From contig NZ_VFIY01000005.1 in the NCBI RefSeq assembly GCF_006385175.1, positions 69,501 through 133,500 on the forward strand: a DNA stretch of 64,000 bases. Direction: 5' to 3'. The stretch comes from Emcibacter nanhaiensis. GTDB taxonomy: Bacteria; Pseudomonadota; Alphaproteobacteria; Sphingomonadales; Emcibacteraceae. The stretch's first letter is position 1; the number at the start of each line of letters is the position of its first letter. Position numbers and translations under genes: made by a program. The notes under the pieces are model-generated. The model did not search any database. It had not been told where the DNA came from and saw only the letters and a program-made list of their open reading frames with translations. Positions 1 through 64,000 of this stretch are shown here, piece after piece.

Positions 1-249
1 GTGCGCCTCGGCACCACCACCAAGGGCTGTAACGGCCTCAGTTACAAGGTGGATTATGTGGACGAGGAAACCCCCGGCGACGAGAAAGTGACCGACAAGG
101 GGGTAACTGTCTATATCGACGGCATGTCCATGATTTACCTGATCGGCAGCACCATGGACTACAAAGAAGACAAGTTCCAGACCGGTTTTGTCTTTGAAAA
201 TCCCAATGCTACCGGCACCTGCGGCTGCGGCGAAAGCTTCAGCGTTTAG
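1..249 (+). CDS. A-type iron-sulfur carrier (IscA/SufA/ErpA family), 5'-truncated
   Basis: This is the C-terminal 82 residues of a HesB/IscA-family scaffold/carrier that binds Fe-S clusters or iron and passes them to apoproteins in the cytoplasm. The three hallmark cysteines are visible: one in KGCNGLSY near the start and two in the terminal CGCGESF. Family members are about 107-120 residues, so 25-40 residues lie upstream of the window; the GTG at base 1 is therefore probably an internal valine. The gene is convergent with the patatin gene, with 3 bases between stop codons. Which A-type subgroup it belongs to, and whether it lies in a suf or isc operon, cannot be told from this end. Confidence 0.9.
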   Translation: MRLGTTTKGCNGLSYKVDYVDEETPGDEKVTDKGVTVYIDGMSMIYLIGSTMDYKEDKFQTGFVFENPNATGTCGCGESFSV

Positions 250-252
250 AGT

Positions 253-2760
253 CTAGAGCGCCTCGATCCGGGCCTGCAAATCTTCCAGCAGTTCCGGCAC
301 TTCGCTGAGGTGCTGCTTTTCCGTTTCGAGAATGGCGAGGAAGGCCCGTTTTTTAAGGGCTTTCACATCGATCCGCTCGTCCAGATGTTCGAGAGAGGCC
401 TGGTTGGCAAGGATGTCGATCAGCCGTTCGGCGCCGTTGAGCCGGCCCCACAGATAGTCATTCTCCCGGTCGGCGCGGCTGAAAAAGGCGCCGAAGGAGC
501 GCATGGCCGTCCCGCGCAAAGGCATTTCATTCTGGTCCTTTTTCAGCACCGAGCCGTCGTTGGGGCTGATCCGGTTGACCAGGATTTCATTGAATTCCCC
601 CAAGTCCTTGGCGCCCATGACGGAAAAGGTGATCACATCCCAGAAGGCGAAGCCCAGATAGGACACGGTCAGCTCATGGCCGACGGTTTCCTGCCAGGAC
701 AGGTTGTTCTGCTCGGCGATCAGGCCGTCCGCCACGGCCCGGAATTTATCCAGGTTGAGGTCCTGGGCCAGCATATCGAGGGCGATCGATAATTCCTTCT
801 TGCCGGCGGCAAGGGAACAGCTATTGGTCTCGCTGCTGGGATCGTCGTCAAAAGGTTCCTTGAGGAGCCGGCAAAAGATTTCCCGGATAATGTTACGGGT
901 GGGGTCGGAAACAAACCCGATATCCTCCAGCGTGTCCAGCTTCTGCAGGACCTTGTAGAAATCGCCTTTGAGCCGGTCCAGCGCCTGCACGTCCAGCTCA
1001 TGTTCGCCGTATAGTTTGTTCAGTTCCTGGATCATGAACTGCAGCCGCCGGCGATGGTAATTGACATCGAAATTGACCAGGAAGCGGGCCCAGGCCGGAA
1101 GTTCCGCGTCCTCCTTGTGGCGATCGAACAGGTCGCCGACCCAGTCCAGCAGCTTGCCGCGAGCGCTGGCTTCCTTGAGCAGGTGGCCATACAGCCCGGT
1201 GAAACTTACCTCGTCCTGATAGGCCCAGCACTGCAGGATGGAAAAGACCTGCCGGCGTTTTGCGCTGCCGGGGGGGCAGTCGCAGATGTCGCCGATAATG
1301 CGGGTCAGGCGGGTCAGGCAGTTTCTCACCTTGAGGCGGGCATAGCCTTCATAGGAAAAGCCGGCATCGTCAACCGAGCGGGCGTTGGCCAGGTTGCGCC
1401 AGCAACGGATGTCGTCGGCGGTCACTTCGCCGTTCATATCGTCGGCGGAAATCTCCTTTACCAGCGCTTCCACATTGGGCTTGATGCTGTCGACCACGGT
1501 CTTGATGATGCGCACCTGCTGGTTCAGGGCCTGCACTTCCATCAGGTCGTCATGCATGGGCTGGTTCATGGGAATGTCCGACAGCGCGCCCTTGATGGTA
1601 TTGAGCAGGCTGGGCGGGGCGCCGGTCGGCTTGATGGACAGTTCTTCCGGATTGGGGTCGATATAGACAATACGCCGGTCCACCTTGCGAAAGGCCGGCC
1701 GGCCGTGGATGGCGGAGATCACCTGGTCGAACGGTTTGTTGTTCAGGATGCTGCCGTCCAGGAAGGAGGTCTTGTGCGGGTCCAGTCCGGCCAGGCGGTA
1801 ATCCCTGAAATTTCGGTCCAGGAAATTCTCCTTTTCCGCCCAGTCCTGTCCCAGATCCTTAAGAAAATGATCCACCTCCCTGAGCTGTGCCGGCGGAAAC
1901 GCCCCGGGGTAACAGGCGGTGGCCCGGGAGGCGAAACTCAGCGCCGGCAGGTCCTTTTTTTCAAAGTCACTGAAGCTGTCCTCGGGCACGGAGGTGAAAA
2001 GTCCCTTGAAGTAAGAGAATTTCAGCCGGTGGCGATGTTCGCGTTCCTCGATAATCGGCGGATCATTGATGGGGATATAGCGCCGGAAGCCGTGATAATC
2101 GGTCAGGGTGACGAACAGGTCGAGCTGGTGGCCCCGGGGCAGCAGGGAATGGCGGCTGCCGTCACCCATGCGGTCGAGACCGCGGTAAATCAGGCCCAGC
2201 AGGTGCTTGCCGTCAAAGGGCGGCTTCAGGTTCCAGATATTGAGCAGCGCCGGCAGTTTCTCCCGCACTTTTTCCTTGAGCTGCACATCGACCAGGAAAC
2301 GGTTGCTGAACATGTTGATCAGTGGTTTGGTGAACAATTTTTCCAGCCGGCCGGGTGGCTTCTTTTCCCCCACCAGGCGGCTGACGTCCGCTTCATCAAG
2401 CCAGTGATCACGCAAATGGTCCATATTCAGGTCATGGGCCAGGCAGCGGCCGAGAAAGATGCTGTTCATGCCGCCGGCGGAGGCCCCGGCGATGGTATCG
2501 ACAATCACCCGCAGCTCCAGGTCCGGGGCGAATGACTTGAGAATATCGAAATAGACCAGCTCCGTGTCGGTCAGGTCAGTGACATTCTCGTTGGGATAGA
2601 TGTAGCGCTGCTTGCTTTCCGCACTGGGGTCGGGGCTGAAATGAAAGGCCTTTGACGCCCGGGCCAGCTTGAGGATTTCCTTGGTCACGCCATGGATATA
2701 GATGGCCAGAGAGATGCCGCCGAAGCAGACCAGGGCGAATCTGAGTTCCTTTTCCCGCAT
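253..2760 (-). CDS. Patatin-like phospholipase/acyl hydrolase with DUF3376-type C-terminal region
   Basis: This 835-residue protein has a patatin catalytic domain in its N-terminal half. A glycine-rich FGGISLAIYIHG segment (residues 13-24) may form the oxyanion region, the nucleophile elbow is GASAGG with Ser94, and the dyad aspartate is in DGS at Asp335. Patatins are Ser-Asp acyl hydrolases acting on phospholipids or other lipid esters. The length and the helical C-terminal half match the bacterial 'patatin-like protein' group carrying DUF3376, which lacks a settled function. There is no obvious signal peptide, so it is probably cytosolic or membrane-peripheral. The start at 2760 is the only one preserving the glycine-rich segment; its ribosome-binding site is weak. 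The substrate is unknown. Confidence 0.82.
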   Translation of the reverse strand: MREKELRFALVCFGGISLAIYIHGVTKEILKLARASKAFHFSPDPSAESKQRYIYPNENVTDLTDTELVYFDILKSFAPDLELRVIVDTIAGASAGGMNSIFLGRCLAHDLNMDHLRDHWLDEADVSRLVGEKKPPGRLEKLFTKPLINMFSNRFLVDVQLKEKVREKLPALLNIWNLKPPFDGKHLLGLIYRGLDRMGDGSRHSLLPRGHQLDLFVTLTDYHGFRRYIPINDPPIIEEREHRHRLKFSYFKGLFTSVPEDSFSDFEKKDLPALSFASRATACYPGAFPPAQLREVDHFLKDLGQDWAEKENFLDRNFRDYRLAGLDPHKTSFLDGSILNNKPFDQVISAIHGRPAFRKVDRRIVYIDPNPEELSIKPTGAPPSLLNTIKGALSDIPMNQPMHDDLMEVQALNQQVRIIKTVVDSIKPNVEALVKEISADDMNGEVTADDIRCWRNLANARSVDDAGFSYEGYARLKVRNCLTRLTRIIGDICDCPPGSAKRRQVFSILQCWAYQDEVSFTGLYGHLLKEASARGKLLDWVGDLFDRHKEDAELPAWARFLVNFDVNYHRRRLQFMIQELNKLYGEHELDVQALDRLKGDFYKVLQKLDTLEDIGFVSDPTRNIIREIFCRLLKEPFDDDPSSETNSCSLAAGKKELSIALDMLAQDLNLDKFRAVADGLIAEQNNLSWQETVGHELTVSYLGFAFWDVITFSVMGAKDLGEFNEILVNRISPNDGSVLKKDQNEMPLRGTAMRSFGAFFSRADRENDYLWGRLNGAERLIDILANQASLEHLDERIDVKALKKRAFLAILETEKQHLSEVPELLEDLQARIEAL

Positions 2761-2810
2761 GAAGACCCGTGAGCTTGTTGTTCTGCCGGACAGTTTAGCT
2801 CATATGTTTT

Positions 2811-3326
2811 TTAAATCAAATCTTTAGGGCAGATGAACCGTTCCAGCCGCGCGGTCTTGCGATCGACGTCTTTCCAGTCCGTGCACTTGAAATCAAGCAC
2901 GGTCAGGGCGCCGGTGGGATATTTTTCGATCAGGCGCCGGTGGTCCTCCCGGTTTTTGCCGTCGTTGAGGTCGTGGGCCAGCAGGTTGATAGTGGGATTA
3001 TGGCCGATCAGCAGAAGGGTGTCATATTTGCTGTCCAGATCCCGGATGATGTCCAGCACCATGCTCGGCTGGGCCATATAGAGATTATCGGGAAAGGAAA
3101 CCGGCACCTTTTGTTCGAAGTGTTGAACCAGGTTCTTGTGGGTCTGCCGGGTGCGCACTGCCGGTGAACACAGGATGAAATCCGGGGTCAGACCCTGCTC
3201 CTGCAAATAGCGCCCCATCAAATGGGAAGCCATCACGCCACGATCATTCAGCGGGCGCTCGATATCCTTGAGCCCGGGATCGTCATGGCTTGATTTGGCA
3301 TGGCGCAGCAGCAGAAGTCTTTTCAT
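2811..3326 (-). CDS. SixA-like histidine phosphatase (phosphoglycerate-mutase fold)
   Basis: A 171-residue histidine-phosphatase-superfamily protein. The N-terminal LLRHAKSS carries the phospho-accepting His9 of the RHG-type motif, and a second catalytic histidine lies in LLIGHNPT. SixA proteins remove phosphate from phosphohistidine; in Escherichia coli the target is in the nitrogen phosphotransferase system. The start at 3326 is chosen because an AGAGGA Shine-Dalgarno sequence lies just upstream; the frame stays open for 22 further codons, but these show no family similarity. It is on the same strand as the patatin gene, 50 bases upstream of it. Family membership is clear, the physiological substrate is not. 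Confidence 0.85.
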   Translation of the reverse strand: MKRLLLLRHAKSSHDDPGLKDIERPLNDRGVMASHLMGRYLQEQGLTPDFILCSPAVRTRQTHKNLVQHFEQKVPVSFPDNLYMAQPSMVLDIIRDLDSKYDTLLLIGHNPTINLLAHDLNDGKNREDHRRLIEKYPTGALTVLDFKCTDWKDVDRKTARLERFICPKDLI

Positions 3327-3399
3327 TTTATTGTCCTCTCTTTCAAAAAGGGGAGAGACACTTACAACAGCTTTAGGGTTTGTTGATTTCAACCATATG

Positions 3400-3445
3400 A
3401 CAACTATGTTGTATATTTAAAATATCATAGTTGTTTTGCACAACT
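3400..3445. promoter_or_regulatory. Overlapping inverted repeats between the sixA-like and DUF1674 genes
   Basis: ACAACTATG at 3400-3408 is repeated inverted at 3426-3434 (CATAGTTGT) around an AT-rich centre. AGTTGT at 3429-3434 can pair alternatively with ACAACT at 3440-3445. The first pair looks like an operator for the downstream minus-strand gene. The second is a small hairpin straight after the DUF1674 stop codon and could end that transcript, but it lacks a good T-tract. Confidence 0.35.
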
Positions 3446-3604
3446 TTAAAAATCAGAAGCGATGCCGTTGTTCTCCCAGTCGCCATAGCGCACCGGGTCC
3501 GGCCCGTCCCGGCCACCGATCTCCTTTGCCGGGGCTTCAGGGGCGGTTTTTTCTGTTTCTTCCTTGTCGACGGTATTTTTCGTCTCGTTTTTTGTATCGT
3601 CCAT
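3446..3604 (-). CDS. DUF1674 / SDHAF4-like small protein
   Basis: A 52-residue reading frame, short enough to be missed by length cut-offs. It has a charged, low-complexity N-terminus and a conserved C-terminus reading GGRDGPDPVRYGDWENNG followed by IASDF and the stop. The GPDPVRYGDWE core and terminal aromatic residue are the signature of DUF1674 (PF07896), the bacterial counterpart of mitochondrial succinate dehydrogenase assembly factor 4, which binds flavinylated SdhA and assists complex II assembly. No sdh genes are in the window. It is divergent from htpX, with 116 bases between the start codons. The start is ATG at 3604, preceded by a modest AAGGGT. Confidence 0.87.
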   Translation of the reverse strand: MDDTKNETKNTVDKEETEKTAPEAPAKEIGGRDGPDPVRYGDWENNGIASDF

Positions 3605-3720
3605 CGGTCAAACCCTTGTGGAAATAAACACCTGTTTCCATATTAGATAGGTACTCTTACGGAAGCCGCAAGGGGCCGGATCTTTGCGGCGCTGGTATCA
3701 GAAAACTTATGAGGAGAACA

Positions 3721-4698
3721 ATGGGCTATATCAGAACGGCAATATTGCTGGCCGGCATGACCGGTCTGTTTCTGGCGGTCGGTTACCTGCTGGGCGATAC
3801 CGGCGGTCTGGTCATCGCCTTTATGATTGCCCTGGCCATGAATGCTTTCGCCTACTGGAACAGCGACAAGATGGTACTCGGCATGTATGGTGCCCGGGAA
3901 GTGGACCGGCACAGCGCCCCGGAACTCCATAATATCGTCGAGGGCCTGGCCCGGCGCGCCGGCCTGCCCATGCCCCGGGTTTACCTGATGGACAATGACC
4001 AGCCCAATGCCTTTGCCACCGGCCGCAACCCGGAACATGCCGCAGTGGCGGCGACCACCGGTCTGCTGCGCATTCTCAACCGCGAAGAAGTGACCGGTGT
4101 GATCGCTCATGAGCTGGCCCATGTGAAAAACCGCGATACCCTGACCATGACCATCACCGCGACGCTGGCCGGGGCCATCGGCATGCTGGCCAATTTTGCC
4201 CTGTTTTTCGGCCGCGGCCGCGACAATCCGCTGGGCTTTATCGGCACCCTGCTGGTGATGATTCTGGCACCGCTGGCGGCCATGCTGGTGCAGATGGCCA
4301 TCAGCCGCTCGCGGGAATATGAAGCGGATCGCATCGGCGCCGAAATCTGCGGTCAGCCCTTGTGGCTCGCCTCGGCGCTGGGCAAGCTGCAAAGCGCCAG
4401 CGAACGGATCGTCAATGAGGAGGCCGAACATAACCCGGCCACCGCCCATCTGTTTATCGTCAATCCGCTGCACGGCCGGAATATGGACAATCTCTTTTCC
4501 ACCCATCCCAATATGGAGAACCGGATCCGCAGACTGGAAGACATGTCTGCCGGTGGTGGCGGTCGCGGCCCCATCGACTATGACCGTCCGCGCAGCCAGC
4601 CAAAAAGTCATTCGTCAACCCGCCCCGGGACATCTTCGGTACCCAATGCGGGACGCAGACCGGGCGGCCCTTCCGGTCGCCGCGGCCCGTGGGGCTGA
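3721..4698 (+). CDS. htpX: Membrane zinc metalloprotease HtpX
   Basis: A 325-residue M48-family protease of the inner membrane that degrades damaged or misfolded membrane proteins. Two N-terminal hydrophobic helices (about residues 5-40) are followed by the zinc-binding HELAH motif at residues 130-134, two more hydrophobic segments (about 145-195) and the downstream [12 protein letters not shown] motif that supplies the third ligand. The conserved NPLHG and [11 protein letters not shown] motifs lie near the C-terminus, and the tail after about residue 285 is a Gly/Pro/Arg-rich extension. The start at 3721 has GAGGAG five bases upstream; an in-frame ATG at 3709 is less likely. Stress-related regulation is typical for the family, but no operator was recognised here. 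Confidence 0.95.
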
Positions 4699-4775
4699 CA
4701 TAAAGGCTTGGCAATATCCCGGCCCTGTGTTACTGCCAGCTTTCAAAGCACAGCATTTAGGAAGGCGAAAAGAGA

Positions 4776-6080
4776 GTGGCACAGGACCTGGAAAGTCGTT
4801 TGGCGGCACTTTATCTGTTGGAACAGATTCTCGACCGGGGCCAGGCCCTGGACGGGGCCTTTGAAAACTGTTGCCGCAAATTCTCTGCCCTCGATCAGCG
4901 CGACCGCGCCTTTGTCCGTCACCTGGTGACCACCTGCCTCAGGCGCCTCGGCCAGCTCAACGCCATGATCAATTTTTGTACGCCCCGCAACCTGACCCCG
5001 AAACAGGCCAGGGTGCGGCATATTCTGCAGCTCGGCCTGACCCAGCTTCTTTATATGGAGGTGCCCGCCCATGCGGCGGTGGACTCCAGTGTCCGCCTTG
5101 CGGATTCCCAGAAAAATCCCGGTGACCGGCAGTTGAAGGGCCTGGTCAACGCGATCCTGCGCCGTATCGACCGGGAGCGCGACGTCTTTGACGAGAAATT
5201 TTCCGACCTGTTCCTCAATGTGCCGAAATGGTTGCGCAACAGCTGGCTGGAGCGCTTCGGCAAAGGCCCGGCCCGGCGCATCATGCCGGTGCTGCTGGAG
5301 GAGCCGCCGCTCGATCTGACCCTGAAACCCGGGGAAAATCCGGAAGCCTGGGCGGAAAAGCTCGGCGGCGAAGTGACCCCCTTCACAGGCGTTCGACTCA
5401 AACGAGCCGGTCAGGTGGAAAAGTTATCCGGCTATGACGAGGGCGCCTGGTGGGTGCAGGACCTGGCGGCGCGGCTGCCGGCGGAACTGCTCGGCGCACA
5501 TGCCGGGGACCGGGTGCTGGATCTCTGTGCGGCGCCCGGCGGCAAGGCGGTGCAGAGCGCGGCCAAAGGCTGTAAAGTGACGGCGGTGGATATTTCTGAA
5601 AAACGCCTGAGCCGGCTGCGCGACAATATGACGCGCCTCAATCTCGAGGTCGCGGTGGCGGTCTCCGATGCGGCGGAATACCGGCCGGACGAGCCCTTTC
5701 CCTATATTCTGCTCGATGCGCCCTGTTCCTCGAGCGGCACGCTCCGGCGCCATCCGGACATGGCCTGGACAAAGTCACCGGCGGATATCGACAGTCTGGC
5801 CGAGATTCAGCGCAGGATTCTCCGTTCGGCGGTCGACATGCTCGCCCCGGGCGGCACATTGATCTATTGTGTCTGTTCCATGGAGGCGGCGGAGGGGCCG
5901 GAGCAGATAAGGGCTTTACTGGCGGACGACCTGCCGCTAAACAGGGACAGGATCAGGCCGGAAGAACTGCCCGGGCTTGAGCAAAGCATCGGGCCGGACG
6001 GCGATGTCCAGACGCTGCCCTGGCACACTCCCGGCGGGATGGACGGATTTTATATCTGCAGACTTAAGAAAGACAGGTGA
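4776..6080 (+). CDS. rsmB: 16S rRNA (cytosine-967-C5)-methyltransferase RsmB
   Basis: A 434-residue RsmB/NOL1-NOP2-Sun family enzyme that methylates C967 of 16S rRNA using S-adenosylmethionine. An N-terminal NusB-like RNA-binding domain (about residues 1-140) precedes a Rossmann methyltransferase domain with the SAM motif VLDLCAAPGGKA. Both catalytic cysteines are present: Cys317 in APCSSSGTLRRHPD and Cys367 in VCSMEAAEG (usually TCS). Translation begins at a GTG with AGGAAGG upstream. It is followed after 3 bases by rpe, so the two are almost certainly co-transcribed. The rsmB-rpe-heparinase-like-purH order recurs in other alphaproteobacteria, as I recall. Confidence 0.94.
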   Translation: MAQDLESRLAALYLLEQILDRGQALDGAFENCCRKFSALDQRDRAFVRHLVTTCLRRLGQLNAMINFCTPRNLTPKQARVRHILQLGLTQLLYMEVPAHAAVDSSVRLADSQKNPGDRQLKGLVNAILRRIDRERDVFDEKFSDLFLNVPKWLRNSWLERFGKGPARRIMPVLLEEPPLDLTLKPGENPEAWAEKLGGEVTPFTGVRLKRAGQVEKLSGYDEGAWWVQDLAARLPAELLGAHAGDRVLDLCAAPGGKAVQSAAKGCKVTAVDISEKRLSRLRDNMTRLNLEVAVAVSDAAEYRPDEPFPYILLDAPCSSSGTLRRHPDMAWTKSPADIDSLAEIQRRILRSAVDMLAPGGTLIYCVCSMEAAEGPEQIRALLADDLPLNRDRIRPEELPGLEQSIGPDGDVQTLPWHTPGGMDGFYICRLKKDR

Positions 6081-6083
6081 ACC

Positions 6084-6746
6084 ATGCAACAGGCCACAAA
6101 AATTGCTCCTTCCATTCTGTCAGCGGATTTTGCTGCGCTTGGCGCCGAAGTGGCGGCGGTGGATGCGGCCGGGGCCGACTATATCCATGTGGATGTGATG
6201 GACGGCCATTTCGTACCCAACATCACCATCGGCTCGTCCGTGGTCAAGGCCCTGCGGCCGCACAGCAACAAAATCTTTGACGTGCACCTGATGATTTCCC
6301 CGGTTGACCTGTTTATCGAGGATTTCGCCAATGCCGGCGCCGATATCATCACCATTCACCCGGAAGCCGGTCCCCATTTCCATCGCACCCTGCAGCTGAT
6401 CAGGTCGCTGGGTAAAAAAGCGGGTATCTCCCTCAATCCGGGCACGCCGCTGGAATATGTGGAGAATGTCATGGACCTGGTGGACCTGGTGCTGGTGATG
6501 AGTGTCAACCCGGGCTTCGGCGGCCAGAAATTCATCGAGACCCAGCTTGATAAAATCTCCCGCCTGCGCGAGATGATCGATGCCAGCGGGCGCCAGATCG
6601 ACCTGCAAGTGGACGGCGGCATCAATCTGGAAACCGCGCCCCGGGCCGTTGCCGCCGGGGCGGACGTGCTGGTGGCCGGCACGGCCACTTTCACCGGCGG
6701 CCCGGCAAAATATGCGGAAAATATCCGAGCCCTGCGCGGCGAATAA
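6084..6746 (+). CDS. rpe: Ribulose-phosphate 3-epimerase
   Basis: A 220-residue TIM-barrel enzyme interconverting D-ribulose 5-phosphate and D-xylulose 5-phosphate in the pentose phosphate pathway. Visible family motifs are [10 protein letters not shown] near the N-terminus, [12 protein letters not shown] with the metal-binding His and catalytic Asp, [18 protein letters not shown], and VDGGIN followed by the [11 protein letters not shown] phosphate-binding segment. Length is typical. It is tightly coupled to rsmB (3-base gap). Confidence 0.96.
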
Positions 6747-6840
6747 GCGTCATTAAATTCCCTGTTATCTTTCCGGGCTCCTGTGATATGCTCCCGGACA
6801 GCCAAAGATTCCCGCAGAGATTCCCGGAGTATTGAAATTC

Positions 6841-8556
6841 ATGGCAGAGCTGCGCCGACCATCCGTGCGACCCTTTTCCGCGAAAATGCCGGCCCGATTC
6901 AAGTCTGCTGTCCGCCAGGCGGGACAGAAAACCCGATATTACGATATGCGCCTCAAGGGCAAGCACCCTTTGCGGCTGCTGGGCACGCCCAGGGATCCCT
7001 GGCAGGGCACCGTGGCCGGCGGCGCCCATATCCTGGCGCGGCGGTTTTATTGCGCCGGCCAGGTGCTGCGCAACCCGACCCATGAAAACGGGGAATGGAC
7101 ACCGGCGGAAATCTGGTCGGCAGACAAGCTGTCCGACCAGTGGCGGGATTACCTGCAGAGCTTTGCCTGGCTTCGGGACCTGAACCGGGCGGTGGACCGG
7201 CTGGCCGCCCGCGCCCGGGCCGAGGAACTGGTCAGCGGCTGGCTGGACCAGTTTGAAAACTGGAATGAATATGCCTGGCGGCCGGACCTCGCCGGCCGGC
7301 GGATCATCAACTGGCTGGCCTATGCGCCCCTGATCATGGACACCGACGATCTGGTCTATCGCAGCCGGGTGCTCAACGGCCTCGCCCGGCAGGCCCGGCA
7401 CCTGATGCATGAAAGTTCCGATTTTCCCCCGGGGCCGGACCGGTTGCTGGCCATTTCCGGTCTGATTCAGGCGGGGCTTTATATTCCCCATGGCGAAGAC
7501 TGGCTGAAGCGGGGAATCTCGCTGCTGAAACGGGAACTCGCGGACGAAGTTTATCCCGACGGCGGTGTGGCGAGCCGCAATCCGGAAGATGTGCTGCGGC
7601 TGCTCAAGGACCTGATCATGCTGCGCTCCGCCTGCCGCGGCATGGGCCATAAAATTCCCGAAGAACTGATTGCCGCCATGGACCGGCTGGCGGGCCTGTT
7701 GCGCCTGCTGTGCCACGGCGACGGGCGGCTGGCCCTGTTCAATGGCGCCAGCGAAGGGTCGGAAGAAGACATCCGCCAGACCCTGGAAATGGCCGGGGTG
7801 GGGCGGGACATGCAGCTGGATGCGCTGCAGGCCGGATTCCGCCGGCTGCAGAAAGGGGGCACCGCCCTGGTTGTCGACAGCGGTCCGCCGGCCCTGCCCG
7901 ATATCAGCCGCAACTGTCACGCCGGGACGCTGTCTTTTGAACTCAGCAGCCACAACCAGCGCATCATCGTCAATTGCGGCAGTGGCGCCTTTTATCCGCG
8001 AGAAGACGGCACGGATCTGTTCACCATCTCCCGCATTACTGCGGCCCACAGCACCCTGGTGCTGAACAACCGCAACAGCAGCGAAATCCTGGAAAACGGC
8101 CTGATCGGCGCCGGCCCGACGGTGGTGTCCAGCCGCCGGATCGAGGAGCGCGGCGACGTGCTGCTGGAATGTAGCCACAACGGTTATGAAGACCGGTTCG
8201 GGCGCAAACACTGGCGGCTGATCTATATGAACCGGGAAGGCGATGATGTGCGTGGCGAGGATATCCTCGAAGCGACATCGTCCAGAGTGGAAAGCCTGCC
8301 GTTCGATATCCGCTTTCACCTGCATCCCGATGTGGCGGCGAGCCTGCTGGAAGGGCGCAACAAGATCAAATTGCGCCTGCCCAGTGACGAGGTCTGGATG
8401 TTCATGTCCTCCGGCGCGGAAATGTCCCTTGAAGAAAGCCTCTACCTCGGGGCGCCCGGCCGCCTGCAGCGCAGCCGCCAGATTGTCCTGTCCAATATGG
8501 CCGGCAGCGGCGATACAACCGTGAAATGGGCTGTAAAACGAATAATAGACGCCTGA
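6841..8556 (+). CDS. Heparinase II/III-like protein
   Basis: A 571-residue protein with an alpha-helical toroid-like N-terminal region (about residues 60-330) and a beta-rich heparinase II/III C-terminal domain (PF07940, about 335-560) containing SHNQRIIVNCG, TAAHSTLVLNN and HNGYEDRFGRKHWR. Family lyases cleave uronate-containing polysaccharides, but this branch, embedded between rpe and purH in alphaproteobacteria, has no demonstrated substrate and no signal peptide here, so a cytoplasmic or non-lyase role is possible. The ATG at 6841 is preferred; a TTG three codons upstream is closer to GGAG at 6825-6828. It lies 94 bases after rpe and probably in the same transcription unit. Confidence 0.85.
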   Translation: MAELRRPSVRPFSAKMPARFKSAVRQAGQKTRYYDMRLKGKHPLRLLGTPRDPWQGTVAGGAHILARRFYCAGQVLRNPTHENGEWTPAEIWSADKLSDQWRDYLQSFAWLRDLNRAVDRLAARARAEELVSGWLDQFENWNEYAWRPDLAGRRIINWLAYAPLIMDTDDLVYRSRVLNGLARQARHLMHESSDFPPGPDRLLAISGLIQAGLYIPHGEDWLKRGISLLKRELADEVYPDGGVASRNPEDVLRLLKDLIMLRSACRGMGHKIPEELIAAMDRLAGLLRLLCHGDGRLALFNGASEGSEEDIRQTLEMAGVGRDMQLDALQAGFRRLQKGGTALVVDSGPPALPDISRNCHAGTLSFELSSHNQRIIVNCGSGAFYPREDGTDLFTISRITAAHSTLVLNNRNSSEILENGLIGAGPTVVSSRRIEERGDVLLECSHNGYEDRFGRKHWRLIYMNREGDDVRGEDILEATSSRVESLPFDIRFHLHPDVAASLLEGRNKIKLRLPSDEVWMFMSSGAEMSLEESLYLGAPGRLQRSRQIVLSNMAGSGDTTVKWAVKRIIDA

Positions 8557-8600
8557 CGGGGCACTGATTGGCGCTTCGGGGCAATTAGGCCTTGCGTCAG
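8553..8600 (+). promoter_or_regulatory. Nested inverted repeats ahead of purH
   Basis: CTGACG at 8553-8558, overlapping the stop of the heparinase-like gene, pairs with CGTCAG at 8595-8600. Inside it, TGATTG can pair with CAATTA around a GCTTC-containing loop. No T-tract follows, so it is not a classical terminator. It may be an RNA leader or processing element for purH. No known riboswitch class was recognised. Confidence 0.3.
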
Positions 8601-8654
8601 ACACGGTGATTCAGTACATGCCCTGACAGAGCAAGAAAGAAAAAGGAAAGATTT

Positions 8655-10256
8655 ATGAGCGACACGTCTCTGCAGCCCATCAAGAGGGCTCTCCTGTCCG
8701 TCTCCGACAAAAGCGGCCTGGTTGAATTCGGCAAATTCCTGGAAAGCCAGGGGGTGGAAATCCTCTCCACCGGCGGATCCGCCAAAATGCTGGCCGGGGC
8801 CGGCGTGGCGGTGACGGAAGTGGCCAGTTATACCGGCTTCCCGGAAATGATGGACGGCCGGGTCAAAACCCTGCATCCGAAAATCCACGGCGGACTGCTG
8901 GCGCTCCGGGATGACGAGGGACATGTGGCGTCCATGAAAGAACATGATATCGGCGCCATCGACCTTTTGGTGGTCAACCTTTATCCGTTCGAGGAAACCG
9001 TGGAAAAAGGCGCCGACTTCGCCACCTGTATCGAAAATATCGATATCGGCGGCCCGGCCATGATCCGCTCCTCCGCCAAAAACCACAAGTTCGTCACCGT
9101 GGTGGTCGAAGCCGAGGACTATGACGCAGTCATGACATCCATGCAGGAAAATAACGGCGCTACCACCGGCGACCTGCGTAAAAACCTGGCGGCCAAGGCC
9201 TTTGCCCGCACCGGCGCCTATGATGCAGCCATTTCCAGCTGGTTTGCGTCCGAGCTGGGGGAAACCTATCCCCAGCGCCTGAACCTGACCGCGACCCTGA
9301 AGCAGACCCTGCGCTACGGCGAAAATCCGCACCAGGATGCGGCCTTCTATGTGACCCGTTCCGCCACACCGCGCCCGGGCATTGCCACGGCGGTGCAGGT
9401 GCAGGGCAAGGAACTGAGCTACAACAACCTCAATGACACCGATGCCGCCTTCGAACTGGTCAGCGAATTTGCCGCTGCCGAAAGCCCGGCGGTGGCCATC
9501 ATCAAACATGCCAACCCCTGCGGCGTGGCCCGGGGGGAAAGCCTGATTGATGCCTATAACAAGGCGCTGCGCTGCGATCCGGTCAGCGCCTTCGGCGGCA
9601 TCATCGCCCTGAACCAGCGTCTGGACGCGGCCACGGCCGAGGAAATTTCCCAGATTTTCACCGAGGTGGTGATTGCGCCGGAAGCTGACGAAGACGCCGT
9701 CGCCCTGCTGGGCGCCAAGAAAAACCTGCGCCTGCTGCTGACCGGCGGCATGGCCGACCCACGCGAAGCCGGCCAGATCATCAAATCCGTGGCCGGCGGC
9801 TACCTGCTGCAGGGCCGGGACAACGGCAAGGTGACCATGGATGACCTGAAAGTGGTGACCAAACGCGAGCCCAGCGAGCAGGAACTGAAAGACCTGCTGT
9901 TTGCCTTCACCGTTTGCAAGCATGTGAAGTCCAACGCCATCATCTATGTGAAGGATGAAGCGACCGTGGGGATCGGCGCCGGTCAGATGAGCCGGGTCGA
10001 CAGCGCCCGCACCGCGGCCCGCAAGTCGCAGGATGCGTCCGAAGCGGCGGGATATGACACGGTGATGACCGAGGGCTCCGTGGTCGCCTCCGACGCCTTC
10101 TTCCCCTTCGCCGACGGCCTGATCAGTGCCGCCGAAGCCGGGGTCACGGCGGTGATCCAGCCGGGCGGGTCGATCCGCGATGATGAAGTGATTGCCGCTG
10201 CTGACGAGCGCGGTCTGGCCATGGTGTTCACCGGCATGCGCCACTTCCGCCACTGA
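8655..10256 (+). CDS. purH: Bifunctional AICAR formyltransferase / IMP cyclohydrolase
   Basis: A 533-residue enzyme catalysing the last two steps of IMP synthesis: formylation of AICAR by 10-formyl-tetrahydrofolate, then ring closure. The N-terminal MGS-like IMP cyclohydrolase domain (about residues 1-200) contains [24 protein letters not shown] and [13 protein letters not shown]. The transformylase domain follows with [28 protein letters not shown] and a C-terminal [10 protein letters not shown]. Length is typical. AGGAAAG precedes the ATG. A bidirectional terminator follows, separating it from the convergent glutamate dehydrogenase gene. Confidence 0.97.
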
Positions 10257-10281
10257 GACAAGAAGTTTTACCAGACAACAA

Positions 10282-10309
10282 AAAAGGCCGCCTCACCGGG
10301 CGGCCTTTT
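10282..10309. terminator. Bidirectional intrinsic terminator between purH and the glutamate dehydrogenase gene
   Basis: A perfect 11-bp stem (10282-10292 with 10299-10309) encloses a TCACCG loop. The A-run on the left arm and T-run on the right let it work on both strands, as expected between convergent genes. Confidence 0.88.
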
Positions 10310-10326
10310 CTTTGCGTTATTGTCGA

Positions 10327-13300
10327 TCAGCTCACCACATTCCGGATCTGCCGGGCGGCAAACCCCAGTTTGGTGACATTGATATGGCCGGCCAGCTGGA
10401 ACTCCCGGATCAGTTTCTGGATCCGGGCGGTGGAGGCTTCGGAGTCCGCCAGCCATTCCTTGGCCGCCGCCAGCGAGGAGCGGTTCTTGCTTTCATGCAG
10501 GGTGCGCCGGGTCAGCAGCTTCTGCTGGTCGAGCAGGTCGCTGACCACGCTTTTCACCGCCAGGCGGTCCCAGTGGTCGGCGGTTTCCGCCATTTCCGCC
10601 TGGTCGCGCAGCCAGTCAAAGCCCATCTCGTCGCCGAGCATGAAATAGGCCTTGGCCACATCGACCACATCCCGTTTCTGTTCTTCGGCGACCTGGACAA
10701 TGTCGCAGGCGGCCACTTTCATTTCCAGGTTGCTGATGTCGGTGGCCAGGTCCTCGCTGACGCTTTGTTCGCAATACATGGCGATTTTGGCCTTGAGGCT
10801 TTCCTCATGGGTGGTCTGCACCACAATCGGCATGTCGAACAGCTTTTTGATGCCCGGCTTATACTGCTCGATAATGGACCGGATCGGCTGCTTGGGATCG
10901 GTGTTGTTCAGGAACCAGATGGTCTGACGGCGGGCGAATTCCTCCACATCCATCAGCAGCAGGATCTGGATCGTGGCCGGGACTATATAATCCAGTTCCT
11001 CGATTTTTTTCCACAGGACATCGAGGTCAAAGACTTCCCGGCTGATGATGCTGGCCCGGGCGATTTCCCATGGCGCCGCACCGGTCTCTTCCTTGAGGTC
11101 GTGAATGCCGCCGCGGTTAACGATGTCGTTGCACAGCACCTTGGCGATAATTTCCCGCCGCAGCCGGTGATTCCTGGCCGCTTCCGGATATTTTTTGCTC
11201 AGGCGCTCGGGGAAGGATTCCGCCAGATATTTTTCCAGGTACGGGTCGTCCAGCAGGTCGCTGGCCAGCAACTCGTCATAGAGCCACATCTTGGCATAGG
11301 CGACCAGTACGGAAATTTCCGGCCGGGTCAGGCCCTGGTCCTTTTCGCCCCGCTCGATCAGTTCGTCATCGCCGGGCAGGAATTCCAGTTCCCGGTCGAG
11401 ATGGGCTTCTTTTTCCAGATCATCCATATAGCGGACAAAGCTGTCCAGTTCGCGGATGCTGGCGGCCCGGGCGACGCTGATGGCCTGGGTCTGGAGATAG
11501 TTGTCCCGCAGAACTATCTCCGCCACATCATCGGTCATATCCTCCAGCAGCCTGTCGCGCTGTTTGCGGGTCAGGTGGCCGTCGGATACCAGGCTGTTGA
11601 GCAGGATCTTGATGTTGACTTCATTGTCGGAACAGTCGACGCCGGCGGAGTTGTCCACTGCGTCGGTGTTGAGCATGCCGCCCCGGAGCGCGAATTCAAT
11701 GCGGCCGAGCTGGGTGCAGCCCAGGTTGCCGCCTTCGCCGATCACCTTGCAGTTGAGGTCGTGGCCGTTGACGCGGATGGCGTCATTGCCGCGGTCGCCG
11801 ACCTGGCCGTTGCTTTCATGGCTGGATTTCACATAGGTGCCGATGCCGCCGAACCACAACAGGTCCACATGGGATTTGAGGATAAAGCGGATCAGCTCAT
11901 TGGGCGTGACGTTGGCCTGGTCGGCCGGAATGTCGAGAAGTTTGGCGATTTCCTTGCTGACGGCAATGGATTTGGCCCGCCGGCTGAACACGCCGCCGCC
12001 CTTTGAAATCAGCTTTTTGTCATAGTCCTGCCAGCTGGAGCGCGGCAGGTCGAACAGGCGCCGGCGTTCGGCAAAGCTTTTGGCCGGGTCGGGAGCCGGG
12101 TCGATGAAAATATCCCGGTGGTCGAAGGCGGCGACCAGCTTGATGGCTTCCGACAGCAGCATGCCGTTGCCGAACACGTCGCCGGACATGTCGCCGATCC
12201 CGGCCACGGTGATGGAATCACTCTGCACATTGATGCCTTTTTCCCGGAAATGGCGCTGCACCGACACCCAGCCGCCGCGGGCGGTGATGCCCATCTTCTT
12301 GTGGTCATAGCCCTGGGAGCCGCCCGAGGCGAAGGCGTCGTCAAGCCAGAAGCCATAGTCCTGGGCCAGGCCGTTGGCAATGTCGGAGAAAGTGGCCGTG
12401 CCCTTGTCGGCGGCGACCACCAGATAGGGATCATCGCTGTCGCGCCGGATCACCTGCTGCGGCGGGATCACATCGGTGTCCCGCAGGTTGTCGGTCACAT
12501 CCAGCAGGCCGGAGATAAAGGTCTTGTAGCAGGCGATGCCTTCTTCGAGGATTTCCTCGCGGCTGCCGCCTTCGGGCAGCATCTTGGGCACAAAGCCGCC
12601 TTTGGCGCCGACCGGCACGATGACGGTGTTCTTCACCTGCTGGGCCTTGACCAGGCCCAGCACTTCGGTGCGGTAATCCTCGCGCCGGTCTGACCAGCGC
12701 AGGCCGCCGCGGGCAACCGGCCCGAAGCGGAGATGCACGCCTTCCACCCGGGGCGAATAGACGAAAATCTCGGCGAAGGGCTTCGGTTTCGGCGCTTCAC
12801 GCACCTCCTGGCTTTTGATCTTGATGGCGACATAGGGTTTATGCTGGTCGTCTTCATCCATTTGGTAGAAATTGGTGCGCAGGGTGCTGCCGATCACATT
12901 AAGGTAGCTGCGCAGCATGCGGTCCTGGTCGAGGATATCCACTTTTTCCAGCAGTTCCCGGACCTGGCCGGTCAGCCGCTCGCGCTCGGCTTCGCGGTCC
13001 ACGTCCGCTCCCAGGTCGGTGCGGAAACTGACCTCGAAAAGTTGAGCCAAACAACCGGCAATTTCCGCATGCTGGGTCAGGGTGTCCTGCATGTAGCGCT
13101 GGCTGTAGGACATGGAAAGTTGTCTCAGGTATTTGCTGTAGGTGCGCAGGACCAGCACCTGGCGCCAGTTGAGGCCGGCCCGCAGCACCAGTTTGTTGAA
13201 GCCGTCATTGTCGATGCGGCCGAGCCAGACCATGCGCAGGGTGGCTTCCATGCGGTCCTTGATTTCCGACAGATCTCGCCACTGCCGGTTCACATCCTCC

Positions 13301-15132
13301 AGGAAGAAATCATGGATCACATGCAGGACATTCTCGTCCTTGTCCCGCACCTTCAGGTCAAAGGCCATTTCCTCGATCACCCTAAGACCCATATTTTCCA
13401 GCATGGGCAGGCAGTCGCTCAGGGCGATGGTCTGGTGACTGGTGTAGATTTTCAGCCGGATGATATGGTCCGGATCCTCGGCGATGCGGAACAGGTTGAA
13501 CTGGATATTGTCGCACTCGGGCAACAGCTCCAGTTTTTCCACATCGGTGACGGCGAAACGGGGGTCGAAGCTTTCCCGATAGGCGGAGTTGAAGGCTTTG
13601 CTGTATTTGTTGAACAGCTGGTTGCCCTTTTCCTCGCCCCAGTGGTCGGTCAGCACTTCCTGCAGATAATCGTTCCAGCGCTGGGCCACTTCCTCGATCC
13701 GCCGGTTGATATCTTCCGGATCCGGGTTGGGCACATTTCCGGCCTTGGTACGGATGATGAAATGCCAGCGGGCGGTGCGGTCATTGCTGAGCTGGGCATA
13801 ACGGGAAGACAATTCGCCGTTATAAGCGTCACAGAGAATGGCTTCGATTTTGCCGCGCAGGGTGGAATCGTAAATTTCCCGCGGTACAAACACCAGGGCC
13901 GAGACATAGCGCTCAAACTTGTCCTTGCGGATGAAGGCGCGGCATTTGGGGCGGACATGCAGGTGCAGGATGCCCATGGCGGTTTCAAACAGCTGGTCTT
14001 CGTCAATCTGGAACAATTCATCCCGGGGCAGGGTTTCCAGGATATGCAGCATGCTGCGCGCGTTATGGCTGCCTTCCTTGAAGCCGGAGCGGTTGATGAT
14101 ATTTTCCACCTTGCGGCCCAGGTAAGGGACGGAACGGGCCCGCTCCATGTAGGAATCGGACGTGAACAGGCCGACAAAACGGGCTTCCCGCACCACCTTG
14201 CCGCTTTTGTCATATTTCTTGAAGCCGATATAGTCCAGGTGAACCACCCGGTGGACCAGGGATTTCACATTGGCCTTGGTGATCAGGATCGGTTCGGGCT
14301 GGGTCATGAAATGGGCGATTTCCGGATTGACCGGCACCAGGCCTTCGGGACCGCGCAGGACGTACACTCCAGGATCGCGCAGGATGCCGAGGCCCGGTTC
14401 CTTGTCCGGATCCGATTTCTTGCCGCTGTGGTCATATTCCCGGTAACCGAGGAAGGTGAAATTGTCGTTGATCAGCCAGCGCATGAAATTCTGCGCTTCC
14501 GTGACTTCGCTGCGGGGCACCGACTTGGGCGTCTGGTCCAGGTTGCCGATCATTTCTTCCATTTTGGCGACGATCGGTTTCCAGTCGGCCACGGCGGTGG
14601 TCACGAAGGTCATGACCTGATGCAGCTTTTCTTCCAGCGCCTTCAGCTGCGCGGGATCGGTCATGGCGGTGACTTCGATATGCATGAAGGATTCGGCGAC
14701 CTGCTTGCCGCCTTTTGCCACCCGCTTGTGGTCCGTGTCGCGCCGGTTCTTCAGGATCGGATGCAACAGCATATGCAGGTCGCAGCCTTCCTCCAGTAAA
14801 TTGAAGGTGACGGAATCCAGCAGGAACGGCATGTCGTCGTTGATGATCTGCACCACGGTGTGCGAGGACTGCCAGCCATGTTCCTCAAGGGTGGTGTTAA
14901 AGACCCTGAGCTTGGTTTTGCCCGGCTCCCGGTCTTCGCCGAATTTCCACAGCGACAGGGCGATGCCGTAGAGTTCGTCAACCGGCCGGTTGATCAGGTC
15001 GTCGGGGGAGGCGTTTTCATAAAGTTGCCGGACGAATTCCGGAAAACCGGTTTCTTCGGCGTTTTTCATGCGATCCGTGGCAAAGCTGACGACGGAGTCG
15101 ATACGATTGTCTTTTTGTGCCCAGCTGTTCAC
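10327..15132 (-). CDS. NAD-dependent glutamate dehydrogenase, large 180-kDa class
   Basis: A 1601-residue protein of the bacterial NAD-GDH family (PF05088), oxidatively deaminating glutamate to 2-oxoglutarate and ammonia. Family hallmarks include the N-terminal ACT-like regulatory half, the catalytic segment with RFGPVARGGLRWSDRREDYR and VGAKGGFVPK, the nucleotide-binding IGDMSGDVFGNGML, and the helical C-terminal domain. The length equals the usual approximately 1600 residues, so it is complete. In Caulobacter the orthologue GdhZ also influences cell division through FtsZ; whether that holds here is unknown. It is a single-gene unit, with nearly 100 bases upstream and a strong shared terminator downstream. 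Confidence 0.95.
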   Translation of the reverse strand: MNSWAQKDNRIDSVVSFATDRMKNAEETGFPEFVRQLYENASPDDLINRPVDELYGIALSLWKFGEDREPGKTKLRVFNTTLEEHGWQSSHTVVQIINDDMPFLLDSVTFNLLEEGCDLHMLLHPILKNRRDTDHKRVAKGGKQVAESFMHIEVTAMTDPAQLKALEEKLHQVMTFVTTAVADWKPIVAKMEEMIGNLDQTPKSVPRSEVTEAQNFMRWLINDNFTFLGYREYDHSGKKSDPDKEPGLGILRDPGVYVLRGPEGLVPVNPEIAHFMTQPEPILITKANVKSLVHRVVHLDYIGFKKYDKSGKVVREARFVGLFTSDSYMERARSVPYLGRKVENIINRSGFKEGSHNARSMLHILETLPRDELFQIDEDQLFETAMGILHLHVRPKCRAFIRKDKFERYVSALVFVPREIYDSTLRGKIEAILCDAYNGELSSRYAQLSNDRTARWHFIIRTKAGNVPNPDPEDINRRIEEVAQRWNDYLQEVLTDHWGEEKGNQLFNKYSKAFNSAYRESFDPRFAVTDVEKLELLPECDNIQFNLFRIAEDPDHIIRLKIYTSHQTIALSDCLPMLENMGLRVIEEMAFDLKVRDKDENVLHVIHDFFLEDVNRQWRDLSEIKDRMEATLRMVWLGRIDNDGFNKLVLRAGLNWRQVLVLRTYSKYLRQLSMSYSQRYMQDTLTQHAEIAGCLAQLFEVSFRTDLGADVDREAERERLTGQVRELLEKVDILDQDRMLRSYLNVIGSTLRTNFYQMDEDDQHKPYVAIKIKSQEVREAPKPKPFAEIFVYSPRVEGVHLRFGPVARGGLRWSDRREDYRTEVLGLVKAQQVKNTVIVPVGAKGGFVPKMLPEGGSREEILEEGIACYKTFISGLLDVTDNLRDTDVIPPQQVIRRDSDDPYLVVAADKGTATFSDIANGLAQDYGFWLDDAFASGGSQGYDHKKMGITARGGWVSVQRHFREKGINVQSDSITVAGIGDMSGDVFGNGMLLSEAIKLVAAFDHRDIFIDPAPDPAKSFAERRRLFDLPRSSWQDYDKKLISKGGGVFSRRAKSIAVSKEIAKLLDIPADQANVTPNELIRFILKSHVDLLWFGGIGTYVKSSHESNGQVGDRGNDAIRVNGHDLNCKVIGEGGNLGCTQLGRIEFALRGGMLNTDAVDNSAGVDCSDNEVNIKILLNSLVSDGHLTRKQRDRLLEDMTDDVAEIVLRDNYLQTQAISVARAASIRELDSFVRYMDDLEKEAHLDRELEFLPGDDELIERGEKDQGLTRPEISVLVAYAKMWLYDELLASDLLDDPYLEKYLAESFPERLSKKYPEAARNHRLRREIIAKVLCNDIVNRGGIHDLKEETGAAPWEIARASIISREVFDLDVLWKKIEELDYIVPATIQILLLMDVEEFARRQTIWFLNNTDPKQPIRSIIEQYKPGIKKLFDMPIVVQTTHEESLKAKIAMYCEQSVSEDLATDISNLEMKVAACDIVQVAEEQKRDVVDVAKAYFMLGDEMGFDWLRDQAEMAETADHWDRLAVKSVVSDLLDQQKLLTRRTLHESKNRSSLAAAKEWLADSEASTARIQKLIREFQLAGHINVTKLGFAARQIRNVVS

Positions 15133-15230
15133 AATATCCCTCTTGATCTTACCGGGAATCGCCTACGTTTCGAGAATCCCTTGCGATCCCGTTGCGTGGT
15201 GAGGCCGGTGTTATTCTGAGAAAAGAAAAA

Positions 15231-16397
15231 TCAGTGCTGGTCTTTTGCCACCCGTTTCAGAAGAGCCGCGAGTGTCCGCTCCTCCTCTTCACCGAGCAGT
15301 TTTATGATCTCCACAGACGTTCCTTTTCGTTTACCCAATATCAAACAAAAGTCTTCTTTGTCCGGATCTGCCTGATCTTCTTGCGGAATATTTTCCGTCA
15401 GGTCAAAGCCGGCTATTGTCGGCATGTTTTTAACTATTTTTTCCGCCTCTTCAAGCGAATTCTTTGTGGCGGCGGAGGGCAGTCCGGAAGCATGTTCCCG
15501 GCGCGCCCTGACGCATCCCTTGATGCCACCTTTGAAGCTTTCCAGAAAAGCCTCCAGGGTATTGCCGGTCTGGCCGTTTGTCAGGGCAAAGTCCAGCGCG
15601 GCGGCATATTCGGTGAGGCGGGTTTTGTCGTAATCCGCCCCGAAACAAAGTTTCAGCACTGGCGTGATCGGCGCCCGTTTCTGGACCTTCAGGCCCTCCT
15701 GCTGCAATAGCTGCTGATATTCCTGTGGCGCCTTGCCGGTGTCGATGTAAAAATCAAGGATGGCGGCAAGCGCCCGGTACAGGGATTTCCGGGACCGGCT
15801 GTCGGCGGCGGTCTCCCCCTGGGCCAGGCGGCGGCATTCCAGCATCTGCTGCTCCAGCGGCACCAGCGGCCTTTCCGCCGCCGGGGCGGGAATTTCTTCG
15901 CCGGCGGGCGCTTCGGGCATCACGGCTTCCCGTGGTGGCATATCCTTTTCCAGGATCCAGCGCACGGCGCCGAGGATGAAATTGATTTCCTCATTGTTGT
16001 CGCTGAAGGGCAGCAGGATGCCCCGGTACAGGGCCCGCTCTTTCTCTTTGTTGACAAACTCTGCTTCGAAGGAAATGGGGGCGCGGTTGGCAAAGACTTC
16101 CAGGTAATGGTCGGTAATGCGGCTGAGCATGGTCCGGCGCGGGATGTCGCTCAGGCATTTGCCGGTCAGGTCTTCCTCCAGGTCTTCCTTCAGGGCATGG
16201 CCGATGACCTGCAGGCTGGCTTCCTGGTCCTTGTCACGAAGGTCGATCAGGACCATCTGGTCCTTGTAGGGGGCGATGTCATCGGGCGACAGCTCGCGAA
16301 GCGACGGCATTTCCCGCTCTCCCGCCAGCTCGATCCAGTGATCATAAAGCTGAAAGGTGATGCGCCGTTCCTGTCCCGCCATATTTTCTGGGTCCAT
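15231..16397 (-). CDS. PAS_5-domain protein with unassigned C-terminal region
   Basis: A 388-residue protein. Residues about 15-155 match the alphaproteobacterial PAS_5 type (PF07310): FQLYDHWIELAGEREMPSLRELSPDDIAPYKD is split by its typical W and P positions, followed by VIGHALKEDLEEDLTGK and FILGAVRWI. After a proline/alanine-rich linker (about 160-185) comes a helical region including SRKSLYRALAAILDFY and CFGADYDKTRLTEYA that I do not recognise. There is no kinase, GGDEF or HTH output domain, and no membrane segment. PAS_5 proteins are soluble and mostly uncharacterised. The start could also be the ATG five codons downstream (16382). It is separated from both neighbours by about 100-165 bases. 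Confidence 0.72.
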   Translation of the reverse strand: MDPENMAGQERRITFQLYDHWIELAGEREMPSLRELSPDDIAPYKDQMVLIDLRDKDQEASLQVIGHALKEDLEEDLTGKCLSDIPRRTMLSRITDHYLEVFANRAPISFEAEFVNKEKERALYRGILLPFSDNNEEINFILGAVRWILEKDMPPREAVMPEAPAGEEIPAPAAERPLVPLEQQMLECRRLAQGETAADSRSRKSLYRALAAILDFYIDTGKAPQEYQQLLQQEGLKVQKRAPITPVLKLCFGADYDKTRLTEYAAALDFALTNGQTGNTLEAFLESFKGGIKGCVRARREHASGLPSAATKNSLEEAEKIVKNMPTIAGFDLTENIPQEDQADPDKEDFCLILGKRKGTSVEIIKLLGEEEERTLAALLKRVAKDQH

Positions 16398-16561
16398 GAT
16401 GGTCCACCGGTTTTCTGTCCGGCTCTCTGCGCCGGGCTGGGTCCTCTGTGCTGTTCATACTATATGTATGAGCCAACTTTCAAGAATTCTCTTCCGGCAC
16501 AACTCTAGGGCAGACAGGTAAATATCCGGTGAATCGGACAATTTTACCGCCCGAAAGTTGC

Positions 16562-17935
16562 CTAGCCGGTAAATTGCTGGATCAGGATAACGGTAATGGC
16601 GACCGGGGCGACAAAACGCACCAGCAATTGCCACAGGGTGAACAGCCGGTCCGAGCGGATATCAAGTTGATCCTTCATCAGGTCGCTGGACACGAACCAG
16701 CTGACAAACAGGGCCATCAGCAGGGCGTTGAGCGGCAGCATGACGTTGGCGACAATAAAGTCGGTCACGTCGAAGATGGTTTTGCCCTCGAAGAAGGGCA
16801 GGAAGCCGAGGGGGAAGAAATCTTTCCACTGGTTGAAGGAGCCGACCATCATCAGGCCGATGGCCCAGCAGGCCAGACCCATCAGCCAGCTCATTTTTTT
16901 CCGTGACAGGCCTTTGTCCTCAAGCCAGGCGATGCAGGGTTCCAGCATGGCGATGGACGAGGTAAAGGCGGCAAAGGTCAGCAACAGGAAAAACAGCACC
17001 GCGACGATGCTGCCGCCCGGCATCTGCCCGAACGCCACCGGCAGGGTGACAAAAATCAGCCCCGGACCCTCACCGGCCGGGAGGTTGAAACTGAAGACGA
17101 TGGGAAAAATCGCCAGCCCGGCCAGAAGGGCGACCAGGGTGTCCGACCCGGCGATGATGCTGGCGGCTCGGGGCAGCCGCACCCCTTCGGGCAGATAGGC
17201 GCCATAGGTGATCAGGGCGCCGACACCGACGGCGAGCGAGAAAAAGGCCTGGCCCAAAGCCAGCAGCGCGGCCCCACCATTGATTTTGGAAAAATCCGGG
17301 GCAAACAGGAAATTCAGGGTCTGGGCCGCATTGCCGACCGTCATATTGTAGACCGCCAGCAGCAGCACGATGGCGAACAGGGCCGGCATCATATATTTGA
17401 TCACTGTTTCCAGGCCGCTGCGCACACCGCGGGCCACCACCAGGACAATGCCCAGGATATAAAGCGAATGCCACAGGGTCAGTTCGCCGAAGGAGCCCAG
17501 GTGCGCGTTAAACATCCCTCCGGAACCGGCCGCGTCCAGACCCGAGAATCCGCCCCCGGCAGCCTTGAAGATATAGGCCATGGACCAGCCGGCCACCACG
17601 CTGTAATAGGTCAGCGCCAGCAACGGCACCAGGATGGAAAACCAGCCGATGATTTTCCAGAAGGGATGCAGGTTGTTTTCCCGGATCAGCTTTTGCAGCG
17701 TGCCGAGTGCCCCCATCTTGCCGTGCTTGCCGAGCGCCAGTTCGCCCATGATCAAAGGCAGGCCGATGGCGAAAATAAAAAACAGGTACAGCAGCACGAA
17801 GGCGCCGCCGCCATTTTCCCCGGTGATAAAGGGGAAACGCCAGATATTGCCAAGCCCGACCGCGGCGCCGATGGCAGCCATGAGGAATGTGGCGCGGGAG
17901 GACCATTTTTCGTGAGTGAAAGTTGTCTCGGACAT
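16562..17935 (-). CDS. Sodium-dependent transporter, neurotransmitter:sodium symporter (NSS/SNF) family
   Basis: A 457-residue polytopic inner-membrane protein. The N-terminal motif EKWSSRATFLMAAIGAAVGL followed by GNIWRFP and NGGGAF is diagnostic of LeuT/SNF transporters, which couple inward Na+ flow to uptake of amino acids or related amines. About eleven hydrophobic segments are visible, consistent with the bacterial 11-12 helix forms. The substrate is unknown. It starts 12 bases after the nhaC-like gene, with AGAGG upstream of its ATG, so the symporter and a Na+/H+ antiporter should be made from one mRNA. Confidence 0.92.
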   Translation of the reverse strand: MSETTFTHEKWSSRATFLMAAIGAAVGLGNIWRFPFITGENGGGAFVLLYLFFIFAIGLPLIMGELALGKHGKMGALGTLQKLIRENNLHPFWKIIGWFSILVPLLALTYYSVVAGWSMAYIFKAAGGGFSGLDAAGSGGMFNAHLGSFGELTLWHSLYILGIVLVVARGVRSGLETVIKYMMPALFAIVLLLAVYNMTVGNAAQTLNFLFAPDFSKINGGAALLALGQAFFSLAVGVGALITYGAYLPEGVRLPRAASIIAGSDTLVALLAGLAIFPIVFSFNLPAGEGPGLIFVTLPVAFGQMPGGSIVAVLFFLLLTFAAFTSSIAMLEPCIAWLEDKGLSRKKMSWLMGLACWAIGLMMVGSFNQWKDFFPLGFLPFFEGKTIFDVTDFIVANVMLPLNALLMALFVSWFVSSDLMKDQLDIRSDRLFTLWQLLVRFVAPVAITVILIQQFTG

Positions 17936-17947
17936 GATCGGGAGCCT

Positions 17948-19321
17948 CTAGGATATCATGATAAAGCTGGCAATTATATACAGGACGAAGGTCAGCCCGC
18001 CGGCCACCAGGGCATAGGGCAGCTGGGTGCGCACATGTTCCAGCAGGTCGCAGCCGGCAGCGATGGAGGACACGGCGGTGGTATCGGAAATGGGTGAACA
18101 ATGGTCGCCGAAAATGCCGCCGCCGAGCACGGCCGACAACACCAGGCTCGGCGGCAGGCCCAGGGTCTCGATCAGCGGCATGCCGATCGGGATCATCAGG
18201 GCGAAGGTGCCCCAGCTGGTGCCGGTGGTGAAACTGACCAGCGCCCCGGCCAGGAACAGCATGGGCACGATCAGCACCAGCGGCACATGTTCCCCGGCCA
18301 GTCCGGCAATGAAGGTGCCGGTGCCGAGCAGTTTCAGGCTCGCCCCCAGCGCCAGCGACAGCAGCACGATCAGCACCAGCTGCAACAGCTCGCTCATGCC
18401 CTCGAAGCCGATGTTGACCAGGTCATGGTGGCTGAAGCGGCGGCTGATCAGCATCATCAGGTAAGCGACCAGGGTGGCGAGCGCGGTGGCATAGAGAATC
18501 GACTGGGTGCCGTCGCCCTCGGTGAGCGTGCCGTTGCCGGTCCAGTACATGAAAGCGAATATGCCGCCGATCAGCACGAAGAGCGGAATCACCATATAGC
18601 GCGCCTTGGTGGCGGCAAATTCCGGCAGGGCTTCATTTTCCGTGGCGGCCTGTTTGTCGGCCCGGGCCAGGGGCCCGTGCACCCGGTCCCTGAGCACCAC
18701 ATAGAAGACAATGGCGATGGTGGTGAGCGCGTAAAAATTCAGCGGCACCGAGCCGATCAGGACACTGACCGGACGGTCGATGTCATAGGTGCTGATCAGG
18801 CCCAGCACATAAGCCCCCCAGGCATTGAACATAATGAGGATACAGATCGGCGCGCTGGTGCTGTCGATGATATAGGCGAGCCGGGCCCGGCTCATGCCGA
18901 ATTTGTCGAACAGGCCGCGCGACAGGATGCCGGCGGTCAGCACGCTGAGGTTGGACTCAATGAACAGCACCACGCCGGTCAGTGTGGTCATCAGCCCGAC
19001 CCGGCGTCGTCCGCCGGCGAGCCCGGAGTTGACCAGTTTTTCCACCAGGGCGCTGACCCCGCCGGAATGCCTGAGGTAGGCAAGAAAGGCGCCGATCAGC
19101 AGGCTGAACATCAGGATCCGGGCGTTGCCGGGACTCTGGAACACGGCGATGATCCGTTCGATGCTGGCGAGGAAGCCCATGAAGGGGGCGTGGATGCCGG
19201 TCGCGGCCTGCAGTAAAGTCTCGGAACAATAGATAGCGAGGAACAGGGCGAGGATCACTTCCCGGCGCCACAAGACAACAATGATGGCAACCAGTGGCGG
19301 CAGTACAGAAAGCCATTCCAT
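17948..19321 (-). CDS. nhaC: Na+/H+ antiporter, NhaC family
   Basis: A 457-residue membrane protein with about eleven to twelve hydrophobic segments. The C-terminal signature GGGIFGDHCSPISDTTAVSS and the upstream TTGTSWGTFALMIPI are characteristic of NhaC-type antiporters (ion transporter superfamily), which export Na+ in exchange for protons or sometimes exchange organic acids such as malate and lactate. It is first in a two-gene unit with the NSS symporter and is divergent from the reductive dehalogenase gene, sharing a 177-base upstream region. Family assignment is firm; the ion/substrate is inferred. Confidence 0.88.
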   Translation of the reverse strand: MEWLSVLPPLVAIIVVLWRREVILALFLAIYCSETLLQAATGIHAPFMGFLASIERIIAVFQSPGNARILMFSLLIGAFLAYLRHSGGVSALVEKLVNSGLAGGRRRVGLMTTLTGVVLFIESNLSVLTAGILSRGLFDKFGMSRARLAYIIDSTSAPICILIMFNAWGAYVLGLISTYDIDRPVSVLIGSVPLNFYALTTIAIVFYVVLRDRVHGPLARADKQAATENEALPEFAATKARYMVIPLFVLIGGIFAFMYWTGNGTLTEGDGTQSILYATALATLVAYLMMLISRRFSHHDLVNIGFEGMSELLQLVLIVLLSLALGASLKLLGTGTFIAGLAGEHVPLVLIVPMLFLAGALVSFTTGTSWGTFALMIPIGMPLIETLGLPPSLVLSAVLGGGIFGDHCSPISDTTAVSSIAAGCDLLEHVRTQLPYALVAGGLTFVLYIIASFIMIS

Positions 19322-19498
19322 AAAATTTCCCCGACCAGATTATTTTGATTTATTATTTAATGTCGGCAGTATGGAAGAGGTTGCTGGGGCGGTCAAGCGT
19401 CACGATGACGGATGGCGAAGTTAATGTCCCGCTTTGTGGGGACTGACAAGTCTGCCGGGGGAACCTAGACTTGCAGCAAAAACCAGGGAGACATCAGG
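19322..19498. promoter_or_regulatory. Divergent promoter region, nhaC / rdhA, with inverted repeat
   Basis: These 177 bases separate two divergent starts. The nhaC-proximal part is AT-rich (TTATTTTGATTTATTATTTAA), suitable for its promoter. On the rdhA side a perfect 7-bp inverted repeat, CAAGTCT at 19447-19453 and AGACTTG at 19467-19473 with a 13-base spacer, ends 25 bases before the rdhA start codon. A small GTCCC/GGGAC hairpin (19426-19443) precedes it. The 27-bp repeat has the geometry of a dimeric-regulator operator. No regulator gene is adjacent. Confidence 0.45.
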
Positions 19499-21670
19499 GT
19501 GATATTCTTTTCCAATAAAAACCGTCCCTTTGATCTGGGGCCCTATGCGCTGGAAAGATTGCCGCGGGATCCCGCAAAAATTGCTGCAGAAATGCTGCGG
19601 CAAAAAGTGCAGCAAAAATCCCCGGAGGGTGCAGCAAAAAACAGCCTGGGCCGGGCCATTATCCGCTATCATCAACTGTTTGAAAATTTCCGCGAACGCC
19701 CGCCGGCCAAAACCAGGGCGCCGCTGCCGGAGGATCCGCGCAAGCTGGTCGCTGACATGAAAGGCGGCGGCTATTTTCTCGACGCCAGCCACATGGGGAT
19801 CTGCGAACTCAGCGAAAATTGCTGGCTCGACGGGGTCGAGGCTCCGGCCCACAGCCATGCCATCGTGGTGCTGGTCAGATACGGCCGGACACCGGAAGAA
19901 GGCACCCTGGCCCACGGCTGGGTCGCGGGCAACGAGCCTGCCGCCGCGGCGCTCAGGGCCCGGGAGATTGCCCTGTGCCTCGCCGGACAGATCAATATCT
20001 ATGGCTGGTCGGCCCGGGTCCATGACGAAGCGGGCGAGGTGGATCTTGAGCGGCTTGCGGTATTGGCGGGCCTGGTGGTGCGCACCGACAATGGCATCGA
20101 AAGCCCCTACCTCGGCGACTGTTTTGCCCTGGCGGCCATCACCACCGATTATGCCCTCACCCCCGATGTGCCGCTGGCGGCCAGCGCCCTCAAGCAAGCC
20201 AAAGGGCTCGGCTATTATCTCGGTGCCGGCGGCGCGGTGCCGGGTATCGAATGGGACCGGCGACAAAAACGCCAGAGCCATATGAGCATCTACCCCATGG
20301 AAGATGTGCAGCGGGTCGACGAGCCCACCACCCTGATCCTGGAGGATGAGGTGCCGCGGGTGCCGAAACGGGCGGCCTTTTTCGAGCGGGCCCTGCGTGG
20401 CGACCTGGGGCCCAAGGCGCAAAAGGAGCGTGGTCGTTTCGCCTTCAAGCAGCCTTTGGCCTGGTCCATGCTGGGGCCGATCCGCGACATGGTGCCGCTG
20501 CAGGAGGGTGAGATCGCAGACCAGCAGGATCCCGCCTGTCTTGATCCGGCGGCAAACAGCCGGGCCCTCAAATCGCTCGGTTATTTCCTCGGCGCCGACC
20601 TGGTCGGCATCTGTGAAGTGCCGCGCTATGCCTGGTTTTCCCACAAGGAAGACGGCCGCGAGATCGCGCCCTATCACAAATATGCGGTGGTGATGCTGGT
20701 CGACCAGGGCTATGAGACCATGGAGGGGGCTTCGGGCGACGACTTTATTTCCGGTCCCCAGTCCATGCGCGCCTATATGCGCGGCGCGGAAATCTCAGGG
20801 GTGATGGCCGATCACCTGCGGCAGCTCGGTTTCGGCGCCCGGCCCCAGACCAATGCGGATTCCGACGTGCTGCATATCCCGCTTATTTTGCAGGCCGGCC
20901 TGGGTGAGCTCAGCCGCATCGGCGAACTGGTGCTCAATCCCTTTGTCGGGCCGCGCTTCAAGTCGGTGGTGATGACCACCGATCTGCCGCTCGAGGTGGA
21001 CAAGCCGATCGACTTCGGGCTGCAGACCTTCTGTTCCAGCTGTTTCAAATGCGCCCGGGAATGTCCCTGCGACGCCATCCCCTGGGGCGACAAGGTTATG
21101 TTCAACGGCTATGAAATGTGGAAGATCGACGCCGAGCGCTGCACCCGTTACCGGCTCACCAACCAGCGCGGCGCCGCCTGCGGCCGCTGCATGAAAACCT
21201 GCCCCTTGAACAAGGTGGTGACCTGGGAAGGCAATCTGCTGACCCGGATTGCGAGCTGGATGGGAATCCACGTCAAGCCGCTCAAACCGCTGATGGCGCC
21301 GGCGGCGGCGAAAATCGACGACCTGCTCGGCCATGGCCAGCGCAACCTGGTGAAAAAATGGTGGATCGATCTGGAAGTGGTGGACGGCGAAGCGATCCTG
21401 CCGCCCAAAGGAGTTAACGAGCGGGACCTGGATGTGGACCGCAAGCTGGACCCGTCGAAGCAGAAGATCGCCTATTATACCGCCGACATGATGCCGCCGG
21501 GCGACCAGTTCGAGGAGCCGTTTCCGGTCGACCGCAAGGCGGCGCTGGCTCAGGCCGGAAAGCTGGAAACACCCGCCAAAGCATGGGAACGAAGAGAGAA
21601 GGGTGGTCCAAAGCCGGCCTTTTACGATCCGACGCCGCCCCGAGGTTGGGTCAAAAATCAGGATTGCTGA
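19499..21670 (+). CDS. rdhA: Soluble cobalamin-dependent reductive dehalogenase (NpRdhA-like)
   Basis: A 723-residue protein with two tandem flavin-reductase/B12-type halves (about residues 70-250 and 355-500), then a bacterial ferredoxin-like region. Fe-S ligands are Cys512, 515, 518 and 522 (C-x2-C-x2-C-x3-CP) and Cys548, 561, 564 and 568 (C-x12-C-x2-C-x3-CP). The segment VGPRFKSVVMTTDLPLE followed by DKPIDFG is the hallmark stretch preceding the clusters in RdhA proteins. Ser422, Tyr426, Lys488 and Arg552 fall at the residue numbers I recall for the active site of Nitratireductor pacificus NpRdhA. There is no Tat signal and no membrane-anchor gene, which fits the catabolic, cytoplasmic class that removes halide from halogenated phenols. 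The GTG start has AGGGAG upstream and is supported by the numbering match. The 3' end overlaps the convergent flippase-like gene by 13 bases. Confidence 0.9.
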   Translation: MIFFSNKNRPFDLGPYALERLPRDPAKIAAEMLRQKVQQKSPEGAAKNSLGRAIIRYHQLFENFRERPPAKTRAPLPEDPRKLVADMKGGGYFLDASHMGICELSENCWLDGVEAPAHSHAIVVLVRYGRTPEEGTLAHGWVAGNEPAAAALRAREIALCLAGQINIYGWSARVHDEAGEVDLERLAVLAGLVVRTDNGIESPYLGDCFALAAITTDYALTPDVPLAASALKQAKGLGYYLGAGGAVPGIEWDRRQKRQSHMSIYPMEDVQRVDEPTTLILEDEVPRVPKRAAFFERALRGDLGPKAQKERGRFAFKQPLAWSMLGPIRDMVPLQEGEIADQQDPACLDPAANSRALKSLGYFLGADLVGICEVPRYAWFSHKEDGREIAPYHKYAVVMLVDQGYETMEGASGDDFISGPQSMRAYMRGAEISGVMADHLRQLGFGARPQTNADSDVLHIPLILQAGLGELSRIGELVLNPFVGPRFKSVVMTTDLPLEVDKPIDFGLQTFCSSCFKCARECPCDAIPWGDKVMFNGYEMWKIDAERCTRYRLTNQRGAACGRCMKTCPLNKVVTWEGNLLTRIASWMGIHVKPLKPLMAPAAAKIDDLLGHGQRNLVKKWWIDLEVVDGEAILPPKGVNERDLDVDRKLDPSKQKIAYYTADMMPPGDQFEEPFPVDRKAALAQAGKLETPAKAWERREKGGPKPAFYDPTPPRGWVKNQDC

Positions 21671-22620
21671 GGTAGCGCCACCGGCCGGAAGTTCCCGAAC
21701 GAGGTCAGAGCGTAAAGCAGCAGGTGCAGGCCCTGGGTCAGGGCGCCGGCGGCGACAAACATGCCGGCGACCCGGGCTTCCGGTGCATTGACAAACCCGG
21801 TCATGGACAGGCAGACGCCGAGGAAAATCAGTTCCGAATTGGGCAGGAACGGAATCCGGGTCAGCACCATCTGGGCAGTGATCAGCAACACCCAGGTGGT
21901 CACCGGCACCTCCGGCAGCACCACGTTCCATTGCAGGATCTGCAGTCCCAGCACCAGCAGCAGCCGGCTGATATGGATGGTCAGCACCTTGCGTACAATG
22001 ACCGGCGGCAGAGCCAGGATATGGCGGCGGAAACGGATCACCACCGGCACCAGGATCACAGTGATGACGGCGGCGAGGATCAGGTAGCTGGTCACCGACG
22101 GATCGGCGTTGGTGATGACCTTGATCTGGCCGGTCAGGAAAAAGATCGCCAGCAGGAACACCGTCATGCTGTTGGAGGTCAGCGCCGACAGGATGTTGTT
22201 GTCCTTGACCGTGGAAAAGATTTCCTTTTGACTGAGCTCGAGCCGCGGGATCGCCCAGAAGCAGAGATAGGCTTCTCCGGAATAGCCCATGACCCCGGTA
22301 TTGAAGATTTTTTTGCGCACAAAAACCGGGAAGCAGCGCCACAGGCCCACGTTCCAGATCAGCCGGTAAATCAAAAGTTCGCTGGCCGGCTGGCACAGGT
22401 AGATGACAAAAAACAGCAGGTAGAACAGCGGCGCGGCGGGCAGGGCATGGCGCACCTCGGCCCAGCCGATCTGTTCGACCCGAAAGATCAGATAGAGGAA
22501 GATCAGGCCGGTCATCAGCCATTGCAGAAGTTTCAGACCCTGGCGCACCCGGGGCTTCTGCAGATGGGTGTGCAGCGTCTGTCCCAGCTTCTTCAGGCCT
22601 GTCACTTTTTCTTCGGTCAT
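21658..22620 (-). CDS. Flippase-like integral membrane protein (LPG synthase TM/UPF0104 family)
   Basis: A 320-residue protein with about seven or eight hydrophobic segments beginning near residue 30 (LLQWLMTGLIFLYLIF). The overall pattern and the central conserved block (about residues 130-250) resemble PF03706, the membrane domain shared by lysyl-phosphatidylglycerol synthase and many proteins encoded beside glycosyltransferases. Members may translocate lipid-linked molecules, but this one has no synthase domain. It is last in a four-gene unit, 7 bases after the GT34-like gene, suggesting a role in handling the glycosylated lipid made by the upstream enzymes. Confidence 0.72.
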   Translation of the reverse strand: MTEEKVTGLKKLGQTLHTHLQKPRVRQGLKLLQWLMTGLIFLYLIFRVEQIGWAEVRHALPAAPLFYLLFFVIYLCQPASELLIYRLIWNVGLWRCFPVFVRKKIFNTGVMGYSGEAYLCFWAIPRLELSQKEIFSTVKDNNILSALTSNSMTVFLLAIFFLTGQIKVITNADPSVTSYLILAAVITVILVPVVIRFRRHILALPPVIVRKVLTIHISRLLLVLGLQILQWNVVLPEVPVTTWVLLITAQMVLTRIPFLPNSELIFLGVCLSMTGFVNAPEARVAGMFVAAGALTQGLHLLLYALTSFGNFRPVALPQQS

Positions 22621-22627
22621 GGGCCGT

Positions 22628-23320
22628 TCAATCCGCGCTCGCGGGTTTCATGGTCAGCTGCTTGTCATGCAGGATGACGGCGTCTTCGGTGGAAATGAGG
22701 AATTTCTCCAGCAGCGGGGCGGCGCCGACCCGGAGGATTTCTTTTTTCAGCAGATGAATGTGTTCACGATACTGCCGGAACAGCCCTTCCCACAGGACAT
22801 TCTGGTTGCGCGGATGCCGGTCGGCCAGGTGGGCCAGTTCGCCCCGGGCCAGCTCCAGCCAGCGGGTGAAAAATTCTTCGCCCAGTTCGTTGTTGCGGAT
22901 GATGCAGAAACCGGCGTTGGGCAGGAACAGGGTGCCGTATTTCACGGCGCCGCGCAGATTGAGCGGCAGCGGGATATTGAGATAACTGGAAATATCGGCC
23001 GGGAAATAAATGTCCCTGCCCGGGTGACGCGCGAGGATATCTTCAAACCCGACCTCTTCGCGCAGGATGATACTGTCGGCATCCACCTTGACCAGCCAGT
23101 CGGCGTCGCTTTGGCTGAACCGGCGGCGCATCATCTCGATCATGCTCCAGTTGATGTGCATGTCCGGTATCAGCTGTTCCCGGCAGACAATGAAAGTATA
23201 GCCATGGCGGTCACAATAGCGCTGCCACTGGGCCACGGTTTCCTTGGCATAATAATCGATGTTCGGCGTGGCCAGCATCAGAACATCAATCTTCAGCGGC
23301 CGGGTCTTGTTGTCAGTCAT
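22628..23320 (-). CDS. Putative glycosyltransferase, GMA12/MNN10-like
   Basis: A 230-residue soluble protein. The N-terminus IDVLMLATPNIDYYAKETVAQ, the WLVKVDADSIIL segment with a D-x-D metal/nucleotide-sugar motif near residue 75, and the later NAGFCIIRNNELGEEFFTRW block followed by NQNVLWEGL resemble the galactosyl/mannosyl transferases of the GMA12/MNN10 (GT34) group. No membrane anchor is visible. It overlaps the upstream glycosyltransferase gene by 8 bases, so the two are translationally coupled. The sugar donor and acceptor are unknown. Confidence 0.65.
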   Translation of the reverse strand: MTDNKTRPLKIDVLMLATPNIDYYAKETVAQWQRYCDRHGYTFIVCREQLIPDMHINWSMIEMMRRRFSQSDADWLVKVDADSIILREEVGFEDILARHPGRDIYFPADISSYLNIPLPLNLRGAVKYGTLFLPNAGFCIIRNNELGEEFFTRWLELARGELAHLADRHPRNQNVLWEGLFRQYREHIHLLKKEILRVGAAPLLEKFLISTEDAVILHDKQLTMKPASAD

Positions 23321-24512
23321 GTTCTGCAGGGTCTCGCTTCTTTTTGATCAGCTGTTCATAGTGTGCGAACAGCCGCCGGAAATGCTCCTCCGGCGGAATG
23401 ACTTTTTGTTTTGCCGCCTCTCCGGCCGCCTGGCGCATTGTCGCGGGGTCCCGCAGCAGGAAGCGGTGCAGGGCGTCGGTGCAGCCGGCAACATCGCCGG
23501 CTTTATAGAATTCCGCATAGTCCGGCCGAGCCAGGTCGGCGGCGCCGCCGAGGTTCGGCACCACCAGCGGCAGGCCGGCACACAGGCCCTCGGCGATCAC
23601 CAGGCCATAGGTTTCGGCGGCGCTGCCGTGCAGCATGCCGTCGGCGCTGGCGAGGATTCTGGCCAGCTGGTCCCGGTCTTTGGTAAAGCCGGCGACACAG
23701 GTTCCCTTGTGGCGGCGGGCCAGCCGGTCAACCGATGTGCGGGCCGGGCCGTCGCCGATCAGGTAGAGCCCCACCGGACGCACCCGGTTGACCCGGTCGA
23801 TCGCCCTGATCAGGCAGCCGATGCGCTTTTCCGGGTGATGGCGGCTGACCGAGATAAACAGCTTGCCGTCCGGATCGCTGATGCCGCATTTTTTCAGCAG
23901 CTCCCGGCGCAGCTCTTCCGAGCCCTTGTCCGGGGAAAAGGCGCTGGCGTCGATACCGAGGGGGATGGCATGGGCATTGCCAAGCCCGTGTTGTTGCAGC
24001 CGCTCGGCCAGCCAGTCGCCGGCGACAATGGTGGTGTCGAACTTCCGGCCCAGTTTGCGCAGGTAAGCCCAGAACCAGAAAAACAGTGCATCGACGCTGT
24101 CCGTACTCATAAAGCGGTCGAGAAAAGTATGGGGATAAACCGCCACCGGGTCCTGGTGGAAGAAAAAGCTCTTTATTGCCGGGCGCGGCCGCTTGTCCTG
24201 CCATGTGGCGGCGATCCAGCCGCCGCGCCAGGGCGAGGAGCCTTCCACCACATCGGGCTGTTCGCGCTCGAGGATGCGGTGAATTTCCTCCGCTTTCCAG
24301 AACAGGTGATAGCGTTTGTCCACCGGGATGGGCGGCGCTTCCACCCACTGGATGCGTCCGCCGTCACGTTGTTCCTCGCGGGTCTCGGGACCCGGGGCAA
24401 TGATCAGGCAGTCATGTCCGGCTACTTTCGCCGCGGCCAGCTTCTGCTGGATATAGGTGCGGACACCGCCGCCCTGGTCGCTGTAGAATTCGGCAATGTC
24501 CACCAGCTTCAT
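23313..24512 (-). CDS. Glycosyltransferase family 4 protein (1)
   Basis: A 399-residue GT-B enzyme. The N-terminal acceptor domain begins with IAEFYSDQGGGVRTYIQQKL, the glycine loop typical of GT4 enzymes. The C-terminal nucleotide-sugar domain contains FISVSRHHPEKRI, LYLIGDGPA and the E-x7-E-type motif in GSAAETYGLVIAEGLCAGLP. It should transfer a sugar from a nucleotide donor to a lipid or glycan on the cytoplasmic face. It overlaps the preceding GT4 gene by 4 bases and the following gene by 8. Confidence 0.87.
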   Translation of the reverse strand: MKLVDIAEFYSDQGGGVRTYIQQKLAAAKVAGHDCLIIAPGPETREEQRDGGRIQWVEAPPIPVDKRYHLFWKAEEIHRILEREQPDVVEGSSPWRGGWIAATWQDKRPRPAIKSFFFHQDPVAVYPHTFLDRFMSTDSVDALFFWFWAYLRKLGRKFDTTIVAGDWLAERLQQHGLGNAHAIPLGIDASAFSPDKGSEELRRELLKKCGISDPDGKLFISVSRHHPEKRIGCLIRAIDRVNRVRPVGLYLIGDGPARTSVDRLARRHKGTCVAGFTKDRDQLARILASADGMLHGSAAETYGLVIAEGLCAGLPLVVPNLGGAADLARPDYAEFYKAGDVAGCTDALHRFLLRDPATMRQAAGEAAKQKVIPPEEHFRRLFAHYEQLIKKKRDPAEHD

Positions 24513-25768
24513 GACGGAAGGTGTCCCGGCAGCGGATCGGCGGCAATGGGGATCGCCGGGATGACCTGTTCCCGGGTTTCTTCCGGCAGGTCGAGGATTT
24601 CAATATAGTGCCCCAGCAGCACCCGCATGACATTTTCCCAGTCATGGCGCAGGGCGTTGACCCGGGCGGCCAGGCGCATGACGGTACGCAGGTTGGCGGA
24701 ACTGATCAGCTGTTCGGCGGCGTCCACATAGCCTTCCCGGTCTGCCGGATCGACCAGAAAGCCGGTCTCTTCATGTTTGACCAGGCAGCGGCTGCCGCTG
24801 GCGTCGGCGCAGATGGTGGGCACACCGCAGGCCATGGCCTCCAGGGTGACATTGCCGAAGGCTTCGGTGACGCTGGGATTGAAGAAGATGTCCGAGGAAG
24901 CATAGGCCCGGGCCAGTTCCTCCTTGTGCAGGAATCCGGTGAAAATGGCCTCGGGCAGCATTTTTTCCAGTTTGCCCCGGGCCGGGCCGTCGCCGACCAC
25001 CAGAATGCGGTGGGCCAGGCCGCGCCGCTCCAGCCGCCTGGAAAAATCAGCCAGCACATCCAGGCCTTTTTCCAGTACCAGCCGGCCGACAAAGGAAATG
25101 ACGATTTCATTGTTCTGGATGCCCAGCGACTGGCGCCAGTTAAGATCGCGCCTTTCCGGGGTGAACAGATTGGTTTCCACACCGCGGCTCCAGATCCGGA
25201 TATCCCGGGCCAGGTCAGTTCCCCGCAGGATTTCGGCAACGGACTCTGTCGGCACATAGACATGGTCACACCGCTGGTAGAAGTAACGCAGGTATTTGAG
25301 CAGATATTTTTCCGCCCAGCCCAGTCCGTAATAACGGAGATAGGTTTCATAGCGGGTATGGAAGGAGGCCACCACAGGCAGGCCGTTTTCCAGGCCGTAT
25401 TTCTGGGCGGAATATCCCAGGTAATCGGGAGCGGACAAATGGATAATGTCCGGATCAAAGTCGTCCAGCCGTTCGCGCACCGATCTGGTCAGGCCAAGGC
25501 CGATCCGGTATTCGCCGCGACCCGGCACCGGGATGGAGGGAACGGAAACCACAGTGCCCGCATAATCGCGGATCGCCGGCGTGTCGGTGGTCGGTGAAAA
25601 GACCAGCACCTCAAAACCCTTGCGTTCGAGATAGGCCACCAGCCGGTTCAGCGCCAGGGCAGCACCATCCTTGATATAATTATAGTTGCCGGAGAAAAGA
25701 GCGACCTTGCGCCGCCGCCGGTTCTGTCCATTGTCCTGCGATAGATACTCCTGGTAGACCTGTTTCAT
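24509..25768 (-). CDS. Glycosyltransferase family 4 protein (2), glycolipid-type
   Basis: A 419-residue GT-B enzyme heading the operon. The N-terminus VALFSGNYNYIKDGAALALN and HLSAPDYLGYSAQKYG resemble the MgtA/SqdX-like group that glycosylates diacylglycerol. The donor-binding domain shows FVGRLVLEKGLDVL, ILVVGDGPARGKLE and SVTEAFGNVTLEAMACGVP. A cytoplasmic, membrane-peripheral location is expected. The 4-base ATGA-type overlap with the next gene indicates translational coupling. The similarity to glycolipid synthases is by eye and needs an alignment to place the subfamily. Confidence 0.85.
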   Translation of the reverse strand: MKQVYQEYLSQDNGQNRRRRKVALFSGNYNYIKDGAALALNRLVAYLERKGFEVLVFSPTTDTPAIRDYAGTVVSVPSIPVPGRGEYRIGLGLTRSVRERLDDFDPDIIHLSAPDYLGYSAQKYGLENGLPVVASFHTRYETYLRYYGLGWAEKYLLKYLRYFYQRCDHVYVPTESVAEILRGTDLARDIRIWSRGVETNLFTPERRDLNWRQSLGIQNNEIVISFVGRLVLEKGLDVLADFSRRLERRGLAHRILVVGDGPARGKLEKMLPEAIFTGFLHKEELARAYASSDIFFNPSVTEAFGNVTLEAMACGVPTICADASGSRCLVKHEETGFLVDPADREGYVDAAEQLISSANLRTVMRLAARVNALRHDWENVMRVLLGHYIEILDLPEETREQVIPAIPIAADPLPGHLPS

Positions 25769-26193
25769 TGGACGTCCCTGACACTTATTACTGTTCAGGT
25801 TATCGGTAGAACGCCAATGTGAAACTAATATGATAGGCGTCCCTGTTTTCCGGTGTTACGGTTACGTGGGGGCGCCGGTTAACCTTAATGGCGGAAAAGC
25901 GAGGTTTATTTGGGTCGAGTCTTCCTTGACATATAGTCTGGCCATGGCTTAGAAGATCGTGAGTATGTATGATTATTTTTCGTCTGCCTCAGAAGCAGGG
26001 CTGTCCAGTGGGAGCGGACAATTTAACCCCGTGATGTGACGAAATCTATATATGCTGCAATGGGAGAACTTACTGGCCGCGTACTTTTATATGCCCGGCC
26101 GGCAGACCGGTCTTTTCCGCTACTGGCTTCTCCCTTTTATTGTTTTAGAGAATTTCACCAAATTCTTGCTCAAAGCTGTAGGGAAACGGACGA
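25769..26193. other. 425-base intergenic region between the glycosyltransferase operon and pckG
   Basis: No coding frame or RNA gene is evident. It must hold the divergent promoters of both units. TTGACA at 25926-25931 followed after 17 bases by TTAGAA is a weak sigma-70-like candidate. TGTCC (26002-26006) and GGACA (26016-26020) form a short inverted repeat. AGGG at 26181-26184 is the likely pckG ribosome-binding site. Nothing else was recognised. Confidence 0.5.
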
Positions 26194-27993
26194 ATGAATT
26201 TGAATGTACCTGAGAATGTGACCAACCAGGCCCTCATCTCGTGGGTGGAAGAACTGGCCACCCTGTGTGAACCGAAAGACATTTACTGGTGTGACGGTTC
26301 CAAGGAAGAATATGACAGGCTGTGTCAGGAACTGGTTGATCAGGGCGTCTTTATCAAGCTGAATGAAGAAAAGCGGCCGGGATCTTTCCTCTGTCGTTCC
26401 GACCCGCGGGATGTGGCCCGTGTCGAAGACCGCACTTTTATCGCCAGTGAAAAAGAAGAAGATGCCGGCCCGACCAACAACTGGCGCGAACCGAAGGCAC
26501 TGCGCGCCGAGATGGAAGGCTTCTACAAAGGCTGCATGCATGGCCGTACCATGTATGTCATTCCCTTCAGCATGGGACCGCTGGGATCAGACATTGCCCA
26601 GATCGGCGTGCAGCTGACCGACTCTCCCTATGTGGTGGTCAATATGTATATTATGGCCCGCATCGGCAGCAAGGTTCTGGATATTCTTGGCAACGGCAAT
26701 TTCATCCGTTGCCTTCATTCTGTCGGCCATCCGCTGGAACAGGGCGAGCAGGATGTGGCCTGGCCCTGTGATCCGGACAACCGCTATATCACCCACTTCC
26801 CGGAAACCCGCGAAGTCTGGTCCTATGGTTCCGGTTACGGCGGCAACGCCCTGTTGGGCAAGAAATGTGTTGCCCTGCGGATCGCTTCCGTGATGGCTCG
26901 CGACGAGGGCTGGCTCGCCGAACATATGCTGATCGTCGGTATTGAAAATCCGCAGGGCGAGAAAACCTATGTGACCGGCGCTTTCCCGAGCGCCTGCGGC
27001 AAGACCAACCTGGCCATGCTGATCCCGCCGAAAGGCTATGAAGGCTGGAAAGTCTGGACCGTCGGTGACGATATCGCCTGGATCAAGCCGAAAGAAGACG
27101 GCAAACTCTACGCCATCAACCCGGAAGCCGGTTTCTTCGGCGTGGCCCCGGGGACCTCATACAAGTCCAACCCGGCCGCCATGGAGACCATTGCCTCCAA
27201 CACCATCTTCACCAATGTGGCGCTGACCGATGACGGCGACGTCTGGTGGGAAGGCATGGGCGACGCCCCGGCGCACCTGATCGACTGGCAGGGCAATGAC
27301 TGGACACCGGACAGCGATCGTCCGGCGGCTCATCCCAACGCCCGCTTTACCGCCCCGGCCAGCCAGTGCCCGAGCATCGACCCCAACTGGGAAGACCCCA
27401 ACGGTGTGCCGATCGACGCCTTTATTTTCGGTGGCCGCCTGAGCACAAACTTCCCGCTGGTCTATGAAGCCTCGAGCTGGGAGCAGGGTGTCTATATGGC
27501 GGCAACCATGGGCTCCGAAGCCACTGCCGCGGCCGACAACCAGGCCGCCATTCGCCGCGATCCCATGGCCATGCTGCCCTTCTGCGGCTACAACATGGGC
27601 GACTATTGGAACCACTGGCTCAGCATGAAAGACAAGGTTGCACACCTGCCGAAGATCTTCCGGGTCAACTGGTTCCGCAAGGACGAGGAAGGCAAGTTCC
27701 TGTGGCCCGGTTTCGGCCAGAACATGCGGGTGCTGGAATGGATCATCGGCCGCATCAGGCAGGAAAAGAATGCCGAAGCCGGACCGCTGGGCGATATCCC
27801 GTCCTTTGGTGACCTGAACTGGAGCGGCCTTGAATTCGACCAGGAGTCTTTTGATAAAGTAATGGCCTATGAGCTTGAAGGCCTGGAGCGGGAAGTGGAA
27901 GAGGTGATCAGCCACTTCGAGAAAATGGGCGAGCATCTGCCCCGGGCTCTGGAATCAGAGCGCGAGCAGGCCAAGCAGCGCCTCAGCGCCTAA
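26194..27993 (+). CDS. pckG: Phosphoenolpyruvate carboxykinase (GTP)
   Basis: A 599-residue GTP-dependent PEPCK converting oxaloacetate and GTP to phosphoenolpyruvate, the entry step of gluconeogenesis. Diagnostic features are the P-loop [13 protein letters not shown] with Cys268 and Lys270, the metal-binding region around [35 protein letters not shown] and NMRVLEW. Length and motifs are those of the GTP class, not of the roughly 530-residue ATP class (PckA) that many alphaproteobacteria use. It is a single-gene unit with a strong terminator after it. Confidence 0.97.
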
Positions 27994-28013
27994 TCTGACT
28001 AGAAATCAAAAAG

Positions 28014-28039
28014 AAAAGGCCTCCGACTGGAGGCCTTTT
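28014..28039. terminator. Bidirectional intrinsic terminator between pckG and the MFS gene
   Basis: An 11-bp stem (28014-28024 with 28029-28039) has a GACT loop, an A-run before and a T-run after. It lies between convergent genes. Confidence 0.9.
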
Positions 28040-28051
28040 TTATGGATGATT

Positions 28052-29353
28052 TTACTTTGCCCTGCCGGCGTTGCGGATCGTAGGAATAAACATGGAGGTC
28101 ACAGCGATCAGGCTCAGGATTGTGCCGCAGCCGATGAACAGCCAGCTGACGTCGACCCGGACCAGGATCCAGCCTGCGACCGAGGCGGACAGCGGCGACA
28201 ACCCCATGACGATAAGCTGGAACAGGCTCATGACCCGGCCCATTTTTTCTTCCGGGGTTCTTTGCTGGATCCAGGAAAAGAACCTGACCTGGACGAAGCC
28301 GATCAAGATGCCGACGATGGCCATCCAGATGCTGCCGGTCAGGGTGCTGGTGATCTGGCCGAACCCGGCCAGGGAAAGCCCGAGGATAAAATCCACGCTG
28401 AGCACCAGTGCACCCAGGGTTTTGAACGGGGGTGACCATTTTGTGCCGGACAGGATGAGTCCTGTCAGGATGCCGATCCCGTTGAAGGCCATCAGGGTGC
28501 CGTAGGCGGCGGCGCCCCCATCAAGGCGGCTTTCCGCCAGCACCGGCATGCCAACCTGGATCGGACCGATGGAAAAAATCTGGATCAGGCCGACATAGAG
28601 CATCATGCTTCTCAGCTCCACGTCTTTCAGCACATTCAAAATGCCTTCAAACAAGAGGGCGAAAACATTTCCCGATGCCGGGGTCTCCTTGACCTTCACC
28701 CTGACCATAAAGAGAGTCAGGGCCGAAAGCAGGAAACTCAAGCTGTCGAGAGCGAAGACTAGGGCGAGGCCGGTCACATCTTCCATGGCTGCAGAGTCGG
28801 CGCTCGCCGAATTATCACTGCCGGCAATGATCAGGCCCGCCAACATGGGACCGATGAACATGCTGACCTGGCGCATACCCATCATCAGGCTGTTGGCCTT
28901 GGGAAGCCGTTCCCGCTTGACCACAAAGGGCAGCATCGCCGGGCCGGCCGGGAAGGCAAAGGCGCTGGCGAGGCCGATACCGGCGGCAAGTCCGTAGAGC
29001 ATCGGCAGGGTCAGCAACTCGGTGTAAATCAGATAGGCCAAACTCCCCAAGAGCAGCGTGCTTATATATTTTGAAATCAGCAGCACCTTCTTGGGCGAGA
29101 ATTTATCGACAAAGGCCCCACCCATCAGGATAAAGGCGGCCCGGGGCAGGCCGATGGTGGCCATCATCAGGCCGAGGGCCAAGGGATCGCCGGTCAGCTT
29201 CAGGGTCAGCCACGGCAGGCCGATCAGGGAAAACTGGTCCCCCAGCAGGCTGATGAAGCCGCCGCCGAGCAACCAGGCAAAGCTGCGGTTGCGGCGCCGT
29301 TCGGTTACCTCCCCTTGCGGGGAGTAGGCTTTGGTGTCGGGGGCGTCGTTCAT
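28052..29353 (-). CDS. Major facilitator superfamily exporter (MFS_3/EntS-like)
   Basis: A 433-residue protein with about twelve hydrophobic segments in two halves around a central loop. The first helix, GGGFISLLGDQFSLIGLPWL, and the loop GGAFVDKFSPKKVLLISK carry the D-x-x-S/P-x-K/R motif of MFS drug and siderophore exporters. Substrates of this subfamily range from macrolides to enterobactin; none can be assigned here. It starts 8 bases after ubiX and is probably co-transcribed with it. Confidence 0.83.
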   Translation of the reverse strand: MNDAPDTKAYSPQGEVTERRRNRSFAWLLGGGFISLLGDQFSLIGLPWLTLKLTGDPLALGLMMATIGLPRAAFILMGGAFVDKFSPKKVLLISKYISTLLLGSLAYLIYTELLTLPMLYGLAAGIGLASAFAFPAGPAMLPFVVKRERLPKANSLMMGMRQVSMFIGPMLAGLIIAGSDNSASADSAAMEDVTGLALVFALDSLSFLLSALTLFMVRVKVKETPASGNVFALLFEGILNVLKDVELRSMMLYVGLIQIFSIGPIQVGMPVLAESRLDGGAAAYGTLMAFNGIGILTGLILSGTKWSPPFKTLGALVLSVDFILGLSLAGFGQITSTLTGSIWMAIVGILIGFVQVRFFSWIQQRTPEEKMGRVMSLFQLIVMGLSPLSASVAGWILVRVDVSWLFIGCGTILSLIAVTSMFIPTIRNAGRAK

Positions 29354-29361
29354 GGTTTTAT

Positions 29362-29940
29362 TTATTCCGTAGGGCCCTGCCAGCGGGTGACCAGGTCGGT
29401 GTCCAGGTCGAACAGGTCGAGTACCCGCCCCACCGAATGATTGATGATGTCATCAATCGTTTGCGGATTTGTGTAAAAGGCGGGCATCGGCGGGGCGATC
29501 ACCGCGCCCAGCAGGCTGGCCTCATACATCAGCTTGCAGTGGCCGGTGTGCAGCGGCGTTTCCCGCGGCATAATCACCAGCCGGCGCTGTTCCTTGAGCG
29601 TCACGTCGGCGGCCCGGGTCAGCAGGGTGTCGGCGCGCGAGTGCACAATATCCGACAGGGTTTTCATGGCGCAGGCGGCGACAATCATGCCGTCCGCCCG
29701 GAACGAGCCGCTGGCGATACTGGCGGCCATGTTGGAATTTTTATGCACCGCATCGGCCAGGGCCTCGACATTCTTCACGTCATAGTCGGTCTCGAGGCCG
29801 ATATTCATGCGCCCGGTGTTGCTCATCACCAGATGGCTTTCCACCTGGTCCAGCTCCCGTAGCGCTTCCAGCAGCCGGATACCGTAAATGACGCCGCTGG
29901 CGCCGGCGATGCCGATAATCAGTTTCATTTTCTTGTCCAT
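29362..29940 (-). CDS. ubiX: Flavin prenyltransferase UbiX
   Basis: A 192-residue flavoprotein that joins a dimethylallyl group to FMN, making the prenyl-FMN cofactor of UbiD-type decarboxylases in ubiquinone synthesis or aromatic acid degradation. The N-terminal GIAGASGVIYG is the FMN-binding motif, and PRETPLHTGHCKLMYEA and PPMPAFYTNP are conserved family blocks. The ATG four codons in (29928) would give MKLIIGI and is an alternative start. No ubiD is in the window. Its upstream region is shared with the divergent ECF sigma gene. Confidence 0.94.
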   Translation of the reverse strand: MDKKMKLIIGIAGASGVIYGIRLLEALRELDQVESHLVMSNTGRMNIGLETDYDVKNVEALADAVHKNSNMAASIASGSFRADGMIVAACAMKTLSDIVHSRADTLLTRAADVTLKEQRRLVIMPRETPLHTGHCKLMYEASLLGAVIAPPMPAFYTNPQTIDDIINHSVGRVLDLFDLDTDLVTRWQGPTE

Positions 29941-30130
29941 GCTCCAGCCTTACACCCTCCCCCGCCTGTTTGCAATATGGCACAGGGATACGCATTGACG
30001 GTAAGGCGGGAAATTTCTGTCGGCGCGCTATATACATGCAACCCAGGCCCACAATTTATTGCAGGCCACTCTGTTACGGGATAGGCTTGCAGGCAGATCA
30101 GATTCAGGGCGGAAATATTTTGCCGCTTTG

Positions 30131-30158
30131 TGATCCGGGGTGGGTGCCGCATCGTACC
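30131..30158 (+). promoter_or_regulatory. Candidate ECF11 (RpoE/ChrR-type) autoregulatory promoter
   Basis: TGATCC at 30131-30136, a 16-base spacer and CGTACC at 30153-30158 agree with the TGATCC / CGTA-type promoter described for Rhodobacter RpoE-like ECF11 sigma factors. Transcription would begin about 30164-30166, on or beside the ATG at 30165. This implies that the sigma gene activates itself. Confidence 0.6.
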
Positions 30159-30164
30159 ACTGTT

Positions 30165-30851
30165 ATGACGTTAAGTGCTGTGGCAGAGATACCGAGCCAG
30201 CTTCTGGCACGTCGCCCCGGGGCAAAAAATCCACCCGTCAAGCGAAGGGACAAAATTTTCCCGCTGGAGAAAAAAGCCATTACCGGGGACCGGGATCAGG
30301 AGGAAGGAGCCAGACTGCTGGAGCGGATTGCGACCCATCGCGACCGCGACGCCTTTGTCTGCCTGTATGAGCTGTTCGCTCCGCGGCTGAAGAGTTTCCT
30401 CATGGGCCGCAAGCTCGATGAACAGGCCGCGGAAGACCTGCTGCAGGAGGTCATGCTCAAGATCTGGCGCAAGGCCGGCAGCTATAACGCGGCGAAAGCC
30501 CGGGTCTCTACCTGGATCTTTACCGTGGCCCGCAACAGCCACATCGACAAAATCAGGCGGCAGAAAGTGATTGAGCTCGATGCAGACGATCATCTGCCGC
30601 AGATGGTTGACGATAATGAAACCGATGAACTGGTGGCCGCCGGCCAGACCGCGGACGCGGTGCGGCAGGCCATAGACAGTCTCCGGCCCGAACTGAGCGA
30701 GGTGATTTCCAAGGCCTTCCTGGAGGAAATGTCCCATACCGAAGTCGCCGAGGCGCTGGGCCTGCCGCTGGGGACGGTGAAATCGAGGATCCGGCTGGCG
30801 GTCAGCAAATTGAGACAGTCGCTTGGGGAACACAGAGAGACGATAATATGA
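30165..30851 (+). CDS. ECF RNA polymerase sigma factor, RpoE/ECF11-like
   Basis: A 228-residue ECF sigma factor with only sigma-2 and sigma-4. Sigma-2 includes FVCLYELFAPRLKSFL, AAEDLLQEVMLKIWRKA and WIFTVARNSHIDKIRR; sigma-4 has LSEVISKAFLEEMSHTEVAE and LPLGTVKSRIRLAVSKLR. In Rhodobacter this group drives the singlet-oxygen response. The ChrR-like anti-sigma gene overlaps it by 4 bases. The start is uncertain: no Shine-Dalgarno precedes the ATG at 30165, but the predicted promoter would make a leaderless mRNA there. That gives about 39 extra N-terminal residues relative to Rhodobacter RpoE. A GTG at 30180 is the only other close canonical start. Confidence 0.85.
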   Translation: MTLSAVAEIPSQLLARRPGAKNPPVKRRDKIFPLEKKAITGDRDQEEGARLLERIATHRDRDAFVCLYELFAPRLKSFLMGRKLDEQAAEDLLQEVMLKIWRKAGSYNAAKARVSTWIFTVARNSHIDKIRRQKVIELDADDHLPQMVDDNETDELVAAGQTADAVRQAIDSLRPELSEVISKAFLEEMSHTEVAEALGLPLGTVKSRIRLAVSKLRQSLGEHRETII

Positions 30852-31486
30852 GTAACGCTCTGGTTACAGACGAATGGATTCTGTCCTATGCGGCCGGCGG
30901 CCTTGATCAGGGGCACGCCCTGCTGGTTGCCACCCAGGCCGCCATGCGTCCGGAAGTCCGCCGCAAGGTCAGTGAAGCCGAGGCGGTCGGCGGCGCCCTG
31001 CTGGAGACATCTGCAACAATGCCGGTGAGTGACGGCCTGCTGGATAAAATCCTCTCCCGGCTGCCGGAAGCGGAACCGGAAGAACGTCCGCAGGTCAAGA
31101 TTACCGGCTTGCCGGCGCCCCTGGCCGATTATCTCGGGTGCGGGCTCGAGGATCTTGACTGGCGTTTCATGGGGCCGGGCCTGAAAAATGTCCGGCTCTG
31201 GACCGGGCCCCGTGGCGAGCGGCTGTGGCTGCTGCGCGCCACGGGCGGGATCACCATTCCCGAGCATGGCCACCGCGGCGTGGAGATGACCCTGGTGCTC
31301 CGCGGCCGTTACCACTGCGGCGCCGAGAGTTTCGGTCCGGGCGACATGGACCTGGCCGATGACGATAAAATCCATCAGCCGGTAATTGATCCCGGCGAGG
31401 ATTGTATCTGCCTGGTCTTGACCGAAGCGCCGCTCCGGTTCAATTCCCTGATCGCCCGCATCGCCCAGCCGCTGATCGGGCTATAG
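30848..31486 (+). CDS. chrR: ChrR-family anti-sigma factor with degenerate zinc-binding domain
   Basis: A 212-residue homologue of Rhodobacter ChrR, alignable almost end to end. The C-terminal cupin keeps all metal ligands (His140, His142, Glu146 and His176, one less than the ChrR numbers I recall) and the DCICL and APLRFNS motifs. In the N-terminal anti-sigma domain the four zinc ligands His6, His31, Cys35 and Cys38 are replaced by Leu5, Gln30, Arg34 and Val37. In ChrR that zinc is needed to bind the sigma factor, so this protein must fold or act differently. It is translationally coupled to the sigma gene and should sequester it until a signal such as singlet oxygen or organic peroxide arrives. 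Confidence 0.88.
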   Translation: MSNALVTDEWILSYAAGGLDQGHALLVATQAAMRPEVRRKVSEAEAVGGALLETSATMPVSDGLLDKILSRLPEAEPEERPQVKITGLPAPLADYLGCGLEDLDWRFMGPGLKNVRLWTGPRGERLWLLRATGGITIPEHGHRGVEMTLVLRGRYHCGAESFGPGDMDLADDDKIHQPVIDPGEDCICLVLTEAPLRFNSLIARIAQPLIGL

Positions 31487-31514
31487 TCGTCACCTCATTG
31501 ATGATTGGATAAAA

Positions 31515-31543
31515 GGCCGACATAAATATTGTATTGTCCGGCC
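31515..31543 (+). terminator. Possible terminator after chrR
   Basis: GGCCG-ACA pairs with TGT-C-CGGCC, giving an eight-pair stem with one bulged C. Only a weak T-rich tail (GTTATCGTTT) follows. Confidence 0.35.
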
Positions 31544-31605
31544 GTTATCGTTTAGGGTCGGTTGTCTGAGATTTGACGTCAATATTTTTCCCCGGGAGGC
31601 CTCTC

Positions 31606-33060
31606 ATGGAACTCAAGAACCAGACCCTGATCCGCACCAAATCCTATATCAACGGCCAATGGTGTGACGCCGATGACGGCAGGGAATTTGTTGTCACCGA
31701 TCCGGCCACCGGCGCCGAGCTCGCCCGGGCGGCCGATTGCGGCGCGGCCGAGACGGCCCGCGCCATCTCCGCGGCGCAACAGGCGTTCGCCAGCTTTAAA
31801 ATGACCACGGCCAAGGAGCGGGCGGCCCTGCTCAGGCGCTGGCACCAGCTGATCATGGATAACCAGGAAGACCTGGCGGTGATCCTCAGCGCCGAACAGG
31901 GCAAGCCGCTGGCGGAATCCCGGGGCGAGATCGCCTACGGCGCCTCCTATCTGGAATGGTATGCAGAAGAAGCCAAACGCGCCTACGGCGACGTGATCCC
32001 GACCTTTGCCAACGACAAACGCATCATCACCCTCAAGCAGCCGGTCGGCGTGGTGGCCGCGATCACCCCCTGGAACTTCCCCAGCGCCATGATCACCCGC
32101 AAGGTGGCGCCGGCGCTGGCGGTGGGTTGTCCCATTGTGGTCAAACCCAGCGAGGAAACGCCGCTGTCCGCCCTGGCCCTGGCAGAGCTTGCGGAACAGG
32201 CCGGTTACCCGGCCGGGGTGTTCAGTGTGGTCTGCGGCACCGATGCGGCGGTCATCGGCGGTGTCATGACGTCAAATCCCAGCGTGCGCAAGATCAGTTT
32301 CACCGGTTCCACCCGGGTCGGCAAGCTGCTGATGGAGCAGTCGGCCAGCACGGTCAAGAAAGTGTCCATGGAGCTGGGCGGCAATGCGCCGTTCATTGTG
32401 TTTGATGACGCCGATCTGGATGCGGCGGTGGCCGGCGCTATGGCCAGTAAATATCGCAACGCCGGCCAGACCTGCGTTTGCGCCAATCGCCTCCTGGTGC
32501 AGGACGGGGTCTATGACGCTTTTGCTGACAAGCTGGCCGAGGCTGTCGCCGGGCTTAAAACCGGCGCCTATACCGTGGAAGGCGCCAATGTGGGGCCGCT
32601 GATCAACCGGGCGGCCCTGGCCAAGGTGAACGGCCTGGTGCGCGACGCCCTGGACAAGGGGGCGACGGCGCTGGCCGGTGGCGTCGGCACCGACGGCGAC
32701 AGCCAGTTTTATACCCCGACGATCCTGACCAATGTGACCGCGGAAATGGACATCTTCAACGAGGAAATTTTCGGTCCGGTGGCGCCGCTCTATCGCTTTG
32801 GCACCGAGCAGGAAGCCATCGAGATGGCCAATGACACGCCGTTCGGCCTCGCCTCCTATTTCTATGCCCGGGACATGGGCCGGGTCTGGCGCGTCAGCGA
32901 GGCGCTCGAGTACGGCATGGTCGGCATCAATGAAGGCATTATTTCCAACGAGGCGGCGCCGTTCGGTGGGGTCAAGGAAAGCGGCATCGGCCGTGAGGGC
33001 TCCCGCTATGGCCTCGACGATTACCTGGAACTGAAATACCTCTGCATGGGTGGAATTTAG
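31606..33060 (+). CDS. gabD: Succinate-semialdehyde dehydrogenase (NAD(P)+)
   Basis: A 484-residue aldehyde dehydrogenase oxidising succinate semialdehyde to succinate, the last step of GABA degradation. Catalytic Cys290 lies in NAGQTCVCANR and the general base Glu256 in MELGGNAP; the cofactor-binding FTGSTRVGK is intact. The overall sequence, including KRAYGDVIPT, ITPWNFP and PFGGVKESGIGREGS, matches the GabD class. GGGAGG stands just before the ATG at 31606; an upstream in-frame start is less likely. No GABA transaminase is adjacent, so other short aldehydes are possible substrates. Confidence 0.9.
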   Translation: MELKNQTLIRTKSYINGQWCDADDGREFVVTDPATGAELARAADCGAAETARAISAAQQAFASFKMTTAKERAALLRRWHQLIMDNQEDLAVILSAEQGKPLAESRGEIAYGASYLEWYAEEAKRAYGDVIPTFANDKRIITLKQPVGVVAAITPWNFPSAMITRKVAPALAVGCPIVVKPSEETPLSALALAELAEQAGYPAGVFSVVCGTDAAVIGGVMTSNPSVRKISFTGSTRVGKLLMEQSASTVKKVSMELGGNAPFIVFDDADLDAAVAGAMASKYRNAGQTCVCANRLLVQDGVYDAFADKLAEAVAGLKTGAYTVEGANVGPLINRAALAKVNGLVRDALDKGATALAGGVGTDGDSQFYTPTILTNVTAEMDIFNEEIFGPVAPLYRFGTEQEAIEMANDTPFGLASYFYARDMGRVWRVSEALEYGMVGINEGIISNEAAPFGGVKESGIGREGSRYGLDDYLELKYLCMGGI

Positions 33061-33101
33061 GGAGGCGGGATTTAAGGGGGCGGGATCTGACGCCGGGCGG
33101 T

Positions 33102-34013
33102 TTACGCCGCCGTCATCGGGAAATCCCGTTCGCAACATTTTGCTATATAATCGACAAACAGCCGAAGCCGGGTCGACAGGAACCGGTTGGGCTGGAAGAT
33201 GGCGTACAGGTTGCGTTCCGGCCGGGAAGTATAGCCCTCCAGCAGCGGCACCAGCTGACCGCTTGAGATTTTGTCGCTCAGGTAAAAAGCCGGCGTAATC
33301 ATAATGCCGATGCCCTGGCAGGCGGCTTCGATCATCATCGCGGCATTATCCGCCCGGAACGTACTGGTGAGGCTGACGGTGCCTTCCCGGCCGTCCGGCC
33401 CCTTGTAGCGCCAGTCGTGGGCCCCCTTGTTGCGGGTATAGGCCAGCACATTGTGCCGGACCAGCTCTTCCGGGGTTTGCGGGGTGCCATGTCGTTCAAG
33501 ATAGTCGGAACTGGCGCAGACCACCATCGGACAGGCGGCCAGCTTGCGCGCGATCAGGCTCGAATCCTCCAGCACGCCAATGCGGACCACCACATCATAA
33601 TCCTCCTCGGCGATATTGATCAGCCGGTCGTCGAAGGCGACGTCCAGGGTGACTTCCGGATGTTTCACCGCAAAGGCGGCGATCGGCCCCTTCAGGTAGC
33701 TGTTGCCAAAAGCCATGGGCACATTGACCCGCAGCCGGCCGCGGGGGGTGGTCTTGAGTTCGTTGAGCTGCTCGGTGACTTCGCGGATGTCCTCCAGGGC
33801 CCGGCTCGCCCGCTCATAGAACAGCGCCCCTTCCTCGGTCAGCGACACCCGCCGGGTGGTCCGGTTGAGCAGCTTCACTTTCAGGGTATGTTCCAGGTTC
33901 TGGACCTGTTTCGAGACCGCCGAACTGGTGATGCCGAGGGTGCGCGCGGCCCCGGCGAAGCTTTCCTGCCGGGCGACCTCGATAAAGATGCTGATGCGGG
34001 ACAGATGATCCAT
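33102..34013 (-). CDS. LysR-family transcriptional regulator
   Basis: A 303-residue LysR-type regulator. The N-terminal winged helix-turn-helix (about residues 1-60) contains FIEVARQESFAGAARTLGIT and VSKQVQNLEHTLKVKLLNRTTRRVSLTEEG; a periplasmic-binding-protein-like effector domain follows. It belongs to the subgroup often found beside quinone/azo reductases. It is divergent from azoR across 142 bases, which makes azoR its most likely target and suggests negative autoregulation. The effector is unknown. Confidence 0.92.
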   Translation of the reverse strand: MDHLSRISIFIEVARQESFAGAARTLGITSSAVSKQVQNLEHTLKVKLLNRTTRRVSLTEEGALFYERASRALEDIREVTEQLNELKTTPRGRLRVNVPMAFGNSYLKGPIAAFAVKHPEVTLDVAFDDRLINIAEEDYDVVVRIGVLEDSSLIARKLAACPMVVCASSDYLERHGTPQTPEELVRHNVLAYTRNKGAHDWRYKGPDGREGTVSLTSTFRADNAAMMIEAACQGIGIMITPAFYLSDKISSGQLVPLLEGYTSRPERNLYAIFQPNRFLSTRLRLFVDYIAKCCERDFPMTAA

Positions 34014-34155
34014 GGGCCGAGTATCGCTTATTATTAACCTAATGGAATGAGTAATTTTCGATATGAGTATATTATCAATTTAACAGAATATCTATATCTT
34101 CTGCCGATAGAGACGATACAGACAGATTGTGAAGGATCACGGAAAGGATAGAGCG
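34014..34155. promoter_or_regulatory. Divergent lysR-azoR control region
   Basis: An AT-rich segment holding both promoters. GATA (34060-34063) and TATC (34073-34076) form an interrupted palindrome containing a T-N11-A arrangement, as expected of LysR-type boxes. AAAGGA at 34144-34149 is the azoR ribosome-binding site. The exact operator is not certain. Confidence 0.4.
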
Positions 34156-34731
34156 ATGAAACTTCTGCATATTGATTCAAGCATCATGAGCGACAAATCC
34201 GTTTCCCGCCAGCTGACGGCGGCCATTGTTGAGCGGCTGAAACAGGACAACGGCAGCCTTGATGTCACCTATTATGACCTGGACCGCGAGCCCTTTGCCT
34301 ATCTCTCCAGCGCTTCCTTCAGCGATGAAACGGAACAGGGCATGGGCGCGCAGACGGTGGAGGAGTTCCTCGCCGCCGATGTGGTGGTGATCGGCGCCCC
34401 CATGTATAATTTCTCCATCCCGGCCCAGCTGAAAAGCTGGATCGACCGGGTGGCGGTGGCGGGCAAGACTTTCCACTATACGGAAAACGGCCCCGAGGGC
34501 CTGGCCGGCGGCAAGCGGGTGATTGTGGCCTCGACCCGCGGCGGCTATTACGGCGAAGACAGCGGCCTCGCCGCCCTGGATCACCAGGAAAGCTACCTCA
34601 AGACGGTATTCGGCTTTTTCGGGATTACCGACGTGGAATTCATCCGCGCCGAGGGCGTGGCCGTCAGCCCGGAAAATGCCGAGCAAGCGATCGCGGCGGC
34701 GAAGCAGGACATTGTCAACCTGGCCGCCTGA
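34156..34731 (+). CDS. azoR: FMN-dependent NADH:azoreductase / quinone reductase
   Basis: A 191-residue flavodoxin-fold enzyme reducing azo compounds and quinones with NADH and FMN. It begins KLLHIDSSIMSDKSVSRQL, the FMN-phosphate loop of AzoR, and contains GAPMYNFSIPAQLKSWIDRV and the STRGGYY motif. Length is typical. Two-electron quinone reduction would protect against thiol and quinone stress. Start is ATG at 34156 with AAAGGA upstream. The divergent LysR gene probably controls it. Confidence 0.93.
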   Translation: MKLLHIDSSIMSDKSVSRQLTAAIVERLKQDNGSLDVTYYDLDREPFAYLSSASFSDETEQGMGAQTVEEFLAADVVVIGAPMYNFSIPAQLKSWIDRVAVAGKTFHYTENGPEGLAGGKRVIVASTRGGYYGEDSGLAALDHQESYLKTVFGFFGITDVEFIRAEGVAVSPENAEQAIAAAKQDIVNLAA

Positions 34732-34744
34732 GCGGAAGGAAAGA

Positions 34745-34820
<76 letters not shown>

Positions 34821-34856
34821 CCGGGGTGACTTGCCGGTTTTATGGCCGGTGAAGAA

Positions 34857-34910
34857 GGGGTGTGGTTCGCGCGAGCGCGAATGACACACCCCGGTTAGCT
34901 TCATAACCGG
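34857..34910. repeat. Two adjoining strong hairpins between hemY and tRNA-Thr
   Basis: The first hairpin pairs GGGGTGTG (34857-34864) with CACACCCC (34885-34892), and inside it TTCGCGC (34866-34872) with GCGCGAA (34875-34881). The second pairs CCGGTTA (34891-34897) with TAACCGG (34904-34910). They share two bases, so they compete at their junction. They lie upstream of the tRNA and downstream of hemY on the minus strand. No T-tract follows. Confidence 0.6.
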
Positions 34911-34994
34911 GCGGTAAAATAAGCAGTTTCGAGGGACTGCACAAGAGCAAAAATCAGCCTGTCCGCGCTTTTTTCGTGAGCCGCCGGTCGGCGT

Positions 34995-36266
34995 TTACTC
35001 CACCCACTCAAGCCCGTCGAACTGGTCGCAGTCGGGGCAGTTGGCGGTATAATGCCGGGGCTGGTGGCCGCACTCGGAACAATGCCAGTGACCGTCGCGC
35101 TTTGCAGTCAGTGCCTTCTCCAGATATTTCTCGGCTGCGATCTGGTCCTTCTTCTGTTTCTGCTCGAGCCGGGCAAACAGGTTATAGGTCCTGACCGTGG
35201 CCCGGTCCTCTTTCACCAGCCGGTCCAGCGCCTGGCGCGCTTCCGGCCAGTGCTGGGCCTCGATGGCCTGGCCGGCGAGCAGCAGCAGGCTTTCGCGGTG
35301 GTCGGGATTGAGTTTGATGAACTGCTGCACGCGGCGCAGCCGCTCGGTCGGGCTTTCCATGGGCTCGAGTTCGAGGAACAGCTCGGCCAGTTCCGGCAGG
35401 GGATGCTCTTTCCAGGCTTTTTCCAGCACCTTGCGGGCCCGGCCGCCGTCTTTGCGACTGAGCAGGATGCGGGCGGCGAGCTGGGCCGCCGGGGCAAAGG
35501 AGGCGTCCTTTTTCTGGGCATCCAGCGCCAGATCGAGGGCGTCGCCGCGCTGGCCGGAGACATCCGCCTCCACACCCTGGACATAGGACAGCAGCGCGTC
35601 CAGGTGGGCAACCTCCGCGGCTTCCAGGGCCTTGTTCCTGCGCGCAGTTTTCAGGGTCTCCGACGCCGCTTCCCATTTGCCGTGATGGACCTCGATATCA
35701 AACAGTTTCTTGAGGATGCGCCGGTTGGTGGGCGCCAGCGCTGTGAGCTCCCGCGCCAGCGACAGGGCCAGCACATAGTCTTCTTCCTCCATGGCCTCAT
35801 CGAGCAGGGTGTTGAGGGCATAAGGCGCGGTTTCCGGCTTGGCGCGCAGGTCCTCGAGGATCGCCACCCGGCGCTTTTCCGCCTCAACGTGGCTCAGCAG
35901 CAGCAGCGGACCGTTTTCTTCCGGCAGGTCCACTTTGGCATGGCGGGCATGCCTCAGGGCGGCGACTTCATCGCCGAGCGCGAGCGCCGACCAGCCGCGG
36001 TCCAGTTCGGCGTGGCCCCGGCGGCGGCGGGCAGCCTGGCGGGCCGGGGAGTTGAACGGATTGACGTTGCGCAGGGCGCGCCAGAAACGGCACAGCAGCC
36101 ACAGGGCCGCACTGTACAGCAGGCCAATGATCGCCAGAGTGGCGAAGGACATCCTGAGTTCCCAGCTGCGCCAGGTCAGAACCATGTCGCCGGGCTGGGC
36201 CACCACCCAGGCGGCGCCGAGCGCAATCAGCACGCCGAGGATAATATAAAAGGTCAGGCGGGTCAT
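34995..36266 (-). CDS. hemY: HemY-like TPR membrane protein with C-terminal zinc ribbon
   Basis: A 423-residue protein: two N-terminal membrane helices (about residues 3-21 and 42-62) of the HemY_N domain, a long TPR-like helical region, and a terminal HWHCSECG / ANCPDCDQFDGLEW four-cysteine ribbon. Alphaproteobacterial HemY proteins share this plan, and the ribbon resembles the rubredoxin-like tail of LapB/YciM. HemY is tied to haem biosynthesis by gene context; its biochemical role is unresolved and it is distinct from the protoporphyrinogen oxidase given the same name in Bacillus. It overlaps the Mic60-like gene by 4 bases. Confidence 0.88.
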   Translation of the reverse strand: MTRLTFYIILGVLIALGAAWVVAQPGDMVLTWRSWELRMSFATLAIIGLLYSAALWLLCRFWRALRNVNPFNSPARQAARRRRGHAELDRGWSALALGDEVAALRHARHAKVDLPEENGPLLLLSHVEAEKRRVAILEDLRAKPETAPYALNTLLDEAMEEEDYVLALSLARELTALAPTNRRILKKLFDIEVHHGKWEAASETLKTARRNKALEAAEVAHLDALLSYVQGVEADVSGQRGDALDLALDAQKKDASFAPAAQLAARILLSRKDGGRARKVLEKAWKEHPLPELAELFLELEPMESPTERLRRVQQFIKLNPDHRESLLLLAGQAIEAQHWPEARQALDRLVKEDRATVRTYNLFARLEQKQKKDQIAAEKYLEKALTAKRDGHWHCSECGHQPRHYTANCPDCDQFDGLEWVE

Positions 36267-37537
36267 AGGCTGGTTTCCTCCGACGTGCTGTCCGTTTTGG
36301 CGGCGGGGATGTCGAGCAGGTTCTCACCGGCCACTTTCTCGATCTCGGCCAGGGCCTCGCGGGAGTTGAGCCACAGTTCCGCCTCGAACATCCAGTCCTT
36401 CAAAACCTCCTGCACCCGTTTCGGCAGTTTTTCCGCCAGTGCCAGCGCATCTTCGAGGTCGAGGGCGGCGAGATTTTCCTCCAGCCGGCGCAGCAGGGCG
36501 TCAAAGGCTTCTCCGGCGGTGGCGTCCTTGTCGCGGATGGTAATCAGGTTGCGGAAGCTGTCCAGCACCTTCTGCCACCAGCCGGCGTCGGCCGTGGTCT
36601 GTTCCGCCCGGATCAGGGCCGGGATCAGGCGTTCAAATTTTTCCCTCAGCTCCATGGCATTGGTCAGGCCGGTTTCCGCCCGCCCCTCCAGGGTGCCGAG
36701 CGCCTGTTGCAGGGCGCTGTTGTCGGCCAGGCTGGTGCCGGCGAGCAGGTTCTGGAAAGTGGCCAGCTCTTCAGCATAGGCATCGCCAGAGACAACTTTA
36801 TCCCGGAGCCGGCTCAGGCTGAAGGCCAGCGAGGCGCCGCGATTGCCCTTGGCGGCAAAGGCCTCCACCTGCGCCAGACGACTTTCCAGTTGGCTGAGCA
36901 GATCATTCTGACGGCTGTTTTCGGCACTGAGGGCGGCCCGCTCTTCTTCCGCCTGCCGGGCCTCAATCAGGTTCTTGCTCAGGGGCACGAAGGAGGCTTC
37001 AAGTTGGCTCATACGACCAAGCAGCATGTCGATGCGGGCCGACTGGGACAGGTCGCCTTCCGTTTTTTCCGCGCTTTTTGCCGCCACCGGCTGTTGTTCC
37101 AGTTTTTCAATCCGGCTCAGCAGTTCCGCCGTCGGTTCGGCGCCGCCGGCTTCGGCCAGCTGCTGCAGTTTCAGGTTAAAGCCTCTTGCCCGTTCCTCCA
37201 GCGCGGCAATGGCCTGGTCCTGGCGGTCAACCCGGGCTTCGAGATCGCTGAGGGCAGACAGGTCCGGGGTTGCCGCCGGGCTGTGGCCGGTCCACTGGGT
37301 GAGGATCGGCAGGCGGCCTTCCAGCCAGGGCAGGAAATAGAGGGTGGCCGCGCCGCCGGCCAGGAACAACAGGATGAGGATCAGAATCCGAAGCGACCAG
37401 TTGGCCCTGGCTGCGGATTTTGGAGCCGGTTTGGGCGCTGCAGTTTTTCCCGCGCCCGGTGTGGCGGCTTCCGCGGCGCCGGCTTCCGGTTTCTTGTCCG
37501 TTGAGCTCTCCATATCTGGGGAATTGTTCTCGGCCAT
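36263..37537 (-). CDS. Mic60/mitofilin-like membrane protein
   Basis: A 424-residue protein with a charged Ala/Pro-rich cytoplasmic N-terminus, one membrane helix (LILILLFLAGGAATLYFL, about residues 50-68), long coiled-coil stretches (about 95-230), and a C-terminal helical domain matching the mitofilin region. Alphaproteobacterial Mic60 homologues sit in the hem cluster and can bend membranes, supporting intracytoplasmic membranes; the mitochondrial protein organises cristae junctions. The start is ATG at 37537, 2 bases after the hemD stop. The gene is probably translated with hemD and hemY. Confidence 0.87.
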   Translation of the reverse strand: MAENNSPDMESSTDKKPEAGAAEAATPGAGKTAAPKPAPKSAARANWSLRILILILLFLAGGAATLYFLPWLEGRLPILTQWTGHSPAATPDLSALSDLEARVDRQDQAIAALEERARGFNLKLQQLAEAGGAEPTAELLSRIEKLEQQPVAAKSAEKTEGDLSQSARIDMLLGRMSQLEASFVPLSKNLIEARQAEEERAALSAENSRQNDLLSQLESRLAQVEAFAAKGNRGASLAFSLSRLRDKVVSGDAYAEELATFQNLLAGTSLADNSALQQALGTLEGRAETGLTNAMELREKFERLIPALIRAEQTTADAGWWQKVLDSFRNLITIRDKDATAGEAFDALLRRLEENLAALDLEDALALAEKLPKRVQEVLKDWMFEAELWLNSREALAEIEKVAGENLLDIPAAKTDSTSEETSL

Positions 37538-37539
37538 GG

Positions 37540-38265
37540 TCAAATTTCCTCAAGCTCTATATTTATTTCCCTGAACAGGCTGTTCTGGTTCGGCTCCGGC
37601 GCCACCCGGATTGCCTGCCAGTTCACCGACTGTATCACATCCAGTATGGCAGCACTAAGACAAAGCGCCTTGATCTGGTTCAATGTCTCTTCCCGCCCGG
37701 CGGCGCGCACCAGCTCCAGGAAGATCCGCGCCGTGCGCGGCGAGAAAAAGGGGATGGCGTCGATTTTCCCCTGATCCAACATTTCCAGAGTAGTGCCGGA
37801 AAGTTGGTTCACTTTTTCCGCCTCATAGAGTACCCAGCGCTCGAGCTCGATGCCAACTTTCTGCAGCAACTTTTTCAACTCGCCGGCGACATGGGTGCCC
37901 GCCACATGCAACACTGGCCGGCTGTTGTCCAGCTCGGGATCATTTGCGATCAATTGGGCCAACTTTTCCACATCCCGGCTGCCGGATGTGATGTCGCTGA
38001 AGCCGGCCTCGCGGGCTGCCGTTGCGGTGGCCGGACCGACGGCATAGACCGGCAGGATACTGTCGGGAAAATGATGGCGGAAGGCACGCACGCCGTTGGC
38101 GCTGGTGAAGATCACCGCCTGATAGCTGGTGGGGTCGGTCGGCGGCTCGAAGGGCCGGCAGCGGACTTCCATCATCGGTTCGATCACCGCCTCATGGTCC
38201 CGGGCCTCCAGCAGATGCGCCAGGATGCGGCTGTCGTGCAGGGGGCGTGTCAGCAGGAACCGCAT
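37540..38265 (-). CDS. hemD: Uroporphyrinogen-III synthase
   Basis: A 241-residue HemD that closes hydroxymethylbilane to uroporphyrinogen III while inverting ring D. This family is poorly conserved, but MRFLLTRPLHDS, AVIFTSANGVRAF, YAVGPATA and IPFFSPRTARIF are recognisable, and the position straight after hemC (4-base gap) is decisive. It produces the last common precursor of haem, sirohaem and cobalamin. Confidence 0.9.
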   Translation of the reverse strand: MRFLLTRPLHDSRILAHLLEARDHEAVIEPMMEVRCRPFEPPTDPTSYQAVIFTSANGVRAFRHHFPDSILPVYAVGPATATAAREAGFSDITSGSRDVEKLAQLIANDPELDNSRPVLHVAGTHVAGELKKLLQKVGIELERWVLYEAEKVNQLSGTTLEMLDQGKIDAIPFFSPRTARIFLELVRAAGREETLNQIKALCLSAAILDVIQSVNWQAIRVAPEPNQNSLFREINIELEEI

Positions 38266-38269
38266 GACC

Positions 38270-39229
38270 TCAGGCCCCGCCCGCTGCTTTCAGTTTGTCG
38301 AAAAAGGCGGGCCCGGCGGCAGCCTTCAGTTTGCGGCCCAGCTCGCGGCCGATCCGCTCTGCCTCACTGGCCGGGCCGTCGAGGCTGTCTTCATACATTT
38401 CCGTGCCGTCCAGGTCCAGCAGCCGTCCCTGCAGATGCAGCCGGTCACCGTCGAGGGTGGCGAGGCCGGCAATGGGGGTGCGGCAGGAGCCGTCAAGTTC
38501 ATTGAGGAAGGCGCGCTCGGCCACTACCCGCTGTTCGGTGGGGGCATGGTTCAGTGGTGCCACCAGGGCGCGGGCGTGGGCGTTATCACTGGCGATCTCG
38601 ATACAGATGGCGCCCTGGGCGACGGCGGGCAGCAACTCGTCGATGGCCAGCGCATGGACCCGCTCGTCCTCCAGCGCCAGCCGGTTGAGCCCGGCCATGG
38701 CCAGATAGGTAGCGTCCACCTCGCCCGCTTCCAGTTTGCGCAACCGGCTCTGCACATTGCCGCGGAAGGTGATCACCTTGAGGTCGGGCCTGAGCGCCAG
38801 GGTCTGGGCCTGGCGGCGCAGGGATGCGGTGCCGACCACACTGCCGGCCGGCAGGTCCGACAGGCTGTTGGCCTTGGCGGAGATAAAAGCGTCGCGCTCG
38901 TCTTCGCGCTCGAGATAGGCGGCAAGCTCCAGCCCGTCCGGCAGTTCGGTCGGCATATCTTTGAGGCTGTGCACGGCAAGGTCCAGGTCGCCGGCCAGCA
39001 AAGCAGTTTCGATTTCTTCGGTGAACAGGCCCTTGCCGCCGATTTCCGCCAGCGGCCTATCAAGGATGCGGTCGCCTTTGGTCGACATGACGACAATCTC
39101 GATCTGTTCTTCGCGGAGGTCGGGATGAGCGGCCAGCAGCCGCTCTTTGGTCTCATGGGCCTGGGCCAGGGCAAGCTGGCTGCCCCGTGTGCCGATACGG
39201 ATGTTTTTCTCTCCAAGCTTTTGTTGCAC
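38270..39229 (-). CDS. hemC: Hydroxymethylbilane synthase (porphobilinogen deaminase)
   Basis: A 319-residue enzyme polymerising four porphobilinogen units. RIGTRGSQLALAQA, VHSLKDMPTELP and the LDGSCRTPIA loop with the cysteine that holds the dipyrromethane cofactor are all present. The GTG at 39229 is taken as the start because GGGGA lies upstream and the family begins just before IRIGTRGS; an in-frame ATG at 39328 would add 33 unrelated residues and run into tsaD. It heads the hemC-hemD-Mic60-like-hemY unit and is divergent from tsaD. Confidence 0.95.
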   Translation of the reverse strand: MQQKLGEKNIRIGTRGSQLALAQAHETKERLLAAHPDLREEQIEIVVMSTKGDRILDRPLAEIGGKGLFTEEIETALLAGDLDLAVHSLKDMPTELPDGLELAAYLEREDERDAFISAKANSLSDLPAGSVVGTASLRRQAQTLALRPDLKVITFRGNVQSRLRKLEAGEVDATYLAMAGLNRLALEDERVHALAIDELLPAVAQGAICIEIASDNAHARALVAPLNHAPTEQRVVAERAFLNELDGSCRTPIAGLATLDGDRLHLQGRLLDLDGTEMYEDSLDGPASEAERIGRELGRKLKAAAGPAFFDKLKAAGGA

Positions 39230-39321
39230 GGACGGTCCCCGGATGTTAGAGCCTTTTTTCTTGCGGCCAAACGCCTTATATAGGTGTTTGTAGGATATAA
39301 TCCAAAGCAGTACCAGTGGAA

Positions 39322-40419
39322 ATGGCAATTAATAATCCGGAACATTCCGATCAGAAAATCCCTCTCGTGTTGGGGCTGGAAACCAGTTGTGACGAGACGG
39401 CGGCGGCAGTGGTCAGCGGCGACGGCCGCATCCTGTCCAATGTGGTCATGTCCCAGCTCGATGAGCACCGGCCCTACGGCGGCGTGGTGCCGGAAATTGC
39501 CGCCCGCTCCCATATCGATCATCTTGACGACATTATTCGTGAGGCGCTGGACAAGGCCGGCGTGAGCTTTGCTGACCTCGATGCGGTGGCGGCCACCTCC
39601 GGCCCCGGCCTGATCGGCGGGGTGATGGTCGGGCTGATGACCGGCAAGGCCATTGCCGGGGCCTGCGATATTCCCTTCATGGGCATCAATCACCTTGAGG
39701 GCCACGCGCTGTCAGTGCGCCTGACGGAAGAGGTGGCCTTTCCCTATCTGCTGCTGCTGGTTAGTGGCGGCCACTGCCAGATCCAGGTGGTCAAGGGCGT
39801 CGGGCAGTATCAGCGGCTCGGCACCACCATTGACGATGCGGCGGGCGAAGCCTTTGACAAGACCGCCAAGCTGCTGGGCTTGGGCTATCCCGGCGGCCCG
39901 GCGGTGGAACAGGCCGCCAGACTGGGCACTCCCGGCCGGTTCGATTTGCCGCGGCCGCTCAAGGGCCGGCCCGATTGCAACTTTTCCTTCTCCGGCCTCA
40001 AGACCGCGGTGCGCCGCGAGGTGGAGAAACTGGGACAACAGATTACCCAGCAGGATGTCTATGACCTGGCGGCTGATTTCCAGCTGGCGCTGACCGAGGC
40101 GATTATCGACCGGGTCTCGCGGGCGCTGGATATTTTCCTTGAACAACATCAGGCGGACCAGCATATTCTGGTGGTGGCGGGCGGCGTTGCCGCCAACAGC
40201 TACCTGCGCGAGGGACTGGAGCGTGCCTGCGGCAAGCGCGGCTTTTCCATTGTCGCCCCGCCGCCGGCACTGTGTACCGATAACGGGGCGATGATCGCCT
40301 GGGCCGGGGTGGAACGGCTGCGCCTCGGGCAGGTGGATGACCTCTCTGTCGGCGCCCGGGCGCGCTGGCCGCTGGATCCGGACGCCCCGGCCGCCATTGG
40401 CGCCGGAGTAAAGGCCTGA
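39322..40419 (+). CDS. tsaD: tRNA N6-adenosine threonylcarbamoyltransferase TsaD
   Basis: A 365-residue ASKHA-fold enzyme transferring the threonylcarbamoyl group to A37 of ANN-reading tRNAs, working with TsaB, TsaC and TsaE. Visible are [14 protein letters not shown], the metal-binding [16 protein letters not shown] and [12 protein letters not shown]. An in-frame GTG two codons upstream (39316) is an alternative start. The adjacent tRNA-Thr is read through ACG codons and is a likely substrate. gpsA follows after 34 bases; the tsaD-gpsA pair is common in alphaproteobacteria. Confidence 0.95.
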
Positions 40420-40453
40420 AGTTTAAAAATAATAACCATAAAGGACACGTCAG

Positions 40454-41449
40454 ATGGGAAAAATTGCAGTTGTGGGCGCCGGTGCCTGGGGAACCGCTCT
40501 GGCCATTACCGCAGCGCGGGCCGGCAACGAGGTCACGATCCGGGCCCGGGAGCCGGAAGTGGTGGCGTCGATCAATGAGCAACGGGAAAACAGCCTGTTC
40601 CTGCCCGGTGTGGAGATCCCGTCTAACATTAAAGCAGTCGCCGATTTTGCCGAGCTGGATACCCCGGACTTCCTGCTGATGGTGGCACCGGCCCAGTTTG
40701 TCCGCCTCGTCGCGGCCGACCTGTCAAAAACGCTCAAGGAAAGTGTGCCGGTGGTGCTCTGTTCCAAGGGGATCGAACAGTCCAGCGGCAAACTGATCAG
40801 TGACGTCATGGCGGAGGTGATGCCCAAGAACCCGCTTGTTGTGTTGTCCGGGCCAAGCTTCGCCCTCGAGGCCGCCAGGGGCCTGCCGACAGCCGTGACC
40901 ATTGCCTCCAAATACCAGAAACTGGCCCAGTCGCTGGCGGAAGCCATCGGCCAGCCCACCTTCCGGCCCTATCTGTCCCGGGACGTGGTCGGCGCCGAAA
41001 TCGGCGGCGCGGTCAAGAATGTGTTCGCCATCGCCTGCGGTGTGGTGGCCGGTAAGCAGCTGGGGGAAAACGCCCGGGCGGCGTTGATCACCCGGTCGCT
41101 GGCGGAGATGGTCCGTTTCGGCGAAAGCCGCGGCGCCGATCCGGAAACCATGGTTGGCCTCTCCGGCCTTGGCGACCTGATCCTGACCTGTTCCTCGCCC
41201 CAGTCCCGCAATATGTCGCTGGGCATGGCCTTGGGCGAAGGCAAGGATATCGCCGAGATTATGAAAAACCGCAAAACCGTGGCCGAGGGCTATTATACCT
41301 CGGAAATCCTCTACCGCATCGCCACCGAGGAAAAAATCGATATGCCGGTGGCCAAGGCGGTTTATGATTTGTTGCACGGGGACAAGAAGCTGGATGACGT
41401 TATTAGCGAACTGCTCAGCCGTCCCATCAGCAAGGAAGAGATGTTCTGA
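40454..41449 (+). CDS. gpsA: Glycerol-3-phosphate dehydrogenase [NAD(P)+]
   Basis: A 331-residue cytosolic enzyme reducing dihydroxyacetone phosphate to sn-glycerol 3-phosphate for phospholipid synthesis. The N-terminal Rossmann motif is VGAGAWGTALA; LCSKGIE, LSGPSFALE and the catalytic lysine in EIGGAVKNVFAIACG follow. Length is typical. Probably co-transcribed with tsaD and the small genes downstream (16-base gap to the YciI gene). Confidence 0.96.
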   Translation: MGKIAVVGAGAWGTALAITAARAGNEVTIRAREPEVVASINEQRENSLFLPGVEIPSNIKAVADFAELDTPDFLLMVAPAQFVRLVAADLSKTLKESVPVVLCSKGIEQSSGKLISDVMAEVMPKNPLVVLSGPSFALEAARGLPTAVTIASKYQKLAQSLAEAIGQPTFRPYLSRDVVGAEIGGAVKNVFAIACGVVAGKQLGENARAALITRSLAEMVRFGESRGADPETMVGLSGLGDLILTCSSPQSRNMSLGMALGEGKDIAEIMKNRKTVAEGYYTSEILYRIATEEKIDMPVAKAVYDLLHGDKKLDDVISELLSRPISKEEMF

Positions 41450-41465
41450 TTAAAAGGAAATTCTT

Positions 41466-41759
41466 ATGCATTTTGTAATCCTGGCCTATGACAAGGCCGA
41501 CAGCCTGGACCTGCGCATGTCCGTGCGTCCCGATCATCTCGACTATGCGGAGAAATCGGGCGTAGTAAAGTTGGCTGGGCCAATTCTGACTGAAGAAGAT
41601 GAACCAAAGCCCTGTGGCAGCATGATTGTCGTCGAGGTTCATAACACGGCGGCGGCGGAGAACTTCGCGGCCAATGACCCTTACGCCAAAGCCGGCCTGT
41701 TCGACAAGGTGCGGATCCTGCCGTTTAATCCGGTACTGGGGACCTGGCTCGAAAAGTGA
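41466..41759 (+). CDS. YciI-family protein
   Basis: A 97-residue ferredoxin-fold protein of the YciI/YCII family. HFVILAYDKADSLDLRMSVR and the later FAANDPYAKAGLFDKVRI hold the conserved His, Arg and Asp-Pro-(Y/F) of the family. The presumed active site is a His-Asp pair; some relatives act on small aromatic or chlorinated substrates, but most have no assigned reaction. It overlaps the following Rieske gene by one base. Confidence 0.87.
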   Translation: MHFVILAYDKADSLDLRMSVRPDHLDYAEKSGVVKLAGPILTEEDEPKPCGSMIVVEVHNTAAAENFAANDPYAKAGLFDKVRILPFNPVLGTWLEK

Positions 41760-42145
41760 TGTCAGACGTCAAAGAGTTCGACATCTATCTCCGTGACGTT
41801 GCCAATGGGCCGGGCGCCGGTGCGGTGCTCTGTGCCCTGGCGGACATTGAAGACGGCAAGGGCCGGGAGTTCAGATATGGCACCGACAAGGAGCCGTTCG
41901 AGTTCTTTGTCTATCGTCGCGGGGGCGAGATTTTTGCCTACCAGAATGCCTGCCCGCATATGTATGTGCCGCTGAACCTGAAAGAGGGGGTGTTCACGGA
42001 AAAAAGCGGGCAATACTTCCTGTGCAATTTCCACGGCGCCCTGTTCCAGGTGGAAGATGGCCTGTGCATGGCCGGTCCCTGTCGCGGCCGGTCCCTGCAG
42101 TCGGTGGCGGTCGGTCTGGAAGACGGCAGGATTATCGTGCTGTGA
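41759..42145 (+). CDS. Rieske [2Fe-2S] ferredoxin-like protein
   Basis: A 128-residue single-domain Rieske protein. The cluster ligands are Cys65-x-His67 (ACPHMYVPL) and Cys89-x2-His92 (LCNFHGALF). There is no membrane anchor or oxygenase partner, so it is probably a soluble electron carrier. Its ATG overlaps the last base of the YciI stop codon, indicating coupled translation; an upstream GTG (41756) is possible. Its partner enzyme is unknown. Confidence 0.88.
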   Translation: MSDVKEFDIYLRDVANGPGAGAVLCALADIEDGKGREFRYGTDKEPFEFFVYRRGGEIFAYQNACPHMYVPLNLKEGVFTEKSGQYFLCNFHGALFQVEDGLCMAGPCRGRSLQSVAVGLEDGRIIVL

Positions 42146-42229
42146 TCATCTTTTTGTGAAGTGGTTGATCGGCTTCTATGGGACGCCAGATAAAGTCGAC
42201 AGCAGTTAATTACTTTAAAGGAGCATCCC

Positions 42230-42889
42230 ATGATCGACCTCTATACAGCGGCCACCCCCAACGGCTACAAGATTTCCATCGCGCTGGAGGAACTCGGACT
42301 GCCCTACACCGTCCACAAGCTGGACTTCAACAGGAACGAGCAAAAATCGCCGGACTATCTGAAAATCAATCCCAACGGCCGCGTGCCGGCGATCATCGAC
42401 CGGGGCAATGACGACCTGACGATTTTTGAGTCCGGCGCCATCCTGCTTTATCTGGCGGAAAAGACCGGCAAACTGATACCAGCCGACACCAAGGGTCGTT
42501 ATGACGTCATCCAGTGGCTGATGTTCCAGATGGGCGGCATCGGCCCCATGCAGGGCCAGGCCAATGTGTTCTTCCGTTATTTCCCGGAAAAGATCCAGCC
42601 GGCCATCGACCGCTACCAGAAGGAGGTGCTCCGCCTGTACGGTGTTCTGGAAGGGCAGCTTGAGGGCAAGGATTATATCTGCGGCGAGCTCAGCATCGCC
42701 GATATCGCCACCTGGCCGTGGGTGCGCGGTTATGCCTGGGCCGGGCTGGAAATCGACGATTTTCCCAATCTCAAGGCCTGGCTACATCGGCTAGAGGAGC
42801 GTCCGTCCTTTGCCAAGGGGGTCACGATCCCGCCTCGGGCCGAGCAGGCGGAAACCCTCAAAACCGGCGCTAATATGATTGTGAAGTAA
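42230..42889 (+). CDS. Glutathione S-transferase, Nu-class-like (YfcG/YghU group)
   Basis: A 219-residue protein with a thioredoxin-like N-terminal domain ([44 protein letters not shown]) and an all-helical C-terminal domain ([16 protein letters not shown]). These are traits of the YfcG-type Nu class, which has disulfide-bond reductase and peroxidase activities. AAAGGAGC precedes the ATG. It lies 9 bases before the hydrolase gene, so the two may be an operon. Confidence 0.9.
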
Positions 42890-42898
42890 GGAGTAGAC

Positions 42899-43528
42899 AT
42901 GCAGTGTATCGCCGACCTGCCCGTTTTGTGGAACGGCCCGGAAAAAGCGGAAACCCTGGTGATCCTGGCGCACGGGGCCGGGGCGCCTATGGACAGTCCG
43001 TTCATGGACTATTTCGCCGAGAAGCTGGCCGACAGGGGCCTGCGGGTGCTGCGCTTTGAATTTCCCTATATGGCCGAGCGGCGGGAGAGCGGCAAGAAAC
43101 GTCCGCCGGACCGCCAGCCGAAACTATTGACGTCATGGCGTGAGATTTATGAAGGCGCTGGATTTCAAGGGAAAATCTTTATCGGCGGCAAGAGCATGGG
43201 CGGGCGCATGGCGAGCCTGATCGCCGATGAGCTTGCCCCCGCCGGCCTGATCTGTCTCGGTTATCCCTTCTATGCGCCCGGCAAAGCGGACAAGCCGCGT
43301 ACCGAACATCTGGAACGCCTCAACACCCCGGCCCTGATCCTGCAGGGGGAACGGGACAGCATGGGCAACCGGGAAGCGGTCGAAAGCTATAACCTGTCGG
43401 GTCAGATTTCGATCGAGTGGCTGCCGGACGGTAACCATGACCTGGTGCCGCGCAAGGCCAGCGGCCTTACGGCGGAGCAGAATTGGGATGCGGCCATAGC
43501 GAAAATCGCCGACTTCACGTCTCGCTGA
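42899..43528 (+). CDS. Alpha/beta hydrolase, Tex30/KAN-type small hydrolase
   Basis: A 209-residue alpha/beta hydrolase lacking a cap domain. The nucleophile elbow is GGKSMGG with Ser99; HGAGAPMDSPFM near the N-terminus forms the oxyanion region, and the final DGNHDLVPR carries the catalytic His. The short length and motifs match the group related to human TEX30 (PF20408). The substrate is unknown. It overlaps the convergent helicase gene by 14 bases. Confidence 0.82.
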   Translation: MQCIADLPVLWNGPEKAETLVILAHGAGAPMDSPFMDYFAEKLADRGLRVLRFEFPYMAERRESGKKRPPDRQPKLLTSWREIYEGAGFQGKIFIGGKSMGGRMASLIADELAPAGLICLGYPFYAPGKADKPRTEHLERLNTPALILQGERDSMGNREAVESYNLSGQISIEWLPDGNHDLVPRKASGLTAEQNWDAAIAKIADFTSR

Positions 43529-46292
43529 GAAACTCTTTTGTTTTTTGAATGGCCTCGGCGAGGCCGATCCGCTCCACTTCCACCCCTTCCGGAAAGGCGC
43601 TTAACAGCCGCGACGGGGTGGCGCCGTCCAGCATGACAAAGACGCCCTTGTCGCTTTGCCGCCGGATCAGTCGCCCGTAGGCCTGCTTGAGGCGCAACCG
43701 GGTGATCAGGTCGTCATAGGCCTGGCCGCCGAAGCGCTTGCGCCGGGCTTTGTGCAGTAGGGTCGGGCGCGGCCAGGGCACCTTGTCAAACACACACAGC
43801 CTGAGCGACGGTCCCGGCACATCCATGCCGTCGCGCACGGCGTCAGTGCCGAGCAGGCAGCTGTGTTCCACCTCGCGGAAAATATCCACCAGGGTCGCCA
43901 CATTGATCGGATCAATATGCTGGGCATAAAGCGGCAGGCCGGCTTCCTCCAAAGGCCCGGCCAGGCGCTGGTATACGCCGCGCAGCCGGCTGATGGCGGT
44001 AAACAGGCCGAGCGCGCCGCCGTCAGCGGCGAGGAACAGTTCCCGATAGGCCGCCGCCAGCTGGTTGAGATCGCGCTTGTTCATGTCATTGACGATGAAG
44101 ATGCGGCTCTGGGCCGGATAGTCAAACGGGGAATTCAGGCTCTGGCGCAGCGGCGGGCTGATCAGGTGGGCGGCGCCGGTCCGCACCTCGGCGGTATGCC
44201 ATTCCACATCGGGATTGTGGTTTTCGGTCAGCCGGTCCCGCAGCGTCGCCGAGGTGATCATAGTCCCCTGCGCGCTTTTCAGCACCGTGCCGGCAAAGGG
44301 CAGGCTCGGGTCGACCCAGTGGCGGTAGTAGCCGACATTGACTTCCCGGCCATGGGCGCGTTCCAGTTCGAACCAGTCAACGAATTCCTGATCCGGGTCG
44401 CTGTGGCCCGCCAGTACGTCCAGCATGGGGATCCAGCCGAATTCCACCGTTTCCCGGCGGCGGCTGATACTCTGGGCGAGCGATTCCAGCCGGTTGCGCT
44501 CCGCACTGTCCAGCTCGTCCGCCTCCTGGTCCAGTTTTTTCAGCAGCCGGGCGCTTAAAGCTTTCATGGGCGCGACCAGGGCCTTTAAAGCTGTCAGCAG
44601 TTCCCCGGCCGCTTCCTGCAATCCCTCCACCGGCGGCAGCGGCGGGCATTCGATGGAATGATACTCTTCCTTGCCGGCGGTGCGGGCGTAAAGCTGCTGG
44701 CGCACGCGGGCGAGGAAGTTTTCCGCCGGACCGAACGGGGTGCCGTCAATCAGCCGGCCGTGCCAGCCGTCGGCGGGCAGGCAGCGGGCGGTATGGATCA
44801 CTTCCTGCAGCAGGCTCCGCGCCTCGTCATCCCCGGCAATCAGCTCGTCAAGCCGGCCTTCCAGGCCCCGGCCGCGGCGTTTGGAATTTTCCGCGCCCCT
44901 GATCCAGCGCCTGAGATCCAGGCCCTCCTGCCCCGAGAGATGGGCGGCGAAAGCGCTGTCGGCGGCATCGAACAGGTGATGGCCCTCGTCAAAAATGTAA
45001 CGGGTCGGCAATTCCGGGTCGTGCGCGGTCTCAATTTTGCCGTCCTTGCTGATCGCCGCCCGGGTCGCGGCCTGGATCATCACCAGGGCATGGTTGGCAA
45101 TCACCAGCGACGCCTTGCGGGAGCGGCGGCGGGATTTTTCAATAAAACACTTTTTATAATGGGCGCAGGCGGCATAGATGCATTCGCCGCGCCGGTCAGT
45201 AAGTTGGCTTAAGCGACTTTGCCCGAAATGCTCGCCCAGCCAGCTGGGGAAATCGCCGCCGATCATGTCGCCGTCGCGGCTGTAGCGGGCCCAGCGCTGT
45301 ACCAGCCCTATGAGGATGCGGCCCTCGTGCTGTATCGGCGACTGGGCGAGCTCCTGCAGGTTCAGCAGGCACAGGTAATTTTCCCGCCCCTTGCGGATCA
45401 CCGCCTTGCGCGCTTTCTTAACCGGGTCGGGATAGAGCCGGTCCAGTTCCTGGTCCAGTTGCCGCTGCAGGTTCTTGGTATAGGTGGAAATCCACACCGT
45501 ACCGTCATTCTTTTCCGCCCACAGGCTGGCCGGGGCGATATAACCCAGGGTCTTGCCAATACCGGTGCCGGCTTCGGCCAGCACCACCACCGGCTCGTCG
45601 GCCGTTTCCGGCGGATCAAAGGTGCGCGCCGCCAGCGCGGTATAGTCCCGCTGGCTGTCGCGCTGCTCGGCGTCCTTGCCAATAAGTTGGCTCAGACGAT
45701 CAAGCGCTTCGTCTTTGCCCACCGGCAGGCTGTCCGGCGGTGGCGGCGGCGCTTCTTCCTCCCATTCCGGCAGATGGTCCCACACCTGCCAGGGACCTAC
45801 TTCAGAGCTTTGCAGGGCGCCGAGGATCAGCGGACCCCAGCTCCAGCCTGCGTCGGCCATTTGCCGGGCCTGGGCCAGCAGGCCTTCGGGATAGGGATAG
45901 CCGGGGGCGGTGATTTCCGCGATCAAGCGCCGCGCCGCCTCGATCAGGATCAGGCCTTCCTCTTCCGGGCTACGGTCCTTGATGTCAATTTTTAGGGCGG
46001 CGGCCAGACCGCGGGGCAGCGGCAGGCAGAATTGCGCCGGGCGGACGAAGGCAAACAGCTCGAGCACATCCAGCGCCTTCTGGCCAACCATGCCGAGCCG
46101 GCGGCCGACCACCGGCCGGTTGCAGATCAGGTAGCTTTGCGCCCGGATCTTGCGCCGGAGCGCGCCATGCTCCAGTTCCTCCACCTCCCCGTCCGGTGAG
46201 ATGATGATCCCATGGGTCGGGCCTGCCACCAGTGCGCCGGTACGCTCGAGTACCTCTTGAGGCGGGGGAAATGACATCAGGCTGTCGGTCAT
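43515..46292 (-). CDS. DinG/XPD-like ATP-dependent DNA helicase
   Basis: A 925-residue superfamily 2 helicase. Walker A is GTGIGKTLGY with Lys247, and the Walker B box is DEGH at residues 435-438 (variant of DEAH). A cysteine in YLCLLNLQEL plus CIYAAC and CFIEK (RGECIYAACAHYKKC) supply four cysteines for a [4Fe-4S] cluster of the XPD/DinG type. The helicase C-terminal domain with LLGTDAVRDGMDVPG and KVPWPRP ends in LKQAYGRLIRRQSDKG. Such enzymes unwind DNA 5' to 3' at forks and R-loops. The N-terminal 230 residues before the helicase core are not assigned and may hold an accessory domain. Confidence 0.9.
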   Translation of the reverse strand: MTDSLMSFPPPQEVLERTGALVAGPTHGIIISPDGEVEELEHGALRRKIRAQSYLICNRPVVGRRLGMVGQKALDVLELFAFVRPAQFCLPLPRGLAAALKIDIKDRSPEEEGLILIEAARRLIAEITAPGYPYPEGLLAQARQMADAGWSWGPLILGALQSSEVGPWQVWDHLPEWEEEAPPPPPDSLPVGKDEALDRLSQLIGKDAEQRDSQRDYTALAARTFDPPETADEPVVVLAEAGTGIGKTLGYIAPASLWAEKNDGTVWISTYTKNLQRQLDQELDRLYPDPVKKARKAVIRKGRENYLCLLNLQELAQSPIQHEGRILIGLVQRWARYSRDGDMIGGDFPSWLGEHFGQSRLSQLTDRRGECIYAACAHYKKCFIEKSRRRSRKASLVIANHALVMIQAATRAAISKDGKIETAHDPELPTRYIFDEGHHLFDAADSAFAAHLSGQEGLDLRRWIRGAENSKRRGRGLEGRLDELIAGDDEARSLLQEVIHTARCLPADGWHGRLIDGTPFGPAENFLARVRQQLYARTAGKEEYHSIECPPLPPVEGLQEAAGELLTALKALVAPMKALSARLLKKLDQEADELDSAERNRLESLAQSISRRRETVEFGWIPMLDVLAGHSDPDQEFVDWFELERAHGREVNVGYYRHWVDPSLPFAGTVLKSAQGTMITSATLRDRLTENHNPDVEWHTAEVRTGAAHLISPPLRQSLNSPFDYPAQSRIFIVNDMNKRDLNQLAAAYRELFLAADGGALGLFTAISRLRGVYQRLAGPLEEAGLPLYAQHIDPINVATLVDIFREVEHSCLLGTDAVRDGMDVPGPSLRLCVFDKVPWPRPTLLHKARRKRFGGQAYDDLITRLRLKQAYGRLIRRQSDKGVFVMLDGATPSRLLSAFPEGVEVERIGLAEAIQKTKEFLSET

Positions 46293-46511
46293 GGAGTCTC
46301 GGGCAATCGTCTTTTGCGTGAATGTTCTTCTTTTGTTTCAATCACTATAGACAGGATTGAAGACGGGCAAAAGCTTTTTAGCGAAGAATGTCGGGGATTG
46401 CCACTTTTTCCCGTGATCGGGAGCAGGCGACGGTTGACGCGGACGGTGCTTGGCCTTATGAAGCCTTCAGTTTACAGTATGTTTTCACGATCTGAACAAA
46501 GGTTTCGACCC

Positions 46512-48104
46512 ATGACCGCATCACCGGAAGTTATCGCCCAAGCCCTTGAGAGCAAAGCCTGGCCGTTCCAGGAAGCTGAGAAGCTGGTGAAGCGGCTGGA
46601 GAAGACCGGCACGGACAAAGGCTATGTGCTGTTTGAGACCGGCTATGGCCCCAGCGGCCTGCCGCATATCGGCACCTTCGGCGAAGTGGCCCGCACCACC
46701 ATGGTGCGCAAGGCCTTCGAATTGATGTCCGACGTGCCCACCAAGCTGATCGCCTTTTCCGATGACATGGACGGTTTCCGCAAGGTGCCGAGCAATCTGC
46801 CCAACCAGGACATGCTGCAGGACTATCTCGGCATGCCGCTGACCAAGGTGCCGGATCCGTTCGGCACTCATGAAAGCTTTGCCCACCACAACAATGACCG
46901 GCTGTGCAAATTCCTCGACGGCTTCGGCTTCGACTATGAATTCAAAAGCGCGACCGAAGCCTATACCGGCGGGGAGATGGACGAAACCCTGCTCAAGATG
47001 CTGGCCAACTACGACAAGATCATGAAAGTGATGCTGCCGACCCTGGGTGAAGAGCGGCAGAAGACTTACAGCCCGTTCCTGCCGGTCTGCCCGCGCAGCG
47101 GCCGTGTGCTGCAGGTGCCGCTGGTGGAGCGCAATGTGGAGGCCGGCACCATCGTTTACAGGGACGAGGAAACCGGCGAGCTGGTGGAAGTGCCGGTCAC
47201 CGGCGGTCATTGCAAGGCGCAGTGGAAAGCGGACTGGGCCATGCGCTGGGTGGCGCTCGGCGTCGATTATGAAATGTCCGGCAAGGACCTCTATGAGAGC
47301 GTCAAGCTGTCGAGCATCATCGCCCGGATCCTCGGCAGCACCCCGCCGGAAGGCTTCAACTATGAACTGTTCCTGGATGAAAACGGCCAGAAGATCTCCA
47401 AATCCAAGGGCAACGGCCTGACCATGGAGGAATGGCTGCAGTACGGTACCCCGGAAAGCCTGGCGCTCTATATGTACCAGGCCCCGCGCAAGGCCAAGAA
47501 GCTCTATTTTGACGTCATCCCCAAGGCGGTGGACGACTATCTGGCGTTCCTGGCCAAGTTCCGCGAGCAGGAGGGCAAGGAAAAATTCGCCAATCCGATC
47601 TGGCACCTGCATGGCGACAATCCGCCGGCAGAGGATGTGCCGGTGACATTCTCCCTGCTCCTGAACCTGGTCAGCGCCAGCAACGCCCATGACAAGGAAA
47701 CACTGTGGGGCTATATCAATGCCTATGCGCCGGAAGCCAGCGGCAGGGAGCATCCCTTGCTCGACAAGCTGGTCGGCTATGCGCTGGTCTACTACGAGAA
47801 TTTCGTCAAGCCGACCAAAGACTACCGGGCGCCGACCGATGAAGAGGTAAAAGCTCTGGAAGACCTGATTTGCGAACTGGAAAAATTGCCGGAACATGCG
47901 GAAGCCGGCGACTACCAGACCGCGGTCTTTACGGTAGGCAAGGCCCATAGCTATGAAAACCTGCGGGAATGGTTCCAGGCGCTGTATGAAATTCTTCTGG
48001 GCCAGAAACAGGGACCGCGTATGGGATCCTTCATCGCGCTTTACGGCCGGGAAGAGACGGTAAGGCTGGTACGGCAGGCGATTGACAACAGGGGGCTTAG
48101 TTAA
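46512..48104 (+). CDS. lysK: Lysyl-tRNA synthetase, class I
   Basis: A 530-residue class I LysRS. The HIGH-type motif is His52-Ile-Gly-Thr in GLPHIGTFGEVAR; the KMSKS-type motif is KISKSKGNG at residues 294-302. This archaeal-type enzyme is standard in alphaproteobacteria in place of class II LysS. The start is ATG at 46512 with AAAGG upstream; an ATG 11 codons earlier is possible. It is divergent from the helicase gene. Confidence 0.96.
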   Translation: MTASPEVIAQALESKAWPFQEAEKLVKRLEKTGTDKGYVLFETGYGPSGLPHIGTFGEVARTTMVRKAFELMSDVPTKLIAFSDDMDGFRKVPSNLPNQDMLQDYLGMPLTKVPDPFGTHESFAHHNNDRLCKFLDGFGFDYEFKSATEAYTGGEMDETLLKMLANYDKIMKVMLPTLGEERQKTYSPFLPVCPRSGRVLQVPLVERNVEAGTIVYRDEETGELVEVPVTGGHCKAQWKADWAMRWVALGVDYEMSGKDLYESVKLSSIIARILGSTPPEGFNYELFLDENGQKISKSKGNGLTMEEWLQYGTPESLALYMYQAPRKAKKLYFDVIPKAVDDYLAFLAKFREQEGKEKFANPIWHLHGDNPPAEDVPVTFSLLLNLVSASNAHDKETLWGYINAYAPEASGREHPLLDKLVGYALVYYENFVKPTKDYRAPTDEEVKALEDLICELEKLPEHAEAGDYQTAVFTVGKAHSYENLREWFQALYEILLGQKQGPRMGSFIALYGREETVRLVRQAIDNRGLS

Positions 48105-48408
48105 AAAACCTGACTCTGCGAATTAACAGTTTCGCCTAGTACAATAGGACTATTATGGTTTTTTCTTCTTGCATTGCGGAATCAGGGGTGTTAGTTCAGG
48201 ATTAAATTTCTTGGGGGCTAGGCTGCTGGCCGGAAGTACAGGATCCTTTCAAATTGCTGAGATATGATCACAATCTTGTCACGATCTGTTTTTATTCTTG
48301 CAGAAATTTTAATTGGTATCGATGTCCCCAGATAGTTAAGGCGCTTGTTAACAGCCCGTTAACTTAAAAAGGTTAGTGTCTGCCTAGCTTGAAAAGAATG
48401 AGGAAGTA
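48105..48408. other. 304-base intergenic region upstream of the sugar transferase
   Basis: AT-rich, with no coding frame or RNA gene recognised. It holds two GTTAAC hexamers (near 48342 and 48357) within 25 bases, possibly a paired regulator site, and a T-rich run after the lysK stop that may end the lysK transcript. GAGGAAGTA just before 48409 provides the ribosome-binding site of the next gene. Confidence 0.4.
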
Positions 48409-49056
48409 ATGTTGGGTCTAACATATAAGAGATTCTGGAAGCGGATTATCGATATACTGGGGGCGGCTACGCTTCTGGTTTTGTTATTTCCGGCGTTACT
48501 GATTATTGCTTTGGCGGTGCGGATAAAACTGGGCCCTTCGATTTTGTTCAGGCAGGAACGGCTTGGCCTGAATGGACGCACCTTCAAAATCTATAAATTC
48601 CGCAGCATGACCAATGAGCGTGACGAAAACGGCGCTCTGCTGGAGGATCAGCACCGGCTGACCAAATTCGGCAAATTGCTTCGTGACTGGAGCCTGGATG
48701 AACTGCCGCAATTGTGGAATGTGCTGATCGGCGATATGGGATTGATCGGTCCCCGGCCCTTCATTGCGGAATATGCCTCCCGCTATACCACTGAACAGAT
48801 GCGTCGCCATGAAGTCCGTCCCGGCATCAGCGGCTGGGCCCAGGTCACCGGCCGCAACTCCATCAGCTGGAACCAGAAGTTCATCCTTGATGTCTGGTAT
48901 GTGGATCATTGCAGCTTCCTGGTGGACCTCAAGATCCTTCTCATGACGCTTCCGGTGGTGCTGAACCGGACCGGCATTTCTGCCGAGAACCATGTGACCA
49001 TGCCCAAATGGACCGGCTCCGGTGATGAGGCGGAAGAAAAGGTTCTGTCCGAGTAA
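48409..49056 (+). CDS. Polyprenyl-phosphate sugar-1-phosphate transferase (PglC/UndPGalP type)
   Basis: A 215-residue monotopic phosphoglycosyl transferase that loads the first sugar phosphate onto undecaprenyl phosphate at the cytoplasmic face. One re-entrant hydrophobic helix (ILGAATLLVLLFPALLIIAL, about residues 13-32) is followed by the catalytic SLDELPQLWNVLIGDMGLIGPRP and WAQVTGRNSISWNQK. Small members start capsule, O-antigen or glycoprotein chains. It has no neighbouring polysaccharide cluster; the glycosyltransferase operon at 21.7-25.8 kb is 23 kb away. Confidence 0.92.
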   Translation: MLGLTYKRFWKRIIDILGAATLLVLLFPALLIIALAVRIKLGPSILFRQERLGLNGRTFKIYKFRSMTNERDENGALLEDQHRLTKFGKLLRDWSLDELPQLWNVLIGDMGLIGPRPFIAEYASRYTTEQMRRHEVRPGISGWAQVTGRNSISWNQKFILDVWYVDHCSFLVDLKILLMTLPVVLNRTGISAENHVTMPKWTGSGDEAEEKVLSE

Positions 49057-49082
49057 TAAAGCGCAAGCTTTTGATTATGTCG

Positions 49083-49111
49083 AAGCCGCATTTCCTGTTG
49101 GAATGCGGCTT
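49083..49111 (+). terminator. Intrinsic terminator after the sugar transferase gene
   Basis: AAGCCGCATT (49083-49092) pairs with AATGCGGCTT (49102-49111) around a nine-base loop, followed by TTTT. It ends the sugar transferase transcript just before the AT-rich orphan gene. Confidence 0.88.
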
Positions 49112-49132
49112 TTTTAATGCGGGGGACCATAG

Positions 49133-49693
49133 ATGAGAATTTTCAATTCGAAAAAGATAGGTATCTATAAAAGAGTTATTTGGACACTTAGTTGTTGTCT
49201 GCTGGTTTCAACATGTACAAGCATAGCTTCTAAGGATGCTGAAGAGGAAAGCACCGCAAGGCCAAAAATTCCAATCTTAGGGCAATATATTCAAATCAAG
49301 AGCTATCGATTAGAGAACGAATTACCTGTACGAATTAATTTCTCGATCAAAAACTCTTCTATGAGAACCATTTGCCTATATCGGTCGTTGTTTGAATCTA
49401 ACCACACTTTTTTGTATGACTTGCTAGTTAGACGTAGTGCTGGCGAGCTTTTGCCTAAGAACCCAATAGGCTATATTGATGAGATGCCACCCAGCCTTTT
49501 AGCTTTAAAGCCTGGGGAAGTTCGGACTGGTTCTTTAATAGTTGGGCGATATTCCTCCCTTGGTTATAGAGATAGTCTACAAGCCAATTTTCGAGTTTTT
49601 GGTCAGTATTGCGAACACGATGTAGAGTATATGGAGAAACCGGAATTCATTATAGAGTCAGGCTGGTTCGACCTAAAAGATCCGGAGCAATAA
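49133..49693 (+). CDS. Unknown exported protein, AT-rich orphan
   Basis: A 186-residue protein that I do not recognise. A basic N-terminus (residues 1-14) precedes a hydrophobic segment (VIWTLSCCLLVSTC) with a lipobox-like LVSTC, though Thr at the -1 position is unusual, so it is either a lipoprotein or a signal-anchored protein. The mature part is beta-rich in appearance, with paired cysteines (TICLYRS and QYCEHD). Codon use and base composition are markedly more AT-rich than in neighbouring genes, suggesting recent transfer. It is isolated between two intrinsic terminators with no ribosome-binding site as strong as its neighbours'. Confidence 0.6.
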   Translation: MRIFNSKKIGIYKRVIWTLSCCLLVSTCTSIASKDAEEESTARPKIPILGQYIQIKSYRLENELPVRINFSIKNSSMRTICLYRSLFESNHTFLYDLLVRRSAGELLPKNPIGYIDEMPPSLLALKPGEVRTGSLIVGRYSSLGYRDSLQANFRVFGQYCEHDVEYMEKPEFIIESGWFDLKDPEQ

Positions 49694-49734
49694 CATAGGA
49701 TACATCAATTTGTTCTGCCGGGTACGGGGCAAAA

Positions 49735-49760
49735 AAACAGGCCCGTTTCCGGGCCTGTTT
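49735..49760. terminator. Bidirectional intrinsic terminator between the orphan gene and the chemoreceptor
   Basis: An 11-bp stem (49735-49745 with 49750-49760) and TTTC loop, with an A-run before it and T's after, sits between convergent genes. Confidence 0.9.
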
Positions 49761-49790
49761 CTGTAAAGGGTTATTCCTGTGCCGAATAGA

Positions 49791-51401
49791 TCAGCTTTTC
49801 ACCACCCGGTCGATAAATTCGTCGATCTCCTGGCTCATGGCCTGGCTTTCGTTCACCAGGGAGGCCGCGGCGTCGAGGACCTGCTGGGCGCCTTCGCCCA
49901 CTTCGGCAGAGGACTTGTGGACACCGGAAATATTCCGGGACACACTTTCCGTATCCTTGGCGGTCTGGGAAATGGTTTTGGCAATCTCATTGGTGGCCTC
50001 GCCCTGTTGCTCCACCGATGTGGAGATCGAGGTGGCGATATTATGCATGCCATCGATGGTTTTGCGGATGTTCTCGATGGCAATGACGGCATCGCCGGTG
50101 GAATTCTGCATTTCGGAAATCTGCGAGGTGATTTCCTCGGTGGCGCTGGCGGTCTGGTTGGCCAGGTTTTTCACTTCAGAGGCGACAACAGCGAACCCCT
50201 TGCCGGCTTCCCCGGCCCGGGCCGCCTCGATGGTGGCATTGAGCGCCAGCAGGTTGGTCTGGCCGGCGATGTCGCTGATCAGCTTGACCACATCGCCGAT
50301 GCGCGAAGAAGCTTCTGCGAGGGTTTGTACGGTGGTGTTGGTACGATCTGCTTCGGTGACAGCACTTTCTGACATTTGCGAAGATTCCTTTACTTGACGG
50401 CTGATTTCCAGAATGGACTGGGACAGCTCTTCCGCGGCGCGGGAAGCGGTCTGTACATTCTGTGTGGCATTTTCAATCCCGTGGGAAGCGGAGTTTGATT
50501 CCTGGCTTGCCGAGCCGGCTGTGCTGGACATCTGGCGTGCCGTCTGCTCCATGTTGCTGGAGGCATTGGCGACCAGGCCGGCCATTTGACGGACGCGCTC
50601 GGACAGATGCATCTGTTCGGACATATTTTCCCAGATGACCATATTGCCCATATAAGTGCCCTGCTCGCTGCTGATGGCAGAGATATTCAGTTTCAGAGTA
50701 ACGTTGCCCAGTTTGACCAGCTTGACGGCCGGCAGGTTGGCCGGGTTTGACATCTGCTGGCGGAACTGGTCCCGGTCATTGTCCAGTGCAGCCAGGTCGG
50801 TCCCGACCAGGCTGGCGGAGTCAAACGGCAGGAGATGGCCAAGTTCCGAGAGGGCATGCTCGCAGGCCTTGTTCACATAATTGATGATGCCGGTGCCCGG
50901 ATCACACAAAATGACGTTGGCCGGCATATTTTCGATCATGGCGGTCAGTTTTGCCGCATGGTCGCCGGTGTTTTTCTGCTTGGTGATTACATGCCAGGTC
51001 GCAAGCAGCTCCCCGGTCGGCTGGCCGCCGGCCTGGATCGGCGTGATCAGGATATCGAGATATTCCTCACCGATCCTGACGGTTTCGCGCAACGGGAAGC
51101 TGGCCGGATCGGTCATCAGGTCCCGCGGCGCGCCCATGTTGCCGAACAGAATATCCAGGGAGCGGCCGACCAGGTCGTTCCCCGTTGCCGGCAGGATGTG
51201 TTGCATCTCCCGGGAGGTCTGCTGGCATTTGCTGTTACAATATTTGATTTCCAGGCTGTCGGCGTCGCAAATCATAAGATTGACCAGCATGGATTCAATC
51301 CAGTGCATGGTGTCTCGCGTGCCTGTGTTCCCCTGCCTTAATTCTGTGGGCGTACCAGTTGTCCGGCCGGCATCCTCTTTTGTTTTGAACTTCGAAAGCA
51401 T
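49791..51401 (-). CDS. Soluble methyl-accepting chemotaxis protein with two PAS-like domains
   Basis: A 536-residue chemoreceptor. Two PAS-like modules (about residues 28-150 and 155-270; the second has [23 protein letters not shown]) are followed by an MCP signalling domain whose hairpin tip contains [22 protein letters not shown] split by the usual [11 protein letters not shown]. No transmembrane helix is visible, so it is cytoplasmic and senses an internal cue, possibly redox or oxygen. GAGGAACTAGG precedes the ATG at 51401; an upstream in-frame start at 51416 is less likely. No cheA or cheW is nearby. It is divergent from metK. Confidence 0.92.
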
Positions 51402-51416
51402 CCTAGTTCCTCGCAA

Positions 51417-51599
51417 CTATATTTTACTATTATCTAATATTTATTGTAGTTAACTGATCATATTTAACCGAGGTGAATTAACTTTCCGTAAATGATAATT
51501 TTCGTCATTAAACTTTTACAAAATACAACATAAAGCTTTCTTTATATAAAAGATGTGTTATATGGTTGTGTGGAATATGTGAACTCAGGAGAACTTCAG
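51417..51599. promoter_or_regulatory. Upstream region of metK with inverted repeats
   Basis: A strongly AT-rich 183-base gap holding divergent promoters. AGTTAA (51448-51453) pairs with TTAACT (51478-51483), and AATGA (51491-51495) with TCATT (51505-51509). AGGAG at 51587-51591 serves metK. No known SAM riboswitch was identified by eye. Confidence 0.4.
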
Positions 51600-52766
51600 G
51601 TGTCCCGTAAGAATTACTTGTTTACCAGCGAATCCGTTTCGGAAGGTCATCCGGACAAGGTCGCCGATTATATTTCAGATTCCATTCTGGACCGGTTCCT
51701 CAGCGAGGCGCCTGAATCCCGCGTGGCGCTGGAAACGCTGGTGACAACGAACCAGGTGGTTCTTGCCGGCGAAGTCCGGGGCCCGGACAGCATTGATGCG
51801 AAAGCCATGGAACAGGTTGCCCGTGATGCGGTGCGCCGGATTGGTTACGAGCAGGAGGGGTTCCATTGGCAGAATATGAAGGTGGATTGTTATGTGCATG
51901 AACAGTCCGCTGATATTGCCGTCGGTGTGGATGCGGCCGGCAACAAGGATGAAGGCGCCGGGGACCAGGGAATCATGTTCGGCTACGCCACCAATGAAAC
52001 GGAAGCGCTGATGCCGGCGCCGATCTATTATGCCCACCGGATCCTGCGCTCCCTGGCCGAGGCGCGCCACAGCGGAGAATCGCCGGAACTGGAACCGGAT
52101 TCAAAAAGCCAGGTCACTCTGCGTTATGAAGACGGTGTGCCGGTCGGCGCCAGCTCGGTTGTGGTGTCCACCCAGCATGGCGCTGAGGTGAGTCAGGAGA
52201 GGGTCCACGAAATTGTCCGCGCCCACATTGAAAAATGCCTGCCGGACGGCTGGATGTGCCCTGATGAGGGACTCTATATCAATCCCACCGGCATCTTCGT
52301 GATCGGCGGCCCGGACGGCGACGCCGGTCTGACCGGCCGCAAGATCATTGTCGATACCTACGGCGGAGCCGCCCCCCATGGCGGCGGTGCCTTTTCCGGC
52401 AAGGACCCGACCAAGGTGGACCGGTCCGCGGCCTATGCGGCCCGTTACCTGGCCAAGAATGTGGTGGCGGCCGGCCTGGCCGAGCGCTGCACGATCCAGC
52501 TGTCCTACGCCATTGGTGTCTCGAAACCCCTGTCGCTTTATGTGGACTTCCACCAGACCGGTGAAGTGGATGCGGCCCGGCTGGAAAAAATCCTCAAGGA
52601 TGTGATGGACCTGAGCCCGCGCGGGATCCGCCAGCATCTGGCGCTGAACAAGCCGATCTATGCCCGCACGGCGGCCTATGGTCATTTTGGACGCCAGCCC
52701 GAAGCAGACGGCGGTTTTTCCTGGGAAAAGACCGATCTGGTGGACGAACTGAAAAATCTTTTCTAG
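51600..52766 (+). CDS. metK: S-adenosylmethionine synthetase
   Basis: A 388-residue MetK making S-adenosylmethionine from methionine and ATP. Hallmarks are [25 protein letters not shown], the [22 protein letters not shown] phosphate-binding loop (split across 52381-52440) and [10 protein letters not shown]. The GTG at 51600 with AGGAG upstream is the start; the frame is open further upstream, but that part is not related. trmB, a SAM-dependent enzyme, follows directly. Confidence 0.96.
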
Positions 52767-52781
52767 CCGCTGTTTGCCGTG

Positions 52782-52800
52782 GACAGGCCGCAAGCCTGTC
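52782..52800 (+). other. Short hairpin between metK and trmB
   Basis: GACAGGC (52782-52788) pairs with GCCTGTC (52794-52800) around CGCAA, without a T-tract. It may attenuate or stabilise the metK mRNA end. It lies 5 bases before the likely trmB start and could cover its ribosome-binding site. Confidence 0.35.
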
Positions 52801-52805
52801 GCTAT

Positions 52806-53540
52806 ATGAGAGCCATGCGAAATCTGGAAAATATCCAAAGCAGCCGGATTTACGGCCGGCGTCACGGCAAGCCCCTGAAGCCGGCGAGCCAGGAACGTCT
52901 CGACCGGCTGCTGCCTGACCTTGAAATCATCCTGCCGGAAGCGGAGGAGGAACGGTTTCACCCGTCTGTATTTTTCGACAATGCCGGAAAAAGCAATTTC
53001 GGAAGCTACGCCCTGGAAATAGGCTTTGGCAAGGGCGAGCACCTGGCCTGGCAGGCCAGGGCCAATCCGGAGCGCGGGTTTATCGGCTGCGAGCCTTTCA
53101 TCAATGGCGTCTCGGGACTGGTGGACAAGGTGGCTGAGGCCGGACTGGAAAATATCCGGGTCTATATGGATGACGCCCGGCTGCTGATGGACCGTCTCGA
53201 GGAAGGCTGCCTCGACCAGGCCTATATCCTGTTTCCCGATCCCTGGCCGAAAAGCCGCCATCACAAGCGCCGGGTGGTCAATGACGGCAACATCAGGGAG
53301 CTGGCCCGCATTCTCAAAGATGGCGCCCGCCTGCACATCGCCACCGACCATCGCGGTTACTGCCGCTGGATCCTGTCCCACATGCTGGCCAGCCCGGACT
53401 TTGTCTGGCTGGACAGGGGGCCTGGTGACTGGCATGAGCGGGGCGAAGGCTGGCCGCCGACTCGCTACGAGACGAAAGCGCTCGAGCAGGGACGTCGAAG
53501 CACCTACCTGCGATTTGAACGCCGTCCGCGAAAGGCTTGA
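52806..53540 (+). CDS. trmB: tRNA (guanine-46-N7)-methyltransferase
   Basis: A 244-residue SAM-dependent enzyme methylating G46 of tRNA. The family motifs EIGFGKGEHLAWQA, GCEPFINGV, FPDPWPKSRHHKRR and THIATDHRGYCRW-like block (LHIATDHRGYC) are present, as is the RIYGRRHGKPL N-terminus common in alphaproteobacteria. ATGs at 52806 and 52815 and a GTG at 52779 are possible starts; no strong ribosome-binding site separates them. Confidence 0.93.
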   Translation: MRAMRNLENIQSSRIYGRRHGKPLKPASQERLDRLLPDLEIILPEAEEERFHPSVFFDNAGKSNFGSYALEIGFGKGEHLAWQARANPERGFIGCEPFINGVSGLVDKVAEAGLENIRVYMDDARLLMDRLEEGCLDQAYILFPDPWPKSRHHKRRVVNDGNIRELARILKDGARLHIATDHRGYCRWILSHMLASPDFVWLDRGPGDWHERGEGWPPTRYETKALEQGRRSTYLRFERRPRKA

Positions 53541-53642
53541 ACTTCCGCCGGTTTCTCGCCGGTGGGCCCGGGAAAAAGCTCTTGAAGTTCCGTTATTTTC
53601 AGCTATATATATAGCATCCGAATCACTTGAGATTATTTTAGG

Positions 53643-53678
53643 TGCGGGCAAGTGGATCACTGCCTGCATTTTTATTTT
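53643..53678 (+). terminator. Intrinsic terminator after trmB
   Basis: TGCGGGCA (53643-53650) pairs with TGCCTGCA (53661-53668), with one G-T wobble and an inner GTG/CAC extension after a bulged A; the T-tract TTTTTATTTT follows. It separates metK-trmB from the rimP operon. Confidence 0.75.
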
Positions 53679-53757
53679 CGGGAATTGTTTGTTGGCGGGA
53701 CCGCTTTTGATCCCAAGGTAAGTCCCCGACCAGGGACGGAAAGAATACAAGAGGAAA

Positions 53758-54258
53758 ATGGCGACCGCTTTGACGGACAGGATAACAAAACTGGTTGAAC
53801 CGGTGGCATCGGCTCTGGGGTACGAGCTGGTCCGGGTGGCCATGATGGGAGGCCCCTACGGCGGGACGGTTCTGCAGATCATGGCGGAACGGCCGGACGG
53901 GACCATGCTGGTGGAAGACTGTGAGAAACTCAGTCGGGAACTGTCGGTTATCCTGGATGTGGAAGATCCGATCTCCGGTGAATATACGCTGGAGGTAAGT
54001 TCGCCCGGTGTTGACCGGCCGCTGACCCGGAAAAAGGATTTTGCGACCTGGGCCGGACATGTGGCCAAGTTCGAGCTTTCCGAAGCGGTGGACGGACGAC
54101 GCAGGTTCAAAGGCATGTTGCTCGGGATTGAGGATGATGTAATCCGGGTGGATGTGGAAGGCGAAACGCTGGAATTTGATTTTGGAAATGTGCACAAGGC
54201 GAAACTTGTGCTGACGGATGAATTGCTCAAAAAGGCCGGGTCCGGGACCAACGGCTGA
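53758..54258 (+). CDS. rimP: Ribosome maturation factor RimP
   Basis: A 166-residue protein needed for 30S subunit maturation. It contains [15 protein letters not shown], the [19 protein letters not shown] block and the [11 protein letters not shown] motif of the N-terminal domain, then an SH3-like C-terminal domain. GAGGAAA precedes the ATG. It opens the conserved rimP-nusA-ylxR-infB operon. Confidence 0.95.
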
Positions 54259-54325
54259 ACGGGCAGGTACAAAGATATTACGGTGAAGAAAAGAGCCCTG
54301 CGAGGGGTAAATCGGAGTTCAAGGA

Positions 54326-55909
54326 ATGACAACGGCTGTAAGCGCAAACCGGCTTGAATTGTTGCAGATCGCGGATGCGGTGGCACGGGAAAAGAATATT
54401 GATCGCGATATCGTGCTTGAAGCGATGGAAGAGGCGATCCAGAAAGCCGCCCGTTCCCGCTATGGGGCCGAGAATGAGATCAAGGCCTATATTGATAAGA
54501 AAACCGGCGACATAAAATTGTACCGGGTGCTGCAGGTGGTCGATGACGTGGAAAATCATTCCACCGAGATCAGTGTGGAAGATGCCCGTGCCTCCAAGCC
54601 GGATGCCGAAGTTGGTGATGTCCTGGCTGACGAGCTGCCGCCGATGGACTTCGGTCGCGTCGCCGCCCAGACTGCCAAGCAGGTGATTGTCCAGAAAGTG
54701 CGTGACGCCGAACGGGCCCGCCAGTACGAGGAATTCAAGGACCGTATGGGCGAGATCGTCAGCGGTGTGGTCAAGCGTGTGGAATATGGCAATGTCATCG
54801 TTGATGTGGGCCACGCCGAAGCCATCATCCGCCGCGACCAGCTGATTCCCCGCGAACATATCCGCACCGGCGAACGGGTCCGTGCCTATATCGCCGATGT
54901 GCGTCGTGAGCCGCGCGGGCCGCAGATATTCCTGTCCCGTACCCATCCGGATTTTATGGCCAAGCTGTTTGCCCAGGAGGTGCCGGAAATCTATGACGGC
55001 GTCATTGAGGTCAAGGCGGTCAGCCGCGACCCGGGGAGCCGGGCGAAAATCGCCGTCAACAGCAACGATCCGGCCATCGATCCGGTCGGCGCCTGTGTCG
55101 GTATGCGCGGCAGCCGCGTGCAGGCGGTGGTGAACGAACTGCAGGGTGAAAAAATCGACATTATCCAGTGGTCCCCCGACATTGGCACCTTCATCATTGC
55201 CGCCCTGGCGCCGGCAGAGGTGTCCAAGGTGGTGCTGGATGAAGAAAAAGAACGTATCGATGTGGTGGTGCCGGAAGATCAGCTGAGCCTGGCCATCGGC
55301 CGCCGCGGCCAGAATGTGCGCCTGGCGTCCCAGCTTGTGGACTGGCAGGTGGACATCATGACCGAGGCTGATGAGTCCGAGCGTCGCCAGGCTGAATATA
55401 AACAGCGCGCCGAGCTGTTTGTCGATGCCCTGGATGTGGATGACACCCTGGCCCTGCTGCTGGTCTCCGAAGGTTTCCGCAACCTGGACGAAGTCGCCTA
55501 TGTGGCGCCTGACGAATTTGCCGGCATTGAAGGGTTCGATGCGGAACTGGTTGAAGAGCTGCAGAACCGTGCCCGCGAGGCGCTGGCTGTGGCCGCTGAA
55601 AAAGCGGAAAGCGAGCGCGTCGAGCTTGGCGTTACCGACGAACTGGCCGCCGTTGAGGGCCTGACGGCGCCGATGCTGGTGACCCTGGGCAAGGCCGGCG
55701 TCAAAACCCTGGACGACCTGGGTGACCTGGCCGCTGACGAGCTGACCAGCAGCGAGGACGGGATCCTGCGCGAGTACGGCATGAGCGCGGACCAGGCCAA
55801 TGAGATCATCATGGCTGCCCGCGCTCACTGGTTCGAGGATGAAGAAGGCGAAGAGGCTGAAGAAGCCGCGGAAGCTTCAGAAGGCGGCGAGGAGCCGGCT
55901 GAGAGTTAA
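54326..55909 (+). CDS. nusA: Transcription termination/antitermination factor NusA
   Basis: A 527-residue RNA polymerase-binding factor controlling pausing, termination and antitermination. The N-terminal domain (about residues 1-125), S1 domain (GEIVSGVVKRVEYGNVIVDVG, about 130-200), two KH domains (DPVGACVGMRGSRV and LAIGRRGQNVRLA) and two C-terminal acidic helix-hairpin repeats (about 365-500) are recognisable. The tail is rich in Glu/Ala, as in other alphaproteobacteria. It follows rimP by 67 bases. Confidence 0.96.
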   Translation: MTTAVSANRLELLQIADAVAREKNIDRDIVLEAMEEAIQKAARSRYGAENEIKAYIDKKTGDIKLYRVLQVVDDVENHSTEISVEDARASKPDAEVGDVLADELPPMDFGRVAAQTAKQVIVQKVRDAERARQYEEFKDRMGEIVSGVVKRVEYGNVIVDVGHAEAIIRRDQLIPREHIRTGERVRAYIADVRREPRGPQIFLSRTHPDFMAKLFAQEVPEIYDGVIEVKAVSRDPGSRAKIAVNSNDPAIDPVGACVGMRGSRVQAVVNELQGEKIDIIQWSPDIGTFIIAALAPAEVSKVVLDEEKERIDVVVPEDQLSLAIGRRGQNVRLASQLVDWQVDIMTEADESERRQAEYKQRAELFVDALDVDDTLALLLVSEGFRNLDEVAYVAPDEFAGIEGFDAELVEELQNRAREALAVAAEKAESERVELGVTDELAAVEGLTAPMLVTLGKAGVKTLDDLGDLAADELTSSEDGILREYGMSADQANEIIMAARAHWFEDEEGEEAEEAAEASEGGEEPAES

Positions 55910-55932
55910 GCGGCCGGAGGCTGGACAGAGCT

Positions 55933-56535
55933 GTGGCTAAGGCGGTTCGGGAAAGAAAATGCCTGGTAACGGGTGAGGTGCTGCCTTCCGAAAGGATGAT
56001 ACGGTTTGTCCTCGGGCCGGAGAATGTCATTGTCCCGGATCTGGCGGCCAGGCTGCCCGGACGGGGATGCTGGCTGAAGGCGGACCGGAAGTTGCTGGAC
56101 CGGGCGGTCGACAAAAAGCTGTTTGTCCGCTTTGGTCACAAAGCCATGGACCGGCCGGGCCAGGTGCAGGTGCCCGACGGATTGGCCGACCAGGTGGAGC
56201 AGCTGATGCGGAAAAGATGCCTCGAGCATCTGGCGCTGTGCAACCGCGCGGGTCAGTTGGTCGGCGGATTTGAGAAAGTCCGCAGCCGTCTGGAAAACGG
56301 CAAAAGCCACGTGGTGGTTATGGCCTCGGATGTTGCGGCGGGCAGTCGCGATAAATTATGCCGGGGCATTGAAAATATTCGGGTAATTGATATTTTTACC
56401 CGCGAAGAGTTAAGCCGGGCGATGGGCCTGGAGAATGCAGTACATCTGGCAGTGTTGCCGGGTGGAATGTCGGAAGGATTTTTAAGGGAGACGGATCGAT
56501 ATCTGTCCTGGCTTGGAAATCCGGAAGATCAGTGA
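55933..56535 (+). CDS. YlxR/DUF448 nucleic-acid-binding protein fused to L7Ae-like domain
   Basis: A 200-residue protein. The N-terminal YlxR domain (RKCLVTGEVLPSERMIRFVLGP and GRGCWLKADRKLL, residues about 8-80) is followed by an L7Ae-like RNA-binding domain (about 95-190). The GTG start stands 23 bases after nusA. YlxR proteins are thought to bind RNA and influence ribosome assembly or RNase P; the fused two-domain form is usual in alphaproteobacteria. It lies inside the translation operon. Confidence 0.92.
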   Translation: MAKAVRERKCLVTGEVLPSERMIRFVLGPENVIVPDLAARLPGRGCWLKADRKLLDRAVDKKLFVRFGHKAMDRPGQVQVPDGLADQVEQLMRKRCLEHLALCNRAGQLVGGFEKVRSRLENGKSHVVVMASDVAAGSRDKLCRGIENIRVIDIFTREELSRAMGLENAVHLAVLPGGMSEGFLRETDRYLSWLGNPEDQ

Positions 56536-56552
56536 TTTAAGGCGAAAAAAGA

Positions 56553-59111
56553 ATGAGTGACGATAAAGGCAAAAAGAAAACACTGTCGACCTCGGGGCGG
56601 AAAACACTCCAGTTGAAACCTTCAACTGCGGCTCCGGCGCGCGGCAGCGGCGGAGTCGTTGTTCAGCGCAAGAAGAAACTGGTCCTCAAGCCGGGTGAAA
56701 CTGCGGCGCCGGCGGCGGAAACATCCAAAGCGGCCCCGGTGGTCAGGAAGGAAGCCAAAAAGGCAGCCAAGCCTGCGGCCGAAACCCCGTCGACGGCTGA
56801 CCTGACGCTGACTGACAGCGAACGGGAAGCCCGCCTGAAGGCGCTTGACCTGGCCAAGAAAGCCAGCGAACAGAAGGCCAGGGAAGAAGCGGAAGCTGCC
56901 AAGAAGCGGGCAGTCCTCGAGGCGGCGCGGGCCAAGGAAGCGGAAGAAGCCAAAAAGGCCGAGGCCGCCAAGCCGGCGCCGAAAGCGACCGAGAAATCCA
57001 AGGCGGAAGCAGACGCCGAGGAACAGGAAAAAGAGAAAAAGCGCCAGGCTGAGCTGGAGCTGAAGCGCAAAAAAGAAGAAGAAGCCCGCAAGAAAGCCGA
57101 AGAAGAAGAGAAACAAGCCGCGGCCAAGCCGGTGCTGAAGCCTGCAGCCAAGCCGGCTGAGGCCGAGCAGGAAGCCGCCAGGCCTGCTCTCAAACCGTCC
57201 CGCGGGCGTGGCGACCAGCGTCGCCGTAGCGGAAAAATGACAGTTAATCAGGCGCTTACCGGTGGGGACGAAACCCGCCAGCGGTCCCTGGCGTCGCTGA
57301 AACGCGCCCAGGCCAAGCACAAGCGCACCCTGGGCCCGGCCAAACCGGCGCAAAAAGTTTACCGCGAGGTGACTGTCCCTGACTTTATCACGGTCCAGGA
57401 ACTGGCCAACCGTATGACGGAAAAGGGTTCCGACATCATCAAGGCCCTGATGAAAATGGGCGTGATGGCGACCATCAACCAGACCATCGACCAGGATACG
57501 GCAGAACTGATTGTCGAGGAATTCGGCCATACCATCAAGCGTGTCAGTGAATCTGACGTCGAACTGGAGCTGACGGGTCCCGAGGACAAGGAAGAGGATC
57601 TGAAATCCCGGGCGCCGGTGGTGACCGTCATGGGCCATGTGGACCACGGCAAGACCTCGATCCTGGATGCCCTGCGTAAAACCGATGTGGCGGCCGGTGA
57701 GGCCGGTGGCATTACCCAGCATATCGGCGCCTATCAGGTGCAGATGCCGGGTGGCGAGCGGATCACCTTCCTGGATACCCCGGGCCACGCCGCCTTCTCG
57801 GCCATGCGTTCCCGCGGCGCCCAGGTGACCGACATTGTTATCCTTGTGGTGGCGGCTGATGACAGCATCATGCCCCAGACCATCGAGGCCATCAGCCATG
57901 CCAAGGCGGCCGAGGTGCCGATTATCGTGGCGATCAATAAATGCGACAAACCGGAAGCCAACCCCACCAAGGTGCGTCAGGACCTGCTGCAGCACGAAGT
58001 GTTTGTCGAGGAAATGGGCGGCGACGTGCTTGATGTGGAAGTTTCCGCCAAACAGGGCACCAACCTGGACAAACTGGAGGAAGCGATCCTGCTGCAGGCC
58101 GAGCTTCTTGACCTCAAGGCCAACCCGGACCGGGCGGCTGAAGGTATTGTTGTCGAAGCCAAGCTGGACAAGGGCCGCGGTCCCGTGGCCACGGTTCTGG
58201 TCAACCGCGGCACCCTGAAAGTGGGCGATATTTTCGTGGCCGGGTCCGAATGGGGCCGGGTCCGCGCCCTGGTCAACGACAAAGGGCAGCAGATTCAGAG
58301 CGCCGGCCCGTCCGTGCCGGTGGAAATCCTCGGCCTGAACGGCACGCCTGAGGCCGGTGACGAGGTTGTGGTTGTGGAAAACGAGGCCCGGGCCCGCGAC
58401 GTGACTGACTTCCGTATTCGCCAGAAGAAAGAAAAACAGTCCACTATGCCGAAAGCCAGCCTGGAGGCCATGTTCAGCAAACTGGCCGAAAAGGAAGTGG
58501 CTTCCGTGCCGGTCCTGATCAAGGCCGACGTGCAGGGATCCGTGGAGGCCATTACCGGCGCCCTGGAAAACCTGTCCACCGAAGAGGTGACGGCACGTAT
58601 CCTGCATTCGGCGGTGGGCGGTATTTCCGAAACCGACGTCCAGCTGGCGGCCGCCTCCGAGGCGCCGATCCTGGCCTTTAACGTGCGTGCCAGCCGCAAG
58701 GCGGCCGACCTGGCCCAGCAGGAAGGCGTGGAAATCCGCTATTACTCGGTGATCTATGACCTTGTCGATGACATGAAAGCGGTCATGTCCGGCATGCTGG
58801 CGCCTGAACTGAGGGAAAATATCATCGGTACGGCCGAGATCCTGGAAGTCTTCTCCGCCGGCAAGGCGGGCAAGGCGGCCGGCTGCCTGGTCATCGACGG
58901 GGTTATGAAACGCGGCGCCAAGGCGCGGCTGCTCCGGGACGACATTGTCGTCTACGAAGGTGACCTGGGCTCCCTGCGTCGTTTCAAGGATGACGTCAAG
59001 GAAGTCAAGGCCGGGACGGAATGCGGTATGAACTTCGAAAACTACAATGACCTCAAGAAAGGCGATGTCATTGAATGTTATGAAGTCGAGGAAATCAGCC
59101 GCGAACTCTGA
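56553..59111 (+). CDS. infB: Translation initiation factor IF-2
   Basis: An 852-residue GTPase that brings initiator tRNA to the 30S subunit. An IF-2-associated N-terminus with conserved SGRKTLQLK, a long Lys/Glu/Ala-rich linker (about residues 75-215), the IF2_N domain with TVQELANRM (about 270-320), then the G domain with [10 protein letters not shown] (Lys367), DTPGHAAFS and [10 protein letters not shown], and the EF-Tu-like and C1/C2 domains. AAGGCG lies upstream of the ATG. A second, shorter isoform from an internal start, as in E. coli, cannot be judged here. Confidence 0.97.
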
Positions 59112-59136
59112 TAACTGAATTCTGCCCAAGCAGAAA

Positions 59137-59167
59137 GCCCCCCGGTGATTTTTCAGTCGCGGGGGGC
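59137..59167 (+). other. GC-rich hairpin between infB and rbfA
   Basis: GCCCCCCG (59137-59144) pairs with CGGGGGGC (59160-59167) around a 15-base loop. Only GTTT follows, so it is a weak terminator at best; partial readthrough to rbfA or RNA processing are likely roles. Confidence 0.5.
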
Positions 59168-59190
59168 GTTTGACATTGAGGTTTTTTATC

Positions 59191-59610
59191 ATGTCCAGAT
59201 CACATTCCCAGGACGATCGCGGTTCAAGTCACCGCCTGCTGAGGGTGGGGGAGAATATCCGCCACGCCCTGTCGGAAATATTGTCCCGCGAGGAATTGCA
59301 GGACGAGGCCCTGAAGGGCGTCTCGGTAACGGTCACCGAGGTCCGCTGCAGTCCCGACCTCAGGAACGCCACGGTCTATGTGATGCCGCTCGGCGGGGTC
59401 CATGAACAGGATGTGGTCGATGGCCTCAACCGGTGCAGCAAATTCCTGCGCGGTCAGCTGTCCCGCCATGTGCGCATGAAATACCTGCCGAGACTGAAGT
59501 TCCAGGCGGACAGCAGTTTTGGCGAGGCGGACCATATCGAACAACTTCTGCACAGCCCGCGTGTCGCCCGGGATCTTGGGCCGCGGGACGAGGAATCGGA
59601 AGAAGACTAG
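59191..59610 (+). CDS. rbfA: 30S ribosome-binding factor RbfA
   Basis: A 139-residue KH-like protein for late 30S maturation and cold adaptation. RLLRVGENIRHALSEIL, VSVTVTEVRCSPDLRNATVYV and KYLPRLKFQADSSFGEA are conserved family blocks. The ATG at 59191 with TGAGG upstream is preferred over an upstream in-frame start. The stop codon overlaps the GTG of truB by one base. Confidence 0.94.
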   Translation: MSRSHSQDDRGSSHRLLRVGENIRHALSEILSREELQDEALKGVSVTVTEVRCSPDLRNATVYVMPLGGVHEQDVVDGLNRCSKFLRGQLSRHVRMKYLPRLKFQADSSFGEADHIEQLLHSPRVARDLGPRDEESEED

Positions 59611-60503
59611 TGGGCAGGAAACGCAAGGGTCTTAAAATTGACGGCTGGCTGGTCATCGACAAGCCGCTGGGTATGACCTCCACCCAGGCAGTCGGCCGGG
59701 TGCGACGCCTGACCAATGCGGCGAAAATCGGCCATGGCGGCACCCTCGATCCGCTCGCCTCCGGCATATTGCCGATCGCCCTGGGGGAGGCAACCAAAAC
59801 CATTCCTTTTGTCATGGACGCGCGCAAGACTTACCGCTTCACAGTGACCTGGGGCGAGGAGCGCAGCACCGATGATGCAGAAGGCGAGATCGTCGCCCGG
59901 TCCGATCACCGTCCGACCGCGGCAGAGATCGTAGCGGTCCTTCCGCAATTTACCGGTACAATCCTGCAGCGTCCGCCGGCCTTTTCCGCCATCAAGGTGG
60001 ATGGTAAACGCGCCTACGACCTGGCCCGCGCCGGTGAAGAAGTGGAACTGAAAGAACGGGAAATCACCATTTTCTCCCTCAGGCTTGAGGCGTTTGAAGA
60101 AGGCGCCGCCACCTTCGAAGTGGAGTGCGGCAAGGGCACCTATATCCGGTCCCTGGCCCGCGATTTGGCCCATGCGCTGGGGACGGTCGGCTATGTTTCC
60201 ATGCTGCGGCGCACTAAAGTAGGCTGCTTTGGGGAATCAGTGTCGATTTCACTGGATAATCAGGACGATTTGGTCCATAGTGCGCCGCTTGAGGACCGGA
60301 TTCTTCCCGTTGAGACCGTGCTGGACGACATCTTGGCACTGGCCGTAACGGAAGAGGAGGCGAAGCGCCTGCAACAGGGGCAGAAACTCACGGTTCCCAA
60401 CTGCACCACAGGACTGGTCCGGGTCACCTGCAACGGCAAATTTATTGCCCTGGCGGAATGCGCGGAAAATATCCTGAAACCGGTGCGGGTTTTTAACTTA
60501 TGA
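59610..60503 (+). CDS. truB: tRNA pseudouridine-55 synthase
   Basis: A 297-residue enzyme converting U55 to pseudouridine in the tRNA T arm. Catalytic Asp47 lies in HGGTLDPLASGILPIALG; DGWLVIDKPLGMTSTQAV, KTYRFTVTWGE and PPAFSAIKVDGKRAYDLAR are typical, and a C-terminal domain resembling PUA follows. The GTG start at 59610 overlaps the last base of the rbfA stop, with GGAAG upstream; the frame is open further upstream within rbfA, but that segment is not TruB-like. Confidence 0.95.
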   Translation: MGRKRKGLKIDGWLVIDKPLGMTSTQAVGRVRRLTNAAKIGHGGTLDPLASGILPIALGEATKTIPFVMDARKTYRFTVTWGEERSTDDAEGEIVARSDHRPTAAEIVAVLPQFTGTILQRPPAFSAIKVDGKRAYDLARAGEEVELKEREITIFSLRLEAFEEGAATFEVECGKGTYIRSLARDLAHALGTVGYVSMLRRTKVGCFGESVSISLDNQDDLVHSAPLEDRILPVETVLDDILALAVTEEEAKRLQQGQKLTVPNCTTGLVRVTCNGKFIALAECAENILKPVRVFNL

Positions 60504-60518
60504 TTTAAGGAGTATATG

Positions 60519-60788
60519 ATGTCGATTACTGCAGAAAAGAAACAGGAACTGATCAAGGAATACGCCACCGTTGACGGCGATACCGGTTCTCCCGAAGTCC
60601 AGGTTGCAATCCTGACCGAACGGATTGTAAATCTTACCGAGCACTTCAAAACTCATGCAAAAGATAATCACTCACGTCGCGGCCTGCTGATGCTCGTCAA
60701 CAAGCGTCGTCGCCTGCTTGATTACCTGAAGAAAAAAGACGAGGCGCGTTATCAGTCCCTGATCAAGCGTCTTGGCCTGCGTAAGTAA
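60519..60788 (+). CDS. rpsO: 30S ribosomal protein S15
   Basis: An 89-residue S15 that binds helices of 16S rRNA early in assembly. [29 protein letters not shown] and [20 protein letters not shown] are diagnostic. Adjacent ATGs lie at 60516 and 60519; the second is better spaced from AAGGAG. The rpsO-pnp order is widely conserved, and S15 often represses its own translation. Confidence 0.97.
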
Positions 60789-60896
60789 GGCCGAAACAGG
60801 ATAAAAAGTGCGGCCATAGGGGTCGTGCTGGATATTCAGGGCGGGCCGGCGGATAGGCTGCCGGTCGCCGCTTGGATATCGTAAAAAGGTTTGGAT
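60789..60896 (+). promoter_or_regulatory. rpsO-pnp intercistronic region
   Basis: A 108-base gap with dyad-rich GC blocks (GGCGGGCCGGCGG and CTGCCGGTCGCCGC) bracketed by GGATAT at about 60831 and GATATC at about 60884. This allows a long stem, as in the E. coli rpsO-pnp gap that RNase III cuts for pnp autoregulation. The exact fold was not computed. AAAAGG precedes the pnp start. Confidence 0.4.
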
Positions 60897-63014
60897 ATGT
60901 TTGATATACATCGCAAGGAAATAAACTGGGGGGGTCGTCCCCTCGTCATTGAAACAGGACATTTCGCCCGTCAGGCTGACGGCGCCGTTATGGTGTCCTA
61001 CGGGGAAAGCACTGTGCTGGCAACGGCTGTCGGTGCCAAAAAAGCAAATCCCACGGTCGACTTTTTCCCCCTGACCGTGAACTATCAGGAAAGAACATAT
61101 GCCGCGGGTAAAATTCCTGGCGGCTTTTTTAAACGGGAAGGTCGCCCGAGCGAAGCGGAAACCCTGATTTGCCGCCTGATTGACCGCCCGATCCGCCCGC
61201 TGTTTGTGGACGGCTACAAGAATGAAACCCAGGTTGTGGCCACTGTGACGGGCTATGACCTTGAGAACCAGACAGATATTCCGGCCATGATCGGCGCCAG
61301 TGCGGCCCTGACCCTGTCCGGCCTGCCGTTCATGGGCCCCATCGGGGCGGCCCGCGTCGGTTACATCGACGGCGAATATGTACTGAACCCGACTGTTGAC
61401 CAGATGGAAGAAAGCGAACTCGACCTGGTGGTTGCCGGAACCCATGACGCGGTGCTGATGGTGGAATCACAGGCCAGCGAGCTGAGCGAGGAAATCATGC
61501 TCGGCGCCGTTATGTTCGGTCACGAACAGATGCAGCCGGTGATCAAGGCCATCATCGAACTGGCCGAGGTTGCTGCGCGCGAACCCATGGAGCTTCCCGA
61601 AAAGGCGGACAACAGCGACCTGATCGCCAAGATCGCCGAACTGGCTGAAGCTGACCTGCGGGCCGCTTACGGTGAAACCGTGAAACAGACCCGGAGCACC
61701 AAAGTCGCCGAAATCAAGGATCGTGTGAAAGCGGAACTGGTTGAGGAAGGCGACGATGTCCAGGCGCTGCTGGTCGGCGGCCTGCTGAAGGACCTGGAAA
61801 AGAAAATCGTCCGTGGCGACATCCTGAAAACCAAGAAGCGTATCGACGGTCGCGACCTGGATACGGTTCGCCCGATCGCTTCTGAAGTGAACGTCCTGCC
61901 GCGTACCCATGGGTCGGCCCTGTTCACCCGCGGTGAAACCCAGGCCCTGTGTGTGGCCACACTGGGTACCGGCGATGACGAACAGTTCATCGACGCCTTG
62001 GGCGGCACCTACAAGGAAACCTTCCTGCTGCATTACAACTTCCCGCCCTATTCCGTGGGTGAAGTTGGCCGCATGGGCGGCACCAGCCGTCGCGAAGTCG
62101 GCCACGGCAAGCTGGCCTGGCGGGCGCTGAAGGCAGTGCTGCCGTCTCGTGAGGAATTCCCCTACACCCTGCGCCTGGTCTCCGAGATTACGGAATCCAA
62201 CGGGTCGTCCTCCATGGCGACGGTCTGCGGTGGGGCACTGGCGCTGATGGATGCCGGTGTGCCGATCAGCCGCCCCGTCTCCGGGATTGCCATGGGCCTG
62301 ATCCTGGAAGGCAGTGACTATGCAGTTCTGTCCGACATCCTGGGTGACGAGGATCACCTGGGTGACATGGACTTCAAGGTGGCCGGAACTTCCGAAGGGA
62401 TTACCTCCCTGCAGATGGACATCAAGATCGCCGGTATCACCAAGGAGATCATGGAAGTGGCCCTCAACCAGGCAAAGGGCGGTCGTGCCCATATCCTGGA
62501 CGAAATGAACAAGGCCCTGTCCGGTGCCCGGACTGAGATGAGCGAGCATGCCCCGCGCATCGAGACCATCCAGATCAACAAGGAAAAAATCCGTGAAGTC
62601 ATCGGTACCGGTGGCAAAGTGATCCGCGAAATCTGTGAAGTGACCGGCGCCAAGGTGGACATCGAGGACGACGGCACCATCAAGGTGGCTTCTTCCGACG
62701 CCAAGGCCATCGAGGCCGCCCTGAAATGGATCGAAGGCATTGTTGCCGAGCCGGAAGTGGGCAAGATCTATGAAGGTAAAGTGGTCAAAACCGTTGATTT
62801 CGGCGCCTTTGTCAACTTCCTCGGCAGCCGTGACGGTCTGGTTCACATCAGTGAAATGGCCAAGGAACGTGTCGGCCAGGTCACAGACGTGGTCAAGGAA
62901 GGCGACATGGTCAAGGTCAAGGTGCTGGGCATCGATGACCGCGGCAAGGTGCGCCTCAGCATGAAAGTTGTTGACCAGGAAACTGGTGAAGATCTTTCTG
63001 CCGACAAAGAATAA
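60897..63014 (+). CDS. pnp: Polyribonucleotide nucleotidyltransferase (PNPase)
   Basis: A 705-residue phosphorolytic 3'-5' exoribonuclease of the RNA degradosome. Two RNase PH domains surround a helical linker (first: [23 protein letters not shown]; second: [24 protein letters not shown]), then KH ([20 protein letters not shown]) and S1 ([19 protein letters not shown]) domains. The ATG at 60897 is chosen because AAAAGG stands upstream; a TTG two codons earlier is possible. Confidence 0.97.
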
Positions 63015-63108
63015 CCGTTTCTAACGGTTAAATAACGCCTGAAAGCGCCAGATTACTTGCAACGGAGGGAGTTTCTCTCCATATATTAAAGCAAGGCTGG
63101 CGCTTTTT
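63012..63108 (+). terminator. Hairpins after pnp, probable terminator
   Basis: TAACCGT (63012-63018) pairs with ACGGTTA (63024-63030) at the pnp stop. Farther on, AAGCGCCAG (63043-63051) pairs with CTGGCGCTT (63097-63105), followed by TTT, with a smaller hairpin (GGAGGGAGTTTCTCTCC) inside its long loop. The last stem and T-tract are the likely terminator. Confidence 0.6.
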
Positions 63109-63137
63109 CCGGCTTATCAGACGAGGTAATGTGGGTA

Positions 63138-64000
63138 ATGAAGTCAATTGAACCGCTCATGATATCGGGCAAACGTGTTCTTCCGCTGGTGGAAGGCGGT
63201 AAAGGGATCTCCGCCACCAACGGAATCAGTTCCGGTGCGTGGGCGGCTGCAGGCGGCGTCGGCACCGTTTCCTGCGTCAATGCGGACAGCTATGACGAGG
63301 ACGGCAACGTCATTCCCCAGATTTATCACGGCAAGACCCGTCAGGAACGCCACCAGGAACTGATCCGCTATGGCATTGACGGTGGCGTGACCCAGATCCA
63401 GCGGGCCCATGAAGTGGCTGGCGGCGAAGGGCGCCTGCATATCAATGTGCTGTGGGAAATGGGCGGCGCCGAAGCGGTCCTCCAGGGGGTTCTGGAGAAA
63501 ACCAAGGACCTGGTGCACGGCATTACCTGCGGTGCCGGCATGCCGTACCGGTTGAGCGAAATCGCGGCCAAATACGGTGTTTACTATCATCCGATTATTT
63601 CTTCCGCCCGGGCCTTCGGCATCCTGTGGAAGCGGGCCTACAAGAAATCTGCCGACTGGCTGGGCGGCGTGGTCTATGAAGATCCGTGGCTGGCCGGCGG
63701 CCATAACGGTCTCAGCAATGCGGAAGACCCGCGCAAGCCCCAGGATCCCTATCCCCGGGTGGCGGCGCTGCGCAAGCTGATGAACAGCTTCGGCCTCAAT
63801 CATGTGCCGATCATCATGGCCGGCGGCGTCTGGTATCTGCGCGACTGGGAAAAGTGGCTGGACAACCCGGAAATCGGCCCCATCGCCTTTCAGTACGGCA
63901 CGCGCCCGCTGCTGACCAAGGAAAGCCCCATTCCCGAGAAATGGAAAGAAGCGCTGCTGACGCTCAAGGAAAATGATATCCTGCTGCACCGGTTCAGCCC
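63138..64000 (+). CDS. Nitronate monooxygenase family protein, 3'-truncated
   Basis: A frame open to the window edge (287 codons plus 2 bases) with an FMN-dependent TIM-barrel signature: PLVEGGKGISATNGISSGAWA, AAAGGVGTVS, HGITCGAGMP and PIIMAGGV followed by WYLRDWEKWL and FQYGTRPLL. It resembles the 2-nitropropane dioxygenase/NMO group that oxidises nitroalkane anions such as propionate-3-nitronate, but related enzymes (for example enoyl reductase FabK) share the fold. The start is ATG at 63138 with GAGG 12 bases before. It is the first gene after the pnp terminator. Confidence 0.85.
   Translation, partial: MKSIEPLMISGKRVLPLVEGGKGISATNGISSGAWAAAGGVGTVSCVNADSYDEDGNVIPQIYHGKTRQERHQELIRYGIDGGVTQIQRAHEVAGGEGRLHINVLWEMGGAEAVLQGVLEKTKDLVHGITCGAGMPYRLSEIAAKYGVYYHPIISSARAFGILWKRAYKKSADWLGGVVYEDPWLAGGHNGLSNAEDPRKPQDPYPRVAALRKLMNSFGLNHVPIIMAGGVWYLRDWEKWLDNPEIGPIAFQYGTRPLLTKESPIPEKWKEALLTLKENDILLHRFS

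Follow-up and report, generated by a model that had tools for sequence, protein, structure and literature searches.

A predicted catabolic reductive dehalogenase of Emcibacter nanhaiensis, unfused and two-domain, in a clade apparently apart from NpRdhA

The window analyzed here is a stretch of 64,000 nucleotides from Emcibacter nanhaiensis. From a GTG at 19499 a frame runs without a stop for 723 amino acids, and this gene, rdhA, is the sole match to its own protein within the 3.96-Mb genome. The GTG is a credible start because a Shine-Dalgarno-like AGGGAG lies 8 nt ahead of it, and because the N-terminus of the product, MIFFSNKNRPFDLGPY, aligns with the dehalogenase NpRdhA starting at residue 3 and with almost all relatives starting at residue 1. 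On the 5' side there is a divergent gene for an NhaC-like antiporter, and on the 3' side a convergent gene for a flippase-like membrane protein (21658-22620) with a 13-bp overlap. The locus is flanked by transporter and glycosyltransferase genes, the adjoining transporters being sodium coupled and one of them of the NSS type, and it is without a catabolic partner; RdhB, a ferredoxin, and a reductase were looked for adjacent to rdhA and none was found. A functional tie between rdhA and the NSS and NhaC-like transporters was considered and dropped, since the order gdhB, next gene, nhaC is intact in a relative where both rdhA and the NSS gene are missing from that place. Adjoining the flippase-like gene, at 22628-25768, are glycosyltransferase-type genes, one product of which matches the GMA12/MNN10 family (Glyco_transf_34). 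Inside a promoter-like stretch 5' of rdhA is a 7-bp palindrome, CAAGTCT-13 nt-AGACTTG (19447-19474), which may be an operator; it and the promoter-like match could also be due to chance. In folding, the 5' leader does not surpass its shuffles (z −0.02).

Table 1. Features of rdhA and its product, in positions of the window
Feature	Position	Strand	Remark
rdhA	19499..21670	+	723-aa predicted soluble catabolic reductive dehalogenase, unfused two-domain form; monocistronic
AGGGAG, Shine-Dalgarno-like	19485..19490	+	8 nt 5' of the rdhA GTG; read off the sequence
Residues 1-250, vestigial duplicated corrinoid-binding domain	19499..20248	+	No Fe-S motif; internal duplication
Residues 251-723, catalytic corrinoid/[4Fe-4S] core	20249..21667	+	NpRdhA alignment, TIGR02486, structure match
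Gly419	20753..20755	+	Ala in NpRdhA; Gly in 78/80 relatives
Ser422	20762..20764	+	Invariant in 80 relatives
Tyr426	20774..20776	+	Invariant in 80 relatives
Lys488	20960..20962	+	Invariant in 80 relatives
First [4Fe-4S] motif, C512-C515-C518-C522	21032..21064	+	C512-X2-C-X2-C-X3-CP
Second [4Fe-4S] motif, C548 + C561-C564-C568	21140..21202	+	C561-X2-C-X3-CP
Arg552	21152..21154	+	Invariant in 80 relatives

The protein contains an internal duplication: residues 36-226 can be aligned to 306-504 with 30% identity (E = 7.7e-17). Such a duplication is a mark of the catabolic type, and that of the corrinoid domain is already known in NpRdhA (PMC10463259). A Cys motif was looked for in the N-terminal half and not found, and both [4Fe-4S] motifs are complete, as a preliminary description of this DNA had stated. 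The reductive dehalogenase model TIGR02486 scores 168.1 bits, over its curated cut-off of 160.35. The same description had claimed that there is no Tat signal, no RdhB anchor, and no fused reductase, and each holds: residues 1-60 contain no RR and the maximal 19-residue Kyte-Doolittle value is 1.2, the neighbors are NhaC-like and flippase-like, and the C-terminal reductase module is absent, the protein ending at 723 with only Fer4-type domains given by Pfam.

A phmmer search of all PDB sequences places NpRdhA (4RAS) first, joining query residues 3-699 to NpRdhA 3-693 at E = 1.6e-202; NpRdhA is the only unfused catabolic RdhA found there. At such E-values chance is no possible explanation. The next matches are the 8q4h enzyme and PceA at E about 1e-26 to 1e-25, and then QueG at E = 2e-4. 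The AlphaFold2 model, built from 45 aligned proteins of the window and the loci, has pLDDT 87 and pTM 0.92. With it, Foldseek puts NpRdhA chains on top (E 1e-77 to 1e-79, TM about 0.9), and VIA-align finds Z = 45-46 to NpRdhA with 2.0 Å over 669 residues, followed by Z = 21-23 to PceA-type enzymes and the 8q4h enzyme, 12-13 to QueG, and 6-7 to the B12 processing proteins MMACHC/CblD. The preliminary description had nominated a catabolic dehalogenase, and the NpRdhA match, the TIGR02486 score, and the Z of 46 bear this out.

In a MAFFT alignment with NpRdhA and 80 relatives, identity to NpRdhA is 49% over the full length. Here and in the phmmer alignment Ser422, Tyr426, Lys488, and Arg552 occupy common columns in the 2 proteins, and the translation counted from the GTG confirms them at the numbers previously assigned. 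From substrate complexes and mutants of NpRdhA, Ser422 and Arg552 were assigned as phenol-OH contacts, Tyr426 as the proton donor, and Lys488 as a part of the catalytic dyad that also contacts the phenol OH (PMC7565698). The query pocket keeps all 4, along with N452, Phe 294 and 295, and M423, which too is invariant in the 80 relatives of the MAFFT alignment. The proposal that the 2 proteins are collinear stands for the full-length match and for the numbering, which is identical from about 410 to 570, but not near residue 300, where query F294/F295/R311/F314/A315 pair with NpRdhA F290/F291/K307/F310/P311, the query being 4 ahead. Later indels cancel this offset, and the equal residue numbers are partly luck through such compensation. 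On the evidence of its sequence, the protein belongs to the catabolic (class III cobalamin) reductive dehalogenases, has its active site intact, and is not a QueG.

The idea that the pocket would be identical to that of NpRdhA does not survive the alignment. From NpRdhA to the query the differences are A419G, P311A, and K307R, Lys307 being at the pocket entrance, with S487F nearby. Ala419 of NpRdhA lines the pocket beside the second, non-ligating halogen (PMC7565698), and the query pocket may be slightly roomier around the second ortho position. At 311, 419, and 487 the query has the residues common to the unfused relatives, from almost all of which NpRdhA departs, and it is NpRdhA that is the exception at these pocket positions.

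A core-domain tree of 55 rows, made by IQ-TREE in quick mode with PceA fragments as the outgroup, sets the query within a clade of unfused two-domain enzymes (29 rows, SH-aLRT 100). The PDOR-fused forms make one clade, also with SH-aLRT 100, and NpRdhA joins them and 4 other sequences on a long branch with support 84, as placed by a quick tree only. Since the pocket is not identical and the clade appears separate, the exact substrate is not transferable from NpRdhA. Hosts of the query clade include Rhodospirillales, Woeseiaceae, Betaproteobacteria, Thalassobaculum, Oceanibacterium, many marine and sediment bins, and other mostly uncultured Proteobacteria, and the relatives come mostly from marine, sponge, and sediment genomes. 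A scan with one genome per GTDB species yields 514 candidate stretches coding for query relatives. Of 385 alphaproteobacterial genomes sampled evenly, 42 give a match of any kind at E ≤ 1e-20, and a strong two-domain match (E ≤ 1e-180) is present in 20, the own genome counted. The other sampled genomes of the host family have no member of the query clade, carrying PDOR-fused, single-domain, or more distant forms, and hence rdhA was either gained here or lost in the kin. The PDOR-fused relatives from the host family are about 39% identical to the query across both domains. One homologue in this family (genome G003) was considered as a pseudogene on account of reported stops, a reading rejected on its open 751-aa frame.

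Among known systems, NpRdhA of Nitratireductor pacificus pht-3B (4RAS, 6ZXU, 6ZXX, 6ZY0, 6ZY1) is likewise an unfused, soluble, two-domain protein with Fe-S motifs and catalytic residues alike, but it differs apparently in clade, and in the residues at 307, 311, 419, and 487. The RdhA-PDOR fusions JtRdhA (Jhaorihella thermophila) and BhbA (Comamonas) have the catabolic two-domain core and Tyr/Lys/Arg as in the query, plus a C-terminal FMN/NAD/[2Fe-2S] reductase module that the query is without. PceA of Sulfurospirillum multivorans and the menaquinol:organohalide oxidoreductase 8q4h have in common with the query the core fold and the layout of the cofactors (Z 22-23), but are respiratory, exported, without the fused vestigial domain, and only about 21-26% identical to the query. 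T7RdhA is a PceA-like protein (PMC10008544). Ros_A3X954 of Roseobacter sp. MED193 and a Pararhodobacter relative are soluble marine alphaproteobacterial proteins without Tat signals, active on 2,6-dibromophenol or 2,4,6-triiodophenol (PMC13101508). Ros_A3X954 resembles the query in these traits of solubility and origin, but the placement of its Fe-S motifs, 283-294 and 337-345, points to a protein of one domain, and their sequence is unlike that of the query.

The electron donor had been supposed to be encoded elsewhere, and that is borne out at the locus and throughout the clade. When every flanking ORF (up to 10 kb) from 80 relatives was clustered, no neighbor family occurred in more than 16 loci, and the commonest one, with those 16, is a common short-chain dehydrogenase. 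In a Pfam tally of the 108 nearest neighbors the most frequent family, NUDIX, occurs in 5. Plant-type [2Fe-2S] motifs are found in merely 13 flank ORFs across the 80 loci, at varied distances, and no recurring halophenol-pathway neighbors were found beside query-clade genes. An unlinked donor is thus, as far as gene order can tell, a property of the entire query clade. The genome itself, in which ferredoxins and reductases were sought as previously suggested, contains 17 Fer2 domains along with 5 NAD domains of flavoreductase type, away from rdhA. A search with the PDOR module of a fused relative hits, among the genome regions covered, chiefly a P450-reductase fusion (41%) and weakly the PaaE-type reductase, neither of them linked. 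The former is at 6112-8415 of locus L162 on contig C10, a P450 fused to a PDOR-type reductase, the 41% referring to its reductase part. With no linked partner, no conserved neighbor in the clade, and Fer2 and flavoreductase domains elsewhere, we infer that a general ferredoxin system is the likeliest donor. The linked ferredoxins of NpRdhA failed in vitro, where spinach ferredoxin with E. coli flavodoxin reductase worked (PMC10463259), a result that suits a promiscuous electron acceptor.

For the cofactor, the check for cobamide genes finds a salvage set consisting of CbiB, a CobD-type decarboxylase, CobA/O, CobS, CobT, and CobU, as well as a BtuB-like TonB receptor that is under the family cut-off, and CobN-type chelatase genes. 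CobJ/CbiH has no match in the genome over its cut-off (39 bits versus 246). The host therefore most likely salvages cobamides, with the corrin ring made by other organisms. A phenylacetyl-CoA epoxidase, 2 phenol-hydroxylase-type monooxygenases, a Rieske dioxygenase, LigB, and the P450-reductase fusion give the genome the look of an aerobic aromatic degrader, and the gene set earlier called respiratory-looking has no bearing on the function.

These findings lead us to propose, with a probability of roughly 0.78, a monomeric catabolic reductive dehalogenase of the cytoplasm that operates in the manner of NpRdhA, the halophenol mechanism included. We infer the mechanism and the halophenol class from NpRdhA. 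Ortho-halogenated phenols are the substrates of every catabolic RdhA characterized up to 2023 (PMC10463259), and halophenol chemistry for the predicted enzyme appears well founded. Base-off cobalamin, permitted by the fold and supplied by salvaged cobamides, would sit above the 2 [4Fe-4S] clusters, and an ortho-halogenated phenol would be held by its OH at Ser422/Lys488/Arg552 with the halogen on the cobalt. Two electrons would come by way of the clusters, given by a ferredoxin or flavoreductase whose gene lies elsewhere, and the proton would come from Tyr426 with Lys488, whereupon the halide and a less halogenated phenol would leave, the latter for general aromatic catabolism. The natural substrates are probably naturally brominated, chlorinated, or iodinated phenolics. 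Counting against this proposal are the pocket differences at 307, 311, and 419, the neighboring one at 487, the lack of a catabolic gene beside rdhA, and the lack of recurring halophenol-pathway neighbors in the clade.

Those differences are where a dehalogenase with a natural substrate other than a simple halophenol might be looked for, such as a halogenated tyrosine, an iodophenolic, or a larger marine natural product in the roomier Gly419 pocket. Gly419 takes the place of the NpRdhA residue beside the second halogen and is fixed in the clade, the relatives' genomes are largely marine, sponge, and sediment ones, and the adjoining sodium-coupled transporters, with one of the NSS type, might serve to take up an amino acid. 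But the phenol-OH triad is kept without exception, and the pair of transporter genes is not found again next to relatives, which makes that link weak; we consider such a substrate rather unlikely. A class III corrinoid reductase that is not a dehalogenase, doing epoxyqueuosine reduction or some other reduction, would account for the core fold shared with QueG (Z 13), but is very improbable given that the QueG model TIGR00276 scores 25.9 bits against a cut-off of 200, 174 bits short, and that in two-domain architecture and in the Ser/Tyr/Lys/Arg set the protein agrees with NpRdhA. QueG identity, with structural Z also far below that of NpRdhA, is rejected, and the protein neither groups with QueG nor departs from NpRdhA at the 4 residues, the outcomes that the preliminary description had named as telling against it. 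The RDH subfamily model is common to respiratory enzymes too, and a soluble respiratory or energy-conserving dehalogenase would pass it. That reading has hardly any chance beside the missing Tat signal, the missing membrane anchor gene next to rdhA, a duplicated domain typical of the catabolic type, and the genome of an aerobic aromatic degrader; respiratory RdhA identity is rejected for want of the Tat signal and rdhB.

The NpRdhA-like halophenol dehalogenase that we prefer is of an enzyme type already known. What is new is the apparently separate clade, the atypical pocket of NpRdhA, the clade-wide lack of a linked partner, and the background of cobamide salvage. The 514 candidate stretches and the 20 of 385 genomes suggest that the query clade may weigh more in the natural turnover of organohalides than the handful of enzymes investigated to date. 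It is conceivable, though on balance doubtful, that this is a large clade of aerobic cytosolic dehalogenases spread as single unlinked genes across marine Proteobacteria, using general-purpose ferredoxins and salvaged cobamides to dehalogenate natural marine phenolics sized by the Gly419 pocket; if true, it would be an overlooked part of the ocean halogen cycle.

RdhA genes of other forms occur as well, in the host family and in genome G356. In genome G004 of the host family (L190, 2000-6008) there is a single-domain cytosolic RdhA of 450 aa, 51% identical to the query core, with S/Y/K/R kept and Met423 replaced by Tyr. Unlike the genes of the query clade, it lies in an HpaB-LigA-LigB operon, directly 3' of the HpaB-type monooxygenase, LigA, and LigB genes with an IclR-like regulator ahead, by gene content a putative ready-made halophenol pathway. 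It is possible that this protein represents the undivided ancestor of the duplicated form. Genome G003 of this family (L187, 684-16498) has 5 tandem RdhA-like genes of about 345-392 aa, in the company of a stand-alone PDOR-type reductase, a TonB receptor, a Rieske-like ferredoxin, extradiol and intradiol ring-cleavage dioxygenases, and a maleylacetate-reductase-like gene; of the RdhA-like products, the one that was scanned reaches 120.6 bits, under the RDH cut-off of 160.35. Two further RdhA-like genes are found at L188. Genome G356 (L191, 5146-7778) encodes 2 adjoining single-domain RdhAs of 433 and 444 aa, both above the RDH cut-off, next to putative TRAP transporter genes.

Follow-up and report, generated by a model that had tools for sequence, protein, structure and literature searches.

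A ChrR-family anti-sigma factor of Emcibacter nanhaiensis without the zinc ligands of its anti-sigma domain

The sigma/anti-sigma operon and its ligand positions

The window analysed here, a stretch of 64,000 nucleotides from Emcibacter nanhaiensis, contains an ECF sigma factor gene followed by a chrR homologue, which is the only chrR in this genome (Table 1). The frame of chrR is intact, and its start overlaps the stop codon of the sigma gene as ATGA. For the sigma gene product the best PDB match is R. sphaeroides sigmaE (2q1z_A, 1.1e-31). The whole ChrR protein scores 162.6 bits against the ChrR family model TIGR02451 (cut-off 124.5), and phmmer aligns its residues 6–201 with residues 7–202 of R. 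sphaeroides ChrR (2z2s_B) at E = 5.7e-45. The alignment has two gaps of a single residue each, in agreement with the nearly gap-free match described in the initial annotation. The score against NF051881, the equivalog model for ChrR of the R. sphaeroides type, remained below its cut-off (140.9 vs 300 bits). A Pfam search of the protein returned Cupin_7 at 38 bits and no match to an anti-sigma domain (ASD). Based on its whole-protein score, its H/H/E/H cupin ligands and its ECF sigma partner gene, we assign the product of 212 amino acids as a full-length ChrR-family anti-sigma factor.

ChrR-type proteins are generally regarded as requiring two zinc atoms. The zinc motif of ASDs (ZAS) has the form H/C-x24/25-H-x3-C-x2-C (PMC6432622), and the window ASD carries LQRV at these four columns. 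Thus, the proposed replacement of His6, His31, Cys35 and Cys38 by Leu5, Gln30, Arg34 and Val37 is borne out by the phmmer register and by the codons. An alignment accident does not account for it because the same four columns are HHCC in 111 of the 148 class-sample proteins described below. A sequencing or assembly error has a negligible chance of being responsible, as it would require four separate codons to be wrong in an otherwise clean frame, and relatives likewise lack the site. The ASD contains no cysteine and a single histidine (His23), which makes another zinc site built from these residues not likely. The cupin ligands are kept, as the initial annotation stated, yet positions 140, 142, 146 and 176 follow the numbering of the window protein and not that of R. 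sphaeroides ChrR, where the ligands are H141, H143, E147 and H177 (PMC6852236).

Table 1. Positions in the window of the operon, its predicted promoter and the ligand codons of chrR
Feature	Position	Strand	Details and basis
Predicted ECF11-type promoter TGATCC-N16-CGTA of the sigma/anti-sigma operon	30131..30156	+	pattern search
ECF sigma factor gene (rpoE/sigmaE homologue, 228 aa from the presumed start)	30165..30851	+	Pfam sigma-70 r2 and r4
chrR homologue	30848..31486	+	212 aa; TIGR02451 match, Cupin_7, AlphaFold model, Foldseek
Anti-sigma domain, residues 1–75, without zinc ligands	30848..31072	+	alignment, AlphaFold model
Leu5 codon CTG, at ChrR His6	30860..30862	+	codon read and alignment
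Gln30 codon CAG, at ChrR His31	30935..30937	+	codon read and alignment
Arg34 codon CGT, at ChrR Cys35	30947..30949	+	codon read and alignment
Val37 codon GTC, at ChrR Cys38	30956..30958	+	codon read and alignment
Cupin-like domain with H140/H142/E146/H176 quartet and C186-x-C188 pair	31103..31447	+	phmmer, Pfam, alignment

Zinc-less ChrR proteins in the Alphaproteobacteria

An even sample of 385 genomes of the class Alphaproteobacteria comprised 151 genomes with a ChrR match at E 1e-15; 148 ChrR rows from 140 genomes were compared, and 10 of the 151 matching genomes were left out. All four ASD ligands (HHCC) are present in 111 proteins, three in none, two in 6, one in 12 and none in 19. The zinc site is thus absent from 37 of the 148 proteins, and the lack of any protein with exactly three ligands is what would be expected if the four ligands were retained or lost together. 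The resulting 25% probably underestimates the true share, since choosing proteins by their TIGR02451 score is likely to enrich for HHCC and 10 genomes were left out. The loss in the window is therefore not the singular event that the initial annotation implied, dozens of relatives being without the site. It had been named there as a refutation that many close relatives might lack the ligands and still bind zinc by other residues; many do lack them, and nothing suggests such binding. An HxxxCxxC motif was found nowhere in the ASD of the non-HHCC rows among 214 rows, and the mean number of ASD cysteines is about 0.5 in zinc-less proteins against 2.45 otherwise.

In these 214 rows, which comprise all those collected and over-represent relatives of the window protein, four, three, two, one and no ligands occur in 131, 0, 13, 40 and 30 cases, respectively. 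Five rows counted as lost should be removed because they are not true ChrRs (HHDH cupins from loci L055–L057; none is present in the class sample), which leaves 25 ligand-free rows, 209 rows in total and about 21 losses. Their N-terminus, which resembles RskA in its motif, had no ASD family match in Pfam. The cupin quartet is found in every row that includes its columns, as HHEH or, in these five rows, as HHDH. Parsimony on a quick cupin-only tree called for at least 21 changes of the zinc-site label, or 22 losses if regain is disallowed, compared with an average of 70 changes for shuffled labels. Since that tree is weak, a number of about twenty losses is to be taken as a rough estimate, with several of the lost clades being well supported.

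Among the Pseudomonadota sampled, zinc-less ChrRs were seen only in the Alphaproteobacteria (37/148 vs 0/47 without HxxxCxxC). All 47 ChrRs from outside the class keep HxxxCxxC, and 46 of them are HHCC, the first ligand of the remaining one being poorly aligned; the difference between 47/47 and 111/148 corresponds to a Fisher p of 2e-5, uncorrected for kinship. Eleven plasmid-borne ChrRs, picked from two match lists in order to find a zinc-less protein that has already been named and studied, were all HHCC.

The nearest relatives of the window protein are ChrRs of the same order (L002–L014, L016 and others) that have likewise lost the zinc site. A total of 25 rows, consisting of 14 same-family or same-order matches and others from a further search, show the pattern hydrophobic-His-His-Leu (xHHL) at the four ligand columns. 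The first position is mostly Leu, Ile or Met and occasionally H, R or T. Whereas the window protein has Gln in the His31 column and Arg in the Cys35 column, and its genome lacks DUF1365, the xHHL proteins have His at both columns and are mostly encoded beside DUF1365. This His pair is invariant (25/25) and might either bind a metal or simply contribute to packing.

With the ligand columns removed, the xHHL rows group without the window protein in two trees (96/95 and 93/88). Window and xHHL proteins form one group against seven HHCC/HHSS rows (100/99) in a tree that is limited to rows with an accompanying sigma gene and from which 11 long or zinc-less loci were taken out; when these 11 loci are kept in, the tree gives the window protein no firm position. 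These topologies identify the window protein as a sister lineage of the xHHL rows and not as their descendant. A derivation of LQRV from LHHL by three single-base steps was rejected because the window protein falls outside the group of 25 xHHL rows in the trees. The simplest history would be one loss on the common stem of both lineages, and Gln30 and Arg34 would then be marks of the window lineage, the His pair one of the sister clade. Median identity of the window protein to the xHHL rows is 41% in the ASD vs 59% in the cupin.

Promoter, candidate regulon and the DUF1365 marker

The TGATCC/CGTA motif is present with equal spacing upstream of the sigma genes of relatives, and its form in the window equals that of the PSPTO_1043 sites of P. 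syringae (PMC5507510). If translation of the sigma gene starts at the ATG located 8 nt after CGTA, a start that we deduce from promoter spacing, the product has 228 amino acids and the mRNA of the operon is probably leaderless. Of the 118 loci with such a promoter before the sigma frame (215 loci examined), 58 show an ATG located 8 or 9 nt after CGTA. The layout of positions 30131–30165 is repeated at G000:C15:317921 (L119/L252). By group, the promoter precedes the sigma gene in 22/25 xHHL, 35/46 HHCC and 9/17 other loci, counts that are restricted to loci whose upstream sequence spans 1000 nt or more and were obtained with a distance filter that missed the window's own promoter. A second site, TGATCC-N17-CGTA, lies inside the sigma gene, 172–175 nt before the chrR start, and is conserved within one genus (L010, L043, L045, L047, L049–L051 and L054); it may be mere coding sequence or an internal chrR promoter.

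Genome-wide, near-perfect matches to TGATCC-N15..19-CGTA were found at 29 sites, most of them inside coding frames, and the pattern is noisy as a regulon predictor; the 2 sites obtained with a reversed-pattern control are not a fair background for this number. Only the sigma gene and msrP combine the N16 spacing with an ATG 8 nt after CGTA, and five other matches lead into frames of at most 76 amino acids. The msrP product exceeds the cut-off of its family (474 vs 207 bits). MsrP functions in methionine sulfoxide repair, and judging by the usual layout of the operon, we take the following ORF to be msrQ.

DUF1365 presumably corresponds to RSP_1090, and on that basis we used it as a marker of the furan-fatty-acid core regulon, which is common in ECF11 systems and not strictly defining for them. 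A search with PF07103 (DUF1365) had no match in the window genome. In the sample, DUF1365 is present in 31 of 33 genomes with a zinc-less ChrR, in 101 of 107 with an HHCC protein and in 47 of 234 without ChrR. The first two groups do not differ (Fisher p = 1.0), and the idea that the furan pathway was lost together with the ASD site was rejected on these counts. Since DUF1365 is kept in most zinc-less genomes, the singlet-oxygen-type pathway has not disappeared along with the ASD zinc; the window genome, without DUF1365, is the exception. Distances read by hand for the 33 genomes place DUF1365 at most 5 kb from the zinc-less gene in at least 17 of them; in 9 it is distant, in 2 absent and in 5 without a listed position. 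Among 60 relatives, all 14 xHHL genomes encode DUF1365, with 13 having it at a distance of at most 5 kb.

Proposed function of an anti-sigma domain without zinc ligands

An AlphaFold model of the window ChrR has a mean pLDDT of 81.8, with residues 11–50 at 89–95, and its top Foldseek match is 2q1z_B (TMq 0.73). Computed together with 15 relatives, it predicts ASD helices at residues 8–15, 21–33, 35–54 and 64–71; the alignment used is small (16 rows, most of them HHCC) and may have drawn the prediction towards the fold already known. The helix motifs SYAAGGL, VAT and AVGG are kept in the window ASD. Both the His6 and the Cys38 columns are aliphatic in the window protein and in most xHHL rows, and position 34 in the Cys35 column is predicted to lie immediately ahead of helix III. 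When the xHHL clade is set aside, the Cys35 column of the zinc-less rows holds Asn, Asp or Ser in 39 of 58 cases vs a background of 14.6% (35 of 53 after removal of the five RskA-like rows, uncorrected for kinship). This excess is suggestive of a helix N-cap. The Cys38 column of such rows is most often Ala, Ser or Leu.

We propose, with a probability of roughly 0.7, that the window protein is a functional ChrR-type anti-sigma factor whose ASD folds and clamps the sigma factor without zinc and whose cupin receives the signal. The observed steps are the missing ASD ligands, the kept cupin ligands, the kept sigma gene with its autoregulatory-type promoter, and the recurrence of the loss. According to Donohue's review, ASD bundles are held by zinc, as in ChrR, or by protein contacts, as in RseA, and the response to singlet oxygen requires the cupin (PMC6852236). 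A metal-free ASD is probable in structural terms, and sensing by the cupin only is likely. The initial annotation had presented a metal-free fold and cupin-only regulation as alternatives; the evidence favours both together, in a recurrent variant that keeps its sigma factor, promoter and neighbourhood. In the proposed mechanism ordinary packing would take the place of the zinc knuckle, Leu5 and Val37 occupying the positions from which His6 and Cys38 contacted the metal. Pro35-Glu36 would stand at the start of helix III, and in many other zinc-less relatives Asn, Asp or Ser in place of Cys35 would cap this helix. The metal-free ASD would still inhibit the sigma factor, and the cupin alone would trigger its release. 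The inducer may be singlet oxygen, an organic hydroperoxide or a related oxidant; for the window genome this step is the least certain one because DUF1365 is missing and the only other strong promoter match is located before msrP.

In R. sphaeroides, ASD zinc is required for sigma inhibition (PMC6852236), so its loss in the window could instead mean that inhibition was lost as well. The ASD would then be decayed or weakened, ChrR would inhibit only weakly or no longer, and the sigma factor would be controlled mainly by transcription. The faster divergence of the window ASD, which is less like its relatives than the cupin, also fits relaxed constraint, and the missing furan marker points in the same direction. 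However, the frame, the ATGA coupling and the helix motifs are intact, the four-helix model is confident, and zinc-less ChrRs persist over many lineages with an unchanged cupin quartet, all of which makes decay an unlikely explanation.

It is easier to envisage, though still tentative, that a metal-free ASD is combined with a changed signal, the system having been rewired from singlet oxygen and furan lipids to another oxidant, with MsrP-dependent repair as output. This possibility does not conflict with what our favoured explanation says about structure. A change of signal is suggested by the absence of DUF1365 from the window genome, as opposed to its presence in all 14 xHHL genomes among the 60 relatives, and by the promoter layout that is shared only by the sigma gene and msrP. 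On the other hand, in a genome that is 98.7% complete and split into 19 contigs one gene can be missing, and the promoter search took in near-perfect sites only. Metal binding by the ASD through other residues would find a precedent in the His pair of the sister clade if that pair holds a metal, but the residue content of the window ASD and the low cysteine number of zinc-less ASDs in general render it very improbable.

By extension, ASD zinc might be only structural and have been shed about twenty times in the Alphaproteobacteria, with the cupin metal as the indispensable sensor; we consider this generalization nearly an even bet. Two views of ChrR are in competition. Chabert (2019) proposed oxidation of the ASD zinc site, with unfolding of the domain, as the singlet-oxygen trigger and noted that no data rule out oxidation of the zinc cysteines (PMC6432622), while the other view rests on the need for the cupin and regards the ASD zinc as having no established role (PMC6852236). 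In a review from 2022 the two zinc cysteines are still the defining feature of ChrR (PMC8999054). Naturally occurring ChrRs that lack ASD zinc but have an intact cupin and the customary gene neighbours offer a direct test of the trigger and a comparison that was previously missing from this question. A singlet-oxygen response preserved in such proteins would mean that oxidation of the ASD zinc site is not required; if the zinc is only structural, singlet-oxygen sensing would not work by oxidation of these cysteines in any member of the family, including those that have them. Zinc-less ChrRs would also represent redox-insensitive ASD parts with which anti-sigma domain folding can be compared with and without metal.

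R. sphaeroides ChrR (PDB 2Z2S, 2Q1Z; ECF11) shares with the window protein the two-domain architecture, the near gap-free alignment, the cupin quartet, the operon with a sigma factor and the ECF11-type promoter; by contrast, it has the HHCC zinc site needed for sigma inhibition. RseA of E. coli and RskA of M. tuberculosis are membrane proteins that are not known to carry a cupin sensor. Like the ASD proposed here, these zinc-free class I factors have a helical sigma-binding domain that relies on packing instead of zinc (PMC6852236, PMC7406223), although they belong to other ASD groups, AS02 and AS19-1 (PMC7406223). Sigma binding by RsiW of B. subtilis is likewise independent of zinc (PMC7406223), yet RsiW still has the zinc motif whereas the window ChrR lacks the ligands themselves. 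About 28% of soluble class I ASDs are without a zinc motif, and some ASD groups are mixed in this respect, AS27 and AS19-1 being named examples (PMC7406223). Zinc-free ASDs are thus known in general. In the accessible parts of the literature searched, we found no description of zinc-less ChrR/ECF11 proteins or of a recurrence of the loss inside ChrR, which is confined here to one class. The window ChrR appears as a real and well-defined variant with a probably metal-free ASD and a metal cupin that is not unique to its genome.

Three loci, L055 (G074:C6), L056 (G070:C1) and L057 (G105:C224), are tandem arrays in which two short ChrR-type cupin proteins, mostly HHDH and with the presumably RskA-like N-terminus, precede another ChrR that is zinc-less. 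A search immediately upstream of this second ChrR, with L055 as the locus examined closely, revealed no sigma gene.
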